33,002 nucleotides of DNA, taken from NCBI GenBank assembly GCA_902766095.1, contig CACXCN010000090.1, positions 1 to 33,002 on the forward strand, written 5' to 3'. The position numbers and the translations under genes were made by a program. A model generated the notes under the pieces. It had not been told where the DNA came from. It worked only from the letters and a program-made list of their open reading frames with translations, and made no database searches. Of this stretch, positions 1 to 33,002 are shown piece by piece. Each line of letters opens with the position of its first letter. The stretch's first letter is position 1. The DNA is from an uncultured Selenomonas sp. (GTDB lineage Bacteria > Bacillota > Negativicutes > Selenomonadales > Selenomonadaceae).

Positions 1-80
1 GCGTTTAAGTACTTTCAAGGGACCTATTAAATGGGAAAAATTTTATTTTAGCCAAACCACAATAGCGGAATGGAGGAACC

Positions 81-113
81 ATGCCTGTCGCGGTACTACG
101 TGCTTAGGTCTGA
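81..113 (+). repeat. Structured intergenic repeat, copy 1 (tmRNA-like motif on the complement)
   Basis: This copy matches 10216-10248 at 28 of 33 positions. It can fold on the plus strand: GCCT (83-86) with AGGT (106-109), and CGCG (89-92) with CGTG (99-102), around a GTACTA loop. The complementary strand reads CCTAAGCACGTAGTACC, close to the conserved segment near the 3' end of tmRNA. No tRNA-like 3' end follows, so it is not a tmRNA gene. Similarity to copy 2 seems to continue weakly to about 140. The strand is chosen only because wobble pairs form on the plus strand. Confidence 0.6.
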
Positions 114-180
114 TGATATCGTATTTTCCGTTACAGCCCCTGCATTGTTGCTTGTCTTGGGTAAAGGCCGAGAAACTGCA

Positions 181-224
181 AATGGCTGCGGCTGGAACGA
201 TTGCTCATTTCAGCCACAGCCATT
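181..224 (-). terminator. Hairpin downstream of the amino acid permease
   Basis: A 14-bp stem (181-194 with 211-224) pairs fully on the minus strand if one G-U pair is allowed; on the plus strand the same position is a C-A mismatch. That favours transcription on the minus strand, 22 nt past the permease stop. The following T tract is weak, so it may protect the 3' end or be an atypical terminator. Confidence 0.5.
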
Positions 225-246
225 CGTAATCAATATTCGATTCCTC

Positions 247-1626
247 TCAATGACCGGTTCTCGCCGCTAGGACCGCCCGTCTTTTCTGACGCAGCTTATA
301 CCATATCATAGGGATCAGCAGCATCGGTACGCCGGCATACAGAGCCTGTCGCAGCTCCGGCACGAATGCCATGACCACGAGGCAGGCGACCTGCGCCCAG
401 ATGCCGAACAACGTCACATACGGGAAGAACGGCACCTTGTACTTCAGCGTATTCTCCAGGCCCTGCTGGCGGATCTTGCGACGGCGACGATACTGGCTCC
501 AGCATATCGATATCCAGGCGATAGCGCCCGAGAAGCCCGATACGGCCAGCAGATAGGTATATACATCCGAATCCGGATTGATCGCGTAGAGCAGTATGAC
601 GGCCCAGCAAGCGCATATGGAAAGCATGATCGAGCGCGACGGCACGCCATTGTCATTGATATGCTTCAATGTGCGCGGTGCCATATCCATATTAGCCAGG
701 GCGTGCAGGGCACGGGCGGCACCATAGAGGCCGCTGTTCGAGCACGAGATGGCCGCGGTCAGTATGACGACTGCGAAGAAAGCGCCGAAGCCCGTGAAGC
801 CATACTGATTCAGGGCTGCCGCGAAAACGCTCTCCTGCAGCGATGCCTGATCCCAGGGCAGGATAGATATCAGGAGCGATATCGGGATGATGTAGAGAGC
901 GATGATGCGCCAGGTGACATTGCGGACCGCCATCGGTATGCTCTTGGCCGGGTTGTCGCTCTCGCCGGCCGCGAGGCCGATGATCTCCGTGCCCTGGAAA
1001 TTGACGAGGATGATGACCATCGTCAGGAATATGGCCCAGTAGCCATGCGGGGCGAAGCCGCCGCTCCCCAGCAGCACACTCGTACCGATGTAGCCCTGAT
1101 CGCCGATGACGCCGAGGCATATGAGACCGGCCACGATGGAGAAGGCCACGAGGGCCACGATCTTCACGAGGGCCAGCCAGAACTCGCTCTCACCGAACTT
1201 ATCGACATGGAATAGATTTATAACCGTTATCAGCAGGCCAAACAATACTGCCCACCACAGCTGACTGATCTGTGGCAGGAAGTTGCTCATGATGATGCCG
1301 GCTGCTATCATCTCTGATGGCACATAGGCCACCCACGTAATCCAGTAGGCCCAGCCCACACCGCAGGCCCATACCGGCGATATATTCTCGCGGGAATAGA
1401 CCACAAAAGAGCCCGATATCGGTTTCTCTACGGCCAGCTCGGCCAGGCACAGCATGACGCACAGGACGATGATGCCGCCCAGCATATAGGCCAATATGGC
1501 TCCCGGGCCGGCATTCTCCAGCACATAACCAGTGCCGAGGAAATACCCGCTGCCTATGACTCCGCCCAGTGATATCAGCTGCAAATGTCTGTTTTTCAGA
1601 CCACGCTGCATTTTGTTTTCGCTCAT
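247..1626 (-). CDS. Amino acid permease (APC superfamily, AAT type)
   Basis: This 459-residue protein is an inner-membrane amino acid/proton symporter by family. The N-terminus has the signature of APC permeases: GLKNRHLQLISLGGVIGSGYF (residues 9-29), where the first helix is broken by the GGVIGSGYF loop that contacts substrate. About 12 hydrophobic helices follow, with the conserved FQGTEIIGLAAGE stretch in helix 6 and a basic cytoplasmic tail. The length is normal for LysP/GabP/RocE relatives. The substrate cannot be read from sequence. It is transcribed divergently from the YigZ-family gene, is monocistronic here, and ends before a hairpin at 181-224. The ribosome binding site is poor. A dyad at 1655-1678 lies in its leader and may be an operator. 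Confidence 0.85.
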   Translation of the reverse strand: MSENKMQRGLKNRHLQLISLGGVIGSGYFLGTGYVLENAGPGAILAYMLGGIIVLCVMLCLAELAVEKPISGSFVVYSRENISPVWACGVGWAYWITWVAYVPSEMIAAGIIMSNFLPQISQLWWAVLFGLLITVINLFHVDKFGESEFWLALVKIVALVAFSIVAGLICLGVIGDQGYIGTSVLLGSGGFAPHGYWAIFLTMVIILVNFQGTEIIGLAAGESDNPAKSIPMAVRNVTWRIIALYIIPISLLISILPWDQASLQESVFAAALNQYGFTGFGAFFAVVILTAAISCSNSGLYGAARALHALANMDMAPRTLKHINDNGVPSRSIMLSICACWAVILLYAINPDSDVYTYLLAVSGFSGAIAWISICWSQYRRRRKIRQQGLENTLKYKVPFFPYVTLFGIWAQVACLVVMAFVPELRQALYAGVPMLLIPMIWYKLRQKRRAVLAARTGH

Positions 1627-1654
1627 CGGCTCAATAACACGACCTTTCCTGCTT

Positions 1655-1678
1655 CACTACATTTCGAATATGGTAGTG
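1655..1678. promoter_or_regulatory. Dyad in the permease leader (possible operator)
   Basis: CACTAC (1655-1660) and GTAGTG (1673-1678) are perfect inverted arms around a TTCGAA core. It lies 29 nt upstream of the permease start codon, where a repressor or an RNA hairpin could control it. No regulator gene is adjacent, so the role is inferred only from symmetry and position. Confidence 0.35.
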
Positions 1679-1732
1679 TCCTCTCGTGGAGCAGCTTGAT
1701 TTTTCTAACACATAGATAGTAGCATAAACCAT

Positions 1733-1769
1733 GAGCGAATACTATAGTTTTTTTAAAAAATTATCGCTC
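1733..1769. promoter_or_regulatory. AT-rich inverted repeat between divergent genes
   Basis: GAGCGA and its complement (TCGCTC) bracket an A/T-rich centre with runs of seven T and six A. It sits midway between the permease and the YigZ-family gene, upstream of both. Because both genes point away from it, it is not a terminator for either. It could be a regulator site or a bent-DNA element. Confidence 0.3.
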
Positions 1770-1777
1770 GGGCAGTA

Positions 1778-1806
1778 TACAATTTTCTGGACAATAGCGG
1801 TATAAT
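1778..1806 (+). promoter_or_regulatory. Probable promoter of the YigZ-family gene
   Basis: A perfect -10 box TATAAT (1801-1806) lies 38 nt before the start codon. The hexamer 17 bp upstream (TACAAT, 1778-1783) is a poor -35 match, so strength is uncertain. Confidence 0.5.
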
Positions 1807-1844
1807 ATTGCCTATCAATGTAACTATGCAAAGGAAATAAACAA

Positions 1845-2531
1845 ATGAAAGCCTATAACACCATAGAAACGACACCGGCTGACAGCCTCACGACGCTGGC
1901 GCACTACGAAATACAGAAATCAAAATTCCTGACGTGTGCCCAGCATGTCGAGAGTGAAGCCGAGGCCCGCGAATTCATAGCAGCTGTAAAGAAAAACTAC
2001 TATGACGCCCGCCATACCTGCTCCGCATACGTCATCGGCCCCGATGCGCGCCTGCAGAAGTCTAATGACGACGGCGAGCCGGGCGGCACCGCCGGCAATC
2101 CCATACTGGAGTGCATCAAGCAGAACGGTCTGACTGATATCGTCGTGACCGTGACGCGCTACTTCGGCGGCATAAAGCTCGGGGCCGGCGGCCTCATACG
2201 CGCCTATTCCCATGCTGCCGCCCTGGGGCTCGCAGCATGTCCGATGATAAAGATGCAGCCCTACCTGCGGCTATCACTACGACTGACCTATGATCATCTG
2301 GCACCGGTCCAGGCCTACCTCCGCAATCAGGCGGAGCTCGGCACCACGATCATGCCCGACGAGACAACCGAAACGGAATACGCAGCTGACGTCACCATGC
2401 ATCTGCTCGTGACCAGCGAGACCATCGATCAGCATATCGCCACGCTGACCGATATGCTGGCCGGACGCCTCAGCTATAAAAAAGACGGCGAGACCCTCGC
2501 CGCCCGGAAAATCAATCGCCCGGAAAAATAA
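1845..2531 (+). CDS. YigZ/IMPACT (UPF0029) family protein
   Basis: This 228-residue cytoplasmic protein has the two-part IMPACT architecture. The N-terminal UPF0029 domain (about 15-125) carries the family hallmarks KSKF, DARHTCSAYVIG, DDGEPGGTAG and the motif VTRYFGGIKLGAGGLIRAY. A C-terminal DUF1949-like alpha/beta domain follows (about 138-220). Length matches the bacterial family (about 200-220). The biochemical role is not settled; eukaryotic IMPACT modulates Gcn2, and bacterial members are thought to bind RNA or ribosomes. The start has a good site (AAGGA, 8-9 nt upstream). It is one of only two plus-strand genes in the window. It converges with the next gene, whose stop lies 4 nt away with no terminator between. 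Confidence 0.92.
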   Translation: MKAYNTIETTPADSLTTLAHYEIQKSKFLTCAQHVESEAEAREFIAAVKKNYYDARHTCSAYVIGPDARLQKSNDDGEPGGTAGNPILECIKQNGLTDIVVTVTRYFGGIKLGAGGLIRAYSHAAALGLAACPMIKMQPYLRLSLRLTYDHLAPVQAYLRNQAELGTTIMPDETTETEYAADVTMHLLVTSETIDQHIATLTDMLAGRLSYKKDGETLAARKINRPEK

Positions 2532-2535
2532 CCAG

Positions 2536-4218
2536 TCACCGGATCGTCAGCCTGACCTGCTGCAGGAATTCGTCCGCCGACCGGCCATAAACCGAGCGGA
2601 ATGCCCTTGCCGCATCGCCCTGCGTGCGCGTCTGCTGCAGCCAGTGCTGGATACTGCGCCAGCCGCCATGCTGCAGGAGCCCGGCAGCCGCATACTCGGA
2701 GAATTCGGATACGGCCTTGTTGCCGTACTCCTGTTCCGCCTGCTTATAGCCTTTTGTCGAAGCCAGATCGATGGGACTCGTCAGGGGGGAGCCGTGCAGT
2801 TCCTGCTGCCAGTTGCGCTGATAGTCAGCCAATGTGACCCGCTGACCGGCGATGGCGAACTGCACGCCCATCAGATAGCCGGCACCATGCTGGAGCCATT
2901 CCAGCGTCTTGCCAGCCGTATCATCCGCCCGGCCGGTGATATTCATATATTGTGATTCATAAAGCCGCATGAGCATCGTGCCGACGATGAAGCGCCGCTG
3001 CATGCCATCCGACAGCTCACCGGCATTCATGATGAGCGTGCTGCCATGCTCGACCCACAGACTGTCGCCGGCCATATTCCGGGCTTCATCCGCATCGAGT
3101 CCCAGCTCCTGCCGGGCGGCCGCAGCCATATCACCGGCATCGGCCGCCAGTATGACACGATAGTGCCCATGCATATCGCTGCCGAGCAACCGACGCAGCA
3201 GTCCCCTGGCCTCTCCGGTCTCCCCGGTGAACGAATCCCGCAGCGACTGGCTCACACCGGAGCGGGTCTCGATATCGAGCTGCAGCGGACTGCGCCGCTC
3301 CTGCGCCCACCAGCGGCTGAATTCCTGCAGAAAATCATCCAGCGATACGCCGAAGGAGCGGGCGAATGCCTGCTGACCGTCATGTGTCTCCCGCAGAGCC
3401 TCGAAATAACCGGCCAGAGCCTTTACACCCGTCCGGTTCGCGCTGTGGCTGTCCGACAGACCGCCGGCCGCATAATGCGTCACGAGGTACCAGGTCATGA
3501 GGTCCGACAGCTGATAGGTATGCAGGTCCTGCTGCATGAGCTTGATGCGCTGCTCCTGATTGCAGTGCTGCAGGGCATCGATCTTCACGAGCTTCGCGGC
3601 TCCGAGCAGATCGAGTTCGACATCGAGATGCCATTTGTCCACGGTTCGACCGCCGAGCTCCTCGCAAAGCGCCGCCCCGACGAAATCAGCCGAGCCCTCC
3701 TCGAGCCAGAATATGGCCGCATCGTCCGTATCATGCCCCTGCGCCAGCGCATACTGGAGCTGATGGAACAGCTCATGCCCCGTCGTCGTATAGTGATTGC
3801 TCTTATCGCTCATCACGCCGGCCGCGGCATTGATCACCGTTATGCCGGTGGCGCCGCCGGTCCAGCCGCCCGAGACGCGGGCGATATTATCTGCTTCATC
3901 GGCCTTCAGGTCGAACTTGTCACTCAGCGTCGATTGATAGGTATCCTCATCCGCTGCCAGGTACAGACTGACATCCTGCATCGCATAGTTCCCCGTACAG
4001 GATGCGATGAAGTCGGGGAATTTTTCTGCTGCGAGCTTCACATCCTGCAAAGCTGCCGCTGGCGGATTGCCGACCGTCTCCACCCGTATCTGACCGTTCC
4101 CGCGGTCATGAGGCCATAGCTGGCTCCAAAAGCTGTCCGGAACAGCCACTGCCAGCACGACACCGATCAGACAGACCAGGACACCCAGCCCCGCCAGAAT
4201 ACGAATCAGCCTGGACAA
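2536..4218 (-). CDS. Membrane-anchored metallopeptidase-like protein with two tandem peptidase-MA-like domains, the second degenerate
   Basis: This 560-residue protein has one N-terminal hydrophobic helix (about 4-26), predicting a signal anchor with an extracytoplasmic body. The first half (about 78-310) has a zinc-peptidase signature: HELFH at 148-152 and WLEEGSADF at 171-179, where E174 would be the third ligand (gluzincin, peptidase-MA-like). The second half (about 348-560) repeats the same layout about 270 residues later. LAAD..(L)..ADEA.N.A at 357-382 mirrors 87-112, WLQHGAGYLMG (441-451) mirrors WLEEGSADFVG (171-181), and the ends (about 521-559 and 270-304) match. There, the positions of H148, E149, H152 and E174 have become T, M, R and H, so the second domain cannot bind zinc this way. 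It follows the ABC permease by 14 nt and is the last gene of its run. Substrate unknown. Confidence 0.75.
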   Translation of the reverse strand: MSRLIRILAGLGVLVCLIGVVLAVAVPDSFWSQLWPHDRGNGQIRVETVGNPPAAALQDVKLAAEKFPDFIASCTGNYAMQDVSLYLAADEDTYQSTLSDKFDLKADEADNIARVSGGWTGGATGITVINAAAGVMSDKSNHYTTTGHELFHQLQYALAQGHDTDDAAIFWLEEGSADFVGAALCEELGGRTVDKWHLDVELDLLGAAKLVKIDALQHCNQEQRIKLMQQDLHTYQLSDLMTWYLVTHYAAGGLSDSHSANRTGVKALAGYFEALRETHDGQQAFARSFGVSLDDFLQEFSRWWAQERRSPLQLDIETRSGVSQSLRDSFTGETGEARGLLRRLLGSDMHGHYRVILAADAGDMAAAARQELGLDADEARNMAGDSLWVEHGSTLIMNAGELSDGMQRRFIVGTMLMRLYESQYMNITGRADDTAGKTLEWLQHGAGYLMGVQFAIAGQRVTLADYQRNWQQELHGSPLTSPIDLASTKGYKQAEQEYGNKAVSEFSEYAAAGLLQHGGWRSIQHWLQQTRTQGDAARAFRSVYGRSADEFLQQVRLTIR

Positions 4219-4232
4219 ACGAAATCACCTCA

Positions 4233-4979
4233 TCATTGCCACCGGCACAAACGGCTTTGGAAAAAATCGATGATGCCGAACAGCAGCAGCCCCATAGCCG
4301 ATAGCACGACGATGCCGGCATACATATCGAGATAGTTGACCCGCAGCCAGGCATCCATGATGAAATATCCCATGCCGTACTGCGTCCCGAACGTCTCCGT
4401 GAAGAACAGTACCGAGATCGCCGTCGCCATGGCCACCCTGATAGCGGTAAAGAATTTCGGCAAGGTCGCAGGGAATATGATGTAGCGGAAGACCTGGCCG
4501 AGTGAGGCTCCCAGCGAATAGAGCGGATAATAGGTCTCCCGGGGCAGACCGCCGATGCCATCGCGCACCGCTATGACGACCTGGAACACGATGATCAGGA
4601 AGATCATGATGATTTTGCTGAGCTCCCCGACCCCGGCCAGCAGCATCAGGATGGGCAGCAAAGCGATTTTCGGGATCGGGTACGTGAGATAGACGATGGG
4701 CGCCAGCAGGCGGTCGGCCCGCGGAAAATAGCCCATGAGCAGGCCGAGCGGATAGCCGACGATGACCGCCAGCACCAGACCGGCCGCGATGCGCCATATG
4801 CTGTACAGCGCGTGGATGGATATCGCACTGACCATGATGCTGGCCAGGCGCTCGAATACCCGCCACGGCTGCGGCACGATGGGCAGCTGCATGACTGCCG
4901 CGACAGCGGACCAGACGACCAGCAGGAATACGGCCCCTAGCAGATAGGAGCGCAATACGCGCCAGGAACTTATCGGCAT
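4233..4979 (-). CDS. ABC transporter permease (NitT/TauT, SsuC/TauC type)
   Basis: This 248-residue integral membrane protein has about six hydrophobic helices and the BPD_transp_1 coupling loop, here LYSLGASLGQVFRYIIFPAT (about 153-172), which contacts the ATPase. Length and layout fit SsuC/TauC/NrtB permeases. Its ATG overlaps the ATPase stop by one base (TGATG), implying translational coupling. With the ATPase and lipoprotein upstream it forms a complete importer. Sequence alone does not give the substrate; the family covers sulfonates, nitrate, taurine, thiamine precursors and others. Confidence 0.88.
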   Translation of the reverse strand: MPISSWRVLRSYLLGAVFLLVVWSAVAAVMQLPIVPQPWRVFERLASIMVSAISIHALYSIWRIAAGLVLAVIVGYPLGLLMGYFPRADRLLAPIVYLTYPIPKIALLPILMLLAGVGELSKIIMIFLIIVFQVVIAVRDGIGGLPRETYYPLYSLGASLGQVFRYIIFPATLPKFFTAIRVAMATAISVLFFTETFGTQYGMGYFIMDAWLRVNYLDMYAGIVVLSAMGLLLFGIIDFFQSRLCRWQ

Positions 4980-5761
4980 CAGTGCTCCACCTCCCCGCGC
5001 AGCATGTCATGCAACTGGTTTGCCAGCTGCTGGAACTGCTGGCCGCCGCGAGCGGCCCTGTCACCAGCGAGCGGATTGACGATCACGCGCCGCACCTGAC
5101 CCGGGCTCGCGCTGAATACGACGATCGTCTGCGCCAGATAGAGCGCCTCCTCGACGTAGTGCGTGACGAGCAGCGTCGTGACCGAGTTTTCCTGCCACAG
5201 CCGCAGGAATATGTTCTGCATCTCCTCGCGCGTTATCGCATCGAGCGCTGAGAACGGCTCATCCATCAGCAACAGATCAGGCTCGAGCAGGAACTCCCGG
5301 GCCAGACCGACCCGCTGCTGCTGTCCGCCCGACAGCTCGCGCGGATAGCGCTGCTCGAAGCCGGCGAGCCCGAGGTCGTTCAGCAGCCGATCGCGCTTTT
5401 CCTGCGCGACCGGCTGCTTCTTTATGCGGCAGGCCAGCTCGACATTATCCCGCACATTCTTCCAGGGCAGCAGGCCGTAGTTCTGAGGCATGAAGCCGAT
5501 GCTCAGGCGATGAGGGTCGACCGGTTCGCCATTGATGGCGACCGTGCCCTCATAATCATGCGTGAGACCGGCCACTGCCCGCAGCAACGTCGATTTGCCG
5601 CATCCCGAGGGGCCGATGAGGGCGCATATCTGCCCCTGCTCCACCGTCAGGTCGATATGATCGAGCACTTTGACCAGATGATGCGCCTCTTCATAGGTGA
5701 CCGTCAGATCATTGATCCTGATTGCTGGCTCCCGGCTGCTCATATTCGGCTCAGGCTTCAA
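4979..5761 (-). CDS. ABC transporter ATP-binding protein (NitT/TauT, SsuB/TauB type)
   Basis: This 260-residue cytoplasmic ATPase has all the expected motifs: Walker A GPSGCGKST, Q-loop MPQN, signature LSGGQQQR, Walker B LLLMDEP with FSALD, and switch His in VTHYVEEA. It powers the adjacent permease. The start is the TTG at 5761, chosen because GAGGG sits 5 nt upstream; an in-frame ATG six codons later has no good site. It lies 40 nt after the binding-protein gene and overlaps the permease by one base. Confidence 0.9.
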   Translation of the reverse strand: MKPEPNMSSREPAIRINDLTVTYEEAHHLVKVLDHIDLTVEQGQICALIGPSGCGKSTLLRAVAGLTHDYEGTVAINGEPVDPHRLSIGFMPQNYGLLPWKNVRDNVELACRIKKQPVAQEKRDRLLNDLGLAGFEQRYPRELSGGQQQRVGLAREFLLEPDLLLMDEPFSALDAITREEMQNIFLRLWQENSVTTLLVTHYVEEALYLAQTIVVFSASPGQVRRVIVNPLAGDRAARGGQQFQQLANQLHDMLRGEVEH

Positions 5762-5801
5762 AATATCCCTCTTCCCCTAAAAATATCTCTTTGGCAATCT
5801 C

Positions 5802-6752
5802 TCAGTTCAACAGATTGGTCACGATATCATCATAGCTATAGGCTTTATCGATCAGCCCCTTCTCGTGGAGCCAATTCATGCATTCATCGACATCCGACTG
5901 TTTGGGCATATCAGCATGATGATATTTCGGCAACTGCAGAGCCTCTTTGGCAGCGTCCGGGAAACCGCTCTTCTCTATGACGAGGTCGATGTACTCCTCG
6001 CGCGGCGTATTGTTCAGATAATCCACAGCCTTGTTATAGGCCCTGTACAGCGCTTTGATCGACTCGGCCTTGTCCGTCGTCGCTTTCTTGGTGAATACCA
6101 TCACGCCGGGATTGATGCCCATGCTTTCCGAATCCGTGATGAGCGTGCAGCCATTATGTACCGCGATGCTGGCCATCGGCTCCGGCAGTGTGGCAGCCGC
6201 CAGCTTGCCATTCTGCAGCATCTCGAGGCGCGTCGGGATCTGCGGGATGATGACCTTGTTGATGCTGTCAGGCGTCATATGCTCCTGGGCGAGGATGCGG
6301 TCCGTCACATAGTCGATGATCGTGTTCTTCGACACGGCTACATCCTGCCCGGCCAGATTCGGGACCGTATTGATGCCCGACGCCTGGCTGGCCACGAGCC
6401 GGTAATTGCCATCTGTGAACGAGGTGACCCGGACATCGAAGCCACCCGCTTCCGCGAAGGCCACCGCCAGCAGATCGGAGATATCGCCATCGAGGTTGCC
6501 GCTCTGCAGGGCCGAGTCCCGATCCATGGCGCTCTTGAACTGCTGCACCGTGACATCAAGGCCTTCCTCAGCAAAGTACCCCTTCTCCTGGGCGATGATG
6601 AACGGGATGGAGTCCGTATCCGGCATGACACCGATCGTCAGTGGTTGCAGCTTCTTTCCCTGGCTGCTCTCACTCGTCTGATTCGTACTGCCACAGCCGG
6701 CAGCCACTGCTATGAGCATCACCGCTGCGAGTATTGCAAATACCTTCCGCAT
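5802..6752 (-). CDS. ABC transporter substrate-binding lipoprotein (NMT1/THI5-like, NitT/TauT family)
   Basis: This 316-residue protein starts with a lipoprotein signal peptide: a basic start, a hydrophobic core and a near-consensus lipobox AAGC with lipidation at Cys20. The mature part opens with PLTIGVMPDTDSIPFIIAQE and has the GYFAEEGLDV element typical of NMT1/THI5-like binding proteins, with a type-II periplasmic-binding fold expected. It should deliver a small solute to the permease and ATPase encoded just downstream. No thiamine, sulfur or nitrate gene or riboswitch is nearby, so the ligand is unknown. It follows the coiled-coil protein gene by 48 nt with no obvious promoter, which suggests one transcript. 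Confidence 0.88.
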   Translation of the reverse strand: MRKVFAILAAVMLIAVAAGCGSTNQTSESSQGKKLQPLTIGVMPDTDSIPFIIAQEKGYFAEEGLDVTVQQFKSAMDRDSALQSGNLDGDISDLLAVAFAEAGGFDVRVTSFTDGNYRLVASQASGINTVPNLAGQDVAVSKNTIIDYVTDRILAQEHMTPDSINKVIIPQIPTRLEMLQNGKLAAATLPEPMASIAVHNGCTLITDSESMGINPGVMVFTKKATTDKAESIKALYRAYNKAVDYLNNTPREEYIDLVIEKSGFPDAAKEALQLPKYHHADMPKQSDVDECMNWLHEKGLIDKAYSYDDIVTNLLN

Positions 6753-6800
6753 AGTTCTTCCCTTGCCTTTCCCTGATGTATTGCCTGCATCATACGTTAT

Positions 6801-7652
6801 TTAATTGAACAGAATCGACTTCACGATATCGGCTCCCACGCCGACATAGTTCATGACCTTGTCGATTGTTCCCTTGTTGTCATCGTAGGCTGCCTGGGCC
6901 TTGTCCGTGAGGCTGTGCGCCTCCTGCTGCAGCCCCTGCAGCGACTTGATATTGCTATCGACATTATCGAGCATCTGCTGGGTCTCGGCCAGCGATTTCT
7001 GTACCGAGTCCGACTCACTAGCATTGCGGGATACTGCCTCCTGATTGGCTCCGGCCCGCTTCTCGCGGTCAGCCGTCTTGCCGGTCACCTTGTCTATGAT
7101 TTTGCCAATCGTAGAGTCGCTGCCCTCCTGGCCGATCCTGGCTCCGGCAGCCTTCAGGTCTCCCGACTGACCAGCCAGCTCGCTCTGCCGCTGCTCGAGA
7201 GCCTTTTTCTGCTTCTCGAGGTCTTGTTTCTGGCGCTCGAGATCGGCCTCCTGCTGCTTGAGCTGGCTTTCCTTATCTTTCAGCTGCTGCGCCTGATAGA
7301 TCTTCTTCTGCTGAGCGGCCTGCTGCTCATGCGAATAGCCCGTTATGACGAGCCCGAGCAACACCGCCACACAAAAGGCCCCGGCGAGCAGCGCTTTGCG
7401 TTTGCGACTCTTCGTCCACCAACCCGATTTCTTTTGCGGCTCGATGCGTTTGTCCCGGGCCAGCTCGCGCACCGGCCGGTCATCATCGGGATAGTCCTTG
7501 GCCTCTCCAGCTTTTTGCGGGAAGGGAGCCTTGATGTCTTCGATGGCCGGCAGTTCCTGCGTATCGCCCCGGTTCATTTTACGCGTAGCGTCATCGCCGA
7601 GAGCCGGATTCTGACGGTCGCGTTCATCCCTGTCCATGTTTATGTTGCTCAT
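6801..7652 (-). CDS. Unknown single-pass membrane protein with long coiled coil
   Basis: I do not recognise a family for this 283-residue protein. Residues 1-80 are hydrophilic and charged, with no signal peptide. One transmembrane helix spans about 87-106, preceded by KSRKRK, so the N-terminus should be cytoplasmic. Residues about 108-165 are a heptad-rich Gln/Lys/Glu coiled coil. A second helical stretch covers about 205-265, ending in a short hydrophobic tail. Its ATG overlaps the stop of the DUF3783 gene (ATGA), so the two are probably translated together. By layout it could be a scaffold or envelope-spanning rod. Confidence 0.7.
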   Translation of the reverse strand: MSNINMDRDERDRQNPALGDDATRKMNRGDTQELPAIEDIKAPFPQKAGEAKDYPDDDRPVRELARDKRIEPQKKSGWWTKSRKRKALLAGAFCVAVLLGLVITGYSHEQQAAQQKKIYQAQQLKDKESQLKQQEADLERQKQDLEKQKKALEQRQSELAGQSGDLKAAGARIGQEGSDSTIGKIIDKVTGKTADREKRAGANQEAVSRNASESDSVQKSLAETQQMLDNVDSNIKSLQGLQQEAHSLTDKAQAAYDDNKGTIDKVMNYVGVGADIVKSILFN

Positions 7653-8056
7653 ACGTTCTTACCCTTTTCCTGTGCAATCATCCAGGCATGTTCCCGCTGC
7701 ATCGTCTCACAGAGGCGCTTCAGCGTCCAGAATTTATTGACCGGCGTCACGACTGATTTATAGGCGATATCGGGCACGCCTGCCTCCCGCAGGGCCTTCA
7801 GCACTTTATCCAGCCGCTTATCGCGGATGTCCTGCATCACCATGACCTCATGCGGGAACGAGAACTCCTCTGCCGCCGGCTGATTCGGGCCAAATCCTGG
7901 CAGTCCGAGGAGATAGCCGACCTTTTCCTGCCAGTCGTCATCCTTCAGTTCCTTGACCTCTATCTTCAGATCAGCCATGACCTGCTTGACGGATGCCAGT
8001 CGATCGGCATCCGTGAATCTGTACAATAATACCTTTTCCTGTTTTTTCATCGTCAT
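7649..8056 (-). CDS. DUF3783 domain-containing protein
   Basis: This 135-residue soluble protein matches the DUF3783 pattern: an N-terminal LLYRF strand, a middle PHEVMVMQDI segment, and a C-terminal VVTPVNKFWTLKRL motif. In this family the conserved stretches are F-x-x-E-V-M-V-M and T-P-x-N-x-x-W. The function is unknown. The reading frame overlaps the NYN gene upstream (ATGA) and the coiled-coil gene downstream (ATGA), so the three are very likely one translational unit. A second ATG two codons inside (8050) is possible. Confidence 0.75.
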   Translation of the reverse strand: MTMKKQEKVLLYRFTDADRLASVKQVMADLKIEVKELKDDDWQEKVGYLLGLPGFGPNQPAAEEFSFPHEVMVMQDIRDKRLDKVLKALREAGVPDIAYKSVVTPVNKFWTLKRLCETMQREHAWMIAQEKGKNV

Positions 8057-8991
8057 TTCACCAAGCCACGCATAAGAAGATAGGTAACGAGCTCGTCCAG
8101 CGTGACGCCCTCCGTCCTCATGCGCTCATCCAGTTCCTGCCGCAGGGTCTTCGGCAGATTGACCACCAATCTGCCGCCCAGATCCAGCTCCGTCTGGGAA
8201 TGGTTCGGCTCCTGAGCTGTCTTTTCCCGATTCTTCTTGCTTTCCTTGCCCTTCTTGCCAGCCGTATTGCTCTTGCTGTCTGGGCTTTCCGTTTTTGCTT
8301 TCTCGGCGGACTTATTCTCCTTGCCGCTATGAGCTGCTTTTTCCTTCTTCGAGGGAGCGGCATTGTGGTTCTCGCCCTTCTTCGCCGAGGCTTTCTTCCC
8401 CTCAGCCGGCTTCGCCTCGGATTTTTTCGGCTCAGACTTTTTCGACTCAGCCTTTTTCACTTCGGCTTTCTTTGTCTCTGTCGTTTCGGCGGTCTTGCCG
8501 TCATCGGCCTGCGCCGCTGCCTTCTTCTTGCTGCGGCTCTTCTTTTCCGCCGGCTCCGGTGGATAGACATAGAACTCATTATAGGCCTGACGCAGAGTCT
8601 CGCTGGCCTGTTTCGTGCCCACGCCGATGATGTAGGACGGCTCCTCCGAATTCAGCAGCTCGGCGATGCGCACGAAATCAGAATCCGTCGTGATGATGAG
8701 GTATTTGCGCACCCCCTCATCATACAAGATCTTGGCCGAATCATAAAGCGCGGAATCCAGCGAGTTCTTGCCGAAATAGGTGCGGCTGATCTGCCGGAAC
8801 GTGAACCCGGGACGCCGCATGAGCTTGTCCCAGCGCTTCTGATCCGGCCGCTGATCCCAGTCCGACACCACGATGGTGCGGCACGGCTGGAACCGGCGCG
8901 CCTTGCCCAGCGTATAATTAAGCATCTCGAACGGTGCATTCTCTATATCGTATAATATCGCTACCGTTTCTTTACTAGAACTCAAAGACAT
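8053..8991 (-). CDS. NYN-domain (PIN-like) nuclease with Lys/Glu-rich linker and C-terminal ribbon-helix-helix
   Basis: This 312-residue protein has three parts. Residues 8-145 form a NYN domain: the acidic positions expected for metal-dependent RNA cleavage are D15 (in LYDIENAP), D79 (KNSLDSALYD) and D103/D105 (TTDSDF). Residues about 147-268 are a low-complexity linker dominated by Lys, Glu, Ala and Ser, probably disordered. Residues about 272-312 (RLVVNLPKTL, then two helices) look like an Arc/CopG-type ribbon-helix-helix, which dimerises and often binds DNA. The combination suggests a dimeric ribonuclease tethered to nucleic acid. It is 65 nt downstream of mnmA and heads a trio of overlapping genes. 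Function is inferred from domains only. Confidence 0.75.
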   Translation of the reverse strand: MSLSSSKETVAILYDIENAPFEMLNYTLGKARRFQPCRTIVVSDWDQRPDQKRWDKLMRRPGFTFRQISRTYFGKNSLDSALYDSAKILYDEGVRKYLIITTDSDFVRIAELLNSEEPSYIIGVGTKQASETLRQAYNEFYVYPPEPAEKKSRSKKKAAAQADDGKTAETTETKKAEVKKAESKKSEPKKSEAKPAEGKKASAKKGENHNAAPSKKEKAAHSGKENKSAEKAKTESPDSKSNTAGKKGKESKKNREKTAQEPNHSQTELDLGGRLVVNLPKTLRQELDERMRTEGVTLDELVTYLLMRGLVK

Positions 8992-9056
8992 TCATATACA
9001 ACTTCCTTTCTTTCTTTTAAATTTCCGTATCTCTCAATCAAGATATCGCTGCTACG

Positions 9057-10151
9057 TCAATTCCGCAGCACGCTGTCGATGATGCCGCCGCCGAGGACGC
9101 GGTCGCCATCGTAGAAAACAACCGACTGGCCGGGCGTGATGGCTCGCTGCGGCTCCTCGAACCTGACTCTGACGCTGCCGTCCGGCTGCCGCTCGACGAC
9201 GGCCTCGCCCTCCCGCTTGCCATAGCGCGTCTTGGCCCGGCACTTGATGCGCTCCGGGATTGGGCGTCCGGAAAGCCAGTTCAGATCGGTGGCCGTCAGA
9301 CTCTGGGCGAATACATCCTGAGCCCCGCCGACGATGACGCGGTTCGTCTGGGTATCGAGGCCAACGACATAGAGCGGCTCCGGCGCTGCAATGCCCAGAC
9401 CGCGCCGCTGTCCTATGGTATAAAGCGGTACGCCGTCATGATGTCCCAGCACGTGGCCGGCGAGGTCGACGATATCGCCTGGTATCAGGCAACCGGGATT
9501 ATGCTGCCGGATATACGCCTTATAATCATCATTGGGGACGAAGCAGATTTCCTGACTATCCGGCTTGTTCGCGACAGGCAATTCATAGGCCGCCGCCAGT
9601 TCCCGCGTATGCTCCTTCTTGTAATCACCGAGCGGGAACAGGAAGCGGCGCAGCATGGCCTGAGTCAGGTTGTAGAGCACATAGGACTGGTCTTTGCCCG
9701 CATCAATGCCCTTGCGCAGGGCATACTCGCCATCCGGCTCCTGCGTGATGCGCGCATAGTGCCCGGTTGCCACATAATCGGCCCCGATCTCGTCCGCTTT
9801 GGCCAGCATGGCTGCGAACTTTATGTAGCGATTGCAGGCGATGCAGGGATTCGGCGTCCGCCCACGCGCATATTCGGCCAGGAAATTCGCTATGACCTTC
9901 TCGCGGAACAACTCGCGGAACTCCAGGACGTAATGGGGTATCCCGAGAATCTCGGCCACGCGCCGCGCATCATCGACACTGGCTTCGCTGCAACAGCCGC
10001 GATCCGGCACGCCGCAGGCACTGTCGCGGTTCTCATCCGCCAGCCGCAGCGTGATTCCTATGACCTCATAGCCTTTATCGCGCAAAAGGGCTGCGGTCAA
10101 CGAACTATCGACGCCGCCGCTCATAGCCACGATTACTTTTTTCTTGCCCAA
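9057..10151 (-). CDS. mnmA: tRNA-specific 2-thiouridylase MnmA
   Basis: This 364-residue enzyme makes the 2-thio group of s2U34 in tRNAs for Lys, Glu and Gln, using ATP and sulfur relayed from a cysteine desulfurase. The N-terminal PP-loop SGGVDSS (residues 11-17) binds ATP. The two catalytic cysteines are seen in NPCIACN and SQEICFVP, and the tRNA-contact region LGHHDGVPLYTIGQRRGLGI is typical. Length is normal. The start is set at TTG 10151: GAGGTGA lies 5 nt upstream, whereas the longer reading frame would begin inside the promoter. It heads the long minus-strand run, with a promoter at 10183-10212. Confidence 0.95.
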   Translation of the reverse strand: MGKKKVIVAMSGGVDSSLTAALLRDKGYEVIGITLRLADENRDSACGVPDRGCCSEASVDDARRVAEILGIPHYVLEFRELFREKVIANFLAEYARGRTPNPCIACNRYIKFAAMLAKADEIGADYVATGHYARITQEPDGEYALRKGIDAGKDQSYVLYNLTQAMLRRFLFPLGDYKKEHTRELAAAYELPVANKPDSQEICFVPNDDYKAYIRQHNPGCLIPGDIVDLAGHVLGHHDGVPLYTIGQRRGLGIAAPEPLYVVGLDTQTNRVIVGGAQDVFAQSLTATDLNWLSGRPIPERIKCRAKTRYGKREGEAVVERQPDGSVRVRFEEPQRAITPGQSVVFYDGDRVLGGGIIDSVLRN

Positions 10152-10182
10152 CCGTGTCACCTCATGAAGAATATCATTTCTA

Positions 10183-10212
10183 AGTATACCATAAATGCGG
10201 TACATATAGCAA
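10183..10212 (-). promoter_or_regulatory. Promoter of mnmA
   Basis: Read on the minus strand, -35 TTGCTA (10207-10212) and -10 TATACT (10183-10188) are separated by 18 bp, and the TTG start codon of mnmA is 31 nt beyond the -10. The structured repeat copy 2 begins only 4 bp upstream of the -35. Confidence 0.7.
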
Positions 10213-10215
10213 AAT

Positions 10216-10248
10216 ATGCCTGCCATGGTACTACATGCTTAGGCCTGA
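10216..10248 (+). repeat. Structured intergenic repeat, copy 2 (tmRNA-like motif on the complement)
   Basis: The second copy of the 81-113 repeat. The plus-strand stem is fully Watson-Crick here: GCCT (10218-10221) with AGGC (10241-10244), and CATG (10224-10227) with CATG (10234-10237), around GTACTA. Against copy 1, one base pair changes on both sides (U-A for C-G), and two others switch between Watson-Crick and G-U, so pairing is kept. The minus strand contains CTAAGCATGTAGTACC, which I recall as identical to a stretch near the 3' end of E. coli tmRNA. No acceptor or T-arm sequence follows. Confidence 0.65.
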
Positions 10249-10267
10249 AACATCATATTTCATCGCA

Positions 10268-10289
10268 GCCATAAGTCTCACTTTATGGC
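10268..10289. repeat. Small hairpin between feo terminator and repeat
   Basis: GCCATAA (10268-10274) pairs with TTATGGC (10283-10289) around an 8-nt loop. It lies between the feo hairpin and the structured repeat and may extend either element. No T tract follows on either strand. Confidence 0.4.
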
Positions 10290-10293
10290 ATAA

Positions 10294-10340
10294 GAATCCC
10301 CCCAGACCAAGCAGTTTTCACTGCAAGTCTGGGGGGATTC
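10294..10340 (-). terminator. Strong hairpin at the end of the feo operon
   Basis: A perfect 14-bp stem (10294-10307 with 10327-10340), rich in G-C, encloses an inner GCAG/CTGC stem. On the minus strand it lies 62 nt after the stop of the last feo gene. Only a short T-rich tail (TTCTTAT) follows, so it may act partly as an RNA-stabilising structure. Confidence 0.75.
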
Positions 10341-10402
10341 CGCTGACAGGCTGCCCTCCATTCCGGCGGGAGCCTTTTGCTGTTGTGTACCGGACGAGTG
10401 GC

Positions 10403-10561
10403 TTAGTGCTTCTGCACTTTCAGATGCGACATGCACTGAGCACAGTTGCCGCCGCAGGCTCCGGCACAATCTTCCTTACCATCCCGGAAATTGTGATAAA
10501 CATGACGTATCGCAAAGAACAACGCCACCGCCACGATTGCTCCAACGATGAATGTAGCCAT
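10403..10561 (-). CDS. FeoB-associated Cys-rich membrane protein
   Basis: This 52-residue protein has one transmembrane helix (about 3-18) followed by a short basic stretch and a cysteine cluster, CAGACGGNCAQC (about 32-43). That is the pattern of the small proteins encoded after feoB in many Firmicutes, which may take the place of FeoC; they probably bind iron or help assemble FeoB, but this is not proven. The start has an excellent site (GGAGG 9 nt before the ATG). It begins 52 nt after feoB and ends before the strong hairpin at 10294-10340. It is too short for many gene finders. Confidence 0.85.
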   Translation of the reverse strand: MATFIVGAIVAVALFFAIRHVYHNFRDGKEDCAGACGGNCAQCMSHLKVQKH

Positions 10562-10613
10562 GAGTCTTCCTCCTTTGCTTCATCCCTATCTCTTGATTAT
10601 ATCGCAAACTGGA

Positions 10614-12515
10614 TCAGAAGCCCAGCGCCGTGCCGATCTGGTAGACCAGCAACGATACGAGCCAGGCAATGACGAACATGTAGGCAGCGGAGAAGGACAT
10701 CCACTTCCAGCCGCCGGCTTCTTTCTTTATCGTGCCCAGAGCCGTAACGCAGGGCGTGTAGAGCTGAGTGAACACCATGAAGGCGATCGCCGACATCGTC
10801 GTGAAGGCGGTGCTCATGTCCGTGCCGAGCAGCGTCTGAGCGGTCTCTGCGGCATCCTCAGCCTCGGTCGATATATCCGGAGCATTGTAGAGGATGCCGA
10901 TGGTCGATACGACAGCCTCTTTGGCGAGAATCCCAGTGATGACTGCCGAGCCAGCCTGCCACGAGGCAAAGCCATGGAATACAAACAGGTTGCTCATCCA
11001 GCTGCCGAGCGTAGCCATGAACGATTCGCTCATTTCCTCCGTCGGACCATCGAAGTTGTAGTTCGTGAGTACCCAGATGAGGACCGAAGCGGCAAAGATG
11101 ATGGTACCGGCTTTGACGAGGTAGCCCTTGCCCTTGTCCCAGGTCTCGAGCAGGACGGTCTTCATATCCGGTATACGATACGGCGGGAGCTCGAGCAGGA
11201 ACGTCGAGCCTTCCTGTTTGAATATGGTTGCACCGAGGCCTTTAGCGACGACGATAGCCATGACGATACCGATGATGTACATCGCGAACACGACATTCGC
11301 TGCATTGTCAGGGAAGAACATCGCGGCAAACAATGCCATGATTGGCAGCTTTGCGCCGCAGGTCAGGAAAGGCGTGATGAGTATCGAGACCATACGGTCT
11401 TTCTCGGAGTCGAGCGCGCGGGCCCCCATGATTGCGGGGACGCCGCAGCCGAAGCCCATCATAAGCGGCATGATGCCTTTACCGGTCAGGCCGCAGCGGC
11501 GCATGATCGGGTCCATGATGAACGCGATACGGGCCATATAGCCGGTGCCATCGAGGAACGACAGGCAGAAGAACAGGACGAATATCAGCGGCACGAACGT
11601 CAGCACGGCGCCGACGCCGGCGATGATGCCGTCAGCGACGAGCGACTGCATCCAATCCGCTACGCCAGCTGCGGCCATAGCGTCCTTTGACCAGTCGAGG
11701 AAATCTTCATTGATCAGCTCATCGAGCACATCAGCGATCGGCTGGCCGATCCAGGTGAACGTAATCTGGAACACGGCGTAGAGAATGACGAGGAATATCG
11801 GCAGGGCCAAGACGCCGTTGGCCAGATATTTATCGATTTTCTCCGAGGTCGAGGTACTGGCTTGATTCAAAGACACGGCCTGAGCCATGATCTTGTCGAT
11901 GATGTCGTAGCGCGCCTCTATGGTCTGCTCGAGCTTCTGCGACTCCGTAAGATCCGGGCTCTGCTCGATGGCCTGGACTTTCTCGATATGAGCCTGTACC
12001 TGCTCGCTGACATTATAGCGGTTCATGACCGTCTCGGTGAATACCGAGAGCAGTTTCTCCGTGCTCTTGTGGTCGCGGCCCACGGTCTCGACGACCGGCA
12101 TGCCAAGGGCATCCTCGAGCTTGCGTACATCGATTTTTATGCCACGGCGTTTCGCCTCATCCTTCATGTTGAGGTCGACGAGTACAGGGATTCCCTTTTC
12201 GAGCAACTGTATCGTGAGGAACAGGTTGCGCTCGATGTTCGAGCTGTCGACGACATCGACGACGAGGTCGAGCTTGTTGTTCGTCAGGTAGTCGATGACG
12301 ATTTTCTCCTCCGGGGAGCGGGCATTGATCGAATACGTGCCCGGCAGGTCCACGATGGAGATTGCCCGGTTCTTATAGCGCGTATAGCCGACTTTCTTAT
12401 CGACAGTGACGCCCGGCCAGTTACCAATCTTCTGACGGGCACCAGTCAGCTCATTGAATATCGTTGACTTTCCTGTATTCGGATTGCCTGTCAATGCTAC
12501 TGCTAATGTTGACAT
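10614..12515 (-). CDS. feoB: Ferrous iron transporter FeoB
   Basis: This 633-residue inner-membrane protein imports Fe(II). The N-terminal G domain has G1 GNPNTGKST (10-18), G3 DLPGTY and G4 NMKD, followed by the helical GDI-like region. The membrane part contains the two conserved Gate motifs with their cysteines (GFGCGVPAIMGARAL and TPFLTCGAKLPI). The length is at the short end of the family, which is usual in Firmicutes. It lies between feoA (46 nt upstream) and the Cys-rich accessory gene. Expression should be iron-regulated through the operator-like repeats around the operon promoter. Confidence 0.97.
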   Translation of the reverse strand: MSTLAVALTGNPNTGKSTIFNELTGARQKIGNWPGVTVDKKVGYTRYKNRAISIVDLPGTYSINARSPEEKIVIDYLTNNKLDLVVDVVDSSNIERNLFLTIQLLEKGIPVLVDLNMKDEAKRRGIKIDVRKLEDALGMPVVETVGRDHKSTEKLLSVFTETVMNRYNVSEQVQAHIEKVQAIEQSPDLTESQKLEQTIEARYDIIDKIMAQAVSLNQASTSTSEKIDKYLANGVLALPIFLVILYAVFQITFTWIGQPIADVLDELINEDFLDWSKDAMAAAGVADWMQSLVADGIIAGVGAVLTFVPLIFVLFFCLSFLDGTGYMARIAFIMDPIMRRCGLTGKGIMPLMMGFGCGVPAIMGARALDSEKDRMVSILITPFLTCGAKLPIMALFAAMFFPDNAANVVFAMYIIGIVMAIVVAKGLGATIFKQEGSTFLLELPPYRIPDMKTVLLETWDKGKGYLVKAGTIIFAASVLIWVLTNYNFDGPTEEMSESFMATLGSWMSNLFVFHGFASWQAGSAVITGILAKEAVVSTIGILYNAPDISTEAEDAAETAQTLLGTDMSTAFTTMSAIAFMVFTQLYTPCVTALGTIKKEAGGWKWMSFSAAYMFVIAWLVSLLVYQIGTALGF

Positions 12516-12561
12516 TGTATCTACTCACTTCTCCTTTGCCACCTACAGCGATTTCCTGTTT

Positions 12562-12786
12562 TCAGCCGGCCTGCTCCACCGCGATCTTCTCTGCATCCTC
12601 ACGACGCAGAGCCAGGTTGTAGGAGCGCAGCCGCACGGCAATCGGATCTCCGAGCGGAGCTGAGCGGAGCACCTTCACTCTCGTGCCCGGTGTCATGCCC
12701 ATGGTCATGAGACGCTCTTTCAAAGCGGAGTCTGCGATAGACACGACCTTCAATGTCATGCCCGTCTTGCCTTCTTTGAGAGTCAA
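12562..12786 (-). CDS. feoA: Ferrous iron transport protein FeoA
   Basis: This 74-residue cytoplasmic protein has the SH3-like FeoA fold: LKERLMTMGMTPGTRVKVLR is the characteristic stretch, with PLGDPIAVRLRSYNLALRREDA following. It is thought to bind FeoB and modulate its GTPase. The start is the TTG at 12786, chosen because GGAGGG is 6 nt upstream; the longer reading frame would extend 63 nt into the leader. It is the first gene of the feo operon. Confidence 0.92.
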   Translation of the reverse strand: MTLKEGKTGMTLKVVSIADSALKERLMTMGMTPGTRVKVLRSAPLGDPIAVRLRSYNLALRREDAEKIAVEQAG

Positions 12787-12825
12787 AATCAATCCCTCCT
12801 GTAAATAAGTACGCATATGATATAA

Positions 12826-12916
12826 GTTAATGATTAGTAATGATAACACATCTCATTTATCTCTGCAGTTAATATAATAGCGCGTATCATTTACAATTGT
12901 CAATAGTTATCATTAC
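12826..12916 (-). promoter_or_regulatory. feo operon promoter with Fur-like inverted repeats
   Basis: On the minus strand, -35 TTGACA (12898-12903) and -10 TATTAT (12874-12879) are 18 bp apart. An exact 11-bp inverted pair brackets the promoter: GTAATGATAAC at 12837-12847 and its complement GTTATCATTAC at 12906-12916. A third, looser copy (GTATCATTTAC, 12884-12894) lies in the spacer. The AATGATAA core resembles Fur hexamers (GATAAT). Iron-dependent repression is inferred from this and from the genes. Confidence 0.7.
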
Positions 12917-12936
12917 TCTTTTTAAATTATTCCCAT

Positions 12937-12973
12937 AAAAAAAGGAATCCAGGCTTAGCTATGCCTGAATTCC
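12937..12973 (-). terminator. Terminator of the cbiL-ABC importer operon
   Basis: On the minus strand an 11-bp stem (GGAATTCAGGC with GCCTGGATTCC, 12944-12973) is followed by seven T (12937-12943). It lies about 55 nt after the ABC ATPase stop, a textbook intrinsic terminator separating this operon from feo. Confidence 0.85.
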
Positions 12974-13028
12974 ACATTTCTTTATATTGTTGCTGTCCGA
13001 TTTCCCATCATTACGTCAATGGAATGGT

Positions 13029-13835
13029 TCATCGCACCAGCTCGACCGGTGACAGGATGACGGTGCCACGGCTGTTCACGAAACGCTCGGCGCGCACGCC
13101 AAAGACATCCGCGAGGAGCTGCTCATTGAGCACCTCCTCCGGTCGCCCCTGAGCATAGATGTGATGCTCGTGGACCACGGCTGCCTCATCGGCATACTGC
13201 ATGGCATGATTGATGTCATGCAGGACCATGATCACGGTGATGCCATAGCGGTCATTGATATCCGTGACGATGTTCATGACCTCAAGCTGATGAGCGATGT
13301 CGAGATAGCTCGTCGGCTCGTCGAGCAGCAGTACATCGGGCTGCTGCGCGAGGGCCATGGCCAGGAATACGCGCTGACGCTCGCCGCCTGAAAGGGTCTG
13401 AACCTGCCGATCAGCGAACGAATCGACATGAGTGACCTGCATCGCCCAGGTGACGGCCTCGCGGTCCGCCTGAGCATCGTTGGCCCGGAAATAGCTGCGA
13501 TAGGGGAAGCGCCCGTATTCTACGAGGCGGTACACTGTGATATCCGGAGGGGCGGTCGCACCCTGCGGCAATATGGCCATACGGCGTGCCAGCTGCTTCG
13601 GCTTCATATCCCGCACGTCATGGCCGTCCAAGCTGATGCGGCCCGTATAGTGCTCGTTGAATCCGGCAATGGCCCGCAGCAACGTCGTCTTGCCAGCGCC
13701 GTTCGGGCCGATGATGGCCGTACGCCGCCCGGGTGGGAACGCGATGGACAGATGCTGCAGGATCTCATGCTGCGCGATCGTGACGCTCAGATCTTCGACC
13801 GTCAGGGCTGCTTCGGAATTCTTTCTCATCGCCAT
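13029..13835 (-). CDS. Iron/cobalamin-type ABC transporter ATP-binding protein (FecE/BtuD family)
   Basis: This 268-residue ATPase has Walker A GPNGAGKTT, Q-loop LPQG, signature LSGGERQR, Walker B VLLLDEP with TSYLD, and switch His in VLHDINHA. DINHAMQYAD is typical of FecE/FhuC/BtuD-type importers. Its start (ATG 13835) is 4 nt past the permease stop, with GGGAG about 9 nt upstream; a second ATG two codons on is also possible. Together with the permease and lipoprotein it forms one importer. Because cbiL leads this cluster, a corrinoid substrate is likeliest, but ferric siderophore or heme cannot be excluded. Confidence 0.9.
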   Translation of the reverse strand: MAMRKNSEAALTVEDLSVTIAQHEILQHLSIAFPPGRRTAIIGPNGAGKTTLLRAIAGFNEHYTGRISLDGHDVRDMKPKQLARRMAILPQGATAPPDITVYRLVEYGRFPYRSYFRANDAQADREAVTWAMQVTHVDSFADRQVQTLSGGERQRVFLAMALAQQPDVLLLDEPTSYLDIAHQLEVMNIVTDINDRYGITVIMVLHDINHAMQYADEAAVVHEHHIYAQGRPEEVLNEQLLADVFGVRAERFVNSRGTVILSPVELVR

Positions 13836-13838
13836 CGA

Positions 13839-14843
13839 TCAGATCTCCCTTCTCAGCAGGAACAGGAAGAACGGCGCACCGATGACCGCCATGATGATGC
13901 CGACCGGCAGCTCGACCGGAGCGAATATGACACGGGCAAATGTATCACTGGCCGTGACGATGGCTGCCCCGAGCAGGGCCGAGGCCGGCAGCAGGAAGCG
14001 ATAGTCCGAGCCGATGATGAGCCGGGCCGCATGCGGTACGATGAGTCCGACGAAGCCGAGCAATCCCACGACCGATACGGCACTGGCAGCCAGCAGGGCG
14101 GCTACCGCGGTCAGGAGCAGTCGTGTCAGCTCTACCCGCAGGCCGAGGCCTTTGGCTAGCTCATCCCCCAGCTGGAGGATGTTCAGATGCCGGGCGCCAG
14201 CCAGCGCCAGCAGGCCACCCACGAGCGCATAGGGCCAGAGCATCGCCACCTGCGGCCAGCTGCGGGCCGACAGCCCGCCGACCATCCACATGAGTGCCGA
14301 GTGTACGCGGTCGCTGTATATGATCATGAGCGCTGATATGCAGGCTCCGAGCAGCGTCGATACCGCTACGCCGGCCAGGATGATGCGTATGGGCTGGATG
14401 CCATTCTTCCAGGCCAGCACATAGATGAGCAGCGCCGCCCCCATGGCGCCGGCGAATGCGGCCGGCGTCACGAGCCAGCCCTGCTCCGGCAGGAGCAGCA
14501 GCACGATGATGCCAGTCAGGCCAGCTCCGGACGAGATGCCGATGATATGCGGATCGGCCAGAGGGTTCTTCATGATGGCCTGCAGGATTGCTCCTGAGAG
14601 CGCCAGATTCATGCCAACCAGCGCGGCGACGATCGTGCGCGGCAGCCGGATGTTCATGATGATACGCTCATGGGTACCGCCCCCGCCCCCGCTGAGCGCA
14701 GCCATGATTTCGGACAGCGGTATATCGACCGATCCCTTCATTATACTTACGAGCATGCCCAGGACTGCCAGCAGGGCAAACACGGCCAGGCAGATTGCGG
14801 TCCGGCTCCAGCCTTGCCCTTTCATCACTGCATCACCTTTCAT
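13839..14843 (-). CDS. FecCD/BtuC-family ABC permease
   Basis: This 334-residue membrane protein has about ten helices as in BtuC/FhuB. Family motifs are seen: RLPRTIVAALVGMNLALSGAI near the start, NPLADPHIIGISSGAG, and VGLLGFVGLIVPHAARLI in the last third (ATPase contact). The first ATG (14843) overlaps the binding-protein stop (ATGA), but an in-frame ATG at 14825 has a better site (AAAGGTGA, about 7 nt upstream), so the protein may be 328 residues. Corrinoid transport is inferred from context. Confidence 0.9.
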   Translation of the reverse strand: MKGDAVMKGQGWSRTAICLAVFALLAVLGMLVSIMKGSVDIPLSEIMAALSGGGGGTHERIIMNIRLPRTIVAALVGMNLALSGAILQAIMKNPLADPHIIGISSGAGLTGIIVLLLLPEQGWLVTPAAFAGAMGAALLIYVLAWKNGIQPIRIILAGVAVSTLLGACISALMIIYSDRVHSALMWMVGGLSARSWPQVAMLWPYALVGGLLALAGARHLNILQLGDELAKGLGLRVELTRLLLTAVAALLAASAVSVVGLLGFVGLIVPHAARLIIGSDYRFLLPASALLGAAIVTASDTFARVIFAPVELPVGIIMAVIGAPFFLFLLRREI

Positions 14844-15799
14844 TTAGCAAACACATCAGGATAGACGCATTTCGCCATGAGCTCTACTGCCTCGGGATAG
14901 TGGACGCCCGGGCTCAGCAGGAACATATCCTGCGGCAGATAGTAGATGCGGCCGTTCTTCACCGCCTCGAGTGACTGCCAGGCCGGATTGCTGGCCATCG
15001 TCTCATCCATGTTCTTCTTGATTTCGCTGAGCTTGCCCATGCTCGTGATGAATATCATCTCCGGATTCTGGCTCACGAGCGTCTCGATGCTATAGGGAGC
15101 GGCATCTGGGTTCTTCTCGAGCGGTGTCGAGCCGCTGGCCACGTTCTCCCAGCCCAGCATATTCGCGACGCAGCCGGCGATGCTGCTGTCGAGCTGCACG
15201 GTCAGGCCCTGATTCGTGCTGTGGATGATGGATACCCGATGCTTGTCCTGCGGTATTTTCTGCCGCACTTCCTTTATTTTCTCATCCATCTGCGCGATGA
15301 GCTGGTCGGCCTGATCCGTTTCACCGGTGATCTGGCCGAGGATGCTCACTTCATTCTTGACATCGTCATAGCTCTTCATATCGAGCACGACCGTCTTGAT
15401 GCCGTTGCTCTCGAGCGTGTCGATGAGCTTCTCGTTCATGCCCTTGTTCACGATGACGAGGTCCGGCTCGCAGCTCATTACTTTCTCCGTATCGATCTGA
15501 TACACTTTGCCTACACTGGCCAGGCCCCTGGCATAGTCCGGCATCTTCGTATGCGAGTCCGGGCGCCCGACCACGAGATCGGCGCCGCCGACTGCCTCGA
15601 GGGGTTCGAGGAACGAGGCCGACGTCACGACGATGCGCTGCGGCTTCGCCGGGAGCGTCACCGTCCGCCCCATGGCATCGGTAATCGTAGCATAGCTGCC
15701 GCCCGAGGAACTGCTATTCTGCCCGCTCTGAGAACCGCAGCCCGTCAGCAGGAAGGCTGCCATAACGACCGTGAGCAGCGACAATAGAATCCGTTTCAT
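14840..15799 (-). CDS. ABC transporter substrate-binding lipoprotein (BtuF/FecB-like, TroA fold)
   Basis: This 319-residue protein has a lipoprotein signal peptide ending in LTGC (lipidation at Cys21), then a Ser/Gly-rich linker. The mature part has the class III binding-protein layout, with ITDAMGRTVTLPAKPQRIVV at its start and CEPDLVIVNKGMN where the family has its EPDLVI motif. It probably captures corrinoid, heme or ferric siderophore for the downstream permease and ATPase. It sits 12 nt after cbiL, clearly in the same operon. Confidence 0.9.
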   Translation of the reverse strand: MKRILLSLLTVVMAAFLLTGCGSQSGQNSSSSGGSYATITDAMGRTVTLPAKPQRIVVTSASFLEPLEAVGGADLVVGRPDSHTKMPDYARGLASVGKVYQIDTEKVMSCEPDLVIVNKGMNEKLIDTLESNGIKTVVLDMKSYDDVKNEVSILGQITGETDQADQLIAQMDEKIKEVRQKIPQDKHRVSIIHSTNQGLTVQLDSSIAGCVANMLGWENVASGSTPLEKNPDAAPYSIETLVSQNPEMIFITSMGKLSEIKKNMDETMASNPAWQSLEAVKNGRIYYLPQDMFLLSPGVHYPEAVELMAKCVYPDVFAK

Positions 15800-15811
15800 G
15801 ACGCTCCCTCC

Positions 15812-16525
15812 TCAGGCCTTTGGCCCGCGGCGGGTCAGTATCGTAGAAAGATAATTGAGTTTCTCCTGCTTGTGGGCCGACAGATTGCTGATGATGCGCT
15901 CATCGTCGAGTCCCGCCCGGCTCACGAGCACTGCCTGATCGACCATGTCATGTTTCTCCAGCAGGTCCACGATTTCGGTGAAATTCTTATAGACCTTCAT
16001 CAGCACGATATTGTCTGCTGCTGAAAGGGCCTTGTCGATGGTGGCTTCATCAGCAGTCGCCGGCACGATCGACAATACATCGTTGCCCTCGACGATGGGT
16101 TTGCCGATGAGGCTGCCGATCGCGGCGAAAGCCGGCACGCCCGGTACGGTCACGATTTCGACATCTTCTTTGCTCAGGCGCTCGAACAGGTAAATATAAG
16201 TGCTATAGAACATCGCGTCGCCGAGCGTCAGAAACGCCACATTGCGCCCCTGGTTCAGGATGTCGATGATCTCATGGGCGTTGTGGTCCCAGGCGGTCGG
16301 ATTTTTGGCAAAATCACTGACCATCGGGAAAACCTGATAAACGATTTCGACATCATCCTTCAGATACGGCCGGGCAATACTGAGCGCTACGCTTCCATCT
16401 TTTTTCTCGGTTTTCGGTGCGATGATCACATCGGCCGCACCAATCGCATGGATAGCTTTGACCGTCAGTAATTCTGGATCGCCCGGTCCCACTCCGATGC
16501 CATAAAATGTTCCTTGCTTCGTCAT
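15812..16525 (-). CDS. cbiL: Precorrin-2 / cobalt-factor-2 C20-methyltransferase
   Basis: This 237-residue tetrapyrrole methylase transfers a methyl group from S-adenosylmethionine to C20 in corrin-ring synthesis. The SAM-site loop FYGIGVGPGDPELLTVKAIHAI (8-29) is diagnostic, followed by DVIIAPK, the GD loop LTLGDAMFYSTYIYL and VPGVPAFAAIGS. In an anaerobe the cobalt-early CbiL form is more likely than aerobic CobI. The ATG at 16525 has GGAAG 8 nt upstream. It is the first gene of an operon with a BtuFCD-type importer, but the other corrin genes are not in this window. There is no room for a cobalamin riboswitch: only 50 nt separate its start from the preceding terminator. Confidence 0.9.
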   Translation of the reverse strand: MTKQGTFYGIGVGPGDPELLTVKAIHAIGAADVIIAPKTEKKDGSVALSIARPYLKDDVEIVYQVFPMVSDFAKNPTAWDHNAHEIIDILNQGRNVAFLTLGDAMFYSTYIYLFERLSKEDVEIVTVPGVPAFAAIGSLIGKPIVEGNDVLSIVPATADEATIDKALSAADNIVLMKVYKNFTEIVDLLEKHDMVDQAVLVSRAGLDDERIISNLSAHKQEKLNYLSTILTRRGPKA

Positions 16526-16574
16526 AAGGTATACTTCCTTTCTATAATACGCGGCTACGGTAAAATATGAAAAT

Positions 16575-16612
16575 AGTCGCTAGCCCTGCACAGGGGCAGG
16601 GCATAGCAACTA
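16575..16612 (-). terminator. Hairpin between oadB and cbiL
   Basis: AGTTGCTA..GCCCTGC and its partner GCAGGGC.AGCGACT pair over about 15 bp on the minus strand, followed by ATTTTCATATTTT. It lies 31 nt past the oadB stop. It should end the oadGB transcript, although the T tract is interrupted and some readthrough into cbiL is possible. Placed between oadB and the cbiL start, it implies a promoter for cbiL in 16526-16574, where only a loose TATTAT (-10-like) is seen. Confidence 0.75.
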
Positions 16613-16642
16613 CTTTGTCTTCGGGTATTTACTATTATATGC

Positions 16643-17779
16643 TTACTTCAACATAGCGAGCATGGTACCAGCTGCTACAGCCGTACCGATGACGCCGGCA
16701 ACGTTCGGGCCCATGGCATGCATGAGCAGGTAGTTGCCCGGTTTGGCTTTCATGCCGACAACCTGGCTGACGCGTGCGGCCATCGGGACAGCTGAGACAC
16801 CAGCCGAACCGATGAGCGGGTTGATTTTCCAGCCCGAGACGCGGCACATGATCTTGCCGAATATGACACCGCCGGCCGTACCGAAGATGAACGCGATGAG
16901 GCCCAGCAGTATGATGAGCAACGTCTGCGGCGTGAGGAAGTCCTCAGCGCTCATCGTCATACCAGTACCAGTAGCCAGGAATATCGTGACGATATTGCAG
17001 AGCGAATTCTGCGCCGTATCCGACAGGCGGTCCATAACGCCCGACTCACGGAACAGGTTGCCCAGCATCAGCATGCCGAGCAGCGAAGCGATCGGCGGCA
17101 GCAGCAGGCTGATGAGCACAGCTGCGACGATCGGGAAGCAGACGCGCTCGAATTTCGATACCGGACGCAGCTGCTCCATGACGACCTCGCGCTCTTTCTG
17201 CGTGGTCAGGAGTTTCATGACCGGCGGCTGGATCAGCGGCACGAGCGACATGTACGAGTAGGCCGCCACGGCGATCGCACCGAGCAGATGCGGTGCCATC
17301 TGGACCGAGAGGTATATGGCCGTAGGACCATCAGCGCCGCCGATGATGCCGATAGCACCAGCCTCCTGGACGTTGAAGCCCAGCAGCATGGCGCCGACCA
17401 GCGCGACGAAGACACCGATCTGAGCCGCAGCTCCGAGGAGCAGCGTCGACGGACGAGCCAGAAGCGGCCCGAAGTCGGTCATGGCGCCGATGCCCAGGAA
17501 TATGAGCGGCGGGAATATCTCGTTCTGAATACCATAGTGGATGGCCAGCATGACATTCATCTGGCTCGGATCCAGGAATCCGGTGCGCGGGAAATTCGCC
17601 AGTATGCAACCGAAAGCGATCGGCCCGAGCAGTAGCGGCTCATACTCTTTGACAATAGCCATGTAGAGCAGGGCCAGCCCCACGAGGATCATGATGAAGT
17701 TTCCCATGGTGAAGGCCGAGAAACCACTGTCCATCCATACCGCCTGCAGCGAGACGACAAATGCATTGAATACTTCCAT
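16643..17779 (-). CDS. Na+-translocating decarboxylase beta subunit (OadB/MmdB/GcdB family)
   Basis: This 378-residue membrane protein is the carboxybiotin decarboxylase that couples CO2 release to Na+ export. The family signature [10 protein letters not shown] is at 147-156, with D150 corresponding to the catalytic/Na+-site aspartate. About nine to eleven helices and the C-terminal [18 protein letters not shown] region (Na+ site) are present. The start has GGAGGAGG 8 nt upstream. It follows oadG by 18 nt. The carboxyltransferase (alpha) and biotin carrier subunits are not in this operon, so its substrate (oxaloacetate, methylmalonyl-CoA, glutaconyl-CoA or malonate) cannot be told from here. 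Confidence 0.93.
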
Positions 17780-17797
17780 ATTTGCTCCTCCTCCCGC

Positions 17798-18148
17798 TTA
17801 CAGACGTTCCACGCCCAGGGAGCGGCCGGACTGCTTCCAGCCGGTGCTCTCGATCGGACGTATGGCATGAATCTGACTGGCGCCGTAGCCATAGCTGGCC
17901 AGCGCTGCTGTTATCACCGCTACTACCTCCGGCGTCAGGCCATCCTCGGCCACCGGCTCTGCAGCTGGTGCAGCTGCGGGTGCTTCCGGCACAGCTGGTG
18001 CTTCTGCCTTCTTCTCCTCACGCTTGCGCGTAGGGTCGATCATGTGGATCAGGTTGATAACCAGTCCCAGGGCAATCAGGACACCGAACACGATGGTCAT
18101 GTTGATAAGCATGATTATGAAGGGATTGGTTGTAACAGGATGCGACAT
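17798..18148 (-). CDS. Na+-pump decarboxylase gamma/delta subunit (OadG family)
   Basis: This 116-residue protein has one N-terminal helix (about 11-33), then a Lys/Glu stretch and an Ala/Pro-rich linker (about 48-68), then a small C-terminal domain whose segment LTPEVVAVITAALASYG recurs in decarboxylase delta/gamma chains. OadG-type subunits hold the soluble carboxyltransferase on the membrane and assist the beta subunit. It is the first gene of the pair with oadB. Its leader, about 100 nt, contains a structured hairpin at 18197-18240. Confidence 0.87.
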   Translation of the reverse strand: MSHPVTTNPFIIMLINMTIVFGVLIALGLVINLIHMIDPTRKREEKKAEAPAVPEAPAAAPAAEPVAEDGLTPEVVAVITAALASYGYGASQIHAIRPIESTGWKQSGRSLGVERL

Positions 18149-18196
18149 ACACTCACCTCATACTCTCTGCATATAAATGCTGTTATAAATACGAAT

Positions 18197-18240
18197 CGGC
18201 GCTGCTGCCAACGCCTTGGAGACGCTGGCAGTAAAAGCCG
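18197..18240 (-). promoter_or_regulatory. Two-tier hairpin in the oadGB leader
   Basis: On the minus strand CTGCCAGCG pairs with CGTTGGCAG (18205-18231, 9 bp, one G-U), and an outer CGGC/GCCG stem encloses it through unequal internal loops. It lies between a TATAAT (-10-like, 18250-18255) and the oadG start. It matches no riboswitch family I recognise and has no T tract, so it may be a stability element or protein-binding leader. Confidence 0.45.
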
Positions 18241-18249
18241 TCCCTTTTT

Positions 18250-18255
18250 ATTATA
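18250..18255 (-). promoter_or_regulatory. -10 element of the oadGB promoter
   Basis: TATAAT on the minus strand lies 102 nt before the oadG ATG. The hexamer 17 bp upstream (TTTCCT) is a weak -35, within an AT-rich stretch. Confidence 0.45.
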
Positions 18256-18355
18256 AAGTAATTCGAAAAAATAGGAAATAGTTTATTGCTATAACTGGCA
18301 TGAATTTGAGTTATGCATTTCTATTCCTTATCCGTCTGTGCAGACAGAGCGGATG

Positions 18356-19717
18356 TCACTCGATATGGCCGCCCTGCTCAGTCCGCACGACCTCGGCGAT
18401 GCGATGGCAGATCACGTCGAGCTGGTCCTGGTCAGGGCCCTCGGCCATGACGCGGATGAGCGGCTCAGTACCCGAGGGGCGCACGAGGATGCGGCCGCTG
18501 TCGCCGAGCTCCTCATCGCCTGCTTGGATGGCCGCCTTGATGGCCTCGTTGTTCTCCCAGCCATCCTTCGTATCGACGCGCACATTGACGAGCAACTGCG
18601 GATACGTCGTCATCATGGCCGTGATATCGGAGGCCTTGCCGCCGCGACGCTTGAGCGAGGACAGCACCTGCAGGGCCGTGATGAGGCCGTCACCGGTCGT
18701 CGAATAGTCCGTGAATATGATGTGACCGCTCTGCTCGCCGCCGATCTTATAACCATTCTTCAGCATATTCTCGAGGACGTAGCGATCGCCGACCTGAGTG
18801 ATCTCTGCCCGGCCGCCGGCCGCCTTTATGGCCTGGTGGAAGCCGATGTTGGCCATGACCGTCGTCACGACCGTATTGTAGGGCAGACGCTTCTCATGCA
18901 TCATCTCGGTGCCGCAGAGCACGAGGATATGATCGCCATCGATGACCTGTCCCTTTTCATCGACGCAGAGGCAGCGGTCGGCATCGCCATCATGCGCGAT
19001 ACCGATATCAGCGCCCTCGTCCACGACGACTTTCTGCAGGGACTCGAGATGCGTCGAGCCGCAGCCGTTGTTGATATTCGTGCCGTTCGGCAGGGCATGG
19101 ATGACCTTGACATTGGCTCCGAGGCGGCGCAGCACGCGCGGCATGACATCATAGGCCGCACCATTGGCACAGTCGAGCACGATATTCATGCCCTCGAGGC
19201 GCTCCTGACAGGTGCTCAGCACAAACTCCATATACTGATTCAGGAGATCGGCACGGTACTCGATATGGCCGACCTTCTTGCCGGTCGGACGCTCGTAGTT
19301 ATCATCGGTCTCGAGCTGATGGACGATGGCCTCGAGCTCATCCTCGACCGCATCCGGCAGCTTGTAGCCGTCGCCGCCGAAGAACTTGATACCGTTATCG
19401 CCAAACGGATTGTGCGAAGCCGATATGACGATGCCGGCATTCGCCTTGTGACGGCGTGCGAGATAGGCAACTGCCGGCGTCGGTATGACACCGGCCAGCA
19501 TGGCACGGCCGCCCGCCGAGCAGATACCAGCCGTCAGCGCTGCCTCGAACATCTCGCCCGATATGCGCGTATCGCGACCAATCAATATGAGCGGCTGCTC
19601 CTCGGACTCGCGTCCGAAATAGATCGTTGCCGCACGTCCCAGACGATAGGCCATCTCCGGCTGCAACGTCAGATTTGCCTCTCCGCGCACCCCATCCGTG
19701 CCAAACAGTCTTGCCAT
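18356..19717 (-). CDS. glmM: Phosphoglucosamine mutase GlmM
   Basis: This 453-residue cytoplasmic enzyme converts glucosamine-6-phosphate to glucosamine-1-phosphate for UDP-GlcNAc and peptidoglycan. The start MARLFGTDGVRGEAN is typical. The phosphoserine loop ISASHNP places the phosphorylated residue at S101; the metal loop DGDADR and the sugar-binding GGEQSGHI and C-terminal RPSGTEPLIRVMAEG are all present. Full length. It is the last gene of the cdaA-cdaR cluster, separated from the FAD protein by 95 nt, and has a strong site (AGGGGG). In other Firmicutes GlmM binds CdaA and inhibits c-di-AMP synthesis, which fits this linkage. Confidence 0.97.
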   Translation of the reverse strand: MARLFGTDGVRGEANLTLQPEMAYRLGRAATIYFGRESEEQPLILIGRDTRISGEMFEAALTAGICSAGGRAMLAGVIPTPAVAYLARRHKANAGIVISASHNPFGDNGIKFFGGDGYKLPDAVEDELEAIVHQLETDDNYERPTGKKVGHIEYRADLLNQYMEFVLSTCQERLEGMNIVLDCANGAAYDVMPRVLRRLGANVKVIHALPNGTNINNGCGSTHLESLQKVVVDEGADIGIAHDGDADRCLCVDEKGQVIDGDHILVLCGTEMMHEKRLPYNTVVTTVMANIGFHQAIKAAGGRAEITQVGDRYVLENMLKNGYKIGGEQSGHIIFTDYSTTGDGLITALQVLSSLKRRGGKASDITAMMTTYPQLLVNVRVDTKDGWENNEAIKAAIQAGDEELGDSGRILVRPSGTEPLIRVMAEGPDQDQLDVICHRIAEVVRTEQGGHIE

Positions 19718-19812
19718 CAGCTAAATCCCCCTGTAATAATCTCAATCCAGAACATGACCGGACCTCTCCCTATGGTCGAGCTCGCGGTCCATGTATACAA
19801 TCTTTTTTTATT

Positions 19813-21432
19813 TTACTTATTTTCGCTTAAAAAAGCAAGTGCTGCCCGCAATCCATCGACAGCCGCACTCATGATGCCACCGGCGTAGCCGGCACCCTCG
19901 CCGATCGGATAGATGCCACTATGCTGCTCGGCCATGAATGTCGCCCGGTCGCGCCGCAGGCGGCACGGAGCCGATGACCGCGCCTCTATGCCGGTCATCG
20001 GTACATCGGCTGATGCGAATCCGGGTATCTTTTTATTGAAATGCGGCAATGCCCGCTCGAGCGTGGCCGTTATATAGTCCGGCAGGCAATCATGCAGATC
20101 GGCAGACTTCACGCCCGGACGATACGTTGGCGTCACGAGGAAATCGGTCGAGCCCGATCTGCCACTCAGGAAATCACCGACGGACTGCACCGGTGCCCGA
20201 TAGTCGCTCCCCCCGAGGGCAAACGCCAGGCCTTCGAGCTTTTCCTGGAGCTCCATGCCGGAGAGGGCGTTCGTGCCGAAGTCAGCCGGCGATACCTGTA
20301 CGAGCAGCGCCGAGTTCGCTATTCCGGAATCGCGCGCATAATTGCTCATGCCATTCGTCACGACGCGGCCGGACTCGGAGGCTGCGGCCACGACGAAGCC
20401 GCCCGGGCACATGCAGAACGAATACGCTCCACGGCCGTCTCCCTCCCGGTCCTGGAATGTCAGCGCATAATCAGCAGCTGGCAGGAGTGGATGGCCGGCA
20501 TCGACGCCGTACTGATTGCGGTCGATGAGCTCCTGCGGATGCTCGATGCGCACGCCCATGGCGAAAGCCTTCGGCTCCATGACGAGCCCGCGCCGCTGGA
20601 GCATTCTGTAGGTATCGCGCGCCGAATGGCCGATGCCCAGGAAAACGGCATCCGCCTCTATGCGCTCCTCGCCATTGACGATGACCGCCCGGACACAGCC
20701 GGCAGCATCGAGCTCTATATCGGTCACCTGCGCGCCGAAGCGTACCTCGCCGCCCAGCCCGATGATCTGCTGGCGGATGTTGCGGACCATGGGGCGCAGC
20801 TTGTCCGTGCCGATATGCGGCTTCTGCAGGTACAGGATATCATCCGGCGCCCCCGCCGCTACGAACGTCTCCAATACGTCGCGGATATGGGGATCCGAGC
20901 TGCGCGACGTCAGCTTGCCATCCGAGAACGTGCCGGCTCCGCCCTCACCGAACTGCACATTCGTCCGGATATCGAGCTCGCCCGTCTGCCAGAAATGCTC
21001 TACGGCCGCCTGGCGCGCGTCGACATCAAGCCCGCGCTCGAGCACGAGCGGCTGCCAGCCGGCTTTGGCGAGCTGCAGGGCCGCCAGCATGCCGGCAGGG
21101 CCGAATCCCACGACGATCGGCCGCAGGTCATCCGGCCGATGTTCTCTCATGATGGCCGGAGCTTTCTCTGGCTCTACCCTGGCTGCAGATACATTGTTAT
21201 CCCGCCGGCAGCGCCGCAGCACCGTCTGTTCCGATTCTTTCCCCTGCAGGCGCAGCTGCACCATATATACGAAATGTATGGGTGCCCCGCGATAGCGCCG
21301 GGCATCGATGCCGCGCCGCAATACCTGCAGCCCGGCAATATCTTCCGGCTTTACCTTTATGCGTTTGGCAACGATTTCTTCCAAAGCCCGTTCATCGTCC
21401 AGGGCCACGGATATATTCCTTATGACTATCAA
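19813..21432 (-). CDS. FAD-dependent oxidoreductase-like protein between cdaR and glmM
   Basis: This 539-residue protein belongs to the FAD/NAD(P)-binding 'NAD(FAD)-utilising dehydrogenase' group. It has a small N-terminal alpha/beta domain (about 1-95), then a Rossmann FAD site, VVGFGPAGMLAALQLAKAGW (107-126), followed by LERG, and QFGEGGAGTFSDGKLTSR, which is characteristic of this family; the last FAD motif is near the C-terminus (GIYPIGEGAGYAGGIMSAA). The reaction is not known. The start is TTG at 21432, with GGTGGAG about 10 nt upstream; no in-frame ATG gives a better choice. It lies 48 nt after cdaR and 95 nt before glmM. Confidence 0.85.
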   Translation of the reverse strand: MIVIRNISVALDDERALEEIVAKRIKVKPEDIAGLQVLRRGIDARRYRGAPIHFVYMVQLRLQGKESEQTVLRRCRRDNNVSAARVEPEKAPAIMREHRPDDLRPIVVGFGPAGMLAALQLAKAGWQPLVLERGLDVDARQAAVEHFWQTGELDIRTNVQFGEGGAGTFSDGKLTSRSSDPHIRDVLETFVAAGAPDDILYLQKPHIGTDKLRPMVRNIRQQIIGLGGEVRFGAQVTDIELDAAGCVRAVIVNGEERIEADAVFLGIGHSARDTYRMLQRRGLVMEPKAFAMGVRIEHPQELIDRNQYGVDAGHPLLPAADYALTFQDREGDGRGAYSFCMCPGGFVVAAASESGRVVTNGMSNYARDSGIANSALLVQVSPADFGTNALSGMELQEKLEGLAFALGGSDYRAPVQSVGDFLSGRSGSTDFLVTPTYRPGVKSADLHDCLPDYITATLERALPHFNKKIPGFASADVPMTGIEARSSAPCRLRRDRATFMAEQHSGIYPIGEGAGYAGGIMSAAVDGLRAALAFLSENK

Positions 21433-21480
21433 TATTCTTGTGCTCCACCTGCCGGCACTGCCTGCACAATGCTGGCCATA

Positions 21481-22413
21481 CTATTTCTTATTCTTGACGA
21501 CGATGTGTACGACGACTTCATGATTCGTCACCATAACGCCATTCGGCAGCACCAGTTCTGCCTTTTTCTCCGTACTGCCCGTCACATCATCGAGCGGCAC
21601 CGGCACCGTATCGATTTCATTGATATTGGCTATGACATCCTCAGGACCTGCGATCTCGATCTTGGCCGGATCGGTTTTCATGCCCTCGAGCTTCAGATTG
21701 GTTGCCAGTCCTTCACCAGCTACGGCCTTGATGCTGACAATCTTCTTCGAGAGGCCGCGGGCCAGCTGCACGGAGACATTCAGTGTTGCCGGTTTCACCG
21801 TCACATTCGGCACCTCGCGCCCTTCGCTGTTGATTGCCGTCAGCGGCACCTGCAGCTGGAAATCGCTGTTGTTGCCCGAGAGTCCGACATAGCCGATGAC
21901 CCTGGCTACCTCATCGAGCGCCGACTCCGGCCCCTCGAGCGTGACCTGCTCGACCGGCTGCGATACCCGCGCTACCGTCGTGCCGGGCGCTGTCGAACCG
22001 GTCACGATGAGCTCTGCCTTCATCTGGCGCGTCGTTATGCGGTCCAGAGTGACGCTGACCGTATCCGGGTCGATCTCCACGAGCTCGAATCCGGACGGCA
22101 GTTCTACCTGTACCTTGTAGTCCTTCTGACCGCTTTCTGCTCCTGACAGATCGACATACGCCTTGAAATCTTTCTTGTTGGCCGCGGCAAACAGCGAGCG
22201 CTGCCCCCGCACCTGCACCTTCACGGTCTCTTTGTCCTGAGTCACCTTGTAGCCGTCAGGCGCATTCACGAGCTGTACCTGCACGGTGTAGCTGCCCTCG
22301 TAGGATGGATTCTGGTCGTTCATGACGTAGCCCCAGAGCACGAATGCCACGATGAGCGCTACCAATTTTGCGGCAATGTTCCGGCGCAATAAGTTCCGCA
22401 GGAAAGAAATCAT
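21481..22413 (-). CDS. cdaR: CdaR (YbbR-domain) regulator of diadenylate cyclase
   Basis: This 310-residue protein has one N-terminal helix (about 14-31, with VALIVAFVLWGYVM) and an extracytoplasmic body of repeated YbbR beta domains. Each has the typical pattern of a hydrophobic strand, a ...V.G....A pair and a (V/L)D(L/V)sg-like element (for example YVDLSGAES). CdaR interacts with CdaA at the membrane and tunes c-di-AMP production. Its ATG overlaps the cdaA stop (TAATG), so the two are translationally coupled. Confidence 0.9.
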   Translation of the reverse strand: MISFLRNLLRRNIAAKLVALIVAFVLWGYVMNDQNPSYEGSYTVQVQLVNAPDGYKVTQDKETVKVQVRGQRSLFAAANKKDFKAYVDLSGAESGQKDYKVQVELPSGFELVEIDPDTVSVTLDRITTRQMKAELIVTGSTAPGTTVARVSQPVEQVTLEGPESALDEVARVIGYVGLSGNNSDFQLQVPLTAINSEGREVPNVTVKPATLNVSVQLARGLSKKIVSIKAVAGEGLATNLKLEGMKTDPAKIEIAGPEDVIANINEIDTVPVPLDDVTGSTEKKAELVLPNGVMVTNHEVVVHIVVKNKK

Positions 22414-23264
22414 TATTTACGCCTCCTCCAGTTCCGTATCATGTCCTTCAGGCCTTCATGCGGTTTCACGAAAGCCGGCGTAAGCATGGCCTGCAGCGTC
22501 TCTCCATCGAGATGGCGCATGATATGTCCGTTCTCAGCCACCGATATCGTACCGGTCTCCTCACTGACGACGACGATGAGGGCATCACACTGCTCCGACA
22601 GACCGATGGCCGCCCGATGCCGCGTACCGAGCTCGGTCGACAGCTTCCGGTTCTCGGTCAGCGGCAGCAGGCAGCCTGCCGATATGAGCCGCTTGCCCCT
22701 GACGATGGCCGCGCCGTCATGGAGCGGCGTATTCGGTATGAATACGTTCATGAGGAAGTCAGCCGTGATGAGCGCATCGAGCTGGATGCCGGTAGCGCTG
22801 ACATCGTTGAGTCCCATATCGCGTTCGATGACGAGCAGGGCACCGATTTTCTTCGCCGCCAGCATCTTGACCGCCCGCACGAGCTCCCGCACGACCTGGC
22901 GGGCCTCCTCATCATCGAGCGATACCGAGGGCGCGAGGAAACGCCCCTGCCCCAGATGCTCCAGAGCGCGCCGCAGCTCGGGCTGGAACACGATTGGCAG
23001 AGCGACGAACAGCAGCGTGACCACTTTCTGCAGCAGCCACGATATGACGTGCAGCTCGAGGAAGCTCGCCACCATCGTCACGGCCAGCAGGACGATGATG
23101 CCCTTGACCAGCGTGATGGCACGAGTATTTTCCAGCATCTCGTAAACCTTGTACAAGATGATGGCCACGACCAATATGTCTACTATATCCAACAACCCTA
23201 TAGTGGAAATCATGCCATGAAACTGTATGGGCAGCCCTGCTGGCATCGAAAAATCAGTTGGCAT
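22413..23264 (-). CDS. cdaA: Diadenylate cyclase CdaA
   Basis: This 283-residue membrane enzyme makes c-di-AMP from two ATP. Three N-terminal helices (about 22-95) precede the DAC domain (about 115-245), which contains the two catalytic motifs: DGA at 183-185 (in LHDGAAIVRG) and RHR at 215-217 (in LGTRHRAAIG). The upstream ATG (23264) has GGGAG about 10 nt before it. A start at residue 18 (MISTIGLL) would resemble homologues of about 270 residues, so the exact start is open. It heads the cdaA-cdaR-FAD protein-glmM cluster. Confidence 0.95.
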   Translation of the reverse strand: MPTDFSMPAGLPIQFHGMISTIGLLDIVDILVVAIILYKVYEMLENTRAITLVKGIIVLLAVTMVASFLELHVISWLLQKVVTLLFVALPIVFQPELRRALEHLGQGRFLAPSVSLDDEEARQVVRELVRAVKMLAAKKIGALLVIERDMGLNDVSATGIQLDALITADFLMNVFIPNTPLHDGAAIVRGKRLISAGCLLPLTENRKLSTELGTRHRAAIGLSEQCDALIVVVSEETGTISVAENGHIMRHLDGETLQAMLTPAFVKPHEGLKDMIRNWRRRK

Positions 23265-23456
23265 ATCACACTAACTCCCCAAAAATATATATGAATCCCG
23301 TCGAAAAAATGATATCCTGTATGCTTGTAGGTTTGTATAAGTCCGTATAATAAATTTATTCTAGCCGGAAGCGCAGTATTCCTTGTTACGAGTAAACTTT
23401 TTTGGTATAAATCCTCAACCGCCCGGCTGACTGCGCTCAGGGGCAAAACATGGAAA
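23265..23456. other. Intergenic leader of cdaA
   Basis: No gene is seen. On the minus strand it is the region between the ilvE terminator and cdaA. It holds AT-rich stretches with several -10-like hexamers (such as TAGAAT and TATACA), but none pairs convincingly with a -35. Confidence 0.4.
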
Positions 23457-23485
23457 AATCCCGTGCCGCAGCACGGGATTCCATT
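23450..23485 (-). terminator. Terminator of ilvE
   Basis: A perfect 10-bp stem (AATCCCGTGC, 23457-23466, with GCACGGGATT, 23471-23480) is followed on the minus strand by a T run. It starts 20 nt after the ilvE stop. It separates ilvE from the cdaA cluster. Confidence 0.9.
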
Positions 23486-23501
23486 ATCCGAGAAGCTATT
23501 C

Positions 23502-24524
23502 TTACTTTATGACACGGATCCAGCCCTCAGGAGCCTCTTCGGTGCCCATCTGGATGCCACGCAGCTTGTTATAAAGCTTCGTGAGTACCGGGCCCATCTC
23601 CTTCATGCCGCTGGCAAAGCAGATCTCCTCGCCGTGGTTGACAACTTTGCCGACCGGGCAGATGACGGCTGCCGTGCCGCAGAGACCGCACTCAGCGAAA
23701 TCGCCGAGCTCGCTGAACTTGACCGGACGCTGCGTCGTCTTCATGCCCATGCTCTGAGCGATGTCGATCAGCGAGCGGCGCGTGATGGACGGCAGGATCG
23801 AATCGGACTTCGGCGTTACGAGCTCGCCATCCTTCGTGACGAACAGGAAGTTAGCGCCGCCGGTCTCCTCGACATACGTGCGCGTAGCCGGATCGAGGAA
23901 CATATTCTCATCGAAGCCATTCTGATGCGCGACGATATAGGCATGCAGGCTCATGGCGTAGTTGAGGCCGGCCTTTATATGACCAGTGCCGCGCGGAGCC
24001 GCACGATCGAAATCACTGACACAGATCGTTATCGGCTTGATGCCGTTCTTGAAATAGGAGCCGACCGGCGTACCGAACAGACGGAACTGATACTCATCCG
24101 ACGGCTTGACACCGATGACCGGACCAGTAGCGAACAGGTACGGGCGCAGATAGAGCGCACCACCCGACTCATACGGCGGGATCCAGTCCTTGTTGGCGGC
24201 TACGACCTGATCAACCGCCTCGAGGAACATTTCCTCAGGTACCGGCGGCATCACGAGGCGCTTTGCTGAGTCAATCATGCGCTTGGCATTCTGATCCGGG
24301 CGGAACGTCACTACCGTTCCATCCTGCCACTTGTAAGCCTTGAGTCCCTCGAAGACTTCCTGGCAATACTGCAGTGTGCCTGCACACTCATTCAAAGTAA
24401 CAGTAGGATCGTCGGTCAGACCGCCCTTGCCCCATTTGCCATCTTTGAAGTTAGCGACATAACGCTGCGAGATAGGACGATAGGAGAATGTCAGGGACGA
24501 CCAATCAACATCAACTTTAGCCAT
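23502..24524 (-). CDS. ilvE: Branched-chain amino acid aminotransferase (IlvE, class IV)
   Basis: This 340-residue PLP enzyme makes Leu, Ile and Val from their 2-oxo acids and glutamate. The PLP lysine is K184 in GHIKAGLNYAMSLHAY; the EETGGANFLFV and CGTAAVICPVG loops, which bind cofactor phosphate and substrate, are conserved. The layout is that of the longer BCAT type II (BCAT-like, similar to eukaryotic enzymes). The start is set at ATG 24524 (MAKVDVDW): GGGG lies about 8 nt upstream, while the longer reading frame would begin inside the promoter region. It is monocistronic, with a strong promoter at 24563-24591. Confidence 0.95.
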   Translation of the reverse strand: MAKVDVDWSSLTFSYRPISQRYVANFKDGKWGKGGLTDDPTVTLNECAGTLQYCQEVFEGLKAYKWQDGTVVTFRPDQNAKRMIDSAKRLVMPPVPEEMFLEAVDQVVAANKDWIPPYESGGALYLRPYLFATGPVIGVKPSDEYQFRLFGTPVGSYFKNGIKPITICVSDFDRAAPRGTGHIKAGLNYAMSLHAYIVAHQNGFDENMFLDPATRTYVEETGGANFLFVTKDGELVTPKSDSILPSITRRSLIDIAQSMGMKTTQRPVKFSELGDFAECGLCGTAAVICPVGKVVNHGEEICFASGMKEMGPVLTKLYNKLRGIQMGTEEAPEGWIRVIK

Positions 24525-24562
24525 AAAAATACCCCTTTTCTTCCACTGATGTGAATACATAC

Positions 24563-24591
24563 ATTCTAGCGCCAGCGTGTAACAATGTCAA
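24563..24591 (-). promoter_or_regulatory. Strong sigma-A-type promoter of ilvE
   Basis: On the minus strand, consensus -35 TTGACA (24586-24591) and -10 TAGAAT (24563-24568) are exactly 17 bp apart, and the ATG is about 39 nt beyond the -10. Confidence 0.85.
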
Positions 24592-24651
24592 GCATTATTA
24601 CATAAAATATCCCAGCGATTGTAAACTAAATACATGACCTGTGCACATATC

Positions 24652-26253
24652 TCAGGATTGTGCCTGACGAACCTGCTGCAAAGCTGCCGGCAGATGATCG
24701 CGGACATCCGAGGCGATGAGCCCCTCGCCCTTTTCGGCATAGGCCAGATCACCGGCCAGGCCATGCAGATATACGCCCATGAGCGGCGCCAGACCATCGT
24801 GCGAGTCACTGGCAGCACTGCTCCGACCACCATCCATCTGCTGCATGAGGCCGGCAATCGTCCCGGCCAGTACATCGCCACAGCCAGCCGTAGCCATGCC
24901 CGGATTGCCTTTGACCGAGAAGAAGGCATCGCCATCCGGATAGACGACGAGCGTACACTCGCTCTTGGCCACGAATATGCATTGATATTCCGCGGCCGCC
25001 TGACGCACCCTGGACAGCAGCTCTCTGCGCAGTTCCGGCACGGTGCAGCCGAGCAGGCCGGCCAGCTCACCCAGATGAGGCGTCAGGATCGGCACCTGGG
25101 CCAGCTGGGCCAGGTCCTGCGGCGCACTGCGGAAAGCGTATATGGCATCGGCATCCAGCACGAGAGGCTTCGGGCAGCTGCTCGCAAATATGCGGACGAG
25201 CTCCTGCGTAGCCGCAGCCCGCCCGAGCCCCGGGCCGATGAGCACGGCATCGTAGCTCTGGGCCATGGCCTGCAGGCAGTCCAGAGCAGCCTGACCACCG
25301 ATATAGCCGCAGCCAGGCTCGGGCTCCGGTACTGGCTGCGTCATGACCTCCGTCAGCTTTACCTCCATGATGTCGTGCAGGCTGGCCGGCACCGCCAGCG
25401 TGACGATGCCTGCTCCGGCCCGGAGCGCCGCACTGGCTGCCAGCGTCGCCGCTCCGGTCATGCCGCGCGAACCAGCGATGACGAGTATGCGTCCACAGGT
25501 CCCCTTGTGCGCGGACCGCGGACGTGGCGGCAGCATCGCAGCGGCCAGCTCATCATCGATCAGCGCCTGATGGATATGCTCATCGGCCAGCAGCGGACGC
25601 GGAATGCCGATATCATCGACGATAAGCCGGCCGCAGTAGTCAGCGCCCGGAGAAAGCAGCTGCCCCACTTTCGGCAGGCCGAGTGTCAGCGTCGCCCTGG
25701 CCTGTACTGCCACGGTCGACACGATTCCCGTATCAGCGGCCACGCCACTCGGTATATCGATAGCCAGTACCGGTCTGGCTGCCTCATTGACCTGTTCGAT
25801 GAGGCGCAGCGTCTTCTTCCGCAGCTCGCCGGCAAATCCCGTCCCCAATATGCCGTCGATCAGGCAGTCCGCCTTGCGCAGCGCGATGTGCAGACGATCC
25901 CAGTCCCGGTCGCCATTCAGCTCAGCGATCTCTATGCCCATACGGCTCAGCGCCGTATACATGGCGGCCGTCGCTGCACTGAAATGGCTCTTGTCGCCGG
26001 CCAGGAACACCTTGATCCGGCCGCCGGCATTGGCGAGATGGCGGGCGGCAGCCAGGGCATCGCCACCATTGTTGCCACTCCCAGCCAGCACGACGATCGC
26101 ACTTCCTGCTACATCGCCCCCTGTCAGCATCGTGCTGACGACCTCGGCGGCACGATGACCAGCATTCTCCATCAGGACGACAGAGGGCAGAGCATATTCC
26201 TCCGCCGCTACCTTATCTACCGAACGCATTTCCTCTACCAGCGAAACCTTCAT
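24652..26253 (-). CDS. nnr: Bifunctional NAD(P)HX epimerase / ADP-dependent dehydratase
   Basis: This 533-residue enzyme repairs hydrated NADH and NADPH. The N-terminal YjeF_N epimerase domain (about 1-205) has AGSGNNGGDALAAARHL and DCLIDGILGTG. The C-terminal ribokinase-like dehydratase domain (about 225-520) has HKGTCGRILVIAGSRGMTGAA and the nucleotide/catalytic loop GNPGMATAGCGDVLAGTIAG. The start is ATG 26253, with GGAGGG 6 nt upstream; the longer reading frame would begin inside acpS. The ATG overlaps the acpS stop (ATGA), so both are coupled. Pairing with acpS is common in bacteria. Confidence 0.95.
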   Translation of the reverse strand: MKVSLVEEMRSVDKVAAEEYALPSVVLMENAGHRAAEVVSTMLTGGDVAGSAIVVLAGSGNNGGDALAAARHLANAGGRIKVFLAGDKSHFSAATAAMYTALSRMGIEIAELNGDRDWDRLHIALRKADCLIDGILGTGFAGELRKKTLRLIEQVNEAARPVLAIDIPSGVAADTGIVSTVAVQARATLTLGLPKVGQLLSPGADYCGRLIVDDIGIPRPLLADEHIHQALIDDELAAAMLPPRPRSAHKGTCGRILVIAGSRGMTGAATLAASAALRAGAGIVTLAVPASLHDIMEVKLTEVMTQPVPEPEPGCGYIGGQAALDCLQAMAQSYDAVLIGPGLGRAAATQELVRIFASSCPKPLVLDADAIYAFRSAPQDLAQLAQVPILTPHLGELAGLLGCTVPELRRELLSRVRQAAAEYQCIFVAKSECTLVVYPDGDAFFSVKGNPGMATAGCGDVLAGTIAGLMQQMDGGRSSAASDSHDGLAPLMGVYLHGLAGDLAYAEKGEGLIASDVRDHLPAALQQVRQAQS

Positions 26254-26627
26254 GGCCTGCCCTCCATAACACATACTGCCGTTGCATACTGACGCGCATG
26301 CGACAGCGAAAGATGAATCGCCTGTACGCCCCGCTCGGCGGCCAGCTTCTCATAATAGCCGCTCAATCTGACATGAGGACAGCCGAGTTCATCATTGACG
26401 ACCTCGATATCAAGCAATGTCCCCTGACGCAAGCCCGTACCGAAAGCTTTCAGCACGGCCTCTTTTGCTGCGAATCTGGCTGCCAGCGATGCCGCTGCCT
26501 GCTTACCGCGCTGCAACGCATACTCGCGCTCCGCTGCCGTATAGACCCGCTGCAGGAAATGCTCCGATGTCACTGCCTTGCTTATGCGCTCGATCTCTAT
26601 GATATCTGTCCCTACGCCCAATATCAC
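26250..26627 (-). CDS. acpS: Holo-[acyl-carrier-protein] synthase AcpS
   Basis: This 125-residue enzyme moves the 4'-phosphopantetheine arm from CoA to a serine of acyl carrier protein. The metal-binding residues are seen in GVGTDIIEIERI (D8) and RFAAKEAVLKAFGTG (the E of AKEA). Full length for the family. The start is GTG at 26627, with GGGTG about 6 nt upstream. The motAB terminator is only 26 nt upstream, so its promoter is unclear; low-level readthrough may supply it. Confidence 0.93.
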   Translation of the reverse strand: MILGVGTDIIEIERISKAVTSEHFLQRVYTAAEREYALQRGKQAAASLAARFAAKEAVLKAFGTGLRQGTLLDIEVVNDELGCPHVRLSGYYEKLAAERGVQAIHLSLSHARQYATAVCVMEGRP

Positions 26628-26653
26628 TCATATCACCCGGCCGCTCTACCTGC

Positions 26654-26690
26654 AAAAGAGGTTGTCACAACACCTGCAACAGCCTCTTTT
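26654..26690 (-). terminator. Bidirectional hairpin after motAB
   Basis: AAAAGAGG (26654-26661) and CCTCTTTT (26683-26690) pair with a further GTTG/CAAC step; T runs occur on both sides. On the minus strand it ends the motAB transcript 41 nt past the motB stop. Confidence 0.75.
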
Positions 26691-26731
26691 CTCAATTCGT
26701 CTATATTAATTATTAAAAATCCCGAAAAGAA

Positions 26732-27637
26732 TCAGTGATTGGCCGGATTGCCCGGCATCGTGGCACGCAAGTTGGGCACGATACTGCCCTGAGGCACCGA
26801 CGGGCCGCCCGTCGCCGGCACTACATTGCTGTCCCCGGTAGCGAAGCTCGTCTGCGTCTGCTCGCCATCAGCACCTGTCGTCTTCTCATTCGGATTATAT
26901 TGATAGTTGCGCGCGATGAATATCTCGACGCGGCGGTTCTGGCTGCGTCCCTCCTCCGTGCTGTTATCAGCAATCGGCCGATACTCGCTATAGCCTACAG
27001 CGCTGAAGCGCCGTGGATCGAGACTGCTGTTTATCGACAGCAGATATTTCATGAAATTCAGGGCACGCGCCGAACTCAGTTCCCAGTTCGACGGGTACTG
27101 AGCACTGCTGATGGGGACATTATCCGTGTGTCCGGATATGACGACGCGCTCATTGACCGTCGCCAAGAGTCCCGCTACGACCGGGGCAATCGACTGCGCC
27201 TGATTGACGAGTTCAGCTGACCCCGAGGGGAACAGCGCCCGCTCCTTTATACGGATCATCAGTCCGTCTTCCGACAGCTGAGTTCCGACCTGATCCTGCA
27301 GATTATTGGCTTCTATATATTCCTCCATCTGCTTCTGGATTTTCTGCAGATTCTGACTCTCCTGCAGATAGGCCGAATTACCACGATCTTCATCATAGGG
27401 AATCTCAGCCATGCGTCCTGCATTCGGTCCCATCTTATCGAAGAACGAAGGGCCGCCACTATTGAAGGCCGCACTGAAAGCCTGCGCCATCTGCGAAACT
27501 TTCTTCTGATCCGTCTGCGACATCGCAAACAAGCATATGAACAGAGCCAGCAGAAGCGTAAGCAGGTCCGAATAAGGCAGCAACCAAGCCTCGCTGGCCC
27601 CCTCTTCTTTTGGTTTCCCGCGTTTCTTTCTCGCCAT
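26732..27637 (-). CDS. motB: Flagellar motor stator protein MotB (OmpA-like)
   Basis: This 301-residue protein is a stator subunit. A basic cytoplasmic start leads to one transmembrane helix (about 21-40, PYSDLLTLLLALFICLFAMS) containing the proton/Na+-carrying aspartate D24. A plug/linker region follows, then an OmpA-like peptidoglycan-binding domain (about 140-245) with SGHTDNVPI and SQNRRVEIFI. The last 55 residues are a Gly/Pro/Thr-rich tail beyond the usual MotB end. It is 8 nt after motA. The coupling ion cannot be decided here. Confidence 0.93.
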   Translation of the reverse strand: MARKKRGKPKEEGASEAWLLPYSDLLTLLLALFICLFAMSQTDQKKVSQMAQAFSAAFNSGGPSFFDKMGPNAGRMAEIPYDEDRGNSAYLQESQNLQKIQKQMEEYIEANNLQDQVGTQLSEDGLMIRIKERALFPSGSAELVNQAQSIAPVVAGLLATVNERVVISGHTDNVPISSAQYPSNWELSSARALNFMKYLLSINSSLDPRRFSAVGYSEYRPIADNSTEEGRSQNRRVEIFIARNYQYNPNEKTTGADGEQTQTSFATGDSNVVPATGGPSVPQGSIVPNLRATMPGNPANH

Positions 27638-27645
27638 GCCTTACA

Positions 27646-28419
27646 TCACTCCTTTTGCAGACCTTCGCGCTCCGACTGCGGTATGAATACCATGAGCTTA
27701 GCCTCGATAGAAGTCGGCGAATCGCCAGCCTGGAGCGACAGGATACCTTCGATGATCATGCGTTTCTCACTGATCTCAGCATCAGACATGATCTTCAGCT
27801 TGTTAGCAAACGGAAGCCAGAGAACATAACCGGTGAATATACCAAGCATCGTCGCTATGAAGGCAGCTGCTATGGAATGACCGAGTTTGTCAATATCGTT
27901 CAGATTGCCCAGAGCTGCAATCAGACCGACAACAGCGCCCAGGACGCCCAGTGTCGGTGCATAGGTACCTGCCTGGGTGAACATCGAGCGTCCCTCCGCG
28001 TGGCGCTCCTGCATGACCGCCAGCTCCGCATCGAGGACATCACTGACGAACTCCGGATCCATACCATCGATAATCATATTCAGGCCCGTGCGGAAGAACG
28101 GATCCTCGATCTCACCGACCTTGTTCTCCAGAGCCAGCAAGCCCTCACGACGGGCGATCTGGGACAGCTCGACAAACAGCTGGAGCAGTTCTGCCTTCTT
28201 CTGCAGGGGCTGAGCCTTGAACGTCATCTTGATCAGATTGGGGAAATTCTTCAGCTGTTTCATCTTAAAACCAATGAACAGGCATGAGAACGTACCGCCT
28301 ATTATGATCAAGAATGCTGCCGGATTATTGAGCGCTGTAATCGGCGCGCCCTTCAGCACCATACCCACGAATACAGATATGAAGCCCATAACCAGGCCGA
28401 TACATGTCGATATTTCCAA
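27646..28419 (-). CDS. motA: Flagellar motor stator protein MotA
   Basis: This 257-residue stator subunit has four transmembrane helices: two near the N-terminus (about 4-24 and 34-52) and two in the last third. The conserved APTLGVLGAVVGLIAAL and GIFTGYVLWLPFANKL helices hold the prolines that line the ion path. The cytoplasmic loop (about 55-150) contains the ARREGLLALEN element that meets the rotor. With motB it indicates a flagellated cell, though no other flagellar gene is in the window. It is driven by a sigma-A-type promoter (28519-28547), not an obvious flagellar sigma-28 site. Confidence 0.94.
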   Translation of the reverse strand: MEISTCIGLVMGFISVFVGMVLKGAPITALNNPAAFLIIIGGTFSCLFIGFKMKQLKNFPNLIKMTFKAQPLQKKAELLQLFVELSQIARREGLLALENKVGEIEDPFFRTGLNMIIDGMDPEFVSDVLDAELAVMQERHAEGRSMFTQAGTYAPTLGVLGAVVGLIAALGNLNDIDKLGHSIAAAFIATMLGIFTGYVLWLPFANKLKIMSDAEISEKRMIIEGILSLQAGDSPTSIEAKLMVFIPQSEREGLQKE

Positions 28420-28518
28420 AACGAAAGCCTCCCTTATCCCTCTTCCTTAATGAAGCTTAGGCATGTCTATATGTTATTTATTCAATGCCGAAACAGAAAA
28501 TCCTACTGATGCTAGAAA

Positions 28519-28547
28519 ATTTTAGTGCGGAAATCGATAATTTTCAA
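28519..28547 (-). promoter_or_regulatory. Promoter of motAB
   Basis: On the minus strand, -35 TTGAAA (28542-28547) and -10 TAAAAT (28519-28524) are 17 bp apart. The 5' leader is about 90 nt. A sigma-28 consensus was not seen. Confidence 0.7.
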
Positions 28548-28570
28548 TTATTATATCATACATTTACTAA

Positions 28571-28584
28571 AAATATGGTATAAT
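28571..28584 (+). promoter_or_regulatory. Extended -10 promoter for the LysR gene
   Basis: TATGGTATAAT has both a consensus -10 (28579-28584) and an upstream TG, so it can work without a good -35. It is about 130 nt before the LysR ATG and faces away from the motAB promoter. Confidence 0.6.
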
Positions 28585-28713
28585 GGTTTAAAGATAACAA
28601 AAGGTTATGATATTGCCTGTATAAAATATCCCCCTCTGGCAAACAGTGTTGGCAACTTATTATAACGCCGATGTCTGATTTTGACCATAGGAAAATACAG
28701 AAAGAGGTATGCT

Positions 28714-29610
28714 ATGGAATTACGACAGCTAGAATATTTCCAGATGGCCAGCCATCTGCATAACATCACCCGCGCGGCCGAGCGCCTGCGCGTCTCGCAG
28801 CCGAATATAACGGTAGCCATAAAGAAGCTCGAAGCCGAACTTGGCATCCAGCTGTTCGATCGCAGCCAGAAGCAGCTGCTGCTGACGCCGGAGGGCAAGA
28901 TATTCCTGACCCGGATCGAGCTGGCGCTGCGCAACATCCAGGATGCGGTGCTCGAAGTCAACGACTACAAGCAGCTGCAAAAGGGAACCATAAAGATCGG
29001 CATCCCACCTATGATGGGTGCCTACCTGTTCCCTAAGATATTCTCGAGTTTCCAGAAGCACTATCCGCATCTCGACATCTTCCTGCAGGAGGAGGGCTCT
29101 GTATCTATTCGCGAGCAGCTGGAGCGCGATGAACTTGATTTCGGTATCATCATCATCTCAGGTGCTTCCTCGAACCTGCAGCTCCTGCCCATGTCGAAAA
29201 GCCAGCTGCTCTGCTGTGTACCAGCCAACAGCCCGCTGGCTCAGAAAGAGTCCCTGACGCCTCAGGAGATCGCTAAGACGAATATCCTCATGATGAAGGA
29301 AGGCTCCTTCCTGCGGGAACTTACCATGGCCAAGATGAAAGAGGCTGGCGTCACGCCGAATATCGTACTGGAGTCCAACCAGATCGTCACCCTGCGCGGC
29401 CTCGTATCGAGCGGCGTCGGCATCGCTTTCATGCTCGATATGGTGGCCAAGGACTCTCCGACGCTGAAGGCAATACCGCTCTCAGAACCCATCTATGTCG
29501 ATATCGGCTTAGCGTGGAAAAAGGATCGTTACATCTCGAAAGCGGCCCAGGCATTCATCGATTTCTGCAAGAACAATCTGCAGGACGTAGCCGTAAGCAT
29601 TCCAAAATAA
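28714..29610 (+). CDS. LysR-type transcriptional regulator
   Basis: This 298-residue DNA-binding protein has the LysR winged helix at its start (LRQLEYFQMASHLHNITRAA, then LRVSQPNITVAIKKLE as recognition helix) and a periplasmic-binding-type effector domain after about residue 90. The start is ATG 28714 (MELRQLEYF), with AAAGAGG 7 nt upstream; the longer frame would add 11 residues from a TTG. It converges on the D-malate/tartrate dehydrogenase gene and lies near the dicarboxylate carrier, so it is the likely activator of that pathway (compare DmlR of E. coli). The effector is not shown by sequence. Confidence 0.9.
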   Translation: MELRQLEYFQMASHLHNITRAAERLRVSQPNITVAIKKLEAELGIQLFDRSQKQLLLTPEGKIFLTRIELALRNIQDAVLEVNDYKQLQKGTIKIGIPPMMGAYLFPKIFSSFQKHYPHLDIFLQEEGSVSIREQLERDELDFGIIIISGASSNLQLLPMSKSQLLCCVPANSPLAQKESLTPQEIAKTNILMMKEGSFLRELTMAKMKEAGVTPNIVLESNQIVTLRGLVSSGVGIAFMLDMVAKDSPTLKAIPLSEPIYVDIGLAWKKDRYISKAAQAFIDFCKNNLQDVAVSIPK

Positions 29611-29628
29611 TCTCCTATCAGAAGATAG

Positions 29629-29680
29629 ACAGGCAGCCGCCGGACACGATGAAATGTCGTCCGGCGGCTGCCTGTTTTTG
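29629..29680. terminator. Bidirectional terminator between the LysR gene and dmlA
   Basis: A 17-bp perfect stem (29629-29645 with 29659-29675) ends in a T run on the plus strand (to 29679); the minus strand has only a few T. It lies 18 nt after the LysR stop and serves the convergent gene less well. Confidence 0.9.
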
Positions 29681-29703
29681 ATATATCTTGTTAAAACGTA
29701 TTC

Positions 29704-30768
29704 TTAGCGCTGCAGGATCTCCATGATGGCCGGCGCTATGTCAGAGGTACGGGCTGTGCCACCGAGATCCGGCGTCAGCGTCTTCTTCTCTACGAGCAAT
29801 GTCTCAATAGCCGCTATGATGCGCTGGCCCCACTCCGGACGACCGAAGAAATCAAGCATCTGCGATACCGACCATATCGCTGCCAGCGGATTGGCCAGCC
29901 CCTGGCCGGCGATATCCGGCGCACTGCCATGGATCGGCTCGAACATCGAGGGATACTTGCGCTCCGGATTCAGGTTAGCTCCGGCGGCCAGGCCCATGCC
30001 ACCGGCGATGGCCGCGCCGAGATCTGTCAGTATATCACCGAAGAGATTGCTTGTGACGACGACCTGGAACCGCTGCGGCGCCTTGACGAAGAACATGCTT
30101 GCGGCATCGACGAGCAATTTCTGCGTCTTCACTTCGGGATATTCCTGGCCGATTTCCGCAAATATCTCATCCCAGAACACCATTGAATAGCCGAGGGCAT
30201 TGCCCTTCGAGATGGAGGTCAGCGTCTTGTGCTCGCGCTTCGCTATCTCATAGGCATAGCGGATGACGCGCTCGCAGCCATGACGGGAGAACACCCCCGT
30301 CTGCAGCGCCACCTCGCGCGGCGTACCGCGATAGAGCCGCGCCCCGACATCCGCATATTCACCCTCGCTGTTCTCGCGGACGACCGTCATGTCGATATCG
30401 CCGACCTTGACGCCGCTCAGCGGACATGGCGCTCCATTCAGCAGCTTGACCGGCCGCAGATTGATGTACTGGTCAAAGCCCCGCCGGATCTTGAGCAGCA
30501 GATCCCCCAGCGATACATTGTCCGGTACGCCGGGGTAGCCCACGGCTCCCAGATATATCGCATCGTACTGGCTGAGCTGGTCCATGCCATCGGCTGGCAT
30601 CATCTCGCCGTGCTTCAGGTAATACTCGCAGCCCCAGGGGAAATCCGTATACTCGACCTCGAAGCCGCCATCGAGCGCCGCTACGCCCGAAAAGACCTTC
30701 TTGCCCTCGGCAATGACCTCCGGTCCTATGCCATCACCGGCGATGACGGCAATCTTTAATTTATCCAT
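29704..30768 (-). CDS. dmlA: D-malate / tartrate dehydrogenase (decarboxylating), isopropylmalate dehydrogenase superfamily
   Basis: This 354-residue NAD+-dependent enzyme oxidises and decarboxylates D-malate or tartrate. AGDGIGPEVI near the start is common to the superfamily. The region FPWGCEYYLKHGEMMP and DIDMTVVRENSEGEYADVG, as well as LNPERKYPSMFEPIHGSAPDI, closely follow E. coli DmlA and Pseudomonas tartrate dehydrogenase rather than LeuB. There is no leuC/leuD nearby. The start is ATG 30768, with GGAGG 5 nt upstream; the longer frame would begin at GTG 30780. It lies downstream of a dicarboxylate carrier and next to a LysR regulator. Whether malate or tartrate is the main substrate is open. 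Confidence 0.85.
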   Translation of the reverse strand: MDKLKIAVIAGDGIGPEVIAEGKKVFSGVAALDGGFEVEYTDFPWGCEYYLKHGEMMPADGMDQLSQYDAIYLGAVGYPGVPDNVSLGDLLLKIRRGFDQYINLRPVKLLNGAPCPLSGVKVGDIDMTVVRENSEGEYADVGARLYRGTPREVALQTGVFSRHGCERVIRYAYEIAKREHKTLTSISKGNALGYSMVFWDEIFAEIGQEYPEVKTQKLLVDAASMFFVKAPQRFQVVVTSNLFGDILTDLGAAIAGGMGLAAGANLNPERKYPSMFEPIHGSAPDIAGQGLANPLAAIWSVSQMLDFFGRPEWGQRIIAAIETLLVEKKTLTPDLGGTARTSDIAPAIMEILQR

Positions 30769-30810
30769 ATTTGCCTCCACTATTTGATTGATTAAACTTT
30801 GACACTAAAA

Positions 30811-30933
30811 AAGCCTTCCCCTCAGCGGAAGGTGCCCCGTCAGGGGCGAAAGAGGTGTCACCACCAGCGTGGCCTTGCAAAACGCCTCTTTCGTCTCGCG
30901 CAAGTGCGAGACACTTTCCCGCAGGAGAAGGTT
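30811..30933. repeat. REP-like folded intergenic element
   Basis: Four pairings make one cross-shaped fold: the ends (AAGCCTTCCCCTCAGCGGAAGGTG and the complement of CACTTTCCCGCAGGAGAAGG) pair with each other; inside are GCCCC/GGGGC (30834-30847), GAAAGAGG/CCTCTTTC (30848-30892) and TCTCGC/GCGAGA (30894-30911). It starts 5 nt past the carrier stop. On the minus strand the last part (CCTTCC/GGAAGG, then six T) can end transcription. I recall similar elements scattered between genes of gut Firmicutes. No gene inside it is credible. Confidence 0.7.
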
Positions 30934-30938
30934 TATCA

Positions 30939-32282
30939 TCACATAACGATATGTGCCATGACAAAGCCCATGCAGCAACCCGTGAATACACCGATCAGAC
31001 CTGGTATCATGAAGGAATGATTCAGGATGTACTTGCCGATGCGCGTCGTGCCCGACCGATCGAAACCGATGCAGGCCAGATCCGAAGGATAGGTCGGCAG
31101 GAAGAAGTAACCATAGCAGGCCGAGATGAACGACATGATGATTACCGGGTCGAGGCCGGCCGACAGAGCCAGCGGCATGACGATGGCAATGCCCGCTGCC
31201 TGCGAATTAACGAGCTTCGAAGTGACGAATGCGACGATTGCGTACAGCCATGGATACTGACCGACGGCTACGCCGAGAGCCTCTTTGAGGAAAGTCATGT
31301 GGTTGCTGAAGTAGGTATCAGCCATCCAGGCAACACCATAGACGGAAACCAGAGCTACGATACCGGAACGGAACACCTGGCTGTTGCCGACGTCCTTGGC
31401 TTTGATAGCACAGGTCAGCAGGATGATCGCCGAAACGAACAGCATGACCATCTGGATGAGCGTCGTCATCGATATCGGCTTCATAGCACCCTTGGCATTT
31501 GGGAAATGCGGCAGCAGATCCGGGAACTGGCCCATGAGTGCGATGCAGAGGATGCCGAGCAGGAATATAATCGTAGCGCGATAATAGGATTTCGGCAGCT
31601 GCTTGTCCTGCAGCGACTCCGTAGAGTTACCATAAACATACTCACGGTTCTCAGGATCCTTGATGAATTCCTGGAAGCGCTCATCCTTATCGAGGTCCTT
31701 ACCACGACGATAGCTCCAGAGCGCTGCACAGATGACACCGAAGCAGGTAGCCGGAATGGATACCATGAGAATCTGCAGGACCGTGTAATTGTAGCCTGCA
31801 GCAGCCATGAAACCAACGATCGAGACAACAGCGACGGAAGCCGGGGATGCGCAGATACCCATCTGCGAAGCGACGGACGATACAGCCATCGGACGCTCCG
31901 GACGGATGCCCTCCTTGATCGCTATATCATAGATGATCGGGAACATCGTGTACACGACATGGCCCGTGCCGCAAAGAACCGTCAGGAACCAAGTCGTCAG
32001 CGGAGCGAAAATCGTGACATGCTTCGGATTGCTACGCAGGAATTTCTCTGCGTACTTCAGCATGACCGTGAGGCCGCCTGATGTCTGCAGGAATCCGGCG
32101 CAGGTGACAACTGCCAGAATCGTGAGCATGACTCCGATCGGCGGATTGCCTGGCTTATAGCCGAAGACAAACGTGAAGATAACCAAACCTATGCCACTGA
32201 TGACCGCCAGGCCGATACCGCCATGACGCACACCGATGACTAAGCAGGCTAAGAGAATGATGAGACCTAAGATCATTTCCAT
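30939..32282 (-). CDS. Anaerobic C4-dicarboxylate transporter (DcuA/DcuB family)
   Basis: This 447-residue membrane protein has about 10-12 helices and the Dcu hallmarks: GTGHVVYTMFPIIYD in the first third (the conserved TGHxxYxxxP element) and SVASQMGICASPASVA, then NSQAAGIAIVMPLALSAG. Members exchange fumarate, malate, succinate, aspartate or tartrate. The start is ATG 32282, with GGGAG about 7 nt upstream, giving the usual DcuB length; the longer frame adds ten residues. With the dehydrogenase it forms a D-malate/tartrate uptake and oxidation unit. A TATAAT (-10, 32316-32321) precedes it, but the -35 is poor, which suits activator control. Confidence 0.9.
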   Translation of the reverse strand: MEMILGLIILLACLVIGVRHGGIGLAVISGIGLVIFTFVFGYKPGNPPIGVMLTILAVVTCAGFLQTSGGLTVMLKYAEKFLRSNPKHVTIFAPLTTWFLTVLCGTGHVVYTMFPIIYDIAIKEGIRPERPMAVSSVASQMGICASPASVAVVSIVGFMAAAGYNYTVLQILMVSIPATCFGVICAALWSYRRGKDLDKDERFQEFIKDPENREYVYGNSTESLQDKQLPKSYYRATIIFLLGILCIALMGQFPDLLPHFPNAKGAMKPISMTTLIQMVMLFVSAIILLTCAIKAKDVGNSQVFRSGIVALVSVYGVAWMADTYFSNHMTFLKEALGVAVGQYPWLYAIVAFVTSKLVNSQAAGIAIVMPLALSAGLDPVIIMSFISACYGYFFLPTYPSDLACIGFDRSGTTRIGKYILNHSFMIPGLIGVFTGCCMGFVMAHIVM

Positions 32283-32315
32283 TGACAATCTCCCTTTCCT
32301 TTTGCTAGTCAATAT

Positions 32316-32321
32316 ATTATA
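32316..32321 (-). promoter_or_regulatory. -10 element upstream of the dicarboxylate transporter
   Basis: TATAAT on the minus strand, 33 nt before the ATG, lacks a good -35. The sequence just upstream carries ATAAC.. and ..TTAT arms about 15 nt apart, a possible LysR-type site; the link to the nearby regulator is inference. Confidence 0.4.
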
Positions 32322-32411
32322 AAATCCCCTATGTCTGTTATGTTCGTCACACTCGCTAAAAATCCTTCAAGATAAATTTATTTTTTTACATGGATTCTAT
32401 ATTATTTTAGC

Positions 32412-32437
32412 AAAAAAGCATCCCTCGCGGATGCTTT
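32412..32437 (-). terminator. Terminator after the small membrane protein gene
   Basis: On the minus strand AAAGCATCC pairs with GGATGCTTT (32415-32437) around a 5-nt loop, then six T. It begins 15 nt after the gene's stop and isolates it from the dicarboxylate transporter. Confidence 0.85.
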
Positions 32438-32451
32438 GCTTTAATTCTATA

Positions 32452-32796
32452 TTAATTAAATAACAGGTGCAGAAAAAACCATGCCACTAAGCCGATACCT
32501 ACTATGGTCAGCATGATTGGCAGCGCCACAAAGAAGAGGAACGATATCAAGGCGATGCCGCCAATGATTAGAGCCAGTCGCATCATCCAGCTGCCGCTGC
32601 TGCCGGTTAATATGTCCCACAGTTGCCGCCAGCCGCTGCGGCGCACGCCGAAGTGCCCACCTGTCGGCCGGTAACCTGACTGCCCTGCATGCGTCTGCGA
32701 GAAATCACCGCTATCAATCGTCTCTCCCGTATAATTATAGTGATCCGCATCCGACATGACGCGCACCTTGCTGTCTTCATCATTCTCGTAAGCCAT
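32452..32796 (-). CDS. Small two-helix membrane protein, unknown
   Basis: I do not recognise this 114-residue protein. Residues 1-63 are polar and acidic, with no signal peptide. Two hydrophobic helices follow (about 70-90 and 92-112), separated by ALPIM, so it should be a hairpin in the membrane with the N-terminus in the cytoplasm. The start ATG 32796 is chosen because GAGGG is 9 nt upstream; the ATG at 32805 overlaps that site. It has its own promoter (32848-32877) and terminator. It lies just downstream of an rRNA operon. Confidence 0.75.
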   Translation of the reverse strand: MAYENDEDSKVRVMSDADHYNYTGETIDSGDFSQTHAGQSGYRPTGGHFGVRRSGWRQLWDILTGSSGSWMMRLALIIGGIALISFLFFVALPIMLTIVGIGLVAWFFLHLLFN

Positions 32797-32823
32797 ATCA
32801 CACATCCCTCAGATCAATACTGT

Positions 32824-32877
32824 AAAAAAATCAACCCTGATGGTTGAATTATATCATACCTTAGTCATTGCAAGCAA
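32824..32877 (-). promoter_or_regulatory. Promoter and operator-like dyad of the small membrane protein gene
   Basis: On the minus strand, -35 TTGCTT (32872-32877) and -10 TATAAT (32848-32853) are 18 bp apart. A perfect 6-bp dyad TCAACC/GGTTGA (32831-32847) abuts the -10 and would span the start of transcription, followed by seven T. Because transcription begins within it, a repressor site is more likely than a terminator. Confidence 0.6.
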
Positions 32878-32881
32878 TAAG

Positions 32882-32912
32882 AAAGCGCACCCCCAAGCAA
32901 GGATGCGCTTTT
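32882..32912 (-). terminator. rRNA operon terminator
   Basis: On the minus strand AAAGCGCATCC and GGGGTGCGCTTT form an 11-bp stem with a short loop just after the 5S rRNA 3' end, then a T-rich tail. It should end the rRNA operon. Confidence 0.8.
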
Positions 32913-32917
32913 GCCTA

Positions 32918-33002
32918 ACTGACAGCTTCCTATCCTCCCAGGCCGTCACCAGCCAAGTACTTTCGGCGTTTGAATGCTTAACTACTGTGTTCGGAATGGG
33001 AA
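32918..33002 (-). rRNA. rrf: 5S ribosomal RNA, 3' part
   Basis: Read on the minus strand, the last 85 nt match the conserved 3' two thirds of bacterial 5S rRNA: CCCATTCCGAACACAG, GTTAAGC, CGCCGAAAGTACTTGG and the CTGGGAGGATAGGAAGCTG end. The 5' third lies beyond the window, as would the 23S and 16S genes. The exact 3' end is an estimate. Confidence 0.95.

Follow-up and report, generated by a model that had tools for sequence, protein, structure and literature searches.

Pairs of an active and a dead peptidase domain are a known kind of arrangement, of which eukaryotes and the M16 family provide the best-described cases. In the M16A and M16C enzymes (insulysin type) and in mitochondrial processing peptidase alpha/beta, the dead half helps to form the cleft and to bind the substrate, and M16 peptidases need this half for their function (PMC11266112). 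Carboxypeptidase D is exported as a single chain with peptidase domains in tandem, the last of which (domain III) is without active-site residues (PMC11266112). The bacterial tandem family considered in this study is apparently undescribed; searches of an open-access library found no paper on it.

The window, that is, the whole stretch of 33,002 nucleotides that was analysed, contains the tandem peptidase gene at 2536..4218 (reverse strand, as for every feature given below in this notation). Its frame is real and open over 560 codons, giving 560 amino acids plus the stop, with a TTG start and an AGGTGA ribosome-binding site lying 6 bases 5' of the TTG, and a promoter scan at the gene found no promoter above chance. 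The nearest named homologues belong to Selenomonas, Mitsuokella and allied MAGs, which makes it very likely that the DNA comes from one of the Selenomonadaceae. A first-pass annotation of this DNA had described the protein as anchored outside the membrane. Residues 2-25 (4144..4215) make up a hydrophobic N-terminal helix, modelled as a helix by AlphaFold2 and probably a signal anchor or signal peptide, which suggests that the protein is probably exported; the anchoring itself is uncertain, because the signal peptides of some Sporomusales relatives appear to be cleavable.

The two halves of the chain are two copies of one gluzincin-type zinc-peptidase fold, homologous well beyond chance. Profiles of residues 42-312 and 313-560, built from 36 full-length homologues, were aligned with each other by HHalign at 99.6% (E 1.5e-24, 239 columns aligned), and BLAST crosses the halves between relatives, pairing domain 1 of L031 with domain 2 of the tandem peptidase (E 2e-7) and domain 2 of L012 with its domain 1 (E 5e-7). 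In the AlphaFold2 model of the whole chain, based on 29 sequences (pLDDT 91.4, pTM 0.88), the order of strands and helices occurs twice, once in each half, and domain 2 modelled alone folds with high confidence (pLDDT 93.7, pTM 0.90). The annotation had proposed that the same order of landmarks recurs about 270 residues apart, which agrees well with the 266-270 residues that separate the aligned zinc-site positions; the tandem repeat is thus upheld, while its boundaries, placed at 78-310 and 348-560, should be moved nearer to residues 42-311 for the zinc-competent domain 1 (3286..4095) and 312-560 for the pseudopeptidase domain 2 (2539..3285).

A sequence search of solved structures with the tandem peptidase returned chance matches only, and the comparison of folds was made with the predicted models. 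Both domains are largely helical, so that chance Z scores can run high, and with this caveat the top matches all belong to one superfamily: domain 1 is matched by Grimontia collagenase (Z 14.7), lugdulysin (Z 14.3) and M1 aminopeptidases, the catalytic domains of collagenase, M30 and M1 enzymes matching its fold at VIA Z 14.3-14.7, and domain 2 alone is matched by the VhaC collagenase (Z 14.2 over 218 residues, 3.7 A), by puromycin-sensitive aminopeptidase (Z 13.6), by a chain of the TFIID entry 7edx (Z 12.8) and by many further structures across the whole domain. The 7edx chain we take to be TAF2, an M1-like non-peptidase of that fold. Both halves are therefore predicted to have the thermolysin-like catalytic fold, as their models match the catalytic domains of M1, M9 and M30 enzymes. 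Unrelated folds for the two halves, which would have spoken against the repeat, were not seen: the elements come in the same order and both halves match solved zinc peptidases.

The gluzincin signature, HExxH followed by a third ligand Glu about 20-25 residues on, is present in domain 1 and absent from domain 2. In domain 1 the motif H148-E149-L-F-H152 (3763..3777) is kept in 35 of the 36 full-length homologues, and the third zinc ligand E174 (3697..3699), within WLEEGSAD, in all 36. Aligned with H148, E149, H152 and E174 are T414, M415, R418 and H444 of domain 2, exactly as the first reading of the sequence had them, so that T414-M415-L-M-R418 (2965..2979) stands where HELFH would be and H444 (2887..2889) replaces the zinc-binding Glu. 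Y235 (3514..3516), whose role as the active-site tyrosine is likely, is conserved in domain 1 and in 14/16 single-domain relatives, and corresponds to S504 in domain 2. We infer that domain 1 would be an active zinc peptidase. The substituted positions of domain 2 are themselves conserved to a considerable degree: Arg is found at the R418 position, that of the second zinc histidine, in 31/32 Selenomonadaceae and in 18/24 representatives, with K, Q or S instead in several outgroups; R or H stands at position 444 in 30/32 Selenomonadaceae; and Y448 (2875..2877), aligned with D178 of domain 1, is invariant in all 32.

The loss of the second zinc site is conserved in every second domain examined. 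Neither HExxH nor the ligand Glu occurs in domain 2 of any of the 36 full-length homologues, and domain 2 likewise lacks both in 40 proteins from named genomes (mostly the same genomes as the 36). A representative set of 24 tandems from seven Negativicutes families, which includes three more distant tandems, was searched for a second half with a zinc site, the finding that would have overturned the idea of a dead copy; HExxH is present in domain 2 of none of the 24, the zinc ligands being intact in 22 of their first domains, and HExxH is kept in all 16 single-domain relatives. In a tree of 64 domains (first, second and single), a single branch has every domain 2 copy on the same side of it, with support of 86/91, rising to 99 once the columns of the catalytic residues and the five longest rows are removed. 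Because the copies are gathered in this way and the tandem is carried by seven families, one old loss, before the spread over these families, is the simplest explanation. The tandem may have come about by duplication, or else by fusion of two paralogues: the AU test does not reject a tree constrained to group domains 1 and 2, along with four domain 1-like single-domain rows (p-AU 0.55), although the domain 2 profile gives a higher score than the domain 1 profile to some of the single-domain proteins, which nevertheless retain their zinc site. Among 299 genomes sampled from the phylum no tandem turned up outside Negativicutes, and viral contigs and plasmids yielded no relative.

Domain 2 is under purifying selection and is not decaying, since close pairs give dN/dS values clearly below 1, of about 0.03-0.25, with 0.35 in one pair of very low dS (0.05); the values for domain 1 are 0.02-0.13. 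Domain 2 is the faster-changing of the two, with a mean pairwise identity of 0.37 vs 0.45 for domain 1. In gluzincins the edge strand is the substrate-binding side. Its equivalent in domain 2, the edge strands at residues 386-398 (S386-N398, SLWVEHGSTLIMN, 3025..3063), averages only 0.97 bits of column entropy, where the corresponding stretch of domain 1 has 1.05 and domain 2 as a whole 1.86.

That a dead copy is retained across several bacterial families suggests a non-catalytic job, such as the holding of substrate, and a holding or shaping role for domain 2 appears to fit best with what the sequences and models offer. We regard the tandem peptidase, with a probability of about one in two, as an exported zinc metallopeptidase in which domain 1 bears the zinc site and the homologous domain 2, its zinc binding permanently lost, is a holding or positioning partner. 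Domain 1 would cut a polypeptide that is exported or lies at the surface; domain 2 would pack against domain 1 and hold or orient this polypeptide through the side formerly used for substrate, the conserved edge strand S386-N398, with the basic pocket at the former metal place (R418, R/H444, Y448) helping to position the polypeptide for domain 1. In this respect the inactive domain may work much as the dead half of M16 peptidases does, without being a member of M16. What counts against such a role is that domain 2 is missing from one genome and halved in two groups, as described below, that R418 is variable in outgroups, and that domain 2 is the less well conserved of the two domains.

Natural variants are informative here. 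The second half of domain 2 is missing in two Selenomonadaceae groups (L009, L010, L071-L073, L075, L076), and no remnant of it was found downstream in any frame; the part which these groups retain is the strand half. The Selenomonadales MAG G315 has domain 1 alone (L087/L129), and proteins whose domain 2 is halved or missing have an intact zinc site in domain 1. In family f22 both domains are present but the HExxH of domain 1 is also gone, being RQLFY in L015 and RHLYY in L128; these two proteins (from G057 and G319, respectively) are apparently all-dead pairs in which the WLAEG Glu of domain 1 is still there. An intermediate domain 2 is seen in L126 (G304, family f30), without HExxH, with the third-ligand Glu and the Tyr kept and with Arg at the second His. 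Single-domain relatives may have extra sequence, about 160 residues before the peptidase domain in L123 and about 150 after it in L134. The truncated, domain-1-only and all-dead variants thus show the dead domain to be usually retained yet not absolutely needed, and the tandem to survive even where neither half has a zinc site. With variants of all these forms (both halves, half of domain 2, no domain 2, both dead) and with its single-domain active relatives, the family offers a small natural set in which the purpose of a dead peptidase domain can be studied.

The main rival is that domain 2 is purely structural, supporting domain 1 or spacing it from the membrane and binding nothing, with a salt bridge of the conserved Arg residues (e.g. 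to E390) in place of zinc as the staple of the fold. Two basic side chains at the old zinc-ligand places would need an acidic partner, which may be E390 or a bound ligand, and R418, R/H444 and E390 are lost jointly in the Propionispira protein L011, as a staple of this kind would predict; the faster change of domain 2 and the loss of half of it in some lineages point the same way. However, a pure spacer has no need of an edge strand as conserved as that of the active domain, and we consider the structural account possible, if on the unlikely side. A bound ligand as the acidic partner leads to a different proposal, namely that the old zinc site is now a conserved basic pocket (R418, R/H444, Y448) in which an acidic group takes the place of the metal, for instance the C-terminus of a peptide or some other anionic ligand, in which case the all-dead f22 pair (L015, L128) would be a pure binding protein; this we hold to be rather doubtful.

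The surroundings of the gene might point to other roles. Upstream of the tandem peptidase, at a distance of 14 bases, is an ABC permease (4233..4979, PF00528 E 2.6e-21), followed upstream by an ABC ATPase (4979..5761, PF00005), a substrate-binding lipoprotein of the NMT1/SsuA kind (5802..6752, PF09084 E 5.2e-20) and a membrane-anchored coiled-coil protein (6801..7652). The last is part of a conserved Selenomonadaceae cluster at positions 6801-8991 made up of an NYN-domain protein with a long Lys/Ala/Glu-rich tail, a DUF3783 protein and the coiled-coil protein, and the usual gene order is NYN, DUF3783, coiled-coil protein, binding protein, ATPase, permease, peptidase. In L051, L052 and L055 the ABC genes are absent and the peptidase comes directly after the coiled-coil gene. 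The ABC cassette (4233-6752), normally placed between these two genes, appears from this comparison to be gained or lost as a block; the genomes of the three loci are without a permease above cut-off. An identity of the coiled-coil neighbour as JetC or LmuB was considered from PADLOC matches and rejected, as the matches are weak and look like coiled-coil background; PADLOC gave no match for the tandem peptidase. A search of the whole stretch with Rfam found nothing near the operon, the sole match being a 5S rRNA at positions 32917-33002, cut by the contig end.

The retention of the coiled-coil-then-peptidase order in the three loci without ABC genes would suit a regulatory domain 2, one that keeps the cleft of domain 1 blocked or gated until its release by a signal or by a partner such as the neighbouring coiled-coil protein. 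There is, however, no direct sign of a plug, and the site of domain 1 stays intact where half or all of domain 2 is missing, so a regulator seems unlikely.

The first-pass annotation had also suggested that the gene, as the end of an ABC transporter operon, might link peptide cleavage to import. The position in the operon is borne out in most Selenomonadaceae that carry the gene: an ABC permease gene is upstream of the peptidase in 33/47 named loci, and the gene is located elsewhere in five Selenomonas-group loci, in Propionispira and in Massilibacillus. Of 189 family genomes, 108 have the permease, 48 the peptidase and 45 both; 63 have the permease but no peptidase and 3 the peptidase but no permease, and in 8 of the 45 the two genes lie on different contigs. 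The binding protein matches only NMT1, NMT1_2 and Lipoprotein_9, and has no match to SBP_bac_5, the mark of Opp/Dpp-kind importers. Taken together, the co-occurrence and the kind of binding protein suggest that co-transcription with the ABC genes at this locus is likely and that a link of peptide cleavage to import is weak. The proposal that the peptidase cuts peptides whose products the adjoining importer takes up has the frequent adjacency in its favour, but against it are the binding protein, which is outside the peptide-binding families, the wider distribution of the permease and the displaced genes of Propionispira and Massilibacillus, and it appears improbable. As for a decaying relic on its way out, the partial loss in two groups and the full loss in G315 are outweighed by dN/dS well under 1, by specific conserved positions and by the presence of domain 2 across seven families, which leave this idea scarcely credible.

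How the tandem peptidase with its putative holding domain stands among known families can be seen by comparison. No curated Pfam or NCBIfam cut-off is passed by it. DUF5700, Peptidase_MA_2 and DUF1570, all putative zinc peptidases, give weak matches around the zinc motif of domain 1, below cut-off for the protein studied and with nothing for its domain 2: DUF5700 (PF18958) scores 18.1 bits against a gathering cut-off of 25 and is weak in 24/29 members, and Peptidase_MA_2 (PF13485) matches 14/29 members with a best E of 1.8e-7, the protein studied being unlisted at E 0.1. Negativicutes single-domain relatives (e.g. L118-L125, L016, L017) have the same domain with HExxH and Glu, but one domain only. 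The bacterial collagenases (M9) and lugdulysin (M30) are among the best fold matches, with Z 13.4-14.7 for domain 1 and 12.1-14.2 for domain 2 at an identity of 14% or less, and we know of no dead twin domain in M9 and M30 enzymes. Both halves also match the catalytic fold of the M1 aminopeptidases (PepN, puromycin-sensitive aminopeptidase, LTA4 hydrolase) at VIA Z of about 13-14.7, but the tandem peptidase is without the N-terminal and C-terminal domains of M1 and without the GAMEN motif, its edge strands reading GGWTGG in domain 1 and LWVEHGST in domain 2, and membership is rejected at 11.8 bits for PF01433 against a cut-off of 27.7. Carboxypeptidase D shares with it the tandem of peptidase domains in an exported chain with the last one dead, but is of the M14 family, has three domains and is eukaryotic. 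From M16 the tandem peptidase is separated by its HELFH (HExxH) motif, since that family requires the inverted HxxEH, and also by the other fold and the chains of about 1,000 residues found there, no sequence relation being seen; yet the M16A and M16C enzymes and mitochondrial processing peptidase are like it in having one zinc-bearing and one homologous dead domain, which in those enzymes act together.
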